This document shows, one piece after another, positions 1 to 64,000 of a stretch of DNA of 64,000 nucleotides; within the stretch, counting starts at the first letter, position 1; each line of letters begins with the position of its first letter. The notes below the pieces were generated by a model. That model made no database searches, was not told the origin of the DNA, and was given only the letters and a program-made list of their open reading frames with translations. The translations under genes and the position numbers were made by a program. Origin of the DNA: Pelagibacterales bacterium SAG-MED15 (lineage in GTDB: Bacteria > Pseudomonadota > Alphaproteobacteria > Pelagibacterales > Pelagibacteraceae); NCBI GenBank assembly GCA_014654065.1, contig JACWDM010000002.1:62001-126000 (forward strand), given 5' to 3'.

Positions 1-2
1 AT

Positions 3-893
3 AATAATTTATTAAATGCGTTTAATGAAAACATATTACGTTACGAAGAAAATGAAATATTAAAAGATAAAAATATTTTTTATGATGAAATTAAAAGCAA
101 ATCTTTTTTTGATAACAAAAAAACTATTATAATCTCAAGAAGTTCTGATAAAATTTTAAATATAATTGAAGATTTTTTAGATGAAAAATTTGAAGATACA
201 AGAATAATAATTAATAGTGGACCGTTAGAGAAAAAATCAAAACTAAGAAATAAATTTGAGAAAGCAAGTAATTTAGTATGTATACCTTTTTATGCGGATG
301 ATAACATAACTTTAAACAGGATAGCTTTAAACTTTTTTAAAGATAAAAAACTATCAGTGTCTCAAGAAAATATAAATTTAATAAGCGAAAGATGTAAAGG
401 CGATAGAGAAAATTTAAATAATGAATTATTAAAAATTGAAAGCTTTACAAAAAATAAAAAAAAAATTTCTACAAATGAGATACTAAGATTAACCAATCTT
501 GCAGATAACTATACTTATAACGAACTTAGTGACCATTGCTTAAATAAGAATCTAAAAAAAATTATTAATATAATAAATGAGAATAATTATAACTCTGATG
601 ATTGTGTTGCGATTACTAGAGTTCTTTTATCTAAAGTAAAAAGGTTAATAAAATTAAAAGAAGATAATATCTTAGAAAAAAATATTGATAATGTTGTTTC
701 AAATCATAAGCCTCCCATTTTCTGGAAAGACAAAGATTTGGTTAAGTCTCAAATGAAAATTTGGAGTTTAGAAAAAGCAAAAGAACTTTTATACAGAATA
801 AGTGAGATAGAACTAATTATAAAAAAAGGAAAAAATAATCCAATAAACATTCTTTATAATTTTATTTTAACACAAGCTAGACCTAGTAATTAA
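3..893 (+). CDS. holA: DNA polymerase III delta subunit (5' truncated by window edge)
   Basis: Listed ORF starts at 357, but the same frame is open from base 3 (NNLLNAFNENILRYEENEILKDKN...); HolA-like sequence and length. Confidence 0.8.
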   Translation, partial: NNLLNAFNENILRYEENEILKDKNIFYDEIKSKSFFDNKKTIIISRSSDKILNIIEDFLDEKFEDTRIIINSGPLEKKSKLRNKFEKASNLVCIPFYADDNITLNRIALNFFKDKKLSVSQENINLISERCKGDRENLNNELLKIESFTKNKKKISTNEILRLTNLADNYTYNELSDHCLNKNLKKIINIINENNYNSDDCVAITRVLLSKVKRLIKLKEDNILEKNIDNVVSNHKPPIFWKDKDLVKSQMKIWSLEKAKELLYRISEIELIIKKGKNNPINILYNFILTQARPSN

Positions 894-1731
894 CTTTTAT
901 AATTTCTATTAATCTGTTTAATTGCTCTAAGTCGTTATATTCAAAAGTTAGTAAACCTTTGTTATTTTTTTTATTGTTAATTAAAACCCTTATACCTAGC
1001 TTATCTTTAAGGGCTTCTTCTAAATATTTGATATCTGCAGATTTTGAAAAACTTTTTTTAATAGAGGGTTTCTTAAAAATTCTCACTAAACTTTCAGCTT
1101 GTCTAACTGATAATTTCTTATCGACTATTTTCTTTGCAAATAAATAAGGATTATCCAAACCAACAAGAATTTTAGCGTGACCTTGAGATAGGTAATTATT
1201 TTCAATAAGTTCAACAACATTTTTAGGTAATGATAAAAGTCTCAAACAATTAGCAATATGTCCTCTGCTTTTACCAATAAATTTTGCAACCTTTTCCTGA
1301 TCGTACCCAAATTCATCCATAAGTCTCTTATATCCTTCAGCTTCTTCAATCGGATTAAGATCATGTCTCTGAACATTTTCAACTATCGCAAACTCTAAAG
1401 ATTTTAGATCATCTGCTTCAATGACAACAGCTGGAATTTCATTAAGCCCAGCATTTTGAGAAGCTAACCATCTTCTTTCCCCAGCAATAATTTCATATTT
1501 ATTATCAATATTTCTTGATTTTCGAACAATAATCGGTTGAACAACTCCCCTTTCCTTAATTGAATTAGTGAGATCCTCTAAGTTTTCTTTATCAAAATTT
1601 TTTCTTGGTTGTAATCTGCTTCGAACTACATCACTAATTGATAATTTATTATTGGTAGGAGTATTTTTAATATCTCCAATTAATGATGATAGACCCCTTC
1701 CTAAACCTTTTTTTGATTTAAATGGATTCAT
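883..1731 (-). CDS. parB: Chromosome partitioning protein ParB
   Basis: KKGLGRGLSSLIGD N-terminus, AGERRWLAS motif, HTH region GKSRGHIANCLRLLSLP; adjacent to parA. Confidence 0.97.
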   Translation of the reverse strand: MNPFKSKKGLGRGLSSLIGDIKNTPTNNKLSISDVVRSRLQPRKNFDKENLEDLTNSIKERGVVQPIIVRKSRNIDNKYEIIAGERRWLASQNAGLNEIPAVVIEADDLKSLEFAIVENVQRHDLNPIEEAEGYKRLMDEFGYDQEKVAKFIGKSRGHIANCLRLLSLPKNVVELIENNYLSQGHAKILVGLDNPYLFAKKIVDKKLSVRQAESLVRIFKKPSIKKSFSKSADIKYLEEALKDKLGIRVLINNKKNNKGLLTFEYNDLEQLNRLIEIIKVNY

Positions 1732-2531
1732 TATGCAGCGCTCTCATATTTGTTATCTTGGTTTAAAAATTCCTCTGTAAAACTAAAATATGATTTACTA
1801 CCTGGGCACGTTTTATCGTATATTAAAACTGGAATTCCATGAGATGGTGCTTCGGACAATCTTACATTTCTTGGAACGATGGTTTGATAAACTTGATCCT
1901 TAAAATAATCTCTTGCCTCTTTTTCTACTTGGATAGAAAGTTTATTTCTCTTATCATACATGGTTAATAATATACCTCTTATGGAAAGTTCAGGATTAAG
2001 ATTGCTTTTTATTCGATCAATAGTTTTTATAAGCTGAGTTATGCCCTCTAAAGCAAAGAATTCAGTTTGCAGAGGCACAATTAATGAATTTGAGGCCACT
2101 AATGCCATTACGGTTAGGAGACTTAATGAAGGAGGGCAATCAATTAGTATATGGGAGTAGTTACCTCTAGAATCATTTAAATAAGCGGTTAATTTATCCT
2201 TAAGAATGAAGGCTCTTCTAGTGTCTCCTGCTGTTTCAACCTCTAAACCTGAAAGATCTACATTTGAAGTAATAATTTCAAGATTTTCAAAATCTGTTTT
2301 CTTTATCACCTTTGATATATTGTCAGTTCCATTAAGCACACTATAAATTGTACCTTCTGAACTCTCGAGGTTTGATAAACCTAATCCTGTTGTTGCGTTT
2401 CCTTGTGGATCTAGATCTATTACTAAAACTTTTTTATTTTGAAGTGAAAGCCCTGCAGCTAAATTAATTACAGTAGTTGTTTTACCAACCCCTCCCTTTT
2501 GATTTATTATTGATATTATTTTTGTTTTCAT
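1731..2531 (-). CDS. parA: Chromosome partitioning ATPase ParA/Soj
   Basis: Deviant Walker A KGGVGKTT, DLDPQGNATTGLG. Confidence 0.97.
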   Translation of the reverse strand: MKTKIISIINQKGGVGKTTTVINLAAGLSLQNKKVLVIDLDPQGNATTGLGLSNLESSEGTIYSVLNGTDNISKVIKKTDFENLEIITSNVDLSGLEVETAGDTRRAFILKDKLTAYLNDSRGNYSHILIDCPPSLSLLTVMALVASNSLIVPLQTEFFALEGITQLIKTIDRIKSNLNPELSIRGILLTMYDKRNKLSIQVEKEARDYFKDQVYQTIVPRNVRLSEAPSHGIPVLIYDKTCPGSKSYFSFTEEFLNQDNKYESAA

Positions 2532-3166
2532 TTTTTTTTTTTAAATTTATAAATTTTAATTATTTTAGAGTCTGAATTTGTTAAGCTTTGTTTTACTTTA
2601 TATTCAAAATCCCATCTTTTTAAACATTTCGATAAAGTATCCATTCCACTCTTGCCTAAAAATAAAATAATACTTGAAAAATTTTTAAAGTTTGAGTGTG
2701 CTAATTCCAAAACTGTTGGTAATGGTTTGAAAGCTCTTGCAACAAGTATGTCAGTGCTTAAATTTTCTTCATCAAAAATATTTTTTTGAAAAACTTCTGC
2801 GTTCAGATTAAATTTTTTTATCACCTCTTTTAAGAATTGGCTTTTCCGAAAGCTTTTTTCATATAAATTAAATTTCATAGAATTTTTGTTATGCTTCATG
2901 ATAATTGCAAGCACTATGCCTGGAAGACCTGACCCTGAGCCAACATCAGTACAAATTTTCTCATTTTTATTAATAAATTCAAATATTTGCGCACTGTCTA
3001 TTATGTGTCTTTCTTTTGATTTTTCTTCTGAAGATTGGCTAATTAAGTTAATTTTTTTATTTCTCTCTAGTATTAGAGATCTAAATTCCTCAAAAACATA
3101 AAATGTTTCACGTGAAACATTCAGAGGTTCTAATACCGAATATTGTAATATGTTCGAATCTATCAA
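2528..3166 (-). CDS. rsmG: 16S rRNA (guanine527-N7)-methyltransferase RsmG
   Basis: NLISQSS...[22 protein letters not shown]; between mnmG and parA. Confidence 0.95.
3104..3119. promoter_or_regulatory. parS centromere site
   Basis: Exact 16-bp palindrome TGTTTCACGTGAAACA within the 5' part of rsmG. Confidence 0.95.
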
Positions 3167-5034
3167 GCTATATGCTTAATAGACTTTCTTTTGACATGTG
3201 ACAACAAAATATATACTGCAGCAGGCGTTATTCCGTCTATTCTGAGTGCTTGACCCATAGTTTCGGGTTTAATTTTCTTAAATTTAGACTTTACCTCAGT
3301 AGATAGACCGGATAATGCCTCATAATCAATATTATTTGGTATTTTTAGATTTTCGTCTTTTTTAAAAGCCAATATATCGGCATTTTGCTTAGTTAAATAA
3401 CCTTTATAGTGAGCCTGTATCTCTAGATTTTCATCCAATTCCTTTGATATATAAGGGATTTCAGGCCATATTTCTCTAATTTTCATCATATCTACACCTC
3501 TTTGACTCAAAACCTCAATAGCTGAACGATATATGCCATCTTTTGCAATTTTTACATTAAATTTATCAATTTTTGATGGTGATATAGATAATTTTCTCAT
3601 TTTAGAACTTATTTTCTCAAAATTTTTAGATTTGTCCTCAAAGTATGCTTGTCTACTTGGTCCAACCAATCCTATTTTAACTCCTTTTGGAGTTAATCTG
3701 ACATCGGCATTATCAGCTCTAAGAGATAGTCTGTATTCAGCCCGAGATGTGAACATTCTGTAAGGCTCAGCAACACCTTTAGTAACTAGATCATCTATCA
3801 TAACCCCAATATAAGCATCGGACCTATCTAGTATAAAAGGTTCCAATTTTTTAAATGATAAAGCAGCATTTATTCCAGCAATCAATCCTTGAGCTGCTGC
3901 TTCTTCATAACCTGTTGTTCCATTAATTTGACCTGCAAAATAAAGATTTTGTATTTTTTTTGTCTCTAAAGTTAAAAAAAGTTCCCTTGGATCTACAAAA
4001 TCATACTCAATTGCGTAACCAGGCTGTAATATTTTTACATTCTCTAAACCATTGATATTATTGAGTATTTCTTGCTGTATATTCTCTGGGAGGGAAGTTG
4101 AAATACCATTTGGATAGATAGTATTGTCATTTAAGCCCTCAGGTTCTAAAAATATTTGGTGCCTTTCCTTATCATTAAACTTTATCACTTTGTCTTCAAT
4201 AGAAGGGCAATACCTTGGTCCTACTCCTTGAATGCTTCCTGAATACATCGCACTTTTTTTTATATTCATTGAAATTATTTTATGAACTTTTTTATTTGTG
4301 TAGGTCATGCTACATGAAACTTGTTTATTAAAATTTTCTTTTGTTAGAAACGAAAAAAAATAAGGATCGCTATCAGCGTGTTGTACTTCTAAATTTTTAA
4401 AATCAATGGTAGTTCTATCTAATCTTGGTGGAGTACCGGTTTTCAATCTACCTAAGGAAAAATTATATTTTTTTAGCTGGTCACTTAGACCAATCGATGG
4501 TTTTTCATTAATACGACCCGCAGGAATTTTTTGTTCACCTATATGTATTAGACCATTTAAAAAAGTGCCAGTTGTAAGTATTATCTTGCTTGATGCAACT
4601 TTCTTTCCTGACTGTGTATAAAAACCATTTATACTATTTTTATAAAATATAAATCCAATTACAGAGTCCGAAAAAATGCTTAAATTACAATAGTTTACAA
4701 GTTTTTCTTTCATGTATTTTTTATATAAGGATCTATCTGATTGTGTTCTAGGTCCACGGACAGCAGGTCCTCTACTTCTGTTAAGTAGTCTAAATTGTAT
4801 GCCTGATTTATCAGCTACCTCTCCCATAACACCATCTAGGGCATCTATTTCTCTTACTAAATGACCTTTTCCAAGTCCTCCTATTGCTGGATTACAAGAC
4901 ATCTCACCTATTGTATCTATATTATGAGTGAACAACGCAGTGTTAACACCTAGTCTAGCTGAGGCTGCAGCTGCCTCACATCCTGCATGCCCTCCACCTA
5001 TAACTACAACATCAAATGACAAATTTTTTTTCAT
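3163..5034 (-). CDS. mnmG: tRNA uridine-5-carboxymethylaminomethyl modification enzyme MnmG/GidA
   Basis: [28 protein letters not shown], family-length ORF. Confidence 0.98.
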
Positions 5035-5139
5035 GAACTAAATCTATATCTGAATTAAAAATTTACAAGGACAGGCTTAAAAATCTTGAATAACAAGTTT
5101 AAATCCTCAAAAAACTCTAAAAATGCATAAAAAAGCTTA

Positions 5140-6471
5140 TTATTTTCCAATGCAAAAATCGTTGAAAATAGTATCTAATATCTCCTCTACGTCGACTTTT
5201 CCAGTGATTTTGCCCAAACTTCTAGTTGCTAATCTTAAATCTTCAGCTGCCTTATCAAAATCGTTAATGTCATTTTTATTTTTGAATTTTTTCAGATTTT
5301 TTAAGCAATCTTCCAAATTTTCTCTATGCCTTGCTCTCGTAATTAAAACATTCTCGCTACCTAGAAATCGACTTTTAATTTTTTCTTTGATTAGATTTAT
5401 TAGGACGTCTATATTTTTTTGATTTTTTATAGACACTAAAATAGGATTTAATTTTTTTAAATCTGAAGATATGATATCAGATTCTTTATCAATTTTATTT
5501 ACAACTAATAATGTCTTTTCATTGATATATTTGTCTAAAAAGCCCCTATTTTCCTTACTTTTAGCTTCAATTATTATGATATTTAAATCTGCTTCATCTG
5601 CCTTTTTAAGTGAAAGTTTAATACCCTTTTTTTCTATTTCATCCTTTGCTTCTCTAATTCCAGCCGTATCAGAAATGATAACTGGATAGCCATTTATATT
5701 AAGATGAGTCTCTATAACGTCTCTGGTGGTTCCTGCTATTTCAGAAACAATTGCTACATCTCTATTTGAAAGATAATTAAGCAAAGAAGATTTACCAACA
5801 TTGGGTGGACCGATAATTGCGATTTTAAAACCATCTCTTATTATTTGACCGACTTTATTATCCTGTAAACTTGCTTCCATTTCACGAATAATGTTGTCTG
5901 TTTTTTTTTTGATATCATTAAGGATTTCTTTTGGTAAGTCTTCATCAGGAAAATCTATTTTGGCTTCTATGTTTGATAATACTTTTAAAACATCTTCTCT
6001 CCAGGTTTCAAACTTTTTCAAATTTTTTCCTGCGATTACTTTTAATGCCTGTTTCATCTGTAAGTCTGTCTCTGAGGATATCAAATCTCCAATACTTTCA
6101 GCCTTAAGTAAATTTATTTTTCCATTTTTTAAAGCAAGCTTCGTAAACTCTCCAGGCTCCGCCATTCTACAATTTTTAAAATTTGAAATTGCGTCCAATA
6201 ATGCTTTTAGAACTGCTCTGCTACCATGGACTTGTATTTCAGCCATATCCTCGCCTGTGTAGCTGTTTGGGCCTGGATACCATATTATAATACCTTCATC
6301 TATTAATCCAGTTTTGTTGCTATTGTTCACTTTTTTAAGGGTAGCAAACCTTGGAGTAGGAAAAGGCTTATCTGTTAACCCTGAAATAATTTTTTTGGTT
6401 TCAGCTCCAGATATCCTTACAACAGCAATCCCAGACACTCCAATTCCAGAGGATAAAGCATAAATTGTCAT
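5140..6471 (-). CDS. mnmE: tRNA modification GTPase MnmE/TrmE
   Basis: GPPNVGKSSLLN, DTAGIRE, C-terminal FCIGK. Confidence 0.98.
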   Translation of the reverse strand: MTIYALSSGIGVSGIAVVRISGAETKKIISGLTDKPFPTPRFATLKKVNNSNKTGLIDEGIIIWYPGPNSYTGEDMAEIQVHGSRAVLKALLDAISNFKNCRMAEPGEFTKLALKNGKINLLKAESIGDLISSETDLQMKQALKVIAGKNLKKFETWREDVLKVLSNIEAKIDFPDEDLPKEILNDIKKKTDNIIREMEASLQDNKVGQIIRDGFKIAIIGPPNVGKSSLLNYLSNRDVAIVSEIAGTTRDVIETHLNINGYPVIISDTAGIREAKDEIEKKGIKLSLKKADEADLNIIIIEAKSKENRGFLDKYINEKTLLVVNKIDKESDIISSDLKKLNPILVSIKNQKNIDVLINLIKEKIKSRFLGSENVLITRARHRENLEDCLKNLKKFKNKNDINDFDKAAEDLRLATRSLGKITGKVDVEEILDTIFNDFCIGK

Positions 6472-6570
6472 ATGAATATTATAACTTGAAAAAATTGAAA
6501 AGAAATCGAGAATAATTTTAAAAAAAAATGAAAGAATTGGGGTATATATAATTTTACAGCAATAACTGTA

Positions 6571-7842
6571 TTAACTTGGCTTATTCATTGAATTAAAAAA
6601 TTCACCATTATTTTTTGTATTCTTTAATTTAGAATTGATAAATTCAATTGCATCCATTGATCCCATGGGAGCAATTATTCTTCGAAGAACATTCATTTTT
6701 TGTAAATCAGCTTTATCAAATAAAAGCTCTTCACGTCTAGTTCCTGATTTAGTAATGTCTATAGCTGGATATATTCTTTTCTCAGATATTTTTCTGTCTA
6801 ATATAGTTTCACTATTTCCTGTCCCTTTAAACTCTTCGAAAATTACCTCATCCATTCGGCTTCCTGTATCAATAAGTGCAGTGGCAATTATTGTTAAAGA
6901 TCCACCTTCTTCAATATTTCTTGCGGCACCAAAAAATCTTTTGGGTCTCTGCAAAGCGTTTGCATCAACACCACCTGTTAAAACCTTACCTGAACTCGGT
7001 ACAACAGCGTTATATGCTCTTCCTAGTCTGGTTATAGAGTCTAATAATATAACAACATCTTTTTTATGTTCTGTTAATCTTTTTGCTTTTTCTATTACCA
7101 TTTCAGCTACTGCAACGTGTCTTTGAGCTGGTTCATCAAAAGTTGAGCTTATAACCTCACCTTTAACTGTTCTTTGCATATCAGTTACTTCCTCGGGTCT
7201 TTCGTCAATTAGCAATACCATTAAGTAACATTCAGGATGATTTGCTGTAATTGAATTAGCTATGCTTTGCAATATCATAGTTTTACCAGCTTTTGGCGGT
7301 GAAATAATAAGCGATCTTTGTCCTTTTCCAATTGGGCTTACTAAATCAATTAATCTTGGGGTTAGATCGGGTTTTTTCTCTGTCTTGTTATTTTCAACTT
7401 CCATTACTAATTGCTTATTAGGATACAATGGCGTTAAGTTATCAAATGCAATTTTATGTCTTGCCTTCTCTGGGTCTTCAAAATTTATTTTACTAACTTG
7501 TAAAAGTGCGAAATATCTTTCACCATCTTTTGGAGCTCTAACTGGTCCTTCGACTGTGTCACCTGTTCTTAAACCAAATCTTCTTATCTGACTTGGGCTT
7601 ATATATATATCATCTGGCCCAGGCAGGTAGTTTGATTCCATCGCTCTAAGAAATCCAAATCCATCTTGAAGAAGTTGTAATACACCGCCTCCCGTGATTT
7701 CCTCTCCTTTTTCTGCAAGTTTTTTTAAGATAGCAAAAAGAATTTCTTGCTTTCTAAGAGTACTAGCGTTCTCTATACCTAATTCCTCTGCTTGTGTAAT
7801 TAGGTGTTCAGATGTTTTTTTTTTAAGTTCTTGGATATTCAT
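6571..7842 (-). CDS. rho: Transcription termination factor Rho
   Basis: PPKAGKT Walker [29 protein letters not shown]. Confidence 0.99.
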
Positions 7843-7901
7843 AATGTGGGATTTTGTTTTAAGATAAGATTAATATATATACTTTTTTATCTTTTTCAAG
7901 T

Positions 7902-8336
7902 CTAGATAGGCTTAAATACTACAATGAATATAATCAAAATTAGCAGAATAGTGGGAACCTCATTAAAAAACCTAAAAAATTTAGAAGATTTAGTATTTAG
8001 ATCCATTTTAAATTTGTTTAAAAAATTACCTAAATAAAAATGATACAAAGTTAATAAAACAACAAGTATTAACTTTGTTTTAAGCCAATATGTAGATAAT
8101 TGATCAAATCCGATACTGCCTATCAATAAGATTCCAAAAATCCAAGAAATTAACATTGCAGGAGTCATAATATAAAAATAAAGTTTTCTTTCCATTGTTT
8201 TAAATACATTTGAAATATTTCTATCTGATTGATTTTCCGTATGATAAACAAAAATCCTTGGTAGATAAAGAAGACCCGCCATCCATGAAATTACAGCAAT
8301 AAGATGGAGGGCTTTATAAGTTAAATAAATATTCAT
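7902..8336 (-). CDS. hemJ: Protoporphyrinogen oxidase HemJ-like membrane protein
   Basis: KALHLIAVISWMAGLLYLPRIFVYH; adjacent to hemH/hemE. Confidence 0.85.
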   Translation of the reverse strand: MNIYLTYKALHLIAVISWMAGLLYLPRIFVYHTENQSDRNISNVFKTMERKLYFYIMTPAMLISWIFGILLIGSIGFDQLSTYWLKTKLILVVLLTLYHFYLGNFLNKFKMDLNTKSSKFFRFFNEVPTILLILIIFIVVFKPI

Positions 8337-9334
8337 TAGTTTTTAAGATAATTAGAAACTAAATTATTAATTAAATTTATATGATCATCATTATCATTTA
8401 AACACGGTATTAAATCAAAATTTTCTCCCCCTGATTTTAAAAAACTCTCCTTTCCTTGAATGAGTATCTCTTCTAAAGTTTCTACACAATCAGATGAAAA
8501 TCCTGGGCAAATTACAAGTATGCTTTTTTTACCCTCTCTTGGAAGTGCTTCAAAAGTTTTATCTGTATAAGGCTGGAGCCACTCTTGAGGTCCAAAACGT
8601 GATTGAAAAGTTGTTTTAATTGGGATTTTTTTAAATTTATCAGTTATCAAACGAGATGTTTTTTGACAATAACATTGATATGGATCTCCTTTATCAAAAT
8701 ATTTTTTTGGTATTCCATGATACGAAGCTATTATTAAATCCGGCTTCCAGTTAATTTCTGAAATTTTTTTGTTAATACTATTAATTAGAGCATCTATATA
8801 CATCGGCTCTGATTCATAATGAGGTATTATTTGTAAACTGGGTTGCCACCTCATATCCATTAGAGATCTGTAAACTTCATCACAAACTGTGGCAGTTGTT
8901 GCAGCTGCATATTGTGGATACAATGGAAGTATAATTAAGTTTTCACAACCATCATTTTTAAGCTTTATTATTTTTTTTTTTATACCAGGATTCCCATACC
9001 TCATTGCATAATCAACAACGATCTTTTCGCTCTCTAATTTTGTTTTTAATTTTTTTGTCTGCATTTCAGTAAAATATTTGAGTGGGGACATGTCGATATC
9101 TTTCATCCAAATTTCTTTATATGCTTTTGCTGTTTTAGAGGGTCTAAAAGTTAAAATGAATAAATTTAATATTACCTGCCAAATTATAGGGTTTACCTCT
9201 ATAACTCTTTTGTCTGATAAAAATTCTTTTAAATATTTTCTTATGTCAAACCAACTTGTTGAATCTGGTGTCCCAAGATTAACTAACAATATTCCTGTTT
9301 TTCCAAATTTTACAGTGGGGTGATTTGAGTTCAT
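8336..9334 (-). CDS. hemH: Ferrochelatase
   Basis: GILLVNLGTPDS, ASYHGIPKKYFDKGDPY, TFQSRFGPQEWLQPYTD. Confidence 0.98.
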   Translation of the reverse strand: MNSNHPTVKFGKTGILLVNLGTPDSTSWFDIRKYLKEFLSDKRVIEVNPIIWQVILNLFILTFRPSKTAKAYKEIWMKDIDMSPLKYFTEMQTKKLKTKLESEKIVVDYAMRYGNPGIKKKIIKLKNDGCENLIILPLYPQYAAATTATVCDEVYRSLMDMRWQPSLQIIPHYESEPMYIDALINSINKKISEINWKPDLIIASYHGIPKKYFDKGDPYQCYCQKTSRLITDKFKKIPIKTTFQSRFGPQEWLQPYTDKTFEALPREGKKSILVICPGFSSDCVETLEEILIQGKESFLKSGGENFDLIPCLNDNDDHINLINNLVSNYLKN

Positions 9335-9350
9335 GTTTAAAAGTATTTTA

Positions 9351-10352
9351 TTAATTATCTTTTATAAATTCTATTAAATATTTTACCATATCAGGATTTG
9401 TTTCGGGTAGGACACCATGGCCTAAATTAAAAATATAAGGATGATCTTTGAAAATATCCTTATACTTTTTAACATTTTTTTTCAAATTATCTTTATTCCC
9501 AAGAAGTAGTTTTGGGTCCAGGCCTCCTTGTACAGGTATAGTTATATCTTTTAAGATTTGCAACGGATCTACATTAAAATCTATATTTATTGCATCTGGA
9601 TTTACTCTGCTCACATATTTTTTGTAATTTTTAATATTCCTAGGGAAACAAATTATGGGAATATTAAGTTTTTTTGTAAATTCTACTATTTCTTTAGTTG
9701 GTTGATAAACATATTTTTCTAAATCTTTTTCTTCTAATAATCCTGCCCAGCTATCAAAAATTTGAATTACAGTAGCACCACTTTTAACTTGATTTATTAT
9801 ATGAATTTTTAAAAATTCTTTGAGTAAATCTAATATTTCATCAAGATTATTTGCTTTTGAAAAAAAGTTTTTTTTAATATTTTTTTTTGGTGATTTTTTA
9901 TTAATTATATAGACTAATAAAGTCCACGGAGCTCCTATAAATCCAATAAGATCTTTATTTTTTAGAATATTATTATTTGAAGTTATTTTAATGGATTCAT
10001 AAATTGGGTTTAATTTATTTTCAAAATCATTTTTATTATTTCTAAATATTAGATCTTTACTAAAATCACCCAATTCAGGACCATAGTCTTTTGTAAATTT
10101 TAATTTTTGACCCAGACCATACGGAACCATTAAGATATCTGAAAAAATTATTGCTGCATCAAAATTAAATCTTTTAATAGGTTGTAATGTTATTTTTGGT
10201 ACAAGTTTTTTATCTAAACATAAATTAACAAAATTTTTATTCTTTTGTCTTATTTTTCTAAATTCTGGTAAATATCTACCTGCTTGTCTCATCAACCAAA
10301 TTGGTTTAATTGACCTATCTTTATTAAAGATACATTTTTGTAAGGGACTCAT
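9351..10352 (-). CDS. hemE: Uroporphyrinogen decarboxylase
   Basis: PIWLMRQAGRYLPEFR, IGAPWTLL, NLGHGVLPETNPD. Confidence 0.98.
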   Translation of the reverse strand: MSPLQKCIFNKDRSIKPIWLMRQAGRYLPEFRKIRQKNKNFVNLCLDKKLVPKITLQPIKRFNFDAAIIFSDILMVPYGLGQKLKFTKDYGPELGDFSKDLIFRNNKNDFENKLNPIYESIKITSNNNILKNKDLIGFIGAPWTLLVYIINKKSPKKNIKKNFFSKANNLDEILDLLKEFLKIHIINQVKSGATVIQIFDSWAGLLEEKDLEKYVYQPTKEIVEFTKKLNIPIICFPRNIKNYKKYVSRVNPDAINIDFNVDPLQILKDITIPVQGGLDPKLLLGNKDNLKKNVKKYKDIFKDHPYIFNLGHGVLPETNPDMVKYLIEFIKDN

Positions 10353-10633
10353 TAAATAAAAATATATATGTTTAGTATTAGTTTATTATCTTGTTAATAA
10401 CTCTAATTTAATTTTATCAACTTTTTTTACAATAACTATCCACATTTTTATGGTTAAAAAACTCTTAATTGTATTAAAAAAAGTAACTTTAACACTTATA
10501 TCGAAAAATTAAGGAATACTTATAAACATGTTTAAATATGTTAATTAAAATGATTTTATACACCTGTAAAACAATAATATTCAAATTTGACTTAAATCAG
10601 ATTATTATTAAATACTTATAAACATACTTATTC
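10353..10633. other. Putative chromosomal replication origin (oriC)
   Basis: AT-rich gap between divergent hemE and ppsR; CTATCCACA at 10436-10444, TTATACACC at 10556-10564, TTATAAACA at 10520-10528 and 10616-10624; hemE-flanked origin known in Caulobacter and Rickettsia. Confidence 0.75.
10515..10625 (+). repeat. 15-bp direct repeat AATACTTATAAACAT (10515-10529 and 10611-10625)
   Basis: Two identical copies 96 bp apart, each containing the DnaA-box-like TTATAAACA. Confidence 0.9.
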
Positions 10634-11458
10634 ATGAATAATTCATATCAAATATATTTAATATCAGACTCAACTGGAGAGACATTAGATAGAATTTTTA
10701 TAGCCCTTAAAGCCCAATTTAAAAATTTTTCTTATGAAACTAATCATTTTTCTTTTACTAGAACAGAAAATCAAGTTCTAAAAATACTAACAAATATAAA
10801 AAATAAAAAAAAAATAATTATACTTTATACAATAGTTGATAATAATCTTTCAAAATTTTTAGATCAAGAAGCAAAGAAGTTAAAAGTTGCATGTTTTAAT
10901 GCATTAGGTGATTTAATATTAAGTTTTTCAAAACAGCTAGATCAAGAAGCTTCATTTAAACCAAGCGGACAACATGCCTTGAATGAAGAATATTATGAGA
11001 GAATAGAAGCTATTCAATTCACCATGAATCATGACGATGGGAATTTATCAAATGATATAAATAAATCTGATATAATTTTATTAGGAGTTAGTAGAACAAG
11101 CAAAACGCCTACATCAATTTATCTTGCAAACAAAGGATTTAAGGTTTCGAATATTCCTCTTGTAAATGAAAACTCAATACCAAATAGTCTAAAAAATAAT
11201 AAAAATAAAATATGTATTATAGGATTAACCGCAGAACCAAACAGATTAGTTGAAGTAAGGAAGAATAGGATGAGTTCTCTTAAAGATAACACAAGTACAA
11301 ACTATGTAAATTTTGAAAAAATTTCACAAGAAGTTGAAGAAGCAAAAAAAACTTTTCAAAAGTACAAATGGCCAGTAATTGATGTCAGTAGAAAATCAGT
11401 TGAAGAAACAGCTGCATCAGTTATAAAAATTTTTGAAATAAGTAAAAAAAATGTCTGA
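10634..11458 (+). CDS. Pyruvate, phosphate dikinase regulatory protein (DUF299/PPSR family)
   Basis: YLISDSTGETLDRI, GVSRTSKTPTSIYLANKG. Confidence 0.93.
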   Translation: MNNSYQIYLISDSTGETLDRIFIALKAQFKNFSYETNHFSFTRTENQVLKILTNIKNKKKIIILYTIVDNNLSKFLDQEAKKLKVACFNALGDLILSFSKQLDQEASFKPSGQHALNEEYYERIEAIQFTMNHDDGNLSNDINKSDIILLGVSRTSKTPTSIYLANKGFKVSNIPLVNENSIPNSLKNNKNKICIIGLTAEPNRLVEVRKNRMSSLKDNTSTNYVNFEKISQEVEEAKKTFQKYKWPVIDVSRKSVEETAASVIKIFEISKKNV

Positions 11459-12035
11459 AATTATATTAGCGTCGAAAAGTAAAATAAGGTTAGAAATATT
11501 AAAAAAAAATAGAATTAATTGTAAGTCACAACCATCAAATATTGATGAAGATGAAATTAAATATTCAATGACAAAACAAGGAGCTTCACCAGAGGATATA
11601 TCAAAAAGCTTAGCTGAGTTAAAGGCAAACAAAATTAGTCAAAAAAACCCTGAAAAAGTGGTTATAGGCGCTGATAGTGTAATTGATTTTGAAAACGAGA
11701 TTATTTCTAAACCTAAAAACAGAGATGAGGCTTTAGATATACTTAAAAAACTTAATGGAAAAAATCATTTTTTAATCAGCTCTGTGTGTATTTCAAAAAA
11801 TGGATCTATGATATGGAAATGTACAGATAAAGCAGAACTAATCATGAAGCAAATGACAGAAAATCAGCTGAAAATCTATTTATCTAAAATAGACGATGAA
11901 AAATTATATGCTTATAATGTCTATCAAATAGAAGGTGAAGGAAAAAATTTATTTGTAAGCATAAAGGGAGACGTTGATACTATCATGGGGCTTCCAATCA
12001 ATAAAATAAAAGAATACTTAAAAGGTATAAAGTGA
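11451..12035 (+). CDS. maf: Maf-like nucleotide pyrophosphatase
   Basis: EIILASKSKIRLEIL, VIGADSVI, YNVYQIEGEG. Confidence 0.93.
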   Translation: MSEIILASKSKIRLEILKKNRINCKSQPSNIDEDEIKYSMTKQGASPEDISKSLAELKANKISQKNPEKVVIGADSVIDFENEIISKPKNRDEALDILKKLNGKNHFLISSVCISKNGSMIWKCTDKAELIMKQMTENQLKIYLSKIDDEKLYAYNVYQIEGEGKNLFVSIKGDVDTIMGLPINKIKEYLKGIK

Positions 12036-12826
12036 AAAAATATATTGTTGTAGGAAATCCGATAGGTCATTCTTTATCTCCCGAAATTCATAATTATTGG
12101 TTTAAGAAAAACAATATTGATGCAAATTATGAAAAAAAACTTTTAAATAAAACCGATATACCAAAAGTTATATCTGAAATTAGAAAAAAAGAACTAAATG
12201 GCGTTAATATTACAGTGCCATTTAAAAAGGACTTCATAAATTTTGTTGATGAAATCACCCATGAAGCAAAAGAGACAAATTCAGTAAATACCTTATATCT
12301 TTCAAACGACAAGGTCATTGGTCACAATACAGATGTTGGGGGTTTCGAATTGGCAATAAGACATTGTAAGTACGATATAAATAAAAAAAAAGTACTAATA
12401 ATAGGTGCCGGAGGAGTCGTTTCCTCTATCATTGTTGCTTTAAAAAAAATGAAAGTTGAAAAAATTTTTTTAAAAAACAGAACAATGGAAAAAGCAAAAA
12501 CATTATTAAAAGGCTTTCCTGGTGTCGATTTAGTTAAGTGGGAAGATATAATAAATGTCGACATGATAATTAATGCTACTAGTGTTGGTCTTAAAGATGG
12601 AGAAAGTTTAGGTATTGATTTAAAGGGTTTTGGAAAAAATAAATTTTTTTATGACGTAATATATAATCCAAAAGAGACAAAGTTTCTAAACGAAGCCAGA
12701 AGTTTAGGCAATATTGTGGAAAATGGAAAAATGATGTTTATATATCAAGCACACCAAGCCTTTTCTGTGTGGCATAAAATTTTTCCAGAAATAGATGATG
12801 AATTAATCAAATTAGTTGAAAAATGA
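12032..12826 (+). CDS. aroE: Shikimate dehydrogenase
   Basis: VVGNPIGHSLSPEIHN, NGVNITVPFK, GHNTDVGGF, GAGG. Confidence 0.97.
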   Translation: MKKYIVVGNPIGHSLSPEIHNYWFKKNNIDANYEKKLLNKTDIPKVISEIRKKELNGVNITVPFKKDFINFVDEITHEAKETNSVNTLYLSNDKVIGHNTDVGGFELAIRHCKYDINKKKVLIIGAGGVVSSIIVALKKMKVEKIFLKNRTMEKAKTLLKGFPGVDLVKWEDIINVDMIINATSVGLKDGESLGIDLKGFGKNKFFYDVIYNPKETKFLNEARSLGNIVENGKMMFIYQAHQAFSVWHKIFPEIDDELIKLVEK

Positions 12827-13401
12827 AAAAAATAGCAGTGGTAGGTAAAATTGGTTCTGGGAAAAGTTATGTAGCGTCTTCATTTGGCTTTCCAGTTTTT
12901 AACGCAGATCATGAAGTATCAAAAATTTATAAAAGTAATATAAATTTTTTTAAGAATTTAAAAAAAAAATTACCAAAATTTATTAAATCTTTTCCAATTA
13001 AAAAAAAGGAAATTTTAAAAAGTATATTAAGTAATAAAAAAAATTTAAAACTTATTACAAGAATAGTTCATCCAATTGTAAGAAAAAAAATGATCTATTT
13101 TTTAAAAAAAAATAAAAATAAAAAAGCAGTTATTTTGGATATTCCGTTATACTTTGAAAATAAAATAAATAAAAAAGGAGATGTGATACTTTATATAGAC
13201 GCAAAGGATAATAAGATAATTACTAGATTAAAAAAGAGACCGAATTATAATAAAAAATTATTAGATGAATTTAAAAAAATTCAAAAGAAAAGTGATTTTA
13301 AAAAAAAAAAATCAAGCTATATAATAGTAAATGACTTTAATTCAAGTTCTATAAAAAAACACATTAAAGTTTTAAAGAAAAGGATTCTCGAAACAAAATG
13401 A
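12823..13401 (+). CDS. coaE: Dephospho-CoA kinase
   Basis: VVGKIGSGKSYVA, FNADHEVSKIY, HPIVRKKM. Confidence 0.9.
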   Translation: MKKIAVVGKIGSGKSYVASSFGFPVFNADHEVSKIYKSNINFFKNLKKKLPKFIKSFPIKKKEILKSILSNKKNLKLITRIVHPIVRKKMIYFLKKNKNKKAVILDIPLYFENKINKKGDVILYIDAKDNKIITRLKKRPNYNKKLLDEFKKIQKKSDFKKKKSSYIIVNDFNSSSIKKHIKVLKKRILETK

Positions 13402-14075
13402 GTTTTAAAGAAATAATACTTGATACAGAAACAACAGGCTTAGATGTTAGAGATGGTCATAGAGTTGTTGAAATTGGATGTATAGAAATTGAAAATTTTG
13501 TCCCAACAAAAAATATTTTTCACTGTTATCTAAATCCTGAAAGAAAAGTTTCAGAACAAGCTCTTAAGGTTCATGGCTATTCAGATGAATTTTTAGCTAA
13601 ACAAAAAAAATTTTCTGAGATAGCTGAAGAGTTTTTAGAATTTATCAATGGAAAAAAACTTGTAATTCATAATGCTAAGTTTGATATAACTCATCTTAAT
13701 AACGAATTAGGATTAATAAATAAAAATAGAATAGATATAAAGGCAGTTATAGATACACTTGAAATTGCTAAAAATAAATTTCCAGGTGCACAAATAAGTT
13801 TAGATGCTTTGTGTAAACGATATAAAATTGATAATTCTCGAAGAGAAAAACATACAGCAATCATTGATTGTGAGCTTTTATCCAAAGTTTATGTTAATCT
13901 TTTAGATCAAAAAGAACCTGTGCTTAATTTTAATGATTTCGATCAGTCTAAGTTTAATAAGAATTATAATGAGAAAAATATCTCTTATTGCAAAAAGATT
14001 TTAAAACCAACTACTGAAGAAAAAGAAGCTCATAAGTTATTCATTCAAAAAAACTTAAAGAAGAATTATTTTTAA
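13398..14075 (+). CDS. dnaQ: DNA polymerase III epsilon subunit
   Basis: ILDTETTGLD exonuclease motif, HNAKFDITHLN; follows coaE. Confidence 0.95.
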   Translation: MSFKEIILDTETTGLDVRDGHRVVEIGCIEIENFVPTKNIFHCYLNPERKVSEQALKVHGYSDEFLAKQKKFSEIAEEFLEFINGKKLVIHNAKFDITHLNNELGLINKNRIDIKAVIDTLEIAKNKFPGAQISLDALCKRYKIDNSRREKHTAIIDCELLSKVYVNLLDQKEPVLNFNDFDQSKFNKNYNEKNISYCKKILKPTTEEKEAHKLFIQKNLKKNYF

Positions 14076-14503
14076 TTAAATTTTTCTTTAAATAGTTTAT
14101 TAAAATCAACCTTTTTTTCAAATTTTACTCCCGAATATCCGGAATCGATTAATAAGTTTAATAATATTTTCTCAAGTTTTGGGTAAATATCATTCTGGAC
14201 ATCACATAAAATTATTTTTTGTAATTCTTTTTTTTCCTCTACCTCATTTTCAATTTTAACTATAGAGGAATAAACAACTTCAAAATAAGATTTTTTTTCT
14301 GGTTTTGATTTGTCTTGGAATTTAAGAGTTGTATTTATTTCTATAAGTTTATTTTTTAATGGTTTTGAAGAAATATCAATATCAAGTTCATATTTGTTTA
14401 TATTACTTTTTGTGTATAAAAAACTTTCAACATCAGGTGTTTCGCTTGACATATCTTTTACGTAGTTAGATAATATTTTATATTTATTTGTTATTTTTTT
14501 CAT
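14072..14503 (-). CDS. secB: Protein-export chaperone SecB
   Basis: YVKDMSSETPDVESFL, EKILLNLLIDSGY. Confidence 0.88.
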   Translation of the reverse strand: MKKITNKYKILSNYVKDMSSETPDVESFLYTKSNINKYELDIDISSKPLKNKLIEINTTLKFQDKSKPEKKSYFEVVYSSIVKIENEVEEKKELQKIILCDVQNDIYPKLEKILLNLLIDSGYSGVKFEKKVDFNKLFKEKFN

Positions 14504-14903
14504 CTATATCTTCAGCATGCCCTTCGATCATATCTTCTTCATCATTTTTATTTGTTGATTGTTTATTTTTAATTTTTCTAAATAAAATTTTTCTTGTTGG
14601 TGGAAAAATCATGAAAAGACCAACAACATCAGTTGCAAAACCAGGAATAATTAATAAAAAAGCTGCAAATGCCAGAGCAGCTCCAGAGACCATTTCGTAA
14701 ATAGGTAATTCATTTTTAACTAATTGAGACATCCCAGATTTTAATGTGTTAAAGCCCTCATATCTAGCGTAAAGAACACCAATAAATGCAGTTATGAAAA
14801 TTAGAGAAATTGTATTGAAGGCTCCAATTTTTCCTCCAATTTCTATAAATAGGTATATTTCAATAATTGGTATTAATATAATCAACAATAATATAGCGTT
14901 CAT
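14484..14903 (-). CDS. fxsA: FxsA family membrane protein
   Basis: IPIIEIYLFIEIGGKIGAFNTI, FLLIIPGFATDVVGLFMIFPPTR. Confidence 0.85.
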   Translation of the reverse strand: MNAILLLIILIPIIEIYLFIEIGGKIGAFNTISLIFITAFIGVLYARYEGFNTLKSGMSQLVKNELPIYEMVSGAALAFAAFLLIIPGFATDVVGLFMIFPPTRKILFRKIKNKQSTNKNDEEDMIEGHAEDIDEKNNK

Positions 14904-14961
14904 TTGTCTTTAGTCTAATTTGCTAGTTGAAATTAAGCAACATAGTAAATATTATTTAATT

Positions 14962-15549
14962 ATGAATTATAGTTTTGAATATATTGATATTATACTTTTA
15001 GCAATGATCGCAGGCTTTATATTTTTAAGATTAAGGGGAATTCTAGGCAAAAAGTCTGGTTATGAGGATGAAGTAGCATCAAATTTTCCTCGAGATTTTT
15101 CTAATCAACCAATTAAAAAAAATCATAAAAATTTAGAGTTTGATGATGAGGCAAAAAATAATTTTATTAAAGGTGCTAAAATTGCGTATGAAAATATAGT
15201 TGTAAGTTTCGCATCAGGAAATTTAAGCGGTGTAAAACAGATACTAAGTAAAAAGGTTTATGATCAGTTTGAAAAAGCCATTAATGATAGAAAGTCTAAT
15301 GGTCAGATTTCTGAAACTACTTTCATAGGTGTCAATTCTGCAGAAATCAGAAATCATGAAAACAAAAAAGATTTTTTAGAAGTTACAGTTGATTTTGCAA
15401 GTGAAATAATTTCATGCATAAAAGACAAAGATAATAAAATTTTAGATGGTGATCCAACTAAAGTAAAAAAAGTTTATGATACATGGATATTTTCTAAAGA
15501 AATATCCTCTAACAATCCGAATTGGCTTCTAATTGGAACAGAGAGTTGA
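14962..15549 (+). CDS. Tim44/TimA-family protein
   Basis: Start moved from 14920 to ATG at 14962 (MNYSFEYIDIILLAMIAGFIFLRLRGILGKKSG); Tim44-like domain. Confidence 0.8.
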   Translation: MNYSFEYIDIILLAMIAGFIFLRLRGILGKKSGYEDEVASNFPRDFSNQPIKKNHKNLEFDDEAKNNFIKGAKIAYENIVVSFASGNLSGVKQILSKKVYDQFEKAINDRKSNGQISETTFIGVNSAEIRNHENKKDFLEVTVDFASEIISCIKDKDNKILDGDPTKVKKVYDTWIFSKEISSNNPNWLLIGTES

Positions 15550-15960
15550 TTGAGTAATATTAGCGATAAAGATAAAAAAGACTGGAATACTTTTTTAAAG
15601 AGCACTGAAAAGATAGAAGATAAAGACAAAACTTCTTATAAAGATAATAAAACTACACTTTCGAAATCAATCGATCTTCATGGTTACACTTTAGATGAAG
15701 CAAATAGAAAAGTCAGTGAATTAATACATCAAAGTTTTGAAAATAATATAAGAAATTTAAATATAATTACAGGCAAAGGAAACAGGTCGAATAATCAGAA
15801 AGATCCATACCAGTCAAAAGATTTATCAATATTAAAATATTCAGTGCCAAATTTTGTAATGAATAACTTAGATTTAATGAACAAAATTATAAGTATCGAT
15901 AACGAGTCGATAGAAGATTTATCAAGTGGAAGTTTTAGAATTTATTTAAAAAAAAAATGA
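15550..15960 (+). CDS. Smr domain protein
   Basis: TTG start; SIDLHGYTLDEANRKVSELI, NLNIITGKGNRS. Confidence 0.88.
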   Translation: MSNISDKDKKDWNTFLKSTEKIEDKDKTSYKDNKTTLSKSIDLHGYTLDEANRKVSELIHQSFENNIRNLNIITGKGNRSNNQKDPYQSKDLSILKYSVPNFVMNNLDLMNKIISIDNESIEDLSSGSFRIYLKKK

Positions 15961-17331
15961 TTATAAGATAAACTTTGAAAGATCTGTATCTTTTACTAAT
16001 TCACCAATATTATCTTTGATATATTTTGAATTTACAACTATTTTTTCTCCAGATCTATCGGTTGCTGTAAAACTAATTTCATCCAAAACTCTTTCGATAA
16101 TAGTATGGAGTCTTCTTGCTCCTATATTCTCAACTGTTGAGTTAACCTCAGTTGCTATATTAGCAATCGCATCAATACCATCTTCTGAAAATTCTAGATC
16201 AACATTTTCAGTTTTTAATAAGGCTTTGTATTGCTTAATTAAACTATTATCTGGCTCTCTTAAAATCTTTTTAAAGTCTTCGCTTGTTAAAGCTTCTAGC
16301 TCAACTCTAATTGGCAGTCTACCTTGCAACTCTGGGAGTAGATCAGATGGTTTTGCAAGTTGAAAAGCACCTGATGCAATAAATAGGATATGATCAGTTT
16401 TTATTGGCCCATACTTAGTACTAACAGTTGTACCCTCAATTAAAGGTAATAAATCTCTTTGAACACCTTCCCTTGAAACATCACCACCTACTCGATCAGT
16501 TCGTGCTGAAATTTTATCTATTTCATCTAAGAAAACTATACCATTATTTTCTGTTGAATTTTTTGCTGATTTAATAATTTTATCTTGCTCTATCAATTTA
16601 TCAGACTCTTCATTAATTAAAATTTCATGGGATTCCTTAACTGTCATTTTTTTCTTCCTTTGCTGTTTTCCCATTCCCTTACCAAGCATTTCACCAATAT
16701 TTATCATACCAACATTTGCCCCAGGCATACCAGGTATCTCAAATGATGGCATAGAAGAGTTACTTTCGTTTACAGCAATCTCGATTTCATTCTCATCCAG
16801 ATCACCATTTCTTAATCTTTTTCTAAAACTTTCTCTTGTTGCTACACTTGCCTTGTTTCCAACAATCGCATCTAAAACTTTCTCTTCCGCTTGCTTTTGT
16901 GCTTGTGCATGCACTTCTTTTCTTTTTTTAACTTTTTCCATTGCTATGGCAATCTCTAAAAGATCTCTAACTATTTGTTCGACATCTCTTCCTACATAAC
17001 CAACCTCAGTGAACCTAGTTGCCTCAACTTTAACAAATGGTGCTTCTGCAAGTTTAGATAGTCTTCTCGAAATTTCTGTTTTACCAACTCCTGTTGGTCC
17101 AATCATAAGGATATTCTTTGGAAGAACTTCATCTTTCATCTCGTCTTTTAATGCCTGCCTTCTCCATCTATTTCTTAAAGCAATAGCTACAGCTCTTTTC
17201 GCTTTGTTTTGTCCAATAACAAATCTATCTAATTCTGAAACTATTTCTCTTGGAGAAAGAGAGCTTATATAGGTTTCATTACCTTTTTTTTCTCCTTTAG
17301 GAACTAGTGGAGTTACATTAGATTTTTCCAT
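15961..17331 (-). CDS. hslU: HslU ATPase subunit of HslVU protease
   Basis: [25 protein letters not shown], paired with hslV. Confidence 0.98.
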
Positions 17332-17846
17332 TATATTTTTTCCATATTTATATTGTCATTTGTAAATACACAAATTTCAGAAGCAACTTTTATTGCCTTT
17401 TTTGCAATTTCTTCTGCAGATAAATCCGTATCCATTAATACTTTTGCTGACGCTAAAGCATAATTTCCACCTGAGCCAATTCCTATTACATCACCTTCAG
17501 GCTCTAAAACATCTCCAGTTCCAGAAATTATAAAACTTTTTTCTTTATCTCCAATTGCCATTAATGCCTCAAGTCTTCTTAAGTATTTGTCTGTTCGCCA
17601 ATCTTTTGCAAGTTCTACAGCAGCTCTAGTTAAATTTCCGGCATGTTTTTCTAATTTTGATTCCAATCTCTCAAATAGCGTTAGTGCATCTGCTGTTGAC
17701 CCAGCAAAACCTGCTATCACATTTCTTTTCTCAATTTTTCTGACTTTGTTTGCAGTTCTTTTGATGACAGTATTTCCCATACTAACTTGTCCATCACTAG
17801 CAACTACAACATTATTATCTTTTCTTACTAATACAATCGTTGTCAT
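17331..17846 (-). CDS. hslV: HslV peptidase subunit of HslVU protease
   Basis: [26 protein letters not shown]. Confidence 0.98.
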
Positions 17847-17936
17847 AGTTATTAAATGGATATTAATTTGAAGAGTTCAAGGCCTTGATTACTTTTATTG
17901 ATCTAAGCAAATAATGAATATATACGTATTAAAATA

Positions 17937-18527
17937 ATGAAAAGAAAAGCTGATATTACTAGAAAAACAAAAGAAACATCAATAAAGGTAGAACTTAATA
18001 TTGATGGTAAGGGCCAATACAAAATTGACACAGGAATTGGTTTCTTGGATCACATGCTAGAACAACTATCAAAACATTCATCAATTGATCTTAAAGTTAA
18101 AGCAAAAGGAGATACTCATATTGATTTACATCATACGACGGAGGATACAGGTATTGCGATTGGTGAATGCCTAAAAAAAGCATCAAAAAATTTTGTTGGA
18201 ATAAAAAGATACGCGCATGCTCTTTTGCCTATGGATGAAACACTGACTAGAGTAGCGCTAGATGTGTCTAACAGGCCATATCTAATTTGGAATGTTAAAT
18301 TAAAAGTTGAGAAATTAGGTGAAATGGATACAGAATTATTTAAAGAATGGTTCCAAGCTTTTGCGCAATCTGCAGGAATTACACTTCACGTAGAAAACAT
18401 TTATGGTGATAATAGTCACCATATTATTGAATCTTGTTATAAAGGACTAGCTAGATCACTTAGAGCTGCGCTTGAATTAGATCCCAAAAATAAAAATACA
18501 GCGCCCTCTACAAAAGGTTCTTTATAA
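17937..18527 (+). CDS. hisB: Imidazoleglycerol-phosphate dehydratase
   Basis: [30 protein letters not shown]. Confidence 0.98.
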
Positions 18528-18539
18528 AAAAAAGAATTA

Positions 18540-19166
18540 ATGAAAGTCACAATTGTTGATTATAGCTCAGGCAATATAAGCTCTGTAATAAACTCTTTTA
18601 AGGAAGTTGCACAAAACAAAGCAACTATAGAAGTAACTTCAGATTTAAATAAAATTAAATCTTCTGATAAAATTGTTTTGCCAGGACAAGGATCATTTAA
18701 AAGTTGTGTAGATGCTTTAAAAAAAATTAATGGTCTTACAGATACACTTAATGAATTTGCAATAAATGATAAAAAACCTCTTCTTGGTATTTGTGTTGGG
18801 TTGCAAATGTTTGCAGACGTTGGTTATGAAGAAACTGAAACAAAAGGTCTAGGATGGATTCCAGGTAAAGTGTCTAAAATTAATAACCAAAATGGTAAAT
18901 TTAAGCTTCCACATATTGGGTGGAATGAAATTAATATTGTTAAAGATAGTAAGATTTTTAATAATATAGAAGATAAATCCCACATGTATTTTGTGCACAG
19001 TTATGAATTTATACCTGAGGACAAATCCATAATTGCTGCAACAACGGATTATTCATCGAAAGTAGTATGTGCTGCAGAAAAAGAGAATATCTTTGGAACC
19101 CAATTTCACCCTGAAAAGAGTGACAAAATAGGGCTTAGAATAATAGAAAATTTTATTGCATTATAA
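18540..19166 (+). CDS. hisH: Imidazole glycerol phosphate synthase subunit HisH
   Basis: VDYSSGNISSV, LPGQGSF, GICVGLQM, FGTQFHPEKS. Confidence 0.97.
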   Translation: MKVTIVDYSSGNISSVINSFKEVAQNKATIEVTSDLNKIKSSDKIVLPGQGSFKSCVDALKKINGLTDTLNEFAINDKKPLLGICVGLQMFADVGYEETETKGLGWIPGKVSKINNQNGKFKLPHIGWNEINIVKDSKIFNNIEDKSHMYFVHSYEFIPEDKSIIAATTDYSSKVVCAAEKENIFGTQFHPEKSDKIGLRIIENFIAL

Positions 19167-19178
19167 GAAATTAAAAAA

Positions 19179-20591
19179 ATGTCAGATTTACTTAAAAATT
19201 CAAATTTATCTCTAGATACTGCAGATAAAATCGTTTCAGATACATTGCACGATTGTGATGATGGAGAGTTGTATATAGAAGATACAAAATTTGAAACTGT
19301 AACTTTAGATGATAATAAAATTAAAAGCTCAGAATATAGTATAGACTCAGGTTATGGTTTTAGAGCAATTACTGATGATGTGATTGCTTACTCACATTCA
19401 AACGAAATTTCAGAGGAGTCTCTTAAAAAATCAGGTGAAAATTTAAAGTCAACGCTTAAGGGTAAAAAAGGTACTTACAATTCTGCAATTACAAAAACAA
19501 ATCAAAAATTTTATAATGATATAGATCCTATCGAAACAAAGTCCTTAAATGCAAAGATAGAATTGTTAAATTTAATGAATGAATATTCAAGATCAAAAGA
19601 TCAATCTGTGAAACAGGTCTCAGCTAGTTTTCTAGGAGAGAAAAAAAATATTGAAATTTTAAGACTAGGGGGCGAATTACTCAAAGACAGTAGACCTCTG
19701 GTTAGAATAAATATATCAATGATGGTAGAAAAAAATGGTAGAAAAGAAACCGCTGTATATGGAGTCGGTGGAAGACAGTCTTATGATGAATATCTTAAAG
19801 ATGGAAGTTGGAAGAAGTTGTGTGATGAAGCATTTCGAATTGCCACAACTAATTTAAAAAGTAAACCATCTCCTGCAGGTGAAATGAAAGTTGTTCTTGG
19901 ACCTGGTTGGCCAGCTATATTAATACATGAAGCAATAGGGCATGGTCTTGAAGGCGATTTTAATCGAAAAAAAACCTCTGTTTTCCATAATTTAGTTGGC
20001 CGAAGGGTTGCTAGTGAAGGTGTCACTATAATTGATGATGGAACTATAGATAATAGAAGAGGAAGTCTTAACATTGATGATGAAGGAACTCCTACAGAAA
20101 AGACAGTTTTAATTGAGAAAGGAATTTTAAAAAACTTTATGCAAGATAGATTAAATGCACGATTGATGAATACTAAGTCTACAGGCAATGGAAGAAGAGA
20201 AAATTACAAACATATCGTATTACCCAGAATGCGTAATACGATAATGCTAAACGGCACTCATACACAGGAAGAGATGATTAATTCTGTAAATAGGGGGATT
20301 TTTGCTGTTAGTTTTGGAGGTGGACAAGTTGATATTACTTCAGGAAAGTTTGTTTTTAATTGTACAGAAGCTTATGAAATAGTAGATGGTAAAATTGGTG
20401 CACCTTTAAAAGGAGCAACTTTAATTGGCGATGGCCCATCATCTCTTAAAGAAGTTTTGATGGTTGGCAATGATATGATGCTAGACCCTGGTATTGGAAC
20501 TTGTGGTAAGTCTGGACAAGGGGTTCCAGTTGGAGTTGGTCAACCATCTCTCTTAATTGATAATATGACAGTTGGCGGCACTCAACTATAA
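19179..20591 (+). CDS. tldD: TldD metalloprotease
   Basis: HEAIGHGLEGD (HExxxH), family length, followed by tldE. Confidence 0.97.
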   Translation: MSDLLKNSNLSLDTADKIVSDTLHDCDDGELYIEDTKFETVTLDDNKIKSSEYSIDSGYGFRAITDDVIAYSHSNEISEESLKKSGENLKSTLKGKKGTYNSAITKTNQKFYNDIDPIETKSLNAKIELLNLMNEYSRSKDQSVKQVSASFLGEKKNIEILRLGGELLKDSRPLVRINISMMVEKNGRKETAVYGVGGRQSYDEYLKDGSWKKLCDEAFRIATTNLKSKPSPAGEMKVVLGPGWPAILIHEAIGHGLEGDFNRKKTSVFHNLVGRRVASEGVTIIDDGTIDNRRGSLNIDDEGTPTEKTVLIEKGILKNFMQDRLNARLMNTKSTGNGRRENYKHIVLPRMRNTIMLNGTHTQEEMINSVNRGIFAVSFGGGQVDITSGKFVFNCTEAYEIVDGKIGAPLKGATLIGDGPSSLKEVLMVGNDMMLDPGIGTCGKSGQGVPVGVGQPSLLIDNMTVGGTQL

Positions 20592-20593
20592 AA

Positions 20594-21913
20594 ATGTTAA
20601 AAGAAAAAGAGTATCTAGGTAATATTGCTGAGCAATGTATATCTAAATCTAATAAACTTGGTTCAACAGATGTAAGTGTAATGGTAATGCATTCAGTATC
20701 CGAGGATGTAAGTGTAAGAAATAGAAAATTAGATGGCTCAACAAGGTCTGAAAATTTAGGTATTAGATTAACAACTTACATTGGTAAAAAAAAGTCTACA
20801 ATTTCATCTTCAGATCTGAACACTAAAAATTTAGATGGTCTGATTAATAGATGCATTGAGAGTACTAAAATAACGCCTGAAGATGATCTAAACTCTCTGG
20901 CAGATAAAGAACTTTATTTTAAAGGCGATAAAGACCTAGATTTGTATGATGAAACAGTTTTAGAAAATAAAAAGAAAATAGAATACATAAACGAAGCTGA
21001 GGAAGAGGCTTTTTCCAGAAAAGATATTGTTAATACCAATGGATCGGGCTTTAGCCAAAATAAATCAAATTTTATTTTAGCAAATTCAAGTGGATTTTCT
21101 GATGGTTATAAAACATCTCAGTTTACAGCCTATTGTGAGGTAGTATCAAAAAATAATGGAAGCATGGAGAGAGATTACGAGTACAGTAGCAAACGTTTTT
21201 TTAACGATATTCTAAAACCAAAACAATTAGGGTCAAAAGCTGCTGAATTAGCTTTAAAAAAATTGAATCCAAAAAAAATAAAAAGTGAGAAATTAAATAT
21301 TATTTTTGATAAAAGAATTGCTAAAGGTTTTTTATCCTCATTTTCAAGTGCTATATCCTCTAGTTCATTTTCAAAAGGAACAACTTTTTTAAAAGATAAA
21401 CTTAATAAAAAAATATTTGGAGATAAAATTAATATTCAAGATAAAGCTGACATTAAAAAAGCAAATGGCTCGAGATATTTTGATATTGAAGGGGTTAAGA
21501 CGAGTCCTTTAGATCTTGTAAAAGATGGAGCTTTAAACGATCTTTTAATTGATACTTACAACGGAAAAAAAATAAAAAAAAAGTCAAATGGTAGAGCTAG
21601 TGGTTCATCAAATTTATATTTCCTAAATGGTGATTTAAGTTTTGAGGAATTACTAAACTCAAATAAAAAGCTGCTTTATATTACAGAAACAATCGGTAGG
21701 GGGTCAAACATAATTACTGGAGATTATTCAGTTGGTGCATCTGGATTAATGGTTGAAAATGGTGAGTTTTCGTATCCTGTAAGCGAAATAACAATAGCTG
21801 GAAATTTAAATAATATTTATAAAAATATATCATTAGCCAATGATTTAGAATTCAACTATTCAACTAATTCACCTACAATGTTAGTTGAAGGGATGATTGT
21901 TGGTGGAAAATAA
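20594..21913 (+). CDS. pmbA: TldE/PmbA protein
   Basis: Paired with tldD; ITGDYSVGASGLMVENGEFSYPVSEITIAGNL, MLVEGMIVGG. Confidence 0.95.
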   Translation: MLKEKEYLGNIAEQCISKSNKLGSTDVSVMVMHSVSEDVSVRNRKLDGSTRSENLGIRLTTYIGKKKSTISSSDLNTKNLDGLINRCIESTKITPEDDLNSLADKELYFKGDKDLDLYDETVLENKKKIEYINEAEEEAFSRKDIVNTNGSGFSQNKSNFILANSSGFSDGYKTSQFTAYCEVVSKNNGSMERDYEYSSKRFFNDILKPKQLGSKAAELALKKLNPKKIKSEKLNIIFDKRIAKGFLSSFSSAISSSSFSKGTTFLKDKLNKKIFGDKINIQDKADIKKANGSRYFDIEGVKTSPLDLVKDGALNDLLIDTYNGKKIKKKSNGRASGSSNLYFLNGDLSFEELLNSNKKLLYITETIGRGSNIITGDYSVGASGLMVENGEFSYPVSEITIAGNLNNIYKNISLANDLEFNYSTNSPTMLVEGMIVGGK

Positions 21914-21932
21914 CTTATAAATTTATAAGTTA
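21911..21932. repeat. 22-bp perfect palindrome TAACTTATAAATTTATAAGTTA
   Basis: Exactly self-complementary; overlaps the tldE stop codon. Confidence 0.9.
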
Positions 21933-21952
21933 ATAAAAAAAAATTTAAAATA

Positions 21953-22669
21953 GTGAAAATATTTCCAGCCATAGATATTAAGGATAAAAAGTGCGTGAGA
22001 CTACTTAAAGGAGATTTTGACAAGAAAACTGAGTACAAAATGTCTCCAGTTGAACAAGCTAGTAAATATAGGGATCATGGTTTCAAAAATTTACATATAG
22101 TTGATCTTGATGGAGCCTTAACTGGCGAAACAGTTAATCTAGATATTATCAAGGATATAGTTGGTAAATTTGATTTAGAGGTTGAGATTGGTGGCGGTAT
22201 AAGAAAGCTTGATAGTATTCAAAAATATGTTGATGTTGGCGTTGAAAAAGTGATTTTAGGAAGTGCTGCTATTAAAGATAAAAAATTTTTAAAAGAAGCA
22301 TGTCAAAAATTTCCGGATAAAATAGCATTAGGCTTAGATGCTAAAGATGGATATTTATCGGTATCTGGATGGAAGGAAAATTCTAATCAACTAACTTTAG
22401 ATTATTTAAATGAAGTAAATGATTATGGAGTTAGTAGACTTATTTATACTGATATAAATAAAGATGGCATGAAACAAAGCCCAAATTTTTATGAAACATC
22501 AAAAATTGCTGCTAAATCCAATTGTCCTGTAATTATATCTGGTGGGGTTTCATCAATAGATGACATTAAAAAAGCAAAGAGTTTAAAAAATATTGAAGGT
22601 ATAATTGTTGGAAAAGCAATTTATGATGGTGATATTAAATTAGAAGAACTTGTGAAAGAAGATGCTTAA
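21953..22669 (+). CDS. hisA: HisA phosphoribosyl isomerase
   Basis: [27 protein letters not shown]. Confidence 0.98.
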
Positions 22670-23417
22670 AAATAGAATAATTCCTTGCTTAGATGTTAAG
22701 AATGGTCGAGTTGTGAAAGGTATTAACTTTGTTGATTTAAAAGATGCAGGCGATCCTGTCGAACAAGCAAAAATTTATAGTGATGGTGGCGCTGATGAAA
22801 TTTGTTTTTTAGATATTATAGCCTCTAACGAAAATAGGGATACTATTTACGACGTTGTAGAAAAAACCTCAAAGAAATGTTTTGTGCCTTTAACAGTTGG
22901 TGGAGGCGTTAGAAGTGTTGAAGATATAAGTAAATTACTTAACTGTGGAGCTGACAAAGTTTCAATCAATACTGCTGCTGTAAATGATAAACAGGTTGTT
23001 GTTGATAGTTCAAAAAAGTTTGGCTCTCAATGTATAGTTGTTGCAATAGATGCAAAAAAAAATGGAGACATGTGGGAGATTTATACTCATGGCGGAAGAA
23101 ACAAAACTGATATTGATGCAATTAAATTTGCAAAAGAAATGGAAAAAAGTGGTGCAGGAGAATTATTAGTTACCTCAATGGATAGAGATGGCACACAGGT
23201 TGGATATGATATTGATTTAATGTCTAAAATTTCATCTACTGTAAACATACCTGTAATCGCATCTGGCGGAGTTGGTACCTTAGATCATTTAGTAGATGGT
23301 ATTAAATTAGGTAATGCGAGTGCAGTATTAGCAGCTTCAATTTTTCATTATGGTAAATATTCAGTAAAACAGGCAAAGGAATATTTGGATTCTAAAGGGA
23401 TTCCAGTTAGAATTTAG
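22662..23417 (+). CDS. hisF: Imidazole glycerol phosphate synthase subunit HisF
   Basis: [31 protein letters not shown]. Confidence 0.99.
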
Positions 23418-23418
23418 A

Positions 23419-23703
23419 ATGCTTAAGACTTTAGAAGATCTAGTTAATATAATCAGAGAAAGAAAATCATCATCAGATGAGACTTCTTACACATCAAAAT
23501 TACTTAAAGACAAATCGTTATCTGTAGAAAAGGTTAAAGAGGAGATTGGTGAACTTATAGAAGCAGTAGAAAATAATTCAAACAAGATTCATGAGGCAGC
23601 TGATGTCCTTTATCATTTACTGGTCTATCTAGAGGGAAATGGCGTCCGTATTGAGGATATCATGGATGAATTAGAAAAAAGGAAGAAAAAAAAAGAGTCT
23701 TAA
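23419..23703 (+). CDS. hisE: Phosphoribosyl-ATP pyrophosphatase
   Basis: SYTSKLL, EEIGELIEA, HEAADVLYHLLVYLE. Confidence 0.94.
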   Translation: MLKTLEDLVNIIRERKSSSDETSYTSKLLKDKSLSVEKVKEEIGELIEAVENNSNKIHEAADVLYHLLVYLEGNGVRIEDIMDELEKRKKKKES

Positions 23704-23746
23704 AAAGATCAAATTAGTGTTAGCTTTTTAAAATTTTAAATTCATT

Positions 23747-24685
23747 ATGAGCCACAAATTTTATAAACCTGCAAGAGCAAGACTTCACAGAAGCGAATTA
23801 GCAGTTCCGGGATCATCTCCAAAAATGTTTGAGAAAGCACTAAATTCAGCTGCTGATGTTATATTTTTAGATTTAGAAGATGCAGTGTCGCCGAATGATA
23901 AAATCACAGCAAGAAAAAACACTATAAAGGCTTTGAACGAAATGAATTGGAGAGAGAAGGGCAAAACCATTTCTGTGAGAATAAATAGTTTAGATACTCA
24001 TTATATGTATAGCGATTTAATTGAAATAGTTGAGCAAGCTGGAGAAAATGTTGATACTATTTTAGTTCCAAAAGCAGGAACATCAAGCGATGTATATATG
24101 GTTGACTGTTTGCTAACTCAAATAGAGACACATAAAAAAATAAAAAATAAAATAGGTATAGAGTGTTTAATAGAGACTGCTCTAGGTATGGCAAATATTA
24201 AAGACATTGCACAATCAAGTTCCAGATTAGAGGCTCTACATTTTGGTGTTGCAGATTATGCAGCAAGTTTAAGAGCTAGAACGGTTGTTATAGGAGGATT
24301 AAATCCTGACTATCCTGGAGATCAGTGGCATCACGGTTTGTCGGAATTAGTCGTTGCTTGTAGAGCTTATGGTCTGAGAGCTATCGATGGACCATTTGGA
24401 GATTTTAATGATGCAGATGCATACATAATGTCTGCAAAAAGAGGTGCAGCTATCGGAATTGAAGGCAAATGGGCAATCCACCCATCTCAAATAGAGCTTG
24501 CTAACAAAGTATTTACTCCACCAGAATCAGAAGTTTCAAAAGCAAAAAGAATTATTGATGAACTTGAAAAAGCGGCCAAAGAAGGAAAAGGAGCAGCTCA
24601 ACTTGACGGTCGAATGATTGATGCGGCTTCAGCAAGAATGGCTGAAAACATTGTCAATATTGATAAATTAATACATAATAAATAA
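23747..24685 (+). CDS. mcl: Malyl-CoA lyase / CitE-like lyase
   Basis: RLHRSELAVPGSSPKMFEKA, FLDLEDAVSPNDK, KWAIHPSQI; followed by mtkAB-like genes. Confidence 0.88.
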   Translation: MSHKFYKPARARLHRSELAVPGSSPKMFEKALNSAADVIFLDLEDAVSPNDKITARKNTIKALNEMNWREKGKTISVRINSLDTHYMYSDLIEIVEQAGENVDTILVPKAGTSSDVYMVDCLLTQIETHKKIKNKIGIECLIETALGMANIKDIAQSSSRLEALHFGVADYAASLRARTVVIGGLNPDYPGDQWHHGLSELVVACRAYGLRAIDGPFGDFNDADAYIMSAKRGAAIGIEGKWAIHPSQIELANKVFTPPESEVSKAKRIIDELEKAAKEGKGAAQLDGRMIDAASARMAENIVNIDKLIHNK

Positions 24686-24693
24686 TAAAAATT

Positions 24694-25857
24694 ATGGACA
24701 TTCACGAATACCAAGCAAAAAAAATATTATCAAGTTTTGGAGTATCAATTCCAAGGGGTGGGATTGTTTATAGTCCTGAGAATGCAGAAAATAAAGCCAG
24801 GGAAATTGGTGGAGCTAAATGGGTAGCGAAGGCACAAATACATTCAGGAGCAAGGGGAAAAGCTGGAGGTATAATATTATGTAATACACCTTTAGAAGTG
24901 GCTCAAGCTACTGACAAATTACTTGGAAAAAAATTGGTAACAAATCAAACAGGACCAGAGGGCAAAATAGTTAATAGAATTTATATTGAGGAAGCGACTG
25001 ATATTGAAAAAGAATTATATTTAGGTTTAGTTTTTGACAGAAGTTCTGAGAGTATAATGATCGTAGCTTCAACAGAAGGTGGAATGAGTGTTGAGGAAAT
25101 TTCTAAAGAAAAGCCAGAAACTATAATTAGATCAAAAATAGAGGTTGCAGTTGGTATTCAAAGTTTTCAAGCAAGAGAGCTTGCATTTGGTTTGGGAATT
25201 GAACCGGCATTAATTTCAAGAGTTTCAGATACAATAATCGGATGTTATAAAGCTTTTAGTGAATTAGATGCAACTATGGTTGAGGTCAATCCAATGGTAA
25301 TTTCAAAGCAAAAACAAATATTAGCTTTAGACTGCAAAATGAGTTTTGATAATAATGCAATGTTTAGGCGTAGCCAAGTATCAGAGTTAAGGGACAAAAC
25401 TCAAGAGGAGACCAAAGAAGTCTATGCATCTGACAGAGGTTTAAATTACGTCAGTTTAGATGGAAATATTGGCAATATAATAAATGGCGCTGGACTTGCA
25501 ATGGCATCAATGGACATGATTAAGCTAGCTGGAGGATCTCCTGCGAATTTTCTAGATGTTGGGGGAGGTGCAACTCCTGAAAAAATTGTAAAAGCATTTA
25601 AACTAATAACAATGGATGAAAAAGTTAAAGTTATATTAGTTAATATTTTTGCAGGAATTAATAGATGTGATTGGGTAGCAGAAGGTATAGTTCAAGCTTT
25701 AGAAAAAATTGATGTAAAAGTTCCTCTTGTAATAAGATTAGCCGGTACGAATGTTAAAAAAGGAAATGAAATACTTAAAAAAAGTAAAATTAAATATATT
25801 GAGGCAAATACTCTTGAAGATGCTGCAAACAAAGCAGTTAAAGCTTTAGGTAACTAA
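24694..25857 (+). CDS. mtkA: Malate-CoA ligase (malate thiokinase) beta subunit, SucC-like
   Basis: MDIHEYQAKKIL, GARGKAGG, LVTNQTGPEGK, FAGINRCDWVAEG; MtkA-like features and mcl neighbour. Confidence 0.8.
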   Translation: MDIHEYQAKKILSSFGVSIPRGGIVYSPENAENKAREIGGAKWVAKAQIHSGARGKAGGIILCNTPLEVAQATDKLLGKKLVTNQTGPEGKIVNRIYIEEATDIEKELYLGLVFDRSSESIMIVASTEGGMSVEEISKEKPETIIRSKIEVAVGIQSFQARELAFGLGIEPALISRVSDTIIGCYKAFSELDATMVEVNPMVISKQKQILALDCKMSFDNNAMFRRSQVSELRDKTQEETKEVYASDRGLNYVSLDGNIGNIINGAGLAMASMDMIKLAGGSPANFLDVGGGATPEKIVKAFKLITMDEKVKVILVNIFAGINRCDWVAEGIVQALEKIDVKVPLVIRLAGTNVKKGNEILKKSKIKYIEANTLEDAANKAVKALGN

Positions 25858-25860
25858 TTT

Positions 25861-26742
25861 ATGGCTGTTATAATTGATAAAAATTCAAAAATAATAATTC
25901 AAGGTTTCACAGGCAAAATGGGAACATTTCATGCGGACGAAATGATAAAGTATGGATCAAATGTCGTTGGTGGCGTCACACCAGGAAAAGGTGGTTCTAA
26001 GCATTTAGATCGTCCTGTATTTAATACAGTAAAAGAAGCTGTTAAACAAACGGGTGCCACTGCTTCGATATTATTTGTCCCACCAGCTTTTGCTGCAGAC
26101 TCCGCAATGGAAGCAGCTGATGCAGGAATTAAAACTTGTGTAGCAATTGTAGATGGTATCCCATCTCACGACATGATTAAGATTAAGAGATATATGAGGA
26201 GATATACTAAAAGTGGAAAGATGACTTTGGTGGGTCCTAATTGTGCAGGAATAATAAGTCCTGGTAAATCTATGCTAGGAATAATGCCTGGTCATATTTA
26301 TAAAGAGGGTAGAGTTGGAATAATTAGTAGATCAGGAACTTTAGGTTACGAGGCAGCACAACAACTCAAAAATTTAAATATTGGAGTTTCAACAAGTGTT
26401 GGGATTGGTGGTGATCCAATCAACGGAAGTTCTTTTAGGGATATTATTGAAAAGTTTGAAACTGATGATGAAACAGATGCAATTTTAATGATTGGGGAAA
26501 TTGGTGGACCTCAAGAAGTTGCTGCAGGTCATTTTGCTAGAGAAAATATGAAAAAACCAGTCATAGCATATATAGCAGGACTAACTGCACCAAAAGGCAG
26601 AGTGATGGGTCATGCAGGTGCAATTGTTTCAGCATATGGAGAAAGTGCTGTTGAAAAAGTTGAGCTCTTAAAAGAATGTGGTGTAACAATTTCAAAAAAT
26701 CCTTCAGTAATGGGAGATACTGTAAAAAGAGTGCTTGGTTAA
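25861..26742 (+). CDS. mtkB: Malate-CoA ligase (malate thiokinase) alpha subunit, SucD-like
   Basis: IIQGFTGKMGTFHADEMI, GPNCAGIISPGKSMLGIMPGHIY, MGHAGAIVS. Confidence 0.8.
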   Translation: MAVIIDKNSKIIIQGFTGKMGTFHADEMIKYGSNVVGGVTPGKGGSKHLDRPVFNTVKEAVKQTGATASILFVPPAFAADSAMEAADAGIKTCVAIVDGIPSHDMIKIKRYMRRYTKSGKMTLVGPNCAGIISPGKSMLGIMPGHIYKEGRVGIISRSGTLGYEAAQQLKNLNIGVSTSVGIGGDPINGSSFRDIIEKFETDDETDAILMIGEIGGPQEVAAGHFARENMKKPVIAYIAGLTAPKGRVMGHAGAIVSAYGESAVEKVELLKECGVTISKNPSVMGDTVKRVLG

Positions 26743-26754
26743 AATTAATTTTTT

Positions 26755-27099
26755 ATGGGTAAAATAAAAATAATATTTTTAATTATAATTGGTTTCATAG
26801 TTTACAAAGGTTTTGTAGCAATTAAAAATTTTGAAATCGGAATTGATAAAGAAGTTGCTCAAATCGAAGAAATGGGATTTGAAAAGGAAGGCCAGGTGAT
26901 AGGGTTAATGATGTATCTTGGAGATCCTGAGGATCTAAAATTAGTCGAACACTTACTTGTTAAAAATAAATCTAAATGTTTTGAAATGAAAGTAATTGCA
27001 GAGGAAAACTCTAATGCATATTATGAATGTGCTAGGGTGATAGCCATTACTAAGGAAGGAAAAATAATTAGAGTGATAGAAGAAATTGAGGTTTTATAA
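26755..27099 (+). CDS. Hypothetical protein with N-terminal TM segment
   Basis: ORF with tight 4-bp-scale junctions to neighbours; hydrophobic N-terminus. Confidence 0.7.
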   Translation: MGKIKIIFLIIIGFIVYKGFVAIKNFEIGIDKEVAQIEEMGFEKEGQVIGLMMYLGDPEDLKLVEHLLVKNKSKCFEMKVIAEENSNAYYECARVIAITKEGKIIRVIEEIEVL

Positions 27100-27464
27100 T
27101 GGCTTACGATGACAATAATATATTTGCTAAAGTTTTGAGGGGAGAAATACCTTGTAAAAAAATTTATGAGGACGATTTTGTATTATCGTTTTATGACATT
27201 AATCCTCAAAAAAAAATTCATGCTTTAGTAATTCCTAAAGGAAAATATATTGATCTAGATGACTTTAGCGACAAAGCAAGTGATGATGAAATTGTAGGAT
27301 TAATTAAAGGGGTTAATAAGGTAGCAAAAAAATTAGGCATCTCAGTTGAGGAAGGCAATGGTTATAGAGCACTTACAAACATAAGCGAACATGGCGGTCA
27401 GGAAGTGCCACATTTACACTTTCATGTTTTTGGTGGCGAAAAAGTTGGGAAAATGGTTGAATGA
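27099..27464 (+). CDS. HIT family protein (HinT-like)
   Basis: NIFAKVLRGEIPCKKIYED, GGQEVPHLHFHVFGG (HxHxH). Confidence 0.95.
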   Translation: MAYDDNNIFAKVLRGEIPCKKIYEDDFVLSFYDINPQKKIHALVIPKGKYIDLDDFSDKASDDEIVGLIKGVNKVAKKLGISVEEGNGYRALTNISEHGGQEVPHLHFHVFGGEKVGKMVE

Positions 27465-27973
27465 TTGAAAAAATTGATAGATATTATTTAGAAATTTTAT
27501 CAATCCAAAGCTTAAAGTATAAAAAAAAACCTAATGAAAATCTTAACATTGAGCTCTTAAAAAAAGAAAATTTTGATTTAAATAAATTTTTCTACAAACA
27601 AGTCGGTAAAAAATATCAATGGATTGACCGATTAATCTGGAGCGATGCTTCTTGGCAAAATTATATATCTAATAACAATTTAAAAACATATGTACTAAAG
27701 GAAAACGATGAATTAGTAGGATATTTTGAGCTAATTCATAATACAGAGACTAATAATTGTGAAATTGCTTATTTTGGAATTTTAGAAGAATTTTTTGGAA
27801 AAGGTTATGGGGGCTATTTATTATCTGAAGCAATCAAATTTGGTTTTAACTTGAATGCAAAAAGAGTTTGGGTTCATACATGTTCTTTAGACCACCCAAA
27901 TGCAATTTTAAATTATAGATCAAGAGGCATGAAAGTCTTTAAAAGTGAAATTTTAGAGAGAAGAGCTATTTAA
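27461..27973 (+). CDS. GNAT family N-acetyltransferase
   Basis: EIAYFGILEEFFGKGYGGYLLSEAI, VWVHTCSLDHPNAILNYRSRGMKVF. Confidence 0.9.
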   Translation: MIEKIDRYYLEILSIQSLKYKKKPNENLNIELLKKENFDLNKFFYKQVGKKYQWIDRLIWSDASWQNYISNNNLKTYVLKENDELVGYFELIHNTETNNCEIAYFGILEEFFGKGYGGYLLSEAIKFGFNLNAKRVWVHTCSLDHPNAILNYRSRGMKVFKSEILERRAI

Positions 27974-28527
27974 TTAATAGATGGTAATTTAAATTGATCT
28001 TTTTTTAGCGGTAAATTTATTTTTAAATCAAAAAGGTATGTAATAACTAAGTTTTGATAAATATCAATATTTTGCCATCCAATAATATTTAAAGTTGTTT
28101 TATCAAAAAAAATATTTACACTATTTTCACTTTCATCAAATTTAAAGCGATAAAACTTGTCATCAATTAAATCTACATTTGTTTCCTTTATTTTTGAAAT
28201 TAGGAAATTTTTATCTAAAATTAAATTAAGTGCAGTTTTTTCAATAGGATAAATATAATATTGATTAATTCTTTGATTTTTAATCACCAGACTTTTGCCA
28301 TCAGATACTAGAAGTTTTTCCTTATTATTTTCATATAAACAGTAAATCTTTTTAGGGTATTCAATAATACAATTACCCTTTTCCTCCTTATCATTTATAT
28401 TTTGTTTAAAAGAGAAAGATAGATTTTCAATTTTATTAAAATTATTAATAATATTTATAACTTCTGACGCTTTTAAATTATTAAAAAAAAAACAAAAACA
28501 AAAAAAAACAATGAAAATTTTTTTCAT
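27970..28527 (-). CDS. lolA: Outer-membrane lipoprotein carrier protein LolA-like
   Basis: Signal peptide; FKQNINDKEEKGNCIIEYPKKIYC...; adjacent to ftsK as commonly seen. Confidence 0.78.
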   Translation of the reverse strand: MKKIFIVFFCFCFFFNNLKASEVINIINNFNKIENLSFSFKQNINDKEEKGNCIIEYPKKIYCLYENNKEKLLVSDGKSLVIKNQRINQYYIYPIEKTALNLILDKNFLISKIKETNVDLIDDKFYRFKFDESENSVNIFFDKTTLNIIGWQNIDIYQNLVITYLFDLKINLPLKKDQFKLPSIN

Positions 28528-30614
28528 TATTTTAAAACATCTCTTTTACCAACATGGTTTGCTTTACTAACGATTCCTTCTTGCTCCATCATATCTATAA
28601 TTCTTGCAGCCCTATTATATCCAATTTGTAACTTTCTTTGTAAAAATGAAGTCGAAGCCTTACCTTCTGTTTTAATAATTTCAACAGCAGTTACATACAA
28701 ATCATCTTTATTATCACTTGATGCTGACGTACCCGAATCACGCTCATCTGCAAAATTTAGAATTTCATCAACATAATCAGGCTCAGCCTGTGAGCGAATA
28801 AAGTTGTTAATTTTATCTATCTCACTTTCCGAAACATATGGAGCATGAATTCTAATTATTCTATTGGCTGATGACATATAAAGCATATCACCCTTACCAA
28901 GCAACTGTTCTGCTCCTTGTTCTCCTAAAATTGTTCTACTATCTATTTTTGACGTAACTTGGAAAGATATTCTTGTTGGAAAATTTGCTTTAATGGTTCC
29001 AGTAATAACATCTACACTTGGCCTTTGGGTTGCCATAATAATATGAATTCCAGCAGCTCTTGCCATTTGAGATAGTTTTTGAATATAATTTTCGATTTCC
29101 TTGCCGGCAACTAACATTAAATCCGACATTTCATCAACTATCACAATTATGTATGGCATGGCATGCGAGTGCTTTTTATTGTAGCCATCGATATTTTTAA
29201 CTCCTTCTCTTGTCATCAATTTATATCTACTTTCCATTTCTTTAACGACCCATCCTAATACAGATGCTGCTTTTTTTGCTTCAGTTATAACTGGACAAAG
29301 TAAATGAGGTATACCTTCGTAAGTTGATAATTCTAACATTTTAGGGTCAATTAAAATGAATTTACATTTATCAGGCGAGTGTTTGTATAAAAGCGAAAGT
29401 ATAATTGTGTTAATGCAAACAGATTTTCCAGAACCAGTTGTTCCAGCTATTAATAAGTGGGGCATAGAAGATAAATCCCCAGTAATTGGAATCCCAGAAA
29501 TACTTTTTCCAAGAGCAATTGGTAATTTAATATCTTTATTTTTAAAATTTGGTGAAGAAATTATTTCACTTAAATATACGTTTTCTCTATAAGTATTTGG
29601 AAGTTCAATACCAATAGTATTTTGTCCTGGAATTGTAGAAATTCTTGCAGATTCTGAGCTTGTGTTTCTAGCAATGTCTTCGGAAAGGTTTATGACTTTT
29701 GAAACCTTTACACCAGCCGCAGGTTCAAATTCATTCAATGTAACCACAGGTCCGTTACTAACTTTTTTAATTTTACCCTCAACACCAAAATCTAGAAGTA
29801 TCTTTTCTAAAGAATTAGAATCGTAATTTTGATCATCTGATTTTCTTGATCTCTCCTCTTTTGAGGCAATATTTAAAAAATCTATACTTGGTTGTTTATA
29901 TTTAAGCTTAGTGGTTTTATTTTGGTATGTGTTTTGATTAAAAGAAAAATTTTCCTGCACACTTTCAACTGGTTCTTCATCGATAGATTTATAAATATCA
30001 TCATTAATAATTTTATTTTGTAAAGAGATATTTGATTTTTTATTTAACGTAATTTTTTTAACTAAGTTTACAAAACTTTTAATACTGAAATTAATACTTT
30101 TGAAAAAAAGTAAAAGAGTGGAAATGAGCATAAAGTAGTAAGATATATCTTTGTTTATTAAGAGTATATTTTCAACAAAACCCTTGGAGAAAGTATTTCC
30201 AATAAAACCTCCGTTACCATTAATTGGTAACCAAAATGAGTTAAAATAGAATATTGTTAAAAAAATTGTTCCAAAGAATATATACAGGATTACATAAAAA
30301 AAATTTTGTAAAATAATTGTTAATTCTTTTTTAAAAAAAATATTAAGACCTGTTATGAATAAAGTAGTCGTTAGTAAAAAAGAAATTAAACCAATTGATT
30401 GTAAAAAAAAATCAGAAACAACACTACCATAAAAACCTAGGACATTTTGTATTTGATTATTATTAGAATAAACAAAATTAGGATCAGAGGCTGTATATGT
30501 AAGTAGAGCTATAACGAGCAGTATACTGGTAGTAGTTAAGACGATACCAAATAGCTGAATTAATCTGTTGATTATAAAGCTTGATACATTTTGTAGTAAA
30601 GATTTAATGCTCAT
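28527..30614 (-). CDS. ftsK: DNA translocase FtsK
   Basis: IAGTTGSGKSVCINTI, DPKMLELS, GTIKANFPTRISFQV, C-terminal gamma domain; start moved to MSIKSLLQ at 30614. Confidence 0.96.
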   Translation of the reverse strand: MSIKSLLQNVSSFIINRLIQLFGIVLTTTSILLVIALLTYTASDPNFVYSNNNQIQNVLGFYGSVVSDFFLQSIGLISFLLTTTLFITGLNIFFKKELTIILQNFFYVILYIFFGTIFLTIFYFNSFWLPINGNGGFIGNTFSKGFVENILLINKDISYYFMLISTLLLFFKSINFSIKSFVNLVKKITLNKKSNISLQNKIINDDIYKSIDEEPVESVQENFSFNQNTYQNKTTKLKYKQPSIDFLNIASKEERSRKSDDQNYDSNSLEKILLDFGVEGKIKKVSNGPVVTLNEFEPAAGVKVSKVINLSEDIARNTSSESARISTIPGQNTIGIELPNTYRENVYLSEIISSPNFKNKDIKLPIALGKSISGIPITGDLSSMPHLLIAGTTGSGKSVCINTIILSLLYKHSPDKCKFILIDPKMLELSTYEGIPHLLCPVITEAKKAASVLGWVVKEMESRYKLMTREGVKNIDGYNKKHSHAMPYIIVIVDEMSDLMLVAGKEIENYIQKLSQMARAAGIHIIMATQRPSVDVITGTIKANFPTRISFQVTSKIDSRTILGEQGAEQLLGKGDMLYMSSANRIIRIHAPYVSESEIDKINNFIRSQAEPDYVDEILNFADERDSGTSASSDNKDDLYVTAVEIIKTEGKASTSFLQRKLQIGYNRAARIIDMMEQEGIVSKANHVGKRDVLK

Positions 30615-30680
30615 AATATTAAAAAGAATCCAATTTACCACTTTGTATCACTTAATATTTGTTGTTAAAATTATTTTTTT

Positions 30681-31775
30681 ATGAAAATAAGTATTATTGG
30701 GAATAACCTTACAGGTTTAATTTTAGCTAAAGCTTTATATAATAAAAATATAAATGTTGAAATTTTCTACGTTGATAAATCAAAGAAACATAAATCTAAT
30801 AGAACAATAGCAATAACAAATAAAAATATGAATTTTGTAGAAAAAAATTTATTTCATATTTCTAAAAAATTTATAAATCCTATTAATGAAATTGGTATTG
30901 CAACAGAAAATAGTAACAATAAAGAAATATTTAATTTTAAAAATAAAAAAAATCTTTTTTATTTAATAAGAAATAAGGATCTTTTAAAGATCTTAAAAAA
31001 AAATTTAAAAGGAGTTAAACTTAATAAAATTAAAAGTCAAAATTTTTACGAAAGTTTATTAAATAAAAATAAAAATAAAAGAGATTTAATAATAAATTGT
31101 GAAAAAAATAATATTTATAATAAAAAATTTTTTCATAAAAAATTTAATAAAAATTACAATAGTATAGCTTTTACATTTATTATAAATCACGAACCTGTTA
31201 ATAATAATAAAGCTTTACAAATTTTTACTAAGCATGGTCCCTTAGCATTTCTACCATTGTCAAAATTCCAGACGTCAATAGTATTTTCTATTAATAAAAA
31301 AAGTTTTATACGATCAAATTCTGACGTTTTTGATTTATTTAAAAAATATAATAAAATTTATAAAAAAATAAAATTTTCTCAAATCGAAAAAGTAGAACTT
31401 AAATTTGAAGTAGCACGACATTACTATCACGATGAGATTCTTTTATTTGGTGATAGTCTTCATCAAATTCATCCATTAGCTGGTCAAGGTTTCAACATGA
31501 CAATAAGAGATTTGCAAATTTTAATAAATGAAATAATTCAAATCAAGGATCTTGGCCTGCCTATAAATAAAAATTTGTTAAAAGAATTTCAAGCTAAAAC
31601 TAAACCCTATAATTTTCTATACTCAAATAGCATAAATCTTATAGAAACTTTTTTTAAAGTAGATAACAATTTTAAAAATAAAATTTCTAACTCAATTCCT
31701 TTAAGTTTAAATAAAAATAAAATATTTAAAAATTTTATTATGAAAGTGGCTGACGAAGGTTTTAGCTTTTTTTAA
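30681..31775 (+). CDS. UbiH-like FAD-dependent monooxygenase (ubiquinone biosynthesis)
   Basis: FAD N-terminus SIIGNNLTGLILAKAL; LLFGDSLHQIHPLAGQGFNMTIRDL. Confidence 0.82.
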   Translation: MKISIIGNNLTGLILAKALYNKNINVEIFYVDKSKKHKSNRTIAITNKNMNFVEKNLFHISKKFINPINEIGIATENSNNKEIFNFKNKKNLFYLIRNKDLLKILKKNLKGVKLNKIKSQNFYESLLNKNKNKRDLIINCEKNNIYNKKFFHKKFNKNYNSIAFTFIINHEPVNNNKALQIFTKHGPLAFLPLSKFQTSIVFSINKKSFIRSNSDVFDLFKKYNKIYKKIKFSQIEKVELKFEVARHYYHDEILLFGDSLHQIHPLAGQGFNMTIRDLQILINEIIQIKDLGLPINKNLLKEFQAKTKPYNFLYSNSINLIETFFKVDNNFKNKISNSIPLSLNKNKIFKNFIMKVADEGFSFF

Positions 31776-32420
31776 TTACTGTAAAGTATTATTTTGAAAA
31801 TTATCTAATAGATAAGTTTTTAAAATTTTTTCCAATTTTAATTTTCTATCATTAACATTTAAGCTTTCTAACAATGTTTGTTTTTCTTCCAAGCTTATTG
31901 GAGATGCCATAGATAAAGTATTTATAGTATTATATAAATCTTGCTTTTCAAGCTCTGACCAATTTATAGCATAACCTTTTTTATTAAATATACTTTTAAG
32001 ATCTTTTAGAATTGTTTCTAAATTTGAGAAATTAATTTTCTCTCTATTTTCTTTTAAATCAAAAGAAAACTTTTCATAATTTACTTTGCAAACCCTATAA
32101 AGTTTATTTGTAGAAATTTCTTTTAAAATCTCAAATCTACTTATTCCATTCAAAACAATTAAATATCTTCCATCATCAGTTTCGTTAAAACTTGTAATTT
32201 TCCCAACGCATCCAACATTATAGAGGTTAGGCTTTTTTAAATCTCCAGTTTTTTTAGGTTGAACCATACCTATCATTCTATGTGATTTCATTGCGTCATC
32301 GATCATTTGTACATATCTTGGTTCAAAAATATTTAATGGAACTGTACTCTCAGGAAAGATAATAAAATTAGAAAGTGGAAAAATGGATATTTCTTCAGGT
32401 AATTTTTTATTATTTTGCAT
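31776..32420 (-). CDS. Standalone Lon N-terminal (substrate-binding) domain protein
   Basis: ISIFPLSNFIIFPESTVPLNIFEPRYVQMIDDAM; no ATPase or protease domain. Confidence 0.9.
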   Translation of the reverse strand: MQNNKKLPEEISIFPLSNFIIFPESTVPLNIFEPRYVQMIDDAMKSHRMIGMVQPKKTGDLKKPNLYNVGCVGKITSFNETDDGRYLIVLNGISRFEILKEISTNKLYRVCKVNYEKFSFDLKENREKINFSNLETILKDLKSIFNKKGYAINWSELEKQDLYNTINTLSMASPISLEEKQTLLESLNVNDRKLKLEKILKTYLLDNFQNNTLQ

Positions 32421-32542
32421 AAAGGTTAATTATAATAATTAGCAACAATTAGTAAATCACTTTATTTAATATTTAAAATATAGATATATTAATCTTTCTT
32501 AAAGCAAGTAACTAAAAATTTTTTTGAAATTTTGATAACTTC

Positions 32543-32571
32543 TTGCAATTAAAAAGATCGCTTATTATAAT
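32543..32571 (+). promoter_or_regulatory. Sigma70-type promoter for tRNA-Gly
   Basis: TTGCAA, 17-bp spacer, TATAAT, 12 bp upstream of tRNA 5' end. Confidence 0.75.
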
Positions 32572-32583
32572 AAATTTATAGAA

Positions 32584-32658
32584 GCGGGCGTAGCTCAGTG
32601 GTAGAGCGTCTCGTTGCCAACGAGAAGGTCGTGGGTTCAAGTCCCATTGCCCGCTCCA
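32584..32658 (+). tRNA. tRNA-Gly(GCC), CCA encoded
   Basis: GCGGGCG/TGCCCGC acceptor, CTCGTTGCCAACGAG anticodon arm, GGTTCAAGTCC T-loop, TCCA end. Confidence 0.97.
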
Positions 32659-32664
32659 AATATT

Positions 32665-33003
32665 ATGGATGATTTAGCAAATAAAAAATGTATTCCTTGT
32701 GAGGGTGGAATTCCCGCATTTGATAAAAGCGAAATACATAAATATTTAAAAAAAGTCGATGGATGGGATGTAAAAGAAGATGAAAAAAATAACTTTTTTT
32801 TAACGAAAGAATTTACGTTTGAAAATTTTATAGACAGCCAATCATTTGTTAACAAAGTTGCACAAATTGCAGAAAATGAGGGCCATCATCCAGATATTGC
32901 TTTTGGATGGGGTTATGCAAAAATCAAAATATTTACACACGCCATCGAAGGTCTCGCAGAAAGTGATTTTATTTTGGCAGCGAAAATTGATCGAATTTGC
33001 TAA
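32665..33003 (+). CDS. 4a-hydroxytetrahydrobiopterin dehydratase
   Basis: KKVDGWDVKEDEK, AENEGHHPDIAFGWGYAKIKIFTHAIEGL; start moved from 32614 (inside tRNA) to ATG 32665. Confidence 0.93.
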   Translation: MDDLANKKCIPCEGGIPAFDKSEIHKYLKKVDGWDVKEDEKNNFFLTKEFTFENFIDSQSFVNKVAQIAENEGHHPDIAFGWGYAKIKIFTHAIEGLAESDFILAAKIDRIC

Positions 33004-34556
33004 TGTCTAAAATGTCGAGTTTTTGAGAATACTAAAACAATACCAGCATCATTGGCATACTTAATAATTTCTTTATCCCGGATCGAACCAGACGGCTGAA
33101 TCACTGCAGTTACTCCAGATTGTACTAAGGTTTCTATTCCATCAACAAAGGGAAAAAAAGCATCTGAGGCCGCTAGAATATCACCTTCAATTTTTGAATT
33201 AAATTTCTTTAACTTGCTGATAGCAATTTTGCAGCTATCTAATCTACTAGGTTGTCCCGAACCAATTCCTACAGTTGATTTATCTTTAGTTAAAACAATT
33301 GCATTTGATTTAACAAATCTACAAATATTAAATGCAAAAATTAAATTTTTTAAGAGTTTAGAATTTGGTTTTAATTTTGAAACTACTTTAAAATTTTTTG
33401 AGGAAAACTTTAAATTATCTGCGGTCTGTAAAAGAAGAGTATTAAAATTACTGTTATAACTTAGAATTTCTTTATTCTTTAACTCACTTGAGTCTATTAT
33501 TCTTAAATTTTTCTTTTTTTTTAAGATTTTTAAAGAATCTTTATCAAAGGCATCTGCAATGATAACCTCGAAAAAAATTTTATCTAACTCATTTGCTAAT
33601 TTTTTGTTAATTTTAAAATTACAACTAACAATACCCCCATAAGCACTTATTGGATCGGATTTAAGTGCTAATTTAAAACTCTCAATTTTATTTGAATTTA
33701 CCGCCACTCCACAAGGATTTGCATGCTTTATAATAACTGTACCTTGATTTTTTGGAAGTGATTTAGATATATTTAAAGCTGCAAAAATGTCATTATAATT
33801 GTTGTAGCTCAATTTTTTCCCATTTAATTGTTTTAATTTTAAATTCTTATTTATATAAATAGACGATTCTTGATGAGGATTTTCTCCATATCTTAAGTTT
33901 TCGAGTAGATTAAATGTAAATAATTTCTTTTTAGGAAAATTATTTTTAAGAATTGTATTAAAATAATTAGAAATTGTTGCATCATACGAACCCGTTGTAG
34001 CAAAAGCTTCGGAAGAGAGTTTTTCTCTTAATGATAGTGTAGTAGAACAACTAAACTTATTTAAATGATCAATCAAGTTATCATATTGTGATATATTTGT
34101 GACAATTGTTACATCCTTATAATTTTTAGCTGCAGCCCTGACCATCGCTGGCCCACCAATATCAATATTTTCAATAATTTTTTCATGGTTAGTTGATTTT
34201 TCTAAAGTTTTCTCAAAAGGATAAAAATTTACAACAACTAAATCAATTTCTTTAAAATCATGTTTTAATGATTCTTTTTTATGAGATCTTTTCATTCTTT
34301 TCATCAAAATCCCAGCATGTATCTTTGGATTTAATGTTTTTACTCTTCCATCTAAAATTTCAGGATATTTAGTATAATTCGATACTTCTATGGATTTATA
34401 TCCTAATTTTTGGATTTCTTTATGAGTTCCACCTGAACTCAGTATTTCAACATTATACTTTTTTAAAGTCTTTAATAAATTTCTTAAATCTTTTTTATCA
34501 TAAACAGATATAAGAGCTCTTTTGATTTTTTTCATATCATCTTTTCTATTTCCCAT
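33000..34556 (-). CDS. purH: Bifunctional AICAR transformylase/IMP cyclohydrolase
   Basis: RALISVYDKKDL, DGRVKTLNPKIHAGIL, KHANPCGVAV; start may be MKKIKRALISVYD. Confidence 0.97.
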   Translation of the reverse strand: MGNRKDDMKKIKRALISVYDKKDLRNLLKTLKKYNVEILSSGGTHKEIQKLGYKSIEVSNYTKYPEILDGRVKTLNPKIHAGILMKRMKRSHKKESLKHDFKEIDLVVVNFYPFEKTLEKSTNHEKIIENIDIGGPAMVRAAAKNYKDVTIVTNISQYDNLIDHLNKFSCSTTLSLREKLSSEAFATTGSYDATISNYFNTILKNNFPKKKLFTFNLLENLRYGENPHQESSIYINKNLKLKQLNGKKLSYNNYNDIFAALNISKSLPKNQGTVIIKHANPCGVAVNSNKIESFKLALKSDPISAYGGIVSCNFKINKKLANELDKIFFEVIIADAFDKDSLKILKKKKNLRIIDSSELKNKEILSYNSNFNTLLLQTADNLKFSSKNFKVVSKLKPNSKLLKNLIFAFNICRFVKSNAIVLTKDKSTVGIGSGQPSRLDSCKIAISKLKKFNSKIEGDILAASDAFFPFVDGIETLVQSGVTAVIQPSGSIRDKEIIKYANDAGIVLVFSKTRHFRH

Positions 34557-36166
34557 TTTATTTCTTGATCTTTGGCTTCTATAATTCCCGAAATAACAAT
34601 ATTTTGATTTTCTAAAAATCTATTTTTTTGTCCAAAAAATAAACCAGTTTCATAATCTATATTATATATATCAGATTTAAATTTCCAGCCTTCATTCCCA
34701 CATTCCATATAAACAGTTTTTTTATCCTGTGTTTTCATCACTTTAGCCTCGGGATCTAGATGGAACCTTATCTCAAAATTCAAATTCCCACTTTTTTTCT
34801 TTTTTATTATCTTATCAACTCCAATAAATTTATGTTGATCGTGGAAATATTCTAATTTTCTAGAATGAATGACTCCATATCTTTTTAAATAACCGTCATG
34901 TTCTGCACTAATCATCCAGTATTTTTTTGTTATATTAACATTTTTATTCATTACTTTTGTTGAACCAATTGTTTGTGAAGTACCATCTATTTTTTTTAAA
35001 AATTGGGTAGATGAACTATTATTTAATACTAATGTACTCTGACAGGCTGTACTTTTACAAATGAGGTTTAATTGATGTTTATAGTTTTGAAAATATCCTG
35101 AGTTTGAAATTATTTTTTTTCCATTACTAATTATTTCAAAAGATAGCGTACCAGCTTGGTAGTTGTCTGAAAATTTCTTTTCAGGGGAGGAGCCTAAGTC
35201 CATAGCAAAAAATAATTTTTTATTATTTAAAAAAACATATTCACCAACTTCATGACTCTCATTTTTAAAATTATAACCCAATCTTTTTAAGTAGTTACTA
35301 AAATCTAAATTATTTGAAATTTGATTACCATTAAACAAATATGATACTTCTGGACTCCGATTAATCAATGAGTATGCTTGTCCAATGTGATAAATTATTT
35401 CGTCTAGATATTCGGGAATATCATTTTGGGATTCTTTTAACCATTCTCTTATTAAAATAAAATATTTTAAGTAAAAATTTAACTGTCTTATATTTCTAGA
35501 TTTTGGGAAACCTTCTTTATTAAAGGTTGAATTGACAATTTTTTTTAAAAGATTTAGACCATATTCAAGAAACTTGGTTTTGTCGTTAAATGATAAGCCC
35601 CCTAAAATTATAGCAGCACAACCAATTATTTTATTGTCTATTTTTTTTGATCTGTCTATTTCGTTAATAAGATGATTAATTTGTTTTTTAATTAAATAAT
35701 CAAATTCATTTTTATAAATTTCATCACTACTCTCATAAGTGATTTTTGAATTTGATATCCAAGAAATAACTCTTTTTGATAAAATATCTGTTTCCCAACT
35801 CTCATGATTATAATTTTTATTTTTTAAAAACCAATTTTGTAAAATTGACTGAACTTCTTTTTTTGATGAGTTTAAATCAAGCGTAAATAACCAAAAAAAA
35901 CTGTGCAATTTTTTAAAATCTTTTTTGTTTATTTTATTATCTGACCAAACATTAGTTAGTGAAAATTCTTTGATATTTTTTTTATTATTTGAGTATTTAA
36001 TAATACTATCAAGTAGACTTGGACTAGGCTTATATTCTAAATAATTAGAATTTATTTTTGAAATTTTTTTATTATAGATCTCTGATTTTAAATAAAACTT
36101 TCTTATTGACGAAAAAATAAAAAAAAAAAATTGATTAATATAAATTAACGAATTTTTTAAAATCAT
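34532..36166 (-). CDS. Heparinase II/III-like family protein
   Basis: FAMDLGSSPEKKFSDNYQAGTLSFEI, SNSGYFQNYKHQLNLICKSTACQSTLVLN; adjacent to purH. Confidence 0.83.
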   Translation of the reverse strand: MILKNSLIYINQFFFFIFSSIRKFYLKSEIYNKKISKINSNYLEYKPSPSLLDSIIKYSNNKKNIKEFSLTNVWSDNKINKKDFKKLHSFFWLFTLDLNSSKKEVQSILQNWFLKNKNYNHESWETDILSKRVISWISNSKITYESSDEIYKNEFDYLIKKQINHLINEIDRSKKIDNKIIGCAAIILGGLSFNDKTKFLEYGLNLLKKIVNSTFNKEGFPKSRNIRQLNFYLKYFILIREWLKESQNDIPEYLDEIIYHIGQAYSLINRSPEVSYLFNGNQISNNLDFSNYLKRLGYNFKNESHEVGEYVFLNNKKLFFAMDLGSSPEKKFSDNYQAGTLSFEIISNGKKIISNSGYFQNYKHQLNLICKSTACQSTLVLNNSSSTQFLKKIDGTSQTIGSTKVMNKNVNITKKYWMISAEHDGYLKRYGVIHSRKLEYFHDQHKFIGVDKIIKKKKSGNLNFEIRFHLDPEAKVMKTQDKKTVYMECGNEGWKFKSDIYNIDYETGLFFGQKNRFLENQNIVISGIIEAKDQEIKWEIEKMI

Positions 36167-36167
36167 A

Positions 36168-36827
36168 TTACTCTGTTCTTAAAGCATCTATATTTTTTTT
36201 AATATCACCGTTATTATCTTTAAAAATTGTAGTTCCCGAAACAAGAATATTAGCCCCAGCATCTTTTACAAGTTTAGAATTACTAAAATTTATACCTCCA
36301 TCAACCTCAATATCAAAATTTAAATTTTGTTTTATTTTTTTATCAGAGAGTTTTTTTATTTTTTTTATAACTTCTGGCATAAATTTTTGACCTCCAAAGC
36401 CTGGATGTACACTCATAATTAAAACAAGATCTACTTTATTTAAATAATCTTCGATTATATCTATGGGTGTTTTGGGGTTTAATGATATGCCAACTTTGAT
36501 TTTATTTTTTTTAATAAGATTTATTGTCTCGTTAATATCTTCCGTTGCTTCCGGATGAAATGTAATAATGTCTGCGCCAGCATCAGCAAAATTCTGGATA
36601 TATTTATGAACTGGGGAAATCATTAAATGAACATCAAATATTAATTTAGTATGATTTCGTAAGGATTTAATTACCGGAGGTCCTATTGTTAAGTTTGGAA
36701 CAAAGTGTCCATCCATAACATCTACATGAATCATGTCTGCTCCAGCAGCCTCGAGTCTTTTTATTTCATTGCTCAATTGACTAAAATCAGCTGATAATAT
36801 TGACGGTGAAATTTTAATTTTTTCCAT
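36168..36827 (-). CDS. rpe: Ribulose-phosphate 3-epimerase
   Basis: KISPSILSADFSQLSNEI, MIHVDVMDGHFVPNLTIGP, VHPGFGGQKF. Confidence 0.98.
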   Translation of the reverse strand: MEKIKISPSILSADFSQLSNEIKRLEAAGADMIHVDVMDGHFVPNLTIGPPVIKSLRNHTKLIFDVHLMISPVHKYIQNFADAGADIITFHPEATEDINETINLIKKNKIKVGISLNPKTPIDIIEDYLNKVDLVLIMSVHPGFGGQKFMPEVIKKIKKLSDKKIKQNLNFDIEVDGGINFSNSKLVKDAGANILVSGTTIFKDNNGDIKKNIDALRTE

Positions 36828-36870
36828 TGATTACTATATTACTAGTATCAATAAAGTTTTTTAATTTGAA

Positions 36871-37221
36871 TTAATTTTTACCAAAAATTTGGTAAATTTG
36901 AATTGCAATTTCGCTTTCCAATGGAAAAGATAGCATACCCATGACAGAATAGCCCAATAGATACGGAAATAGATAAAATCTAAACATATAAAAGAACCAT
37001 GCAACATAGAGTGGAACTAGAGGCCTTATTATGAAAGAAGGAGTTATTACCGAAAATAAATTTATTAAAGGATTGGTCAATTTAACAAAAACTTTCATAA
37101 AGAAAAAGTTTGAGTCTTCTCTCTGAAAGATGTTCATTGCCACTCTGCCAATTAGTGTCCACATAATTACGCCCATCACATAATCGATTAAATATACTAA
37201 AGGATGAAAATTTGCAGACAT
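36871..37221 (-). CDS. Conserved membrane protein of unknown function (YggT-like?)
   Basis: Several hydrophobic segments; complete ORF. Confidence 0.65.
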   Translation of the reverse strand: MSANFHPLVYLIDYVMGVIMWTLIGRVAMNIFQREDSNFFFMKVFVKLTNPLINLFSVITPSFIIRPLVPLYVAWFFYMFRFYLFPYLLGYSVMGMLSFPLESEIAIQIYQIFGKN

Positions 37222-37239
37222 GGTCTTTTTGTTTAAGAG

Positions 37240-37269
37240 TTAAAGGGGCGAAAGTTTTCGCCCCTTTAA
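37240..37269 (-). terminator. Strong hairpin TTAAAGGGGCGAAA-GT-TTTCGCCCCTTTAA downstream of the symporter gene
   Basis: 14-bp perfect stem, 2-bp centre, 10 nt after the symporter stop; GC-rich core in an AT-rich genome. Confidence 0.75.
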
Positions 37270-37278
37270 ATAATTTAT

Positions 37279-39099
37279 TTAGTGTTGTTTACCAAGTACT
37301 GTTTTACCGCTAGGTATACGTACTTCATCAACCATTTTCATTGTAGCTGCGTCTGGTGCTTTAGTCATTAAACTAACCACAACCATAGACACTAAGCTTA
37401 CTAATGATCCAACAATACCGAATGTTAATTGAGTAACACCCCAGAATCCTGCTCCTCCAGTTCGTACCCAAACTAGATACGCTGTTCCTGAAGCTAGACC
37501 TAGAATCATTCCTGCAACCGCACCCTGTGCATTAGCTCTCTTCCACCATACACCAAGTACAAGTGGGAAGAATAATCCTGACATTGCAAAGTCAAAAGCC
37601 CAGATAACCGAACCTAAAATACCTTGAATTTCAAGAGCTGCAATTGTTGCTCCTGCAAAACCAATTATTACAAGTAATACCCTTGCAACAACCAATCTCT
37701 TCGCAGTCTCCGCTTTAGGGTCAATGATCTTGTAGTACAAGTCATGAGATAAAGCATTTGCAATTGCTAAAACTAATCCATCAGCTGTTGACATGGCAGC
37801 AGCCATACCTCCAGCAGCAACTAGTCCTGAAATTACATATGGTAATCCAGCTATTTCTGGTGTTGCTAACACAACGGCTTTACCACCCATGAAAAACTCA
37901 TTTAATTCAAGAGTTCCATTTCCGTTAAAGTCGCTAACAAACATCAAGTTCGCTTGGTTCCAGTTTTGGTACCAGTCTAATGCCTGAACATCAGAAATTG
38001 ATTTACCAATAATTCCAGTCGCTAAGTTTGGATCCATTAATGATAGTTTAGATAACGTAGCTAACATCGGCGCTGAAGAGTAAAGTAAGAAAATAAAGAA
38101 TAATGACCAACCTACTGATCTTCTTGCTGATTTAACACTTGGAGTAGTGAAGTATCTCATCATAACGTGCGGTAATGAAGCTGTTCCAGCCATCATACAA
38201 ATCGCTAATGAAATAAATTTCCAAGGTGTTGTGTTTACTTCCGAGTGAGCTTTAGTTATTCCAGCTAAACCTTTTGGTACTGTAGCTAAATCAGCTGCAG
38301 AGTTTTTAACTGTTCCTAGACCAAACTGTGACTCTAGTTCAGCTATTCTAGCAACTTCGTCTGCCAACATGAAGTGTGGAAATACACCAGCACCCATTTT
38401 ATTACTGATCCAGAATACAGGTAACAAGTAAGCAATAATTAATACTATGTATTGCGCAACCTGTGTCCAAGTAACTGCTCTCATACCACCTAGTAATGAG
38501 CACATTAATATACTTAATAGCCCAACATAAACAGCAATGTTAAACGGAATGTCTAGTGCAACTGATGCAATAGTTCCCGTCGCATTAATTTGAGCTGTTA
38601 CATATGTGAATGAAGCAACTGTTAGTACTAATACCGCACTTAGTCTAGCTGCATTACCACCATATCTAGTACCAATAAAATCTGGTACTGTATAACATCC
38701 AAACTTTCTTAAGTAAGGTGCTAGTAGTGATGCCACAAGAACGTAACCACCAGTCCATCCAACTAAAAGCGCCATGTAACCATAACCTTTGAAGTAAATT
38801 CCCCCAGCCATTGCAACGAATGATGCACCAGACATCCAGTCTGCTGCAGTTGCCATACCGTTGAATACTGTTGGAACTTGTCTTCCAGCTACATAGTAAG
38901 CGTCTACTTGAAGTGTACGTGATAGCCAACCGATTAGTGCGTAGATTAAAACTGTAAAAGCTACGAAAAATATACCAATTAATTTCGCAGACATCCCAGC
39001 TTGTTCAGCTATTGCCATTAAGATTATGAATACAAGGAAACCTCCTGTGTATGTTCCATAAATCTTAGGCAAGTTGTCTATAAATTTACCTTTAAACAT
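37279..39099 (-). CDS. Sodium:solute (acetate-type) symporter, VC_2705-like
   Basis: AYYVAGRQVPTVFNGMATAADWMSGASF; paired with DUF4212 protein; near acs. Confidence 0.88.
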   Translation of the reverse strand: MFKGKFIDNLPKIYGTYTGGFLVFIILMAIAEQAGMSAKLIGIFFVAFTVLIYALIGWLSRTLQVDAYYVAGRQVPTVFNGMATAADWMSGASFVAMAGGIYFKGYGYMALLVGWTGGYVLVASLLAPYLRKFGCYTVPDFIGTRYGGNAARLSAVLVLTVASFTYVTAQINATGTIASVALDIPFNIAVYVGLLSILMCSLLGGMRAVTWTQVAQYIVLIIAYLLPVFWISNKMGAGVFPHFMLADEVARIAELESQFGLGTVKNSAADLATVPKGLAGITKAHSEVNTTPWKFISLAICMMAGTASLPHVMMRYFTTPSVKSARRSVGWSLFFIFLLYSSAPMLATLSKLSLMDPNLATGIIGKSISDVQALDWYQNWNQANLMFVSDFNGNGTLELNEFFMGGKAVVLATPEIAGLPYVISGLVAAGGMAAAMSTADGLVLAIANALSHDLYYKIIDPKAETAKRLVVARVLLVIIGFAGATIAALEIQGILGSVIWAFDFAMSGLFFPLVLGVWWKRANAQGAVAGMILGLASGTAYLVWVRTGGAGFWGVTQLTFGIVGSLVSLVSMVVVSLMTKAPDAATMKMVDEVRIPSGKTVLGKQH

Positions 39100-39362
39100 T
39101 AGTCATCCTCTCTTTCAGTAAATCCGAACTCTTCATCTATCTTCTCTTGTCTTCCCGCAAACCAGAAAATTAGTATTACGAAAATTCCAAGCGACCCCTG
39201 ACATGTCATATAATATGACAATGGATATCCTAGTGGTCTGAAGCTAGATGCTTCCATTTCGGCTCCGAAGAAAAAGATGCCAATTGAGAAAACGAACCAT
39301 ATTGCCAATGTAATAAAAAGCAATCCTCTGGTTTTTTCCCAGTGTTGTTGTTGTTTTGACAT
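39099..39362 (-). CDS. DUF4212-family symporter small subunit
   Basis: HWEKTRGLLFITLAIWFVFSIGIFFFG, PLSYYMTCQGSLGIFVILIFWFA. Confidence 0.92.
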   Translation of the reverse strand: MSKQQQHWEKTRGLLFITLAIWFVFSIGIFFFGAEMEASSFRPLGYPLSYYMTCQGSLGIFVILIFWFAGRQEKIDEEFGFTEREDD

Positions 39363-39479
39363 TTTTTTGCCTCCCTATAGGTTAAAAGATGAAACATTAC
39401 TAAAAATGAAGTAGATTGGAAGACTTAATATGATCAATATAAAGGGCTTTTTAACACATAATACAACCTCAGGTATAAA

Positions 39480-40106
39480 ATGGCTTTAAAATACAAATTC
39501 AATCTGAAAGATATAAGTGTAGAGGATTTCAAAGTTTATTTTCTTGGAATGTTTAAATCAATTTTACCGAAGAAAAAAATTAAAAATCTATCAGATCTTG
39601 AATCTTTTATTCAAAAAAAATCAGCATGGGTTTCTCAAATAACACTTTATAGTTATTTAAAAACCAGAATGGGAACTAAATATGTTTTACATTTTGATAA
39701 TGAAAAGCTTTTATCATCTATAAATAAAGCTAAGTGGAATATATATTCAGTAGCACTTCAAGACTTAACCTTTTTTAGCTTCTCCTATTTAAATGCCATT
39801 TACAATTATGAAGATATAATCAAATCTAAAGATATTTTTCATTCAATATTAGATAACGAAAAAAAAAATGGAATGCCCGAGGAAGTTTATGATAGTGCAA
39901 AAATATCTTTCGATGAGAGGTTTCAAAAAGTTGATTGGAAAAAACATTATAACTCTCTTCCATTCAATGATAGTGCGTTGGCATTATACAAATGGGCTCC
40001 AATAGCTGATGATCTTAAAATACTTGATAGAAAAATTGTTTTAAATTCTATGATTTTAAAGTGGGATAATATTAAAGATGAGTTTACTAAATTAATTAGT
40101 ATCTAA
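39480..40106 (+). CDS. Hypothetical protein between the acetate symporter and acs
   Basis: Complete 208-aa soluble-looking ORF. Confidence 0.75.
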
Positions 40107-42133
40107 ATATTTTTTCTGTCGTTTACCAAACTATCAACGACACTTGGATCTGCTAGAGTTGTGGTATCACCAAGCTGTTCATGTTCATTAGCAGCAATTT
40201 TTCTTAAAATTCTTCTCATTATCTTCCCTGATCTTGTTTTAGGCAACCCTGGTGAAAAGTGTATTAAGTCTGGTGTTGCAATTGGTCCAATTTGTTTTCT
40301 CACCCAAAGCTTTAAATCTCTTTCTAATTCACCACTTGGACTCTCCCCTACGTTTAAGGTTACGTAGCAATATAAACCGTTACCTTTAATATCATGTGGA
40401 TATCCAACAACTGCCGCCTCAGCAACTTTTGGATGCGCCACAAAAGCGCTTTCTATTTCTGCAGTTCCTAAATTGTGACCAGATACAATTATTACATCAT
40501 CAACTCTGCCCGTTATCCAATAATATCCATCTTTGTCTCTTTTACATCCATCACCTGTAAAATATTTGCCGTCAAATTGTGAAAAATATGTATCAATAAA
40601 TCTATTGTGATCACCATAAACTGTTCTCATTTGTCCAGGCCATGATTGGGCAATGCAAAGTCTTCCTTTAGCTTCCCCTTTAAGAATATTTCCTTCAGGA
40701 TCGACAATTACTGGTTTGATGCCGTAGAAAGGTTTTGTTGCAGATCCAGGTTTTAAATCAATCGCTCCAGTTTGAGGACTTATCAAAATTCCACCTGTTT
40801 CAGTTTGCCACCAAGTATCTACTATTGGGCATCGTGAGTCTCCAATAGTTTTATAATACCATTGCCATGCCTCAGGATTTATAGGTTCGCCAACAGTTCC
40901 TAATAATTTTAAAGTTTTTCTAGAAGTTTTTTTAACTGGTGCATCACCCTCCCTCATCAAAGCCCTAATAGCTGTAGGTGCTGTATAAAAAATATTTACT
41001 TTATACTTATCAACTATTTGCCACCATCTAGATGTATCAGGATAAGTTGGTACGCCCTCAAACATTATTGTAGTAGCTCCATTTGCTAGTGGACCATAAA
41101 TTATATAACTATGACCTGTTATCCAACCAATATCAGCTGTACACCAATAAATATCTTTAGGTTTGTAATTGAATATATACTGGTGTGTCATAGATGCATA
41201 AACCATATAACCTCCTGTTGTATGTAAAACACCTTTTGGTTTACCAGTTGATCCAGATGTATAAAGAATAAAGAGTGGATCTTCAGCATTCATTTCCTCT
41301 GGCTCACAAGCAGTGGAAGCTTTTTTAATTATATCGTGATACCATACATCTCTACTTTCATCCCAATTAATTCTATTTCCTGTTCTTTTAACAACAATAC
41401 ATTTTTTTACATTTGGGCAATTTAATAAAGCTTCATCTGTTATGGATTTAAGAGGTATCGTTTTGCCACCTCTTAATCCTTCATCAGCAGTAATTATGTA
41501 ATCCGATTTACAATCATTAATTCTTCCAGAGATGCTATCTGGTGAAAAGCCACCAAATATAATTGAATGCACTGCACCTATCCTAGCGCAAGCCAACATT
41601 GTATAGGCAAGCTCTGGTATCATTGTTAAATAAATTGTTACTCTATCACCTTTTTTAATACCTAGCTCTTTTAAAGCATTAGCGGCTTTAGAAACTTCGT
41701 TATGAAGCTGCTTATAAGATATTTTTTTTTGAACTTTTGGATCATCGCCTACCCAGATTATTGCCGTCTTATCTTTATTCTTTTTTAAATGTCTATCTAT
41801 ACAATTTGCTGATGCATTTAAAGTGCCGTCGTAGAACCATTTAATATGTACATCTGTCTTGCTATATTTGACATCTTTAATTTTATTATACGGTTTTATC
41901 CAAGTAATACGTTTTCCTTCTTTTTTCCAAAATTCATCGTTTTGTTTTAAGGAATAGCTATATTTTTTATCGTATTGCTTTTTATTTACTAATGATTTTT
42001 TAATCCAATCAGATTTTGTTTTAAATACAGTTTCTTGTGCATTTTTCAAATTTTTATTTTTTTTTATATTTTTTGATTTACTTTTTCTCCGGATTATTTT
42101 TTTTTTTCTTTTTTTTTTGGTTCTTTTAGTCAT
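40103..42133 (-). CDS. acs: Acetyl-CoA synthetase
   Basis: [78 protein letters not shown]. Confidence 0.97.
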
Positions 42134-42563
42134 TTTTATTTTTTTTTATTTTTATTTTACTCATCTTATTTATAATTTTCCAGCTTTTAGTATCAACTGG
42201 CATCACAGATAATCTGCTTTGTTTAATTAGCGCCAAATTTTTGAGATTTTTATTTTTTTTAATACTTTCAAGAGTAACTGGGTTTTTTAAGTAATTTTTA
42301 AAAATTACTTTAACAGCAACAAATTTTTTTAGCTTATCCGTAGGATCTAAAAAAGCTTCTTTTACAACCTCTACAATTCCAACAATTTCTTTACCAATAT
42401 TTGAGTGGTAAAAAAAACAAAGATCATGAACTTTCATGCTTTTTAAATTTTTAGCAGCTTGATAATTCCTAACGCCGTCCCAAATAGAAGTTCCTTTTGG
42501 TGCTTTTTTTTGATTGTGAATAGACCAAACATTTGGTTCTGACTTAAGTAACCAATATTTCAT
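42126..42563 (-). CDS. EVE domain protein
   Basis: [47 protein letters not shown]. Confidence 0.92.
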
Positions 42564-42615
42564 ATTTATTTATTAACAATTTTTTTATAATATTTTAAAT
42601 TGTATAACATATTTT

Positions 42616-42720
42616 TATGGATGAAAAAATTAATTCAATTCTTAAGCTTATTAAAAAAAAAATTTTATTGAAGCTTATAATAACTATTTAAATGAAGTTG
42701 AGGTTAAAAACATTAAATTA
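42616..42720 (+). pseudogene. Frameshifted short ORF remnant with A10 homopolymer
   Basis: ATG frame MDEKINSILKLIKKKILLK...; shifting at A10 gives KKNFIEAYNNYLNEVEVKNIKL*, TPR-like pattern. Confidence 0.4.
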
Positions 42721-43791
42721 TAATTTTACTCCTGATCCTTTCAAAAAGACAGCATTCTCATCTAATTGCCATCGTGGTTTAGCTGCATAATCCAAATTAT
42801 CAAATTTTTTTTTTTTATATTTTTCAAGACCAACGACTGCAATCATTGCTGCATTGTCACCGCATAGATTTATAGGAGGGAAAATAGGTTTAAAATTTTT
42901 TTTAAAGCTAAGATTAGTTAACATTTGTCTAATTTTCTTATTAGCAGCTACACCACCGGCAATTACAAAAGTAGCTTTATCATTTGAGGATTTCTCTCTA
43001 AATTCTTTAAATGCATTTTTGGTTTTTTTGTATAAAATTTCCTCCACTGTTTTTTGAAAAGATGCAGCTAAATCATATTTGTCTTGTTTAGTTTTTATTA
43101 TTTTAGAAATTTTTAAAACTGCAGTTTTTAGTCCCGCAAAAGACAAATTACATCCACCTTTATTTAAAATTGGTTTAGGTAAATTGAATCTATTTGGATC
43201 TCCTTTTTCTGCGAATTTTTCTAGATAGGGACCACCAGGAAATTCTATACCTAACATTTTTGCTGTTTTATCAAAAGCTTCACCTAATGCGTCATCAATA
43301 GTTGTACCTAATCGCTGATAAATTCCGAATTTTTTAACTGTTAAATATTGAGTGTGGCCACCAGAAATTAAAAGCAAAAGATATGGAAATTTTAATTTTG
43401 TAATAAGTTTTGGTGATAGCGCATGACCCTCCAAATGATTTACTGCTATGAAAGGTTTATTTAGACTTAAAGCAAGTGACTTTGCAAAATTTAGTCCAAC
43501 AGAAATACAGACTACCAAGCCAGGTCCTGCAGTCACAGAAATAGCATCAATTTCTTTGATGTTAACACCGCTATCATTGATTGCTTTTTTTACGATTAAA
43601 TCTATTTTTTCGATATGTGATCGTGCAGCAAGTTCTGGTACAACTCCACCAAATTCCTTATGTACATCAATTTGACTCGATACTACGTTTGACAGAATAG
43701 TAGGTATTTCTGTGTTATTTTCCTTGATTATAGCAGCCGCTGTCTCATCACAACTTGTTTCAATTCCAAGAATAATAGTTTTTTTTTTCAT
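42718..43791 (-). CDS. tsaD: tRNA N6-adenosine threonylcarbamoyltransferase TsaD
   Basis: ILGIETSCDETAAAII, NHLEGHALSP, LISGGHTQ. Confidence 0.98.
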   Translation of the reverse strand: MKKKTIILGIETSCDETAAAIIKENNTEIPTILSNVVSSQIDVHKEFGGVVPELAARSHIEKIDLIVKKAINDSGVNIKEIDAISVTAGPGLVVCISVGLNFAKSLALSLNKPFIAVNHLEGHALSPKLITKLKFPYLLLLISGGHTQYLTVKKFGIYQRLGTTIDDALGEAFDKTAKMLGIEFPGGPYLEKFAEKGDPNRFNLPKPILNKGGCNLSFAGLKTAVLKISKIIKTKQDKYDLAASFQKTVEEILYKKTKNAFKEFREKSSNDKATFVIAGGVAANKKIRQMLTNLSFKKNFKPIFPPINLCGDNAAMIAVVGLEKYKKKKFDNLDYAAKPRWQLDENAVFLKGSGVKL

Positions 43792-43846
43792 TATTTATTT
43801 TTGATGATATTACAATTTAGATATAAAAATTCAGTATAAAATATTT

Positions 43847-44770
43847 ATGCATAAAAAAAAAATTATTATTGGATCAAGAGGAAGTAAATTAGCTTTAATA
43901 TATGCTGAAATTGCTAAAAATAAAATATTAGATCTAAAGGAGAAATTTAATATTAGTGAAGTATCTATTCAAAAAATCAAAACCGATGGAGATGAAATAC
44001 AGAATATTAGGCTATCTGATACTGGTGGTAAGGGTTTATTTTCAAAAAAAATCGAAGATCAGTTGAAAGAAAAAAAAATTGATATAGCTGTACATGCTCT
44101 TAAAGATATGCCATCAATTGAAACAGATGGCTTACAAACTCAATGTTTTTTAGAACGAAATGATCCAAGAGAAGTTTTAATTACAAGAAATAAAAAAACA
44201 TTAAAAGAATTAAAAGATGGTTCTGTTGTCGGTACATCTTCTTACCGTAGAGAATTTCAATTAAATAGACAGAATAGTAAATTAAAATTTAAACTTATTA
44301 GAGGTAACGTTGACACGAGGTTGAAAAAGTTAAATGATGGTTTGTATGATGCAATAATTTTATCAATAGTGGGTATAAAATTTTTAGGTTTAGAAAAATA
44401 TATTTCACAAAAATTTTCTACATCTGAAATAATTCCTAGTGTTGGTCAAGGTGTAATTGCACTTCAATGCCGCAAAGAGGATATAGAAACTCAAGATATT
44501 TTAAAAAAAATAAACCATATTAATACAAAAAGTTGTGTCGAAGCAGAGAGGAATATTTTAAAAGTTTTGGAAGGTGACTGTGAAACTGCTATTGGTGCAC
44601 ACGCACAAATCACAGATGGTAAAATTTCATTAGAAGCCGAACTTTTTTCATTAGACGGCAAGAAAAGATTTTATTTGAAATCTTCAAAAGAAGTTAACTC
44701 CGCTGGTCTACTTGGAAAAGAAGTGGGAAAAATACTAAAAGAAAAATCTGAAAATTTGTATAAAAAATAA
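43847..44770 (+). CDS. hemC: Porphobilinogen deaminase
   Basis: IIIGSRGSKLALIYAE, HALKDMPS, GVIALQCR, ALEGDCETAIGAHA-like. Confidence 0.96.
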   Translation: MHKKKIIIGSRGSKLALIYAEIAKNKILDLKEKFNISEVSIQKIKTDGDEIQNIRLSDTGGKGLFSKKIEDQLKEKKIDIAVHALKDMPSIETDGLQTQCFLERNDPREVLITRNKKTLKELKDGSVVGTSSYRREFQLNRQNSKLKFKLIRGNVDTRLKKLNDGLYDAIILSIVGIKFLGLEKYISQKFSTSEIIPSVGQGVIALQCRKEDIETQDILKKINHINTKSCVEAERNILKVLEGDCETAIGAHAQITDGKISLEAELFSLDGKKRFYLKSSKEVNSAGLLGKEVGKILKEKSENLYKK

Positions 44771-44771
44771 T

Positions 44772-45470
44772 ATGCATATTTTATTCACAAGACCATTTGA
44801 TGATAGTAAGGAATTAATATTAAGATTTAAGTCTTTAGGCCACATAGTTTCCAACATACCTGTTATAATAATTAAAAAAAAAGAATATTTTAAAGTGAAT
44901 TATTCATCTTTTAATGGAATTATATTTACAAGTTCAAATGCTATTAAATTTTTTGACATAAATTCTTTAGACAAAAATATCAAGTGTTTTTGTGTTGGAA
45001 ATGCAACAGAGCAAACAGCCAAAAAAAAAGGTTTTCAAAATATATATTCAGCCGAGGGCAATGTTAATAATCTAAAGGAAATAATTTTACAAAATTTTAA
45101 ATCATCAGAGGGTAAGTTACTTTATGTAAGTGGAGAAATAATAACTTATGACCTAGATAAATATTTAATATCTGAAGGTTTATCCGTTGAGAGGTTAATA
45201 AATTATACTTCACATCCTGTTGAGAAATTTGATGAAAATCTGATTAGTGATTTAAAAAACAATATTCCAGATATTGTTTACGTATATTCACAAAACAGTG
45301 CAATAAGCTTTAAAAGCTTATTAATAAACTACGACTTGCAAAATCATTGGATGAACACTAATTTGATGTGTATTAGTGAAAAAACCTCTTCGGTTTTGAA
45401 TGATATAAAATGGAAGAAAATTTTTTTATTCAACCCTGGAGAAGAAGAGTATTTATTATATAAAATTTAA
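44772..45470 (+). CDS. hemD: Uroporphyrinogen-III synthase
   Basis: HILFTRPFDDSKEL, GIIFTSSNAIKFF; follows hemC. Confidence 0.88.
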   Translation: MHILFTRPFDDSKELILRFKSLGHIVSNIPVIIIKKKEYFKVNYSSFNGIIFTSSNAIKFFDINSLDKNIKCFCVGNATEQTAKKKGFQNIYSAEGNVNNLKEIILQNFKSSEGKLLYVSGEIITYDLDKYLISEGLSVERLINYTSHPVEKFDENLISDLKNNIPDIVYVYSQNSAISFKSLLINYDLQNHWMNTNLMCISEKTSSVLNDIKWKKIFLFNPGEEEYLLYKI

Positions 45471-45472
45471 TT

Positions 45473-46558
45473 ATGGAATTAATAAAAAATTTTAAAGAAT
45501 TATTTTTATCTGTTTGGGATAGAGGAATCCTTGGAATAGATATTTTTGAAATATTAATTGGTTTAGGAATTTTTTTAATATTTTTAATATTTAGAGGGCT
45601 AATTAGTAAGTTAATTATTAAAAAATTAGAAGTTATTTCGAAAAGAACAACAAATCAACTTGATGATACTTTTGTAAAGTCAATGATTGGTCCTGCAAGA
45701 TTTTTACCTATCGTTTTAGGTTTTTTTATTGCAAGTTATTATATGTCCTTTGAAGAGGATAGTAGGGCTTTTGTTGAAAATATTAATAGAACTCTCATCA
45801 CAATTTTATTATTTTGGATTATTCATCAAATTATTGAGCCTATTTCTTATATATTAAGTGGGTTAGGAAAAATTTTAACTCGTGAATTAATTGGATGGAT
45901 AATTAAATCATTAAAAGTATTAATTTTCATACTCGGTACAGCAGCAGTTCTTGAGCTGTGGGGAATTAAAATTGGACCAATTATTGCTGGACTTGGATTA
46001 TTTGGAGTTGCAGTAGCATTAGGTGCTCAAGATTTATTTAAAAATTTAATATCAGGTATTTTAGTTTTAGTTGAAAAAAGATTTAAAATGGGTGATTGGA
46101 TATTAGTCGAGGGGATCATTGAAGGTATAGTAGAAAGAATAGGTTTTAGATCAACAACAATAAGAAAGTTTGATAAATCTCTAGCAATAATACCGAATTT
46201 CCAATTTGCTGAAAATGCAGTTATCAATGTAAGTCAAACTACAAATTGGATTATAAGTTGGGTAATAACCTTGCAATACGACACTACTGTTGATCAGCTA
46301 AAAATTATAAGAGATAAAATAGAACAATATATTAAGTCACATGAGGATTTTAACTCAAAAATTGGTTATGCAGTTCGTGTAGATAAATTTTCAGATAGTT
46401 CAATAGATATGTATGTAAGATGTTTTACCAATTCAGATAGTTGGGAAAACTGGCTTGAAGTCAAAGAAAGATTAGCAATTGAAATTAAACAAATAGTTGA
46501 AAAAAATGGTGCATCTTTTGCATTTCCAAGTCAATCTATTTATGTTGAGAAAAAATGA
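45473..46558 (+). CDS. Mechanosensitive ion channel MscS family
   Basis: GLGLFGVAVALGAQDLFKNLISGILVLVEKRFKMGDWI. Confidence 0.95.
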   Translation: MELIKNFKELFLSVWDRGILGIDIFEILIGLGIFLIFLIFRGLISKLIIKKLEVISKRTTNQLDDTFVKSMIGPARFLPIVLGFFIASYYMSFEEDSRAFVENINRTLITILLFWIIHQIIEPISYILSGLGKILTRELIGWIIKSLKVLIFILGTAAVLELWGIKIGPIIAGLGLFGVAVALGAQDLFKNLISGILVLVEKRFKMGDWILVEGIIEGIVERIGFRSTTIRKFDKSLAIIPNFQFAENAVINVSQTTNWIISWVITLQYDTTVDQLKIIRDKIEQYIKSHEDFNSKIGYAVRVDKFSDSSIDMYVRCFTNSDSWENWLEVKERLAIEIKQIVEKNGASFAFPSQSIYVEKK

Positions 46559-46848
46559 TTGCTATATTTTATTTAGTACTTCAAATTTTAAAACTTTATT
46601 CATATGTGGTAATTGCTAACGTTGTAGTAAGTTGGCTCGTTGCTTTTAATGTATTAAATACTTCAAATAGATTTGTATATTCAATATTAGACTTTACTTA
46701 CAGACTTACAGATCCGATTTTGAATAAGATAAGACGTTTTTTACCTAATCTCGGCGCATTTGATATATCACCTATAATCCTTCTTTTATTGATATGGTTC
46801 ATAGAAATGTGTATGAAGATTTACATAGCACCAATTTTATTTAATTAA
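46555..46848 (+). CDS. YggT family membrane protein
   Basis: VVSWLVAFNVLNTSNRFVYSILDFTYRLTDPILNKIRRFLPNLGAFDISPII. Confidence 0.9.
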   Translation: MIAIFYLVLQILKLYSYVVIANVVVSWLVAFNVLNTSNRFVYSILDFTYRLTDPILNKIRRFLPNLGAFDISPIILLLLIWFIEMCMKIYIAPILFN

Positions 46849-46851
46849 CTC

Positions 46852-47697
46852 ATGATTTTAATTGACGGAAAAAAAGCAGCTGCAGAATTAAGAGGAGAAC
46901 TAAAACTTGAGGTCTCAGAGCTTAAAGAAAAATTTAATAAAGTTCCTGGACTTACTGTAATATTAATTGGCGATTTAACGCCAAGTCAAATTTATGTTAG
47001 GAATAAAGAAAAGTCAGCAAATGAAGTTGGTTTAAAATCAGAAGTAATTAAATATCCAGACTCTGTAGATGAAAAAACAGTTTTGGAAAAAATAGCAGAG
47101 TTAAATAGAGATAGTAGCGTATCAGGTATTCTTGTGCAATTACCATTACCAAAACATATTGATAAGCAAAAAGTTATAGAAGCAATAGTACCTGGAAAAG
47201 ATGTAGATGGATTTCATCCAATGAATGTTGGAAATTTATCATCTGGATATGAAAGTTCAGTTCCCTGTACACCGCTTGGCTGTTATTTATTAATAAAAAA
47301 AATTGAACCAAATCTTTCAGGAAAGAAAGCAGTAGTAATTGGTAGATCAAATTTAAATGGAAAGCCAATGACTCAATTATTATTAAAAGAAAATTGCACA
47401 GTAACGATAACTCACTCTAAAACTAAAGATTTAAAAGGCGAATGTCTTAAAGGAGATATAATCGTTGCAGCAGTTGGTATTCCGGAATTGGTTAAAGCAG
47501 ACTGGATTAAGAAAGATGCAATTGTAATAGATGTGGGAATTAATAAAACTGAAAAAGGTATTGTGGGCGATGTAGCCTTTGAAGAAGTTTCAAAAGTTGC
47601 TAAAGCCCTTACTCCAGTTCCAGGCGGGGTTGGACCTATGACAATTGCTTGTTTACTAAAAAATACTATTGAGTGTTTTAAAAGATCTCAAAAATAA
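46852..47697 (+). CDS. folD: Methylenetetrahydrofolate dehydrogenase/cyclohydrolase
   Basis: GILVQLPLPKHID, PGKDVDGFHPMNVG, VIGRSNLNGKPM, PVPGGVGPMTIACLL. Confidence 0.98.
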   Translation: MILIDGKKAAAELRGELKLEVSELKEKFNKVPGLTVILIGDLTPSQIYVRNKEKSANEVGLKSEVIKYPDSVDEKTVLEKIAELNRDSSVSGILVQLPLPKHIDKQKVIEAIVPGKDVDGFHPMNVGNLSSGYESSVPCTPLGCYLLIKKIEPNLSGKKAVVIGRSNLNGKPMTQLLLKENCTVTITHSKTKDLKGECLKGDIIVAAVGIPELVKADWIKKDAIVIDVGINKTEKGIVGDVAFEEVSKVAKALTPVPGGVGPMTIACLLKNTIECFKRSQK

Positions 47698-47699
47698 AT

Positions 47700-48413
47700 T
47701 TAAGAGAGTTTGGACCTACCACCATCAACAGCAATAATTTGACCAGTAACCCAAGAGCTTTCCTCAGTTAGCAAAAATTTTGCAAGTGCTGCTGAATCTT
47801 TACCTTCGCCAAGTCTTTTTAATGGATGAGCTTTGGCTATGCCTTCAGCGAGTGCTTTATTTTTTAACATAGGTTGAGCAATCTTTGAATTTGTTAAACT
47901 TGGTGCAATACAATTAACCCTAATACTCGGAGCAAATTCTGCAGCAAGTGAAACTGTCAAACCTTCTACAGCAGCTTTTGCTGATGCGATTATTGAATGA
48001 TTAGTAAAACCCCTTTGCGCAGCAACTGTGGAAAATAAAACAACTGATCCCTTATTTTTTTTTAAACTTTCTTGAAAACCCTTGATAACATCAACTGCAG
48101 AGTAAAGATTTAGTTTCATACACTTATTGAAATCCTGTTCAGTCACCATCCTAATTGGTTTAAGGTCTATAGATCCAACACAATATGCAATACCACAAAT
48201 ATCATTTACGTCTTTATTAACTTTTTCTACAAAGCCATCTTTAAGAACATCCGCAACTGTATAATTATAACCAAGTTTATTGGATATATTTTTTACTTCT
48301 TCCTCATTTCTTGCAACTAAGTGAACATTTGATATGCCAGCACTTTTTAACTGTTCTGCTAAACTAGATCCAATTGAACCTGTGGCACCAAATATCAAAA
48401 ACTTTCCTGACAT
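47700..48413 (-). CDS. SDR family oxidoreductase
   Basis: LIFGATGSIGSSLAEQL, AAKAAVEG-type active site, GQIIAVDGGRS. Confidence 0.93.
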   Translation of the reverse strand: MSGKFLIFGATGSIGSSLAEQLKSAGISNVHLVARNEEEVKNISNKLGYNYTVADVLKDGFVEKVNKDVNDICGIAYCVGSIDLKPIRMVTEQDFNKCMKLNLYSAVDVIKGFQESLKKNKGSVVLFSTVAAQRGFTNHSIIASAKAAVEGLTVSLAAEFAPSIRVNCIAPSLTNSKIAQPMLKNKALAEGIAKAHPLKRLGEGKDSAALAKFLLTEESSWVTGQIIAVDGGRSKLS

Positions 48414-48440
48414 AAATAATTTTTACGTTATAGTTATATT

Positions 48441-49937
48441 ATGAAGTTATTTTTTATACTTGGAAACCAGTTATTTCCACCTAAATATTTAGACCGCTTC
48501 AAAAATGATCACCTATTTTTTATGTCCGAAGACCATGAATTATGTACATATGAAAAGCATCATAAACTTAAAATTTTGTTGTTTTTGTCAGCAATGAGAT
48601 CCCATTTAGATCATCTAAAAAAAAATACATTCAAAGTTGAATACTCTAGAATTGACTCAAATGATTTTAAAAAAGATTATTTAGAGAAAGTTAAAAAAGT
48701 AATAAAATTAAAAAAAATAAAAGAAATTACAAGTTTTGAAATTGAAGATAAGTTTTTTGAAAAAAAAGTTCAAAACTTTGTAAAAAAAAATGATCTTATT
48801 TGGAACAAAATTAAATCACCGATGTTTTTAAACTCTAGAGAGGAGTTTAATAATTATTTATCAAAAAATAAAAGACCTTTTATGGCAACTTTTTATAAAG
48901 GTACCCGACAAAAATTAAATATATTAATGACGAAAGATGGGAATCCTGAGGGGGGTAAATGGAGTTTTGATGAAGATAATCGAAAGAAACTTCCTAAAAA
49001 TACAAAAGTTCCAAAGTTTCGAAATATTAATGAAACAAAACACACTAAAAACTTAAAACCTATTATTGAAAAAATATTTAAAGATCACCCAGGAAGTACC
49101 AAAAATTTTTGGTTTGCTACAGAGTATAATGATGTTGTGAAACTCTTAAATTTTTTCTTAAAAGAAAAATCAAATTTGTTCGGTGACTATGAAGACGCAG
49201 TTGATCAGGGAAATAATATTTTATTTCATAGTGCATTAAGTCCATACATTAATTTAGGTCTTATAACTCCTGAATATATTATTTCTAAAACTTTAGAATT
49301 TCATAAGAAAAATAAAATTAGACTGAATTCTTTAGAAGGTTATGTAAGACAAGTTATTGGATGGAGAGAATTTATGCGTGGTGTTTATCAAAAGTATAGC
49401 GACGAAATGGAGACGAGAAATTTTTTTAAACAAAACAGAAAAATGAAAGATTCATGGTACGAAGGAACAACTGGTTTACCTCCTTTAGATTACGCAATTA
49501 AAAATGCTTTAAATCATGGTTGGTCGCATCACATTGAAAGGTTAATGATACTCTCAAATATTATGAACTTATGTGAACTCAAACCTAAAATTGTTTACAA
49601 ATGGTTTATGGAAATGTTTGTAGACTCTTCTGATTGGGTAATGGTGCCAAATGTTTATGGAATGGGTTTATTCAGTGATGGAGGAATTTTTGCTACTAAG
49701 CCTTATATTTGTGGATCAAGTTACTTTATGAAAATGATGGATTTTAAAAAAGGGGAGTGGTGCAATACAATGGATGGATTGTATTGGAGATTTATAAATA
49801 GAAATAGAACTTTCTTTTTAAAAAACCCAAGACTGTCGATGATGGTAAGAATTTTTGACAAAATGAAACCTGAGAGAAAAAAATTAATATTGTCAGAGGC
49901 TGAAAAATTTATTAATAAAAATACATATGGCAATTAA
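48441..49937 (+). CDS. Cryptochrome/photolyase-related protein (PhrB / FeS-BCP-like)
   Basis: ILGNQLFPP, EGYVRQVIGWREFMRG, NHGWSHHIERLMILSNIMNL, WVMVPNVYGMGLFSDGG. Confidence 0.93.
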   Translation: MKLFFILGNQLFPPKYLDRFKNDHLFFMSEDHELCTYEKHHKLKILLFLSAMRSHLDHLKKNTFKVEYSRIDSNDFKKDYLEKVKKVIKLKKIKEITSFEIEDKFFEKKVQNFVKKNDLIWNKIKSPMFLNSREEFNNYLSKNKRPFMATFYKGTRQKLNILMTKDGNPEGGKWSFDEDNRKKLPKNTKVPKFRNINETKHTKNLKPIIEKIFKDHPGSTKNFWFATEYNDVVKLLNFFLKEKSNLFGDYEDAVDQGNNILFHSALSPYINLGLITPEYIISKTLEFHKKNKIRLNSLEGYVRQVIGWREFMRGVYQKYSDEMETRNFFKQNRKMKDSWYEGTTGLPPLDYAIKNALNHGWSHHIERLMILSNIMNLCELKPKIVYKWFMEMFVDSSDWVMVPNVYGMGLFSDGGIFATKPYICGSSYFMKMMDFKKGEWCNTMDGLYWRFINRNRTFFLKNPRLSMMVRIFDKMKPERKKLILSEAEKFINKNTYGN

Positions 49938-50277
49938 AGTTTTTTTTAATAATTCCTGTAATGTTTGTAGATTAGAGATAAATCACTATAAGAAGATTGC
50001 TGATAGTAATTTAGAATGGGTTGACATAACAAATAACGATGAAGCTTTAAAATTAACCTCAAAATCACAGGCAGAATTATTAAGAAGACTTCATGTAATC
50101 GAGGATGGAAAAGTAATAGGTGGCGCTAAAGCTTTTGTTATAATATGGTCAAAAATTCCTAAATATAATTTTCTGGCAAAAATATTTTCAATTAAGCCTT
50201 TATTTGTTTTATTCCATTATGGCTATGAAGTAATTGCCTATTTTTTATTTTTGAAAAATAAACACCAACTAAAGTGA
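49927..50277 (+). CDS. DUF393 / DCC-type thiol-disulfide oxidoreductase-like
   Basis: VFFNNSCNVCRLEINHYKK (CxxC), GAKAFVIIWSKIP. Confidence 0.88.
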   Translation: MAIKVFFNNSCNVCRLEINHYKKIADSNLEWVDITNNDEALKLTSKSQAELLRRLHVIEDGKVIGGAKAFVIIWSKIPKYNFLAKIFSIKPLFVLFHYGYEVIAYFLFLKNKHQLK

Positions 50278-50399
50278 AAAAACAAAATTTACCCTCTAAA
50301 ACTTGTTTAGTTTGTAAAAGACCTTTTGTTTGGAGAAAAAAATGGAGATTAAATTGGGATCGGGTTAAGTATTGTTCAAAAAAATGCTCTTCTAAATAA
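50274..50399 (+). CDS. DUF2256-like small Cys protein (41 aa), absent from ORF track
   Basis: GTG start overlapping the upstream stop: (M)KKQNLPSKTCLVCKRPFVWRKKWRLNWDRVKYCSKKCSSK*; CxxC and CxxxC motifs. Confidence 0.9.
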   Translation: MKKQNLPSKTCLVCKRPFVWRKKWRLNWDRVKYCSKKCSSK

Positions 50400-51537
50400 A
50401 TTCTTGAACTATTTTTGGAATATGATTTTTAAAATTAAAAAAACCTTTATTACAATATTTCCAAGAATACTGATCAATCTTTCTATATAAAAATGAGATA
50501 TTTTTTAATTTGTTAGAATTTATAAAATCAAGATTTTCACCAACAGAGGGATATAAACATAATAAATTATCATTCATAGTATCTAAGTCTCTAATATCAA
50601 TTATTTCGCAATCAATTGATTTTTCCAAAAGCCTCTTTTTTTGATCTTCAAATAAATTTCCTTTAAATTCAATATTTTTTTGACTTAATTTTATTTTTCT
50701 ATTCTCATTTTTATTTGATACTAAAAAAACTTTATTAAATTTATTATCCTTAAAATCAGAAGTTTCAAATGAAAGATTGTTATCAAAAATAATTAAGTTT
50801 TTATTTTTAATATCTTGCATATTTTCAAAGTTTTTTGTTTCTATAGAATAAGTTCTATTATCAAATATTGGCTGAGCATCCTCATTTAGTTTTACATTTT
50901 GAAATCTGTTGTAACTAAACAATTTTATATTCCATTCTTTAGCAATGTAGTTTTTTCCTTTTGTTTGTACTCCTGCGACCCATCTCCAACCTAAAGTGTT
51001 AGAGGCAGCATCACCATCGAACAAATGTTGTAAAAAGAATTCTGCACCCAATTGCCAAGGTAATTTAAGTGTAAAAATCCAAATACTAGCAAACCACATT
51101 CTGGCATGGTTATGTAAGTAATTGTTTTCTTTAAGTTCTTTCACCCATTCGTCGAAGCATTTTAAATTAGTACCTCCGTTTATTGCATTTTTATAATCCT
51201 GATCATTTGAATAATCTTTTTTAATTTTTTCTAAATCGGATAAATAGTCTTTCCATACTGTGGGTCTTAATTCCAGCCATCCTTTCCAATAAACTCTCCA
51301 TAGAACTTCTTGAATAAATTTTTCATTTTTACTGAAAGAAAATTTTTTAAGAGACTTATCTATAACTTCTATTTCATTAATAATTCCGTGTGAAATATAT
51401 GGAGACAGACAAGATATATTATTCCTTTTTTTAGAGCCATAATCAAAATTCCTAAGTTTTGCATATTGATTAAGATTATTTTCAATAAATCTTTCTAGTT
51501 GTTCGATGGCCGCAGATCTACTTGGCAAAAAGTTCAT
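50392..51537 (-). CDS. FAD-binding domain photolyase/cryptochrome-like protein
   Basis: SCLSPYISHGIINEIEV, NHARMWFASIWIFTLKLPWQLGAEFFLQHLFDGDAASNTLGWRWVAGVQTKGK; no N-terminal antenna domain. Confidence 0.9.
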   Translation of the reverse strand: MNFLPSRSAAIEQLERFIENNLNQYAKLRNFDYGSKKRNNISCLSPYISHGIINEIEVIDKSLKKFSFSKNEKFIQEVLWRVYWKGWLELRPTVWKDYLSDLEKIKKDYSNDQDYKNAINGGTNLKCFDEWVKELKENNYLHNHARMWFASIWIFTLKLPWQLGAEFFLQHLFDGDAASNTLGWRWVAGVQTKGKNYIAKEWNIKLFSYNRFQNVKLNEDAQPIFDNRTYSIETKNFENMQDIKNKNLIIFDNNLSFETSDFKDNKFNKVFLVSNKNENRKIKLSQKNIEFKGNLFEDQKKRLLEKSIDCEIIDIRDLDTMNDNLLCLYPSVGENLDFINSNKLKNISFLYRKIDQYSWKYCNKGFFNFKNHIPKIVQEFI

Positions 51538-51543
51538 TAATGA

Positions 51544-52725
51544 TTATTTTAGTTTTTTTTTGTGAAAATTTATAAATCTTTCAACATTTGACTTATTAAA
51601 TGATTTATTTTCTTCGAAAGATACTTTTTTCATAGAGTATGCATTACTTTTTGTAACTCTCGAATAAATTATAACATTGCCTTTATAAAGTTTTAATTTT
51701 ATTGATCCGTTAACTTTACTTCTTTTTGTATCTACAATTTTTTGAATTTTTAATCTTTCCTTTGAATACCAATAACCGTTATAAATTAATTCAGCATATT
51801 TTGGCATTACCCCATCTTTTTTATGCATCGTCTCTTTGTCTAATGTTATTGACTCAATGGCTCTATGAGCTTGAACTAGCAATGTACCTCCAGGAGTTTC
51901 ATAAACACCCCTAGATTTTATTCCAAGAAATCTATTTTCTACTAAGTCAACTCTACCAATTCCATTTTTACCAGCAATTTGATTTAGTTTTTCTAAAAGT
52001 TTTGCAGGATTTAATTTTTTCCCATTTACACTTATTGGATCTCCATTGCTAAATCCAATTGTTATAAAGGTTGGTTTGTTAGGTGCTTTCTCAGGAGATG
52101 TAGTTCTTTGAAATATGAAATCTGGCGCAGAATTTTTAGGATTTTCTAGTGCTTTACCTTCTGTAGATGTATGCAATAAATTATCATCTACTGAAAAAGG
52201 TGGTGCACCTTTTTTATCTTTAGGTATTGGTATATTATGTTTTTTTGCGTAATTAATTAAATCAGTTCTAGATTTAAGTTTCCAAATTCTCCAAGGAGCA
52301 ATAATTTTTATTTTTGTGTCGAAGTAATGATAACCAAGCTCAAATCTTACTTGATCATTACCTTTGCCTGTAGATCCATGAGAAACCGCATAAGCTTTAA
52401 ATTTTTTTGCAATCTTTATTTGATCTTTAGCAATTAAAGGTCGAGCTATGGATGTACCAAGTAAATAAACACCTTCGTAGATTGCATGACCTCTGATCAT
52501 AGGGAAAACATAATCTTTAACAAATATATTTTTTAGATCATTTATTATTATATTTTTTACACCCAGCTTTTTTGCATTACTTATAATTTTTTTCTTATCC
52601 ATTTTTTGTCCAATGTCTGCAGTATATGCTATTATTTCGGCATCATAGTTTTCTTGAAGCCATTTAAGTATAATTGATGTATCTAAACCGCCAGAGTACG
52701 CGAGTACAATTTTTCTTTTTTTCAT
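51544..52725 (-). CDS. argG: Argininosuccinate synthase
   Basis: IVLAYSGGLDTSIILKWL, SHGSTGKGNDQVRFEL. Confidence 0.99.
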   Translation of the reverse strand: MKKRKIVLAYSGGLDTSIILKWLQENYDAEIIAYTADIGQKMDKKKIISNAKKLGVKNIIINDLKNIFVKDYVFPMIRGHAIYEGVYLLGTSIARPLIAKDQIKIAKKFKAYAVSHGSTGKGNDQVRFELGYHYFDTKIKIIAPWRIWKLKSRTDLINYAKKHNIPIPKDKKGAPPFSVDDNLLHTSTEGKALENPKNSAPDFIFQRTTSPEKAPNKPTFITIGFSNGDPISVNGKKLNPAKLLEKLNQIAGKNGIGRVDLVENRFLGIKSRGVYETPGGTLLVQAHRAIESITLDKETMHKKDGVMPKYAELIYNGYWYSKERLKIQKIVDTKRSKVNGSIKLKLYKGNVIIYSRVTKSNAYSMKKVSFEENKSFNKSNVERFINFHKKKLK

Positions 52726-52732
52726 TATTTAT

Positions 52733-53239
52733 TTAGCTACAGCTTTTTTTTGCTTCGTTATAAGCTTTTGTAAAACCTAAAAGTGAATAGTGATCAATTG
52801 TTTGTGATCCCGATGAATTATATCCTGATATCATAATTCTTGAGCCTTTTTTCATAGTTCTAATCATTTTTTTCTCAATTTTATTATCGGCAATCCATGC
52901 AAAATTTTGCTGTGTGATATCAAAATTATATTTGTTTTTACCGGACTTAGCCGTAATTGAATTTTGCTTATTAAATTCATAACCAGGTGTAATACTAACT
53001 TCATCCTTAATTTTTTCGTTCGGTCTAAAAGTTACAAATAGCCTAGCGTCTCTTTTATTTGTTTTTGGAGCTTGAAGAACAGGTTTTGATTGTGCAAAAC
53101 ATACAACTCCAGTATCTTTCACTAGAACCATAGTTTCCCAATCTTTGAACTTTCCAACCTTTTTAACTTCTTCTGCAGTTACGTTAAATCCAACAAATAA
53201 AAAAAGAGTTATATAAAATATTTTTTTAATTAAGGACAT
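52733..53239 (-). CDS. Invasion-associated locus B (IalB) family protein
   Basis: Signal peptide; FKDWETMVLVKDTGVVCFAQSKP. Confidence 0.82.
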   Translation of the reverse strand: MSLIKKIFYITLFLFVGFNVTAEEVKKVGKFKDWETMVLVKDTGVVCFAQSKPVLQAPKTNKRDARLFVTFRPNEKIKDEVSITPGYEFNKQNSITAKSGKNKYNFDITQQNFAWIADNKIEKKMIRTMKKGSRIMISGYNSSGSQTIDHYSLLGFTKAYNEAKKSCS

Positions 53240-54267
53240 GGGTTTGGGTATAAATTTTGAACTTCATTAATTTCTTTTAAAATTTCTTTTGTAAGATTAA
53301 CATTTACACTTTCTACATCAGTTTTCAACTGATCCATCCTGGTTGCGCCGATTATCACGCTGGTAACAAAAGGTTGAATTTCACAAAACTTAAGTGACAT
53401 CTGAGCCATATCAAGGTTATGCTTTTCTGCTATTTTATAGTACGCTTCAACAGCATTTTCAGTATTTGGCTTGTTATATCTTGTCCAAAAATCCCCATCT
53501 ACTGCAAGTCTAGATTTTTCTGGTCTTTCTTTATTTCTGTACTTTCCAGTTAAGAACCCAATTGCAAGAGGAGAATATGCTAGTAGTCCAATTTTTTCCC
53601 TAACAGATATTTCAGCTAAACCGACTTCGTAAGTACGATTAAGTAAATTATAAGGATTTTGTACCGACATCATTCTTGGTAAATTTTTTTCATTTGAAAT
53701 TTGTAAAAATTTGGATGCACCCCACGGAGTTTCATTTGATAAACCAATATGTCTAATTTTTCCATCCTTAATAAATTTTTGTAAATTTTCTAATATGTCT
53801 TCAAACTTATTCCAGTCATCATTATCACTATGTTCATAACCTAATCTTCCAAACATATTCGTATTTCTTTCAGGCCAGTGTAATTGATATAGATCTATAT
53901 AGTCAGTTTTTAATCTTTTTAAGCTACCCTCTATTGCCTCAGACATATTCTTAATTCCAAATTGATTACCCCCACCTCTGACGTAAGATCTCATAGGTCC
54001 AGAAACTTTTGTTGCCAGAATAACTTTGTCTCTCTTTTTTGTTTTTTCAAACCAATTACCAATTATAACTTCTGTATGGCCAAATGTTTCAGCCTTGGGA
54101 GGTATTGAATAAATTTCAGCAGTGTCCCAAAAATTAACGCCTCTATCTATTGCAAAATCCATTTGTTCAAAACCTTCTATTTCAGTGTTTTGTTCACCCC
54201 AGGTCATCGTACCGAGACAAATTGTACTTACTTTCAAGTCTGTATTACCTAATTTCTTATAATTCAT
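53230..54267 (-). CDS. Aldo/keto reductase
   Basis: MNYKKLGNTDLKVSTICLGTMTWGEQN, FWDTAEIYS, DYIDLYQLHWPERNTN; start moved from 54348 to 54267. Confidence 0.93.
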   Translation of the reverse strand: MNYKKLGNTDLKVSTICLGTMTWGEQNTEIEGFEQMDFAIDRGVNFWDTAEIYSIPPKAETFGHTEVIIGNWFEKTKKRDKVILATKVSGPMRSYVRGGGNQFGIKNMSEAIEGSLKRLKTDYIDLYQLHWPERNTNMFGRLGYEHSDNDDWNKFEDILENLQKFIKDGKIRHIGLSNETPWGASKFLQISNEKNLPRMMSVQNPYNLLNRTYEVGLAEISVREKIGLLAYSPLAIGFLTGKYRNKERPEKSRLAVDGDFWTRYNKPNTENAVEAYYKIAEKHNLDMAQMSLKFCEIQPFVTSVIIGATRMDQLKTDVESVNVNLTKEILKEINEVQNLYPNPCP

Positions 54268-54330
54268 TAAATATTTATTACTTTTAATTGATCTCTTGAA
54301 AATGTAAAAAAATATTATTATATATATTAT

Positions 54331-55086
54331 ATGAATTTTAACAGACAAAATTTATTTCAAGCAACGGCTGCAAAAAAAACAGTTATATGGGATGAGGGCC
54401 TAAGATCTTACATGCTTAAGGTCTATAACTATATGGCGACCGGAGTACTGTTGACAGGAATAATTGCATTATTATCATTTAAAATGTCTGTGATTACAGA
54501 TGCCCAAGGAGCTATAATAGGTTTTACTTCACTCGGTAATGCACTTTTCTTCTCAGGATTAAAATGGGTTGTTATGTTAGCTCCTCTTGGAATTGTATTT
54601 TATATGAGCTTTGGAATAAATAAAATGAGTGCTGGAAAAGCACAAACTGTTTTTTGGGTCTTTGCGGCTTTGATGGGTTTGTCTTTATCTTGGATCCTTC
54701 TTGTCTACACCGGCGTGAGTGTTGCTAGGGTATTTTTTATTACTTCTGCAACTTTTGGAGCAATGAGTATTTATGGATACACAACTAAAAGGGATTTAAC
54801 TAAGTTAGGTTCGTTTTTGATGATGGGTTTAATAGGAATAATTATTGCCTCATTAATTAATATATTTTTAAAATCTTCAATGATGTATTTTGTTATCTCA
54901 ATTTTAGGAGTTTTGATTTTTGTTGGACTAACAGCTTATGACACACAAAAGATCAAAAATATGTATGCTGCTTCAGATTCTGGTGAGATTATAGGAAAGA
55001 AAGCAGTAATGGGTGCATTAACTCTTTACTTAGACTTCATAAATCTTTTCATAATGCTTTTAAGACTTTTTGGTCAAAGAAGATAA
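54331..55086 (+). CDS. Bax inhibitor-1/YccA family membrane protein
   Basis: LKVYNYMATGVLLTGIIALL, GLTAYDTQKIKNMY, ALTLYLDFINLFIMLLRLFGQRR. Confidence 0.95.
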   Translation: MNFNRQNLFQATAAKKTVIWDEGLRSYMLKVYNYMATGVLLTGIIALLSFKMSVITDAQGAIIGFTSLGNALFFSGLKWVVMLAPLGIVFYMSFGINKMSAGKAQTVFWVFAALMGLSLSWILLVYTGVSVARVFFITSATFGAMSIYGYTTKRDLTKLGSFLMMGLIGIIIASLINIFLKSSMMYFVISILGVLIFVGLTAYDTQKIKNMYAASDSGEIIGKKAVMGALTLYLDFINLFIMLLRLFGQRR

Positions 55087-55093
55087 TTAATAA

Positions 55094-55435
55094 TTACAAT
55101 TTTTTCCAATTGGTTTTTTTTAATAAATTCTCTAAATTATCTGAGTTTTTATATATTTTACCTTTCGAGTCTGTAATTAAATATTTTAAATTCTTATTTG
55201 TTGGTCTAAAATTTTTGCAAATTTTATACATAGCATTTTCTGTAGAATTTTTAAAAACACTAAAACCAACTTGTTTACTTGATATAGCTAAACCATAATC
55301 TTTCCAAGAACCTTCTGAAACCATCTTTGCATATAAATTTAAAATAATTTTAAGCTCATTTTTTTCAAAAAAATACTTTCTGTCCTTTTCTCTGAAGGTA
55401 TTATCTACAACCAGTTTAAGATTTTTATTCATCAA
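55094..55435 (-). CDS. DUF2794 family protein
   Basis: FFEKNELKIILNLYAKMVSEGSWKDYGLAIS, VFSVF-like pattern. Confidence 0.75.
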   Translation of the reverse strand: MMNKNLKLVVDNTFREKDRKYFFEKNELKIILNLYAKMVSEGSWKDYGLAISSKQVGFSVFKNSTENAMYKICKNFRPTNKNLKYLITDSKGKIYKNSDNLENLLKKTNWKKL

Positions 55436-55976
55436 TTTTATATTTATTAATTATATTAAACTGAAAAGCAGTGAAGATAAAAGTTATTGGTAACATTCCC
55501 CAAACTTTAAAATTTACCCAAAATTCTTCTGACTGAGTTCTCCATACAACTTCATTTAAAATAGCAAGTGCAAAAAAGAAATATGCCCATCTTTGATTTA
55601 ATATTTTCCAACCCTCATCTGTAATTTTTATAGCACTTTCAAGCATTTTTTTTAACAATGGTTCTTTTGTAAAAAATTTTCCAAATATTAAAGCTAAACC
55701 AAATAAGACGTTAATAATTGTAGGTTTAATGTAAATAAAAATTGGATTTTTAAAATAAATTGTCAATCCTCCAAAAAAAGTTATTAAAACTCCACCTATC
55801 AAGGGAACAGTTGGTATTTTTTTTTCTTTAACCCATACTAAGCCAAGTGCAATTATTGTAGCGATAATAAAAGGAGGAATTGCAACCTCCAAACTTTTAT
55901 CGTTTTTATAATAAAAGGAGAAAAATACTAAAAGAGGACCAAAGTCTGTGACAAATTTAAATAATGATTTATTCAC
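55425..55976 (-). CDS. Inner-membrane septation protein YciB/IspZ family
   Basis: FVTDFGPLLVFFSFY, VPLIGGVLITFFGGLTIYFKNPIFIYIKPTI, ILNEVVWRTQSEEFWVNFKVWG. Confidence 0.93.
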   Translation of the reverse strand: MNKSLFKFVTDFGPLLVFFSFYYKNDKSLEVAIPPFIIATIIALGLVWVKEKKIPTVPLIGGVLITFFGGLTIYFKNPIFIYIKPTIINVLFGLALIFGKFFTKEPLLKKMLESAIKITDEGWKILNQRWAYFFFALAILNEVVWRTQSEEFWVNFKVWGMLPITFIFTAFQFNIINKYKIDE

Positions 55977-56056
55977 AAAAAGATATTAACAGATTTAAAA
56001 AAACTTTAATATTTTTTTATTGATTTTTAGATTTAAATACACATATATTATTAATA

Positions 56057-56377
56057 ATGACTGTTCAAAAAGCTAAGTTTTCAATCGGAGATATAGTTAA
56101 GCATAAGCACTTTGATTTTAGAGGAGTGATATACGATGTCGACTTTAAGTTTAATAATTCAGAAGAATGGTATCAGTCTATACCAAAAAATGTAAGGCCG
56201 AGAAAAGATCAGCCATTTTATCATCTTCTTGCAGAAAATGACGACGTTACTTACGAAGCATATGTGTCAGAGCAAAATCTTCTAATGGATGATTCAGAAG
56301 AGCCTATTAAACACCCCTTAATTAATGAAATTTTCTCTGGAAAGAAGGGTTCAAGCTATTTTAAGCCTTCAAATTAA
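56057..56377 (+). CDS. hspQ: HspQ (heat-shock protein/hemimethylated DNA-binding family)
   Basis: AKFSIGDIVKHKHFDFRGVIYDVDFKF, QPFYHLLAENDD, AYVSEQNL. Confidence 0.93.
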   Translation: MTVQKAKFSIGDIVKHKHFDFRGVIYDVDFKFNNSEEWYQSIPKNVRPRKDQPFYHLLAENDDVTYEAYVSEQNLLMDDSEEPIKHPLINEIFSGKKGSSYFKPSN

Positions 56378-56444
56378 AAAGATACATTATTTAAACACAT
56401 TTAGTTCAAATCTTGGTCATATAAAATTATTATTTTTGGACTTC

Positions 56445-56512
56445 GACCAGGAATGATATTGTTTCCCTTATTAATTATCTCCCTCTCATTCCTGGTCAAA
56501 AATTGACTTTTT
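56445..56512 (+). ncRNA. Candidate structured RNA: 12-bp perfect stem with 29-nt pyrimidine-rich loop, then terminator-like hairpin
   Basis: GACCAGGAATGA (56445-56456) / TCATTCCTGGTC (56486-56497); GTCAA-AAA-TTGAC followed by TTTTT (56495-56512). Confidence 0.45.
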
Positions 56513-56551
56513 AACCCATTCATAACTTTTAAAAATTGTATATAGTTTGTT

Positions 56552-57256
56552 ATGGGTTTATTTAATCAAAGTAAAATTTTTTTGTTAACAAACAAATATC
56601 AAAAATTTATTTTAATATTTTTTTTATTAGTTTTGTCTGTAGGATTGCTAGAGGCATTATTTTTATCACCTCAAGATTATTTACAAGGAGACTCGGTTAG
56701 AATCATGTATGTTCATGTTCCTTCAGCATGGATTTCTTTAGGTATATTCTCATTAATAGCATTTCTATCAATTTTAGTTTTTATTTTTAAAAATAGAAAT
56801 TTAATTATTATTGCTAAAAGTTTTGCACCGTCTGGATTTGTTTTTACATTGATTGCATTAGTTACCGGTTCGATTTGGGGAAAACCAACATGGGGAACTT
56901 GGTGGGCTTGGGATGCTAGAATTACTACTATGTTAATTTTGGGCCTTTTTTATTTAATGTATTTGTTAGCCTGGAGAATATTTGAAGACAGAAATAGTGT
57001 AGTTAAAATAACCTCACTCATATCAATAATTGGAGCAATCAATATACCAATTATAAAATTTTCTGTTGATTGGTGGAATACTCTTCATCAACCATCTTCT
57101 ATCAAAATACTTTCGGACTCGAGCATACATGAAGCAATGTTACTACCTCTCATAATAATGACTGCGGCATTTGCCCTATTTTCATTACTGATTTTTTTAA
57201 TGAAATATAATACAGAACTGATAAAAATTAAAACTAAGGGTTTAAACAGACTATGA
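56552..57256 (+). CDS. ccmC: Heme exporter protein CcmC
   Basis: VRIMYVHVPSAWISLGIF, GKPTWGTWWAWDARITTMLIL, WWNTLHQPSSI. Confidence 0.98.
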   Translation: MGLFNQSKIFLLTNKYQKFILIFFLLVLSVGLLEALFLSPQDYLQGDSVRIMYVHVPSAWISLGIFSLIAFLSILVFIFKNRNLIIIAKSFAPSGFVFTLIALVTGSIWGKPTWGTWWAWDARITTMLILGLFYLMYLLAWRIFEDRNSVVKITSLISIIGAINIPIIKFSVDWWNTLHQPSSIKILSDSSIHEAMLLPLIIMTAAFALFSLLIFLMKYNTELIKIKTKGLNRL

Positions 57257-57486
57257 TAATTAACTTTATAAATATGAACGGCTATGGGATTTACGTTTTC
57301 TCAGCTTTCATTTTTACTTTAATAAATTTTGCTGGATTATATTTTATTGTTAGATCACAACTTAAAAAAGAACAACAAAAGTTTGCTAAAGAGTTTAGTA
57401 AATTAGATGAACAAAAAGCTTTTGAAGCAAATAAACAAAATATTAATAAAGAAATTTTATTAACAGGTACTTTTTCAAAGACTTAA
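57253..57486 (+). CDS. ccmD: Heme exporter protein CcmD
   Basis: Small single-TM ORF (MNGYGIYVFSAFIFTLI) between ccmC and ccmE. Confidence 0.85.
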   Translation: MIINFINMNGYGIYVFSAFIFTLINFAGLYFIVRSQLKKEQQKFAKEFSKLDEQKAFEANKQNINKEILLTGTFSKT

Positions 57487-57495
57487 CTTTAACAA

Positions 57496-57912
57496 ATGTA
57501 TGGCAAAAAAGTTAAATTAAGAGCTTTATTCTTAATAACTTTAATTTTATCACTGACTTTGATTGTTTTTTTAGTTTTATATTCTTTAAAAGAAAATGTT
57601 GTATATTTTTTATCACCAACAGAAATTAAAACCTTAAACGAAGTAAAAAAAGATAAGATAAGAGTTGGTGGAATGGTAAAAAAAAGTTCAATAAATATTA
57701 TTAATGATGAAATAATTTTTATAATAACAGATTTTCAAAATGAAATTAATGTTACCTATTCAGGTTTGGTACCAAACTTATTTCAAGAAAATAAAGGGGT
57801 TGTTGCAGAGGGATTTTTAGAAGATAAAAATTATTTCAAGGCTACTAAAATATTGGCTAAACATGATGAAAATTATATGCCTCCAGATTTAAATAAAAAA
57901 AAAGACGAGTAG
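57496..57912 (+). CDS. ccmE: Heme chaperone CcmE
   Basis: VRLGGMVK-like, [29 protein letters not shown]. Confidence 0.95.
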
Positions 57913-57915
57913 AAA

Positions 57916-59796
57916 TTGATTTATAATTATATAGGCAGCTTTTCAATTATTATCTCACTTCTTTTATCAATATTTATATTTTTAAAAATTTTTTTGGAAT
58001 TAAAAAATTTAAGTCAATTTTCAAATATAAATCTCAAACAATTAATTTTTTTTCAATTCTTTTTTGTTTTAGTAGGTTTTATTTCTTTACTTGTTTTATT
58101 TATAAATTCAGAATTTGGTAATATTACAGTTTTCAATAATTCTCATACAACAAAACCAATGTTTTATAAGATTAGCGGTTTATGGGGAAATCATGAGGGA
58201 AGTTTGCTGCTTTGGATGTTAATACTCACTTCAATAAATCTTGTTTATTTTTTAACTTCTAATAGCAGATCAATTAATGAAAGACTTGTTACATTAATTT
58301 TTCAACAAATTATAATTTTTGGTTTTCTTATTTTTTTAATTTTTACTTCAAATCCTTTTAGCGAAGTATTTCCAATACCTAAAGAGGGACTTGGACTAAA
58401 TCCAATTTTACAAGATCCAATACTCGCAATTCATCCTCCTGTTCTTTATATAGGGTATGTAAGTACATCAATTATTTTTTCTTCATCTTTATCTTCAATA
58501 ATACTTGGGAATGTTAATAGTAGCTGGGCAGGTCACATAAAGAAATGGATAATTGGTACTTGGATTTTTTTAACTGGAGGTATTCTATTAGGATCTATCT
58601 GGGCCTATTATGAGTTGGGTTGGGGAGGTTTTTGGTTTTGGGACCCTGTTGAAAATATATCTTTAATGCCATGGATTAGCTTAACAGCATTGTTACATTG
58701 TATTTTGGTTTTAAACAAAAGATCAGCTTTAGGATCATGGTCTATTATTTTATCTATAACCACTTTTACTTTAAGTATATGCGGAACTTTTTTAGTTAGG
58801 TCAGGAATATTAAATTCAGTCCACACATTTGCCAACGATCCTGAACGAGGTTTATATATTTTATTATTTTTATTTTTTATAATCTTTATGTCACTAATTA
58901 TTTATTTTTTTTATGAGGAAAAACTAAATTTTTCTAATAAAAGTTTTGGTTTAATAACTAAAGAAAGTCATATCTTAATAAATAATTGGTTTTTAATGTA
59001 TTTTTTATCTGTGATTTTGATTGGTACAGTTTACCCAATTTTTCTTGAGGTAATAGCAAACCAAAAAATTTCTGTAGGACCGCCATTTTTTAATAAATTA
59101 ATAATCCCATTTTTAATTCCTTTCTTAATATTTATGTCTATAGGTCCTAATTTAGCATGGATTAAAAGTAAAAAATTTGAAAAGAAATTTATTTTATTTT
59201 TATTCTTGATTATAAATTTAATCCTGTCTTACTTAATTTTAAATCTTATAGGCAAAACTCAACTCACTTCAATATTATTACTTGCTGCTAGTTTTTATTT
59301 ATTCTTCATATCTTTTAAAGACCTACTAAAAAAAGGTCACAAAAACCCTTCCCAGGTAATTTCTCATTTTGGTTTTAGTCTCTTAATATTGAGTATTATT
59401 CTTAACGCATTATTTTCAAAAGAGATTATTACAAATCTCAAAGTAGGAGAGCAAGTTCAGTTTAAAAATAATAAAATAATTTTTAAAAGAATAGACGTAA
59501 GCTCTGAAACAAACTATGAAAAAATAACTGGTTTATTTATTATTAAAAATCAAAAAAACATAAGTGAACAATTCTTACCTGAAATAAGAATATATAATCA
59601 ACCTCAAGTTATAACCAGTGAAGCTTTCATTAAAACAAGTATATTTAAAGATAGATTTTTAGTAATTAATCCAATTAAAGATAAAACTTATTTTAACGTT
59701 AGATACCAAGAAAAACCATTAATGATTTGGATTTGGATCTCTACAATTTTAATTATTATAGGTGGAAGTATTAATTTTTTAAAAAATGAGAAATAA
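57916..59796 (+). CDS. ccmF: Heme lyase CcmF
   Basis: TTG start; LWGNHEGSLLLW, WAYYELGWGGFWFWDPVENISLMPWI, VHTFANDPERG. Confidence 0.98.
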   Translation: MIYNYIGSFSIIISLLLSIFIFLKIFLELKNLSQFSNINLKQLIFFQFFFVLVGFISLLVLFINSEFGNITVFNNSHTTKPMFYKISGLWGNHEGSLLLWMLILTSINLVYFLTSNSRSINERLVTLIFQQIIIFGFLIFLIFTSNPFSEVFPIPKEGLGLNPILQDPILAIHPPVLYIGYVSTSIIFSSSLSSIILGNVNSSWAGHIKKWIIGTWIFLTGGILLGSIWAYYELGWGGFWFWDPVENISLMPWISLTALLHCILVLNKRSALGSWSIILSITTFTLSICGTFLVRSGILNSVHTFANDPERGLYILLFLFFIIFMSLIIYFFYEEKLNFSNKSFGLITKESHILINNWFLMYFLSVILIGTVYPIFLEVIANQKISVGPPFFNKLIIPFLIPFLIFMSIGPNLAWIKSKKFEKKFILFLFLIINLILSYLILNLIGKTQLTSILLLAASFYLFFISFKDLLKKGHKNPSQVISHFGFSLLILSIILNALFSKEIITNLKVGEQVQFKNNKIIFKRIDVSSETNYEKITGLFIIKNQKNISEQFLPEIRIYNQPQVITSEAFIKTSIFKDRFLVINPIKDKTYFNVRYQEKPLMIWIWISTILIIIGGSINFLKNEK

Positions 59797-60304
59797 AATA
59801 TTTATTATTTTTGGATTTATTTTATTTATTTTTTGCTTTATTGTATTTTATAAAGGATTACAAAAACCAAACGTATACAGTCCAGAGCTTAATCAAAAAA
59901 AAAGTATTTCTAGTTTTGTAAGCTTAGATTTTTACTCGAATGAAAAAGTATTATCAGATGATATTTTTAAAAAAGGGAATTATTATTTAGTTAATATATG
60001 GTCATCGTGGTGTGTTCCGTGTCGAACGGAACATCCTTTCTTGACAAGATTAAAAAATAGTAAAATAAATTTAGTAGGTATTAATTATAAAGATAATATA
60101 AATAATGCAAAAGCATTTTTGAACGAGCTTGGAAATCCTTATAGTAAAATATTGAGTGATAAAGATGGAGTTATATCGATTGAACTAGGAGCTTATGGTG
60201 TACCTGAAACTTTTTTAATTAATAAAGAAAAAGTTATTATTAAAAAAATTATTGGTCCGATTAATAATGAAAGCTATAAAGAGATTTTAAACTTAATAAA
60301 ATGA
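59786..60304 (+). CDS. ccmG: Thiol:disulfide interchange protein CcmG/DsbE
   Basis: LVNIWSSWCVPCRTEHPFL, YGVPETFLIN. Confidence 0.96.
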   Translation: MRNKIFIIFGFILFIFCFIVFYKGLQKPNVYSPELNQKKSISSFVSLDFYSNEKVLSDDIFKKGNYYLVNIWSSWCVPCRTEHPFLTRLKNSKINLVGINYKDNINNAKAFLNELGNPYSKILSDKDGVISIELGAYGVPETFLINKEKVIIKKIIGPINNESYKEILNLIK

Positions 60305-60672
60305 AAAAAATAATATCTTTTTTGTTAGTATTCTTTTGCTTTATAAGTAATAATTTATCAGCTTCAGAAAAATATTCAGATCTAGAAAATAAAATCTTTA
60401 AAAATTTAAGATGCTTAATTTGTCAAGGTCAATCTATCTATGATTCTCAATCAGACTTTTCAGAAAGCATGAAAATAGTAGTACGAAAAAATCTTCAGGA
60501 AGGTATGTCAGAGAAAGAAATATATAATTCTTTAAAAAATAAATATGGTGAATGGGTTCTATATGACCCACAAGTTAATAAGGGAACATACTTATTGTGG
60601 ATTTTACCATTAATACTCTTTCTTCTAGGAGGGGCTATTATCTTGAGAAAATTAAGTATTTTAAAGAAATAA
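60301..60672 (+). CDS. ccmH: CcmH/CycL cytochrome c maturation protein
   Basis: LRCLICQGQSIYDSQSDFSESMKIVVRKNLQEGMSEKEIYNSLKNKYGEWVL. Confidence 0.97.
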   Translation: MKKIISFLLVFFCFISNNLSASEKYSDLENKIFKNLRCLICQGQSIYDSQSDFSESMKIVVRKNLQEGMSEKEIYNSLKNKYGEWVLYDPQVNKGTYLLWILPLILFLLGGAIILRKLSILKK

Positions 60673-60708
60673 CAATACGATATAAATATATATATATTTA
60701 AAAGATAC

Positions 60709-61221
60709 ATGAAAAATTTATTAAGCATAGTTGGAATTTTTTTATTTTTTATTTCACCTTTAAAAGGTGATGAAAAGATTAAAAAAAATTTAGATCCACA
60801 TAAATATAATTTTTATACTGGAATGTTTGACTTCAGCGATGACGGAAAAAAATCTGCACTATTTGGAGTGCAACATAATAATGAAAATTTATATCGAGAA
60901 AGTTTCCTTGGAACTTTGTCGCCAGTTACAGGGTTTATGATTACAGGAGATAGTGCTACTTATTTGTATACGGGCATAGAGGCGAATTACGATTTAGGTA
61001 AAATACAATTCACACCAAGTTTCACTCCAGGACTTTATGGTCAAGGTGATGGAAAAGATTTAGGGCATATAGTTGAATTTAAAAGCGAAATTCAGCTTTC
61101 AGTCGATTTATTTAAGGATACTGAAATGGGATTTTCTTACAACCATCTATCTAACGCTAGTCTAGGTGATAAAAATCCAGGCGCTAATAGCTACATGTTC
61201 AATTTATTAAAGAAATTTTAA
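60709..61221 (+). CDS. PagL-like lipid A 3-O-deacylase / acyloxyacyl hydrolase family
   Basis: Signal peptide; C-terminal FSYNHLSNASLGDKNPGANSYMF. Confidence 0.72.
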   Translation: MKNLLSIVGIFLFFISPLKGDEKIKKNLDPHKYNFYTGMFDFSDDGKKSALFGVQHNNENLYRESFLGTLSPVTGFMITGDSATYLYTGIEANYDLGKIQFTPSFTPGLYGQGDGKDLGHIVEFKSEIQLSVDLFKDTEMGFSYNHLSNASLGDKNPGANSYMFNLLKKF

Positions 61222-61231
61222 TAAATTTTAA

Positions 61232-62383
61232 ATGAAAATTACTGATTGTTATAATTTTTCTGATTTTAGAAAACTTGCTAAAAAAAAACTTCCTTCACCT
61301 ATTTTTCATTATATAGATGGTGGATCTGATGATGAAACTACTCTTAGAAGAAATACAACATCTTTTGATGATTGTGATTTAGTTCCAAATATTCTAGCAA
61401 GCGTTGGTAAGCCAGACATATCAACTACGTTATTTGGTAGAAAAATTGATATGCCAATTTTTCTCTCTCCAGCAGCAATGCAAAGACTATATCATCCAGA
61501 CGGTGATAAAGCATCAGCAAGGGCTGCTGAAAAATTTGGAACTTTTTATAGTATGTCTTCAATGGGTAATAATACAATTGAAGAAGTTTCTAATATTTCA
61601 AGTGGTCCAAAATTATTTCAACTTTATGTTCATAAAGATAGATCGATTTCTGATGATTTGATTGAAAGATCTAGAAGATCTGGTTTTGATGCAATGTGTT
61701 TAACTGTTGATACTTTGGTTGCTGGTAATAGAGAAAAGGATCACAGAACAGGTTTTACAACACCACCAAAGTTTACTTTTGAAACCCTTATGAGTTTTGC
61801 GATGAAACCCAATTGGGTTTTTAATTATTTAATTGGAAAAAAATTTGAATTATCAAATGTTAAAAAGAAAACAGATAAAGGAACAAATATCTCAAAATCA
61901 GTTATTGAGTATATTAACGAACAATATGACCCAGCTATGGGATGGAAAGATGCAGAATATTGTGCAAAAAAATGGAATGGACCTTTTGCTTTAAAGGGAG
62001 TCATGTCAGTTGAAGATGCAAAAAGAGCTATTGATATTGGCTGTACAGCTATAATGATATCAAATCATGGTGGAAGACAATTAGACGGATCAAGATCCCC
62101 TTTTGATCAGGTAAAAGCTATTTCAGATGCAGTTGGAGATAAATTAGAAATTATTTTAGATGGTGGTGTACGAAGAGGAACCCATGTTTTAAAAGCCTTG
62201 GCAGCTGGTGCAAAAGCGTGTAGTTTCGGCAAAATGTTTCTGTTCTCTTTAGCCGCAGGAGGACAACAGGGCGTTGAACATTTAATGCAAAACATGCATG
62301 ATGAGATTAATAGAAACATGGTACTTATGGGGTGTAAAAATTTAAAAGAATTAAATGCCTCTAAATTAATTTATAGAAAATAA
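61232..62383 (+). CDS. FMN-dependent alpha-hydroxy acid dehydrogenase (LldD/glycolate oxidase-like)
   Basis: FHYIDGGSDDETTLRRN, IMISNHGGRQLDGSRSPFDQ, DGGVRRGTHVLKALAAGA. Confidence 0.94.
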   Translation: MKITDCYNFSDFRKLAKKKLPSPIFHYIDGGSDDETTLRRNTTSFDDCDLVPNILASVGKPDISTTLFGRKIDMPIFLSPAAMQRLYHPDGDKASARAAEKFGTFYSMSSMGNNTIEEVSNISSGPKLFQLYVHKDRSISDDLIERSRRSGFDAMCLTVDTLVAGNREKDHRTGFTTPPKFTFETLMSFAMKPNWVFNYLIGKKFELSNVKKKTDKGTNISKSVIEYINEQYDPAMGWKDAEYCAKKWNGPFALKGVMSVEDAKRAIDIGCTAIMISNHGGRQLDGSRSPFDQVKAISDAVGDKLEIILDGGVRRGTHVLKALAAGAKACSFGKMFLFSLAAGGQQGVEHLMQNMHDEINRNMVLMGCKNLKELNASKLIYRK

Positions 62384-62398
62384 TAACCGGGAGATAAA

Positions 62399-63562
62399 AT
62401 GAAATTAGCACAAAATTTACAAAGATTAGGGACCGAAACTGCTTTTAGCGTTCTTGCAGAGGCAAAAAAGTTAGAAGCTCAAGGCAAACCAATGATTCAT
62501 TTAGGCTTAGGTCAACCTGATTTTAAAACTCCTAAACATGTAGTAGAAGCAGCAAAAAAAGCTTTGGATGACGGACATCATGGATATGTAATGTCAAATG
62601 GGATTCCTGAATGTAGACAATCTGTAACAAGATGGATCAAAAAAAGATACAACGCTGATGTAAGCTTTGAAAGAATACTAATTATGCCAGGTGGAAAACC
62701 TACAATGAGTTATGCAATTCAATGTTTTGGTGAACCAGGTGCAGAAATAATACACCCAACTCCTGCATTTCCAATTTATGAGTCTATGATTAATTACACA
62801 GGTTCAACCCCCGTTCCATACGATTTAACAGAAGATAAGGATCTAAAATTTAAGGCTGATAAAATTCTATCATTAATAACTGACAAAACAAGATTACTAA
62901 TTTTAATTAATCCAAATAATCCTACTGGAAGTTTTGTTGATAAACCGGAGATAGATAAGTTAGCAGAGGGATTAAAAAAATATCCACACGTAACTATTTT
63001 GAGTGATGAAATTTACAGTAGACAAGTTTTTGATGGTAAAGAAATGCCTACATTCTTTAATTATCCAGAATTAAGAGATAGACTAATCGTTCTTGAAGGT
63101 TGGAGTAAAGCTTATTCAATGACGGGATGGAGACTGGGATGGAGTTTTTGGCCTGAGCATTTAGTTGAGCATGTTAATAAGTTATTAATAAATAGTGTTT
63201 CATGTGTTAACGCAGCTGCGCAGTTTGCAGGCATAGCCGCTCTAGATGGTCCAGACGATTCTATTCATGAAATGATGGAAAAATTTACTCAAAGAAGAAA
63301 ACTTATTCATGAAGGATTAAACAGTTTGCCAGGAGTTGAATGCAGTCTTCCTGGAGGCGCTTTTTATGCTTTTCCAAAGGTAATTGGAACTGGAATGAAT
63401 GGTGCAGAATTTTGTAAAAGAGCTATGCATGAAGCTGGAGTTGCGATTGTCCCTGGAACTGCATTTGGAAAAACTTGCAATGATTATGTAAGGTTTAGTT
63501 TTGCAGCATCCAGAGATAATATTTCTCAAGCATTAGATAATATTAAAAAAATGCTGGGCTAA
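62399..63562 (+). CDS. Class I/II pyridoxal-phosphate aminotransferase
   Basis: HLGLGQPDFKTPKHVVEAAKKAL, NPNNPTGS, EGWSKAYSMTGWRLGW. Confidence 0.95.
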   Translation: MKLAQNLQRLGTETAFSVLAEAKKLEAQGKPMIHLGLGQPDFKTPKHVVEAAKKALDDGHHGYVMSNGIPECRQSVTRWIKKRYNADVSFERILIMPGGKPTMSYAIQCFGEPGAEIIHPTPAFPIYESMINYTGSTPVPYDLTEDKDLKFKADKILSLITDKTRLLILINPNNPTGSFVDKPEIDKLAEGLKKYPHVTILSDEIYSRQVFDGKEMPTFFNYPELRDRLIVLEGWSKAYSMTGWRLGWSFWPEHLVEHVNKLLINSVSCVNAAAQFAGIAALDGPDDSIHEMMEKFTQRRKLIHEGLNSLPGVECSLPGGAFYAFPKVIGTGMNGAEFCKRAMHEAGVAIVPGTAFGKTCNDYVRFSFAASRDNISQALDNIKKMLG

Positions 63563-63601
63563 GTTTATTTTTTATTCATAGCTTGATATACTGTTTTTTA
63601 A

Positions 63602-64000
63602 ATGGAGAATGTATCACTTAAAAAAGAACTGACCTCAATATTAAAAGATAGAATATCTTTATCAGAATCTACAAGAGCGAACTTTGCAAGAGGTGAAGAC
63701 ACATATGACCCAGTACTTTCCCAAGCGGTTGTATTTCCTGAAACAAATGAAGAAGTATCTAGGATTTTAAAACTTTGTAATGAACATAAGGTACCAGTAG
63801 TCCCGTTTGGAACTGGTACATCTTTAGAAGGTCACGTTGTTGGAAATAAAGATGGAATAACACTATCATTAGAAAAAATGAATAAAGTTCTTAGTGTAAA
63901 CGCATCAGATTTTGATTGTCGAGTTCAAGCAAATGTTACTAGAGAACAGTTAAATGAATATTTAAGAGAGGATGGAGTTTTCTTCCCAATTGATCCAGGA
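63602..64000 (+). CDS. FAD-linked oxidase (D-lactate dehydrogenase/GlcD-like), truncated at window end
   Basis: Open from ATG 63602: ANFARGEDTYDPVLSQAVVFPETNEEVSRILKLCNEHKVPVVPFGTGTSLEGHV; not in ORF track. Confidence 0.9.
   Translation, partial: MENVSLKKELTSILKDRISLSESTRANFARGEDTYDPVLSQAVVFPETNEEVSRILKLCNEHKVPVVPFGTGTSLEGHVVGNKDGITLSLEKMNKVLSVNASDFDCRVQANVTREQLNEYLREDGVFFPIDPG

Follow-up and report, generated by a model that had tools for sequence, protein, structure and literature searches.

The hemE-PPSR intergenic region and its neighborhood

The window analyzed here is a 64,000-nt stretch of a contig from Pelagibacterales bacterium SAG-MED15, a marine bacterium of the SAR11 group. At 10353-10633 it contains a 281-nt gap bounded by the start codon of hemE, which is read from the minus strand and ends at 10352, and by the start codon of a PPSR/DUF299 gene at 10634. 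Counted from open reading frames, no internal non-coding gap of the window is longer; two longer stretches run off the window ends and were excluded from the ranking. Its AT content is 83.6%, above the genome average, and for low stability it ranks at the 99.85th percentile of its own contig, among the least stable sequences. The initial annotation, which had described the gap as very AT-rich and among the longest non-coding stretches, with parAB and parS about 7 kb away, was accurate on these points. A search of a phage collection gave no match.

The boundary features and the nearby partition site are as follows:

3104-3119, plus strand: parS, exact TGTTTCACGTGAAACA, inside the rsmG/gidB reading frame (2528-3166); the only site in the window with up to 3 mismatches
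9351-10352, minus strand: hemE, uroporphyrinogen decarboxylase, left boundary gene (PF01208, E = 2e-83)
10353-10633, no strand: putative oriC, the whole hemE-PPSR intergenic region; length conserved in relatives, with aligned boxes and a skew switch in complete relatives
10353-10372, no strand: AT-rich hemE-side segment TAAATAAAAATATATATGTT, among the least stable 40-bp segments of the gap; relatives have a similar TATATA tract there
10634-11458, plus strand: PPSR/DUF299 (COG1806 type) kinase-pyrophosphorylase, right boundary gene (PF03618, E = 3.5e-89)

Beyond hemE lie hemH, hemJ and rho, and beyond PPSR lie maf, aroE, coaE and dnaQ-like reading frames. Pfam matches support hemE, hemH, the hemJ family, PPSR and maf, and the remaining neighbor names are taken from translations. 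The exact parS is 7.2 kb from the gap and is adjoined by parA and parB (883-2531). It falls within the start of rsmG/gidB, where it encodes an NVSRETF stretch. The only tRNA in the window, tRNA-Gly(gcc) at 32584-32658, is preceded by a 160-nt AT-rich gap.

The dnaA gene of the source genome is located elsewhere, at about 9 kb on contig C12, which is 63 kb from the gap; the distance is 63-72 kb in the relatives measured. The encoded protein has all expected domains and an intact, canonical RDHTTV helix-turn-helix motif.

DnaA boxes in the gap

Individual DnaA box matches by themselves carry little weight. The window contains 19 one-mismatch boxes where 21 are expected, so that the motifs cited one by one in the initial annotation are weak evidence even though all are present: CTATCCACA at 10436, TTATACACC at 10556, and TTATAAACA at 10520 and 10616. 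The cluster as a whole is not attributable to chance, since the three TTATNNACA and five TTWTNNACA sites in the gap are counts that no other 281-nt stretch equals, in either category, across 204 kb of the 207-kb contig. Additional boxes that had been overlooked occur at 10392 (minus strand), 10414 (plus strand) and 10539 (minus strand), as does a run of DnaA-trios at 10373-10384 (see below). No perfect TTATCCACA is found in the hemE-PPSR gap of the window. The boxes, with their conservation among the aligned gaps of relatives, are:

10392-10400, minus strand: DnaA box 1 TTATTAACA, trio-proximal; same alignment column in 66/129 gaps, mostly TTATTCACA
10414-10422, plus strand: DnaA box 2 TTATCAACT, degenerate here, TTATAAACA or TTATTAACA in relatives; columns 80-82 (10412-10414) in 70/129 gaps
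10436-10444, plus strand: DnaA box 3 CTATCCACA, one mismatch to TTATCCACA; same column in 52/129 gaps
10520-10528, plus strand: DnaA box 4 TTATAAACA; same column in 24/129 gaps
10539-10547, minus strand: DnaA box 5 TAATTAACA, degenerate here, TTATTAACA in relatives; same column in 79/129 gaps
10556-10564, plus strand: box-like TTATACACC, two mismatches to TTATCCACA; no conserved column
10616-10624, plus strand: DnaA box 6 TTATAAACA, abutting the PPSR start codon; same column in 81/129 gaps, mostly TTATTAACA

Conservation across relatives

Related loci were gathered by a PPSR search of 148 genomes of the family and of a named collection (Pelagibacteraceae single-cell genomes and MAGs). In the 137 Pelagibacteraceae loci that have both hemE and PPSR, the intervening gap is 258-291 nt long, and the same hemE-gap-PPSR order occurs in 27 of 28 other alphaproteobacterial loci examined. 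The 129 distinct gap sequences were aligned, and motif enrichment was measured against dinucleotide shuffles; because the sequences come from related species, the motif counts should not be read as independent events.

In the 129 gaps, DnaA boxes lie at fixed positions and outnumber those in shuffles about 9-fold, with 407 occurrences of TTATNNACA compared to 45. Most are TTATNAACA (301 vs 21) and fewer are TTATNCACA (81 vs 4). Variants with G or T at position 6 are at or near background (TTATNGACA, 6 vs 2.4; TTATNTACA, 19 vs 18). Because enrichment is restricted to C or A at this position, it is specific and is not due to AT richness. No genome-wide avoidance of TTATNAACA was seen (274 observed, 284 expected). 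The initial annotation had proposed that its reading would fail if the DnaA-like boxes were not conserved in relatives, but their positions are kept across the distinct gaps and they are strongly enriched. The gap appears to carry a set of DnaA-binding and DNA-opening motifs that is conserved across more than 100 related species.

Other candidate protein sites were also counted in the 129 gaps. Sites of the CtrA type (TTAAN7TTAA) number 51 compared to 37 +/- 6 in shuffles, with a higher count, 75, for the N6 spacing control. IHF consensus matches number 21 compared to 10.8 +/- 3.8. GANTC occurs only 4 times in the 35.7 kb of origin gaps, compared to 324 times in 204 kb of contig C12, a difference for which composition is part of the cause. 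Depletion of GANTC was dropped as a feature of the gap, since other palindromes are likewise under-represented against shuffles.

A DnaA-trio element beside the first box

The hemE side of the gap contains a second kind of conserved motif:

10373-10384, plus strand: DnaA-trio run TAG-TAT-TAG-TTT (3'-GAT-5'-type trios read away from the box), with strand-specific enrichment in relatives

This run of 5'-TAG/TAT-3' triplets lies about 40 nt from the hemE start, and its order of trios, spacer and box is that of the basal unwinding system (BUS), an origin-unwinding module. The DnaA-trio motif is defined as 3'-GAT-5' on the strand read away from the box, and the published BUS rule calls for at least three DnaA-trios on the correct strand, 0-16 nt from a DnaA box with no more than 2 mismatches (PMC8287927). 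In the window, TAG-TAT-TAG is followed by the box at 10392, which lies 10 nt past the third trio (7 past TTT). The box itself, TTATTAACA, has 2 mismatches, the maximum that the rule allows.

Runs of at least four TA[AGT] triplets are present in 45 of the 129 gaps, compared to 3.5 in shuffles and to 1/129 on the opposite strand. In 60 sequences, the hemE side of the first box is a tract of T-A-(G/T) with three-base periodicity, in which T occupies positions -7, -10, -13, -16 and -19 in 85-100% of cases. Some members of sister family f108 have a TAG-TAG-TAG tract ((TAG)3-4) followed by a GC-containing spacer and TGTG, an arrangement that matches the textbook BUS layout. A strict scan of other alphaproteobacteria for TAN trios with a canonical box found nothing under that narrow rule. 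The neighboring AT-rich segment at 10353-10372 is likely to be part of the DNA unwinding element.

GC skew in relatives places the origin near the gap

Skew at third codon positions (G-C) was separated into contributions from gene strand and from replication, using 20-kb stretches of complete relatives. Pooled over six such genomes, the skew switches between -10 and +18 kb of the PPSR start (95% interval, a drop of 1.92 units); an earlier fit to four genomes gave -16 to +10 kb. The exact position of the gap is 2.6 units under the best point of the pooled grid, which is 10 kb away; gene-level noise is large and limits the resolution of skew. The contig of the window itself is too short and noisy to yield a usable signal, and its best breakpoint is elsewhere and of the wrong sign. 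GC skew had been proposed as a check with the initial annotation and, when it is run on relatives, the strand-corrected replication component changes sign next to the gap locus.

Many bacteria have oriC next to dnaA, and an origin at or near dnaA, 63 kb away, would leave the hemE-PPSR gap as only an AT-rich divergent promoter region. The skew fit for one complete relative (G024) does not single out the gap and does not separate it from dnaA. However, the dnaA position is 20 log-likelihood units below the best point in the pooled six genomes. In the four genomes of the window's own genus alone, it trails the best point by 7 units and the gap by about 3. The box cluster of the gap has no equal near dnaA, and a role as promoter only leaves unexplained the conserved box columns specific for C or A, the trio run and the retention of the gap after loss of hemE or PPSR (see below). 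We therefore regard an origin at dnaA as very unlikely. On skew in relatives, the origin is no more than about 20 kb from the gap, and dnaA is rejected.

The gap is retained when a neighboring gene is lost

In two groups of relatives the gap has a different neighbor on one side. Genus g7 has no native hemE next to PPSR: the gap is flanked by rho and PPSR instead, and it keeps both the trio-spacer-box start and the final box. The only hemE found in this genus (G007, G015 and G027; L164-L166) is a distant copy, 31-33% identical and located far away, which suggests gene displacement. In family f108 (loci L318-L326; G283 and others), the gap is 271-281 nt long, with hemE on one side and maf on the other. 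A search for PPSR found none in 10 of 10 f108 genomes, and maf is directly across the origin from hemE. Persistence of the gap sequence when either neighbor goes argues against its being a mere promoter of one of them.

A related possibility is that the boxes form a DnaA-regulated promoter or a DnaA-titration site of hemE or PPSR and do not mark an initiation site. These genes are divergent, so their promoters must sit in the gap, and the last box lies right next to the PPSR start codon. Yet the same architecture persists when either gene is replaced as neighbor, DnaA-trios are an unwinding element, and the skew switches at the gap. A purely regulatory role for the boxes is extremely improbable in light of these observations.

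A probable compact origin with unusual boxes

Taken as a chromosomal origin, as the initial annotation had proposed, the gap is supported by the skew of relatives, by box conservation and by a Caulobacter-like gene order. We put the probability that it functions as the oriC of this Pelagibacter-like chromosome at about 95%. Its position, box array, trio element and associated skew are computational observations. Models from Bacillus, Helicobacter and Caulobacter suggest that DnaA would bind, melt and initiate replication here. DnaA-ATP would bind the boxes arrayed between hemE and PPSR, most of them weak and of the TTATNAACA type, and a DnaA filament would grow from the hemE-proximal box (10392-10400) onto one strand of the DnaA-trios (10373-10384). 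The filament on the trios would then melt the AT-rich hemE-side segment, where helicase would be loaded and from which forks would depart bidirectionally. Replicated origins may be segregated via the nearby parS and ParAB.

The SAR11 boxes are probably mostly weak. Since the helix-turn-helix of DnaA is canonical, the shift of the boxes to A at position 6 is not matched by any obvious change in the protein. One tentative interpretation, which we consider somewhat less probable than its converse, is that the Pelagibacteraceae origin is a compact element (about 280 nt) made almost wholly of low-affinity boxes with A for C at position 6 (TTATNAACA), despite the canonical DNA-reading helix of DnaA. 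Initiation would then depend on a filament that grows cooperatively from weak boxes onto DnaA-trios, and it may be tuned to slow growth under a reduced set of cell-cycle controls. Only two features of the system are mildly surprising: its weak-box composition and its compact layout of conserved length.

Few cells in the ocean are as abundant as SAR11 bacteria, and metagenomic estimates of growth rate by peak-to-trough methods depend on the position at which replication starts. At least one tool assigns contigs that bear dnaA to the origin (PMC7852909). With dnaA 63 kb from the gap, placement of the origin by dnaA would be off by this distance in this genus. The aligned gaps also provide over 100 naturally occurring versions of a minimal BUS-type origin whose boxes are unusual and probably weak, a set that makes the rules for DnaA boxes and DnaA-trios testable in vitro.

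Comparison with known origins

No SAR11 oriC next to hemE was found in the open-access papers searched, although databases such as DoriC may already list one. A Pelagibacter methylation study used an origin derived from skew, with no sequence or gene position in the portions of the article consulted (PMC9516812), and the text of the BUS study does not name Pelagibacter (PMC8287927).

The experimentally known origin of Caulobacter is located between hemE and COG1806/DUF299 (PMC1914354). Caulobacter crescentus Cori and the Rickettsia prowazekii origin share with the gap described here the same boundary genes, an AT-rich intergenic region, several DnaA boxes and a dnaA gene located elsewhere (PMC1914354). 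The SAR11 gap is shorter, at 258-291 nt compared to 330-1068 nt in the other alphaproteobacterial loci examined. Unlike these hemE-COG1806 origins, its boxes are mostly TTATNAACA, and CtrA sites are without clear support, given that the N6 control exceeds the N7 count. A published survey reports that a ctrA ortholog is absent from Pelagibacter (PMC2877005). Despite that report, 37 of the 41 genomes searched encode GcrA-family proteins, the source genome (G000:C32:36621-37061) among them.

In Wolbachia, Ehrlichia and Anaplasma, the origin (hemE-COG1253) has been retained despite the loss or relocation of one ancestral boundary gene (PMC1914354). In contrast, the typical gene pair is intact in the window, and comparable changes occur only in its relatives, genus g7 and family f108.

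The likeness to the BUS of Bacillus subtilis, a module shared by many bacteria, includes a box, a short spacer, trios with a conserved middle A, a 3'-GAT-5' preference and the expected strand, and the GC bases between box and trios are clear in the sister family. Two differences are that the trio-proximal SAR11 box departs from TTATCCACA (TTATTCACA or TTATTAACA) and that the window itself has only TAG-TAT-TAG-TTT in phase, with a 7-nt spacer. We conclude with high confidence that the gap is the ancestral alphaproteobacterial hemE-COG1806 origin equipped with a BUS module, and not a new kind of system.
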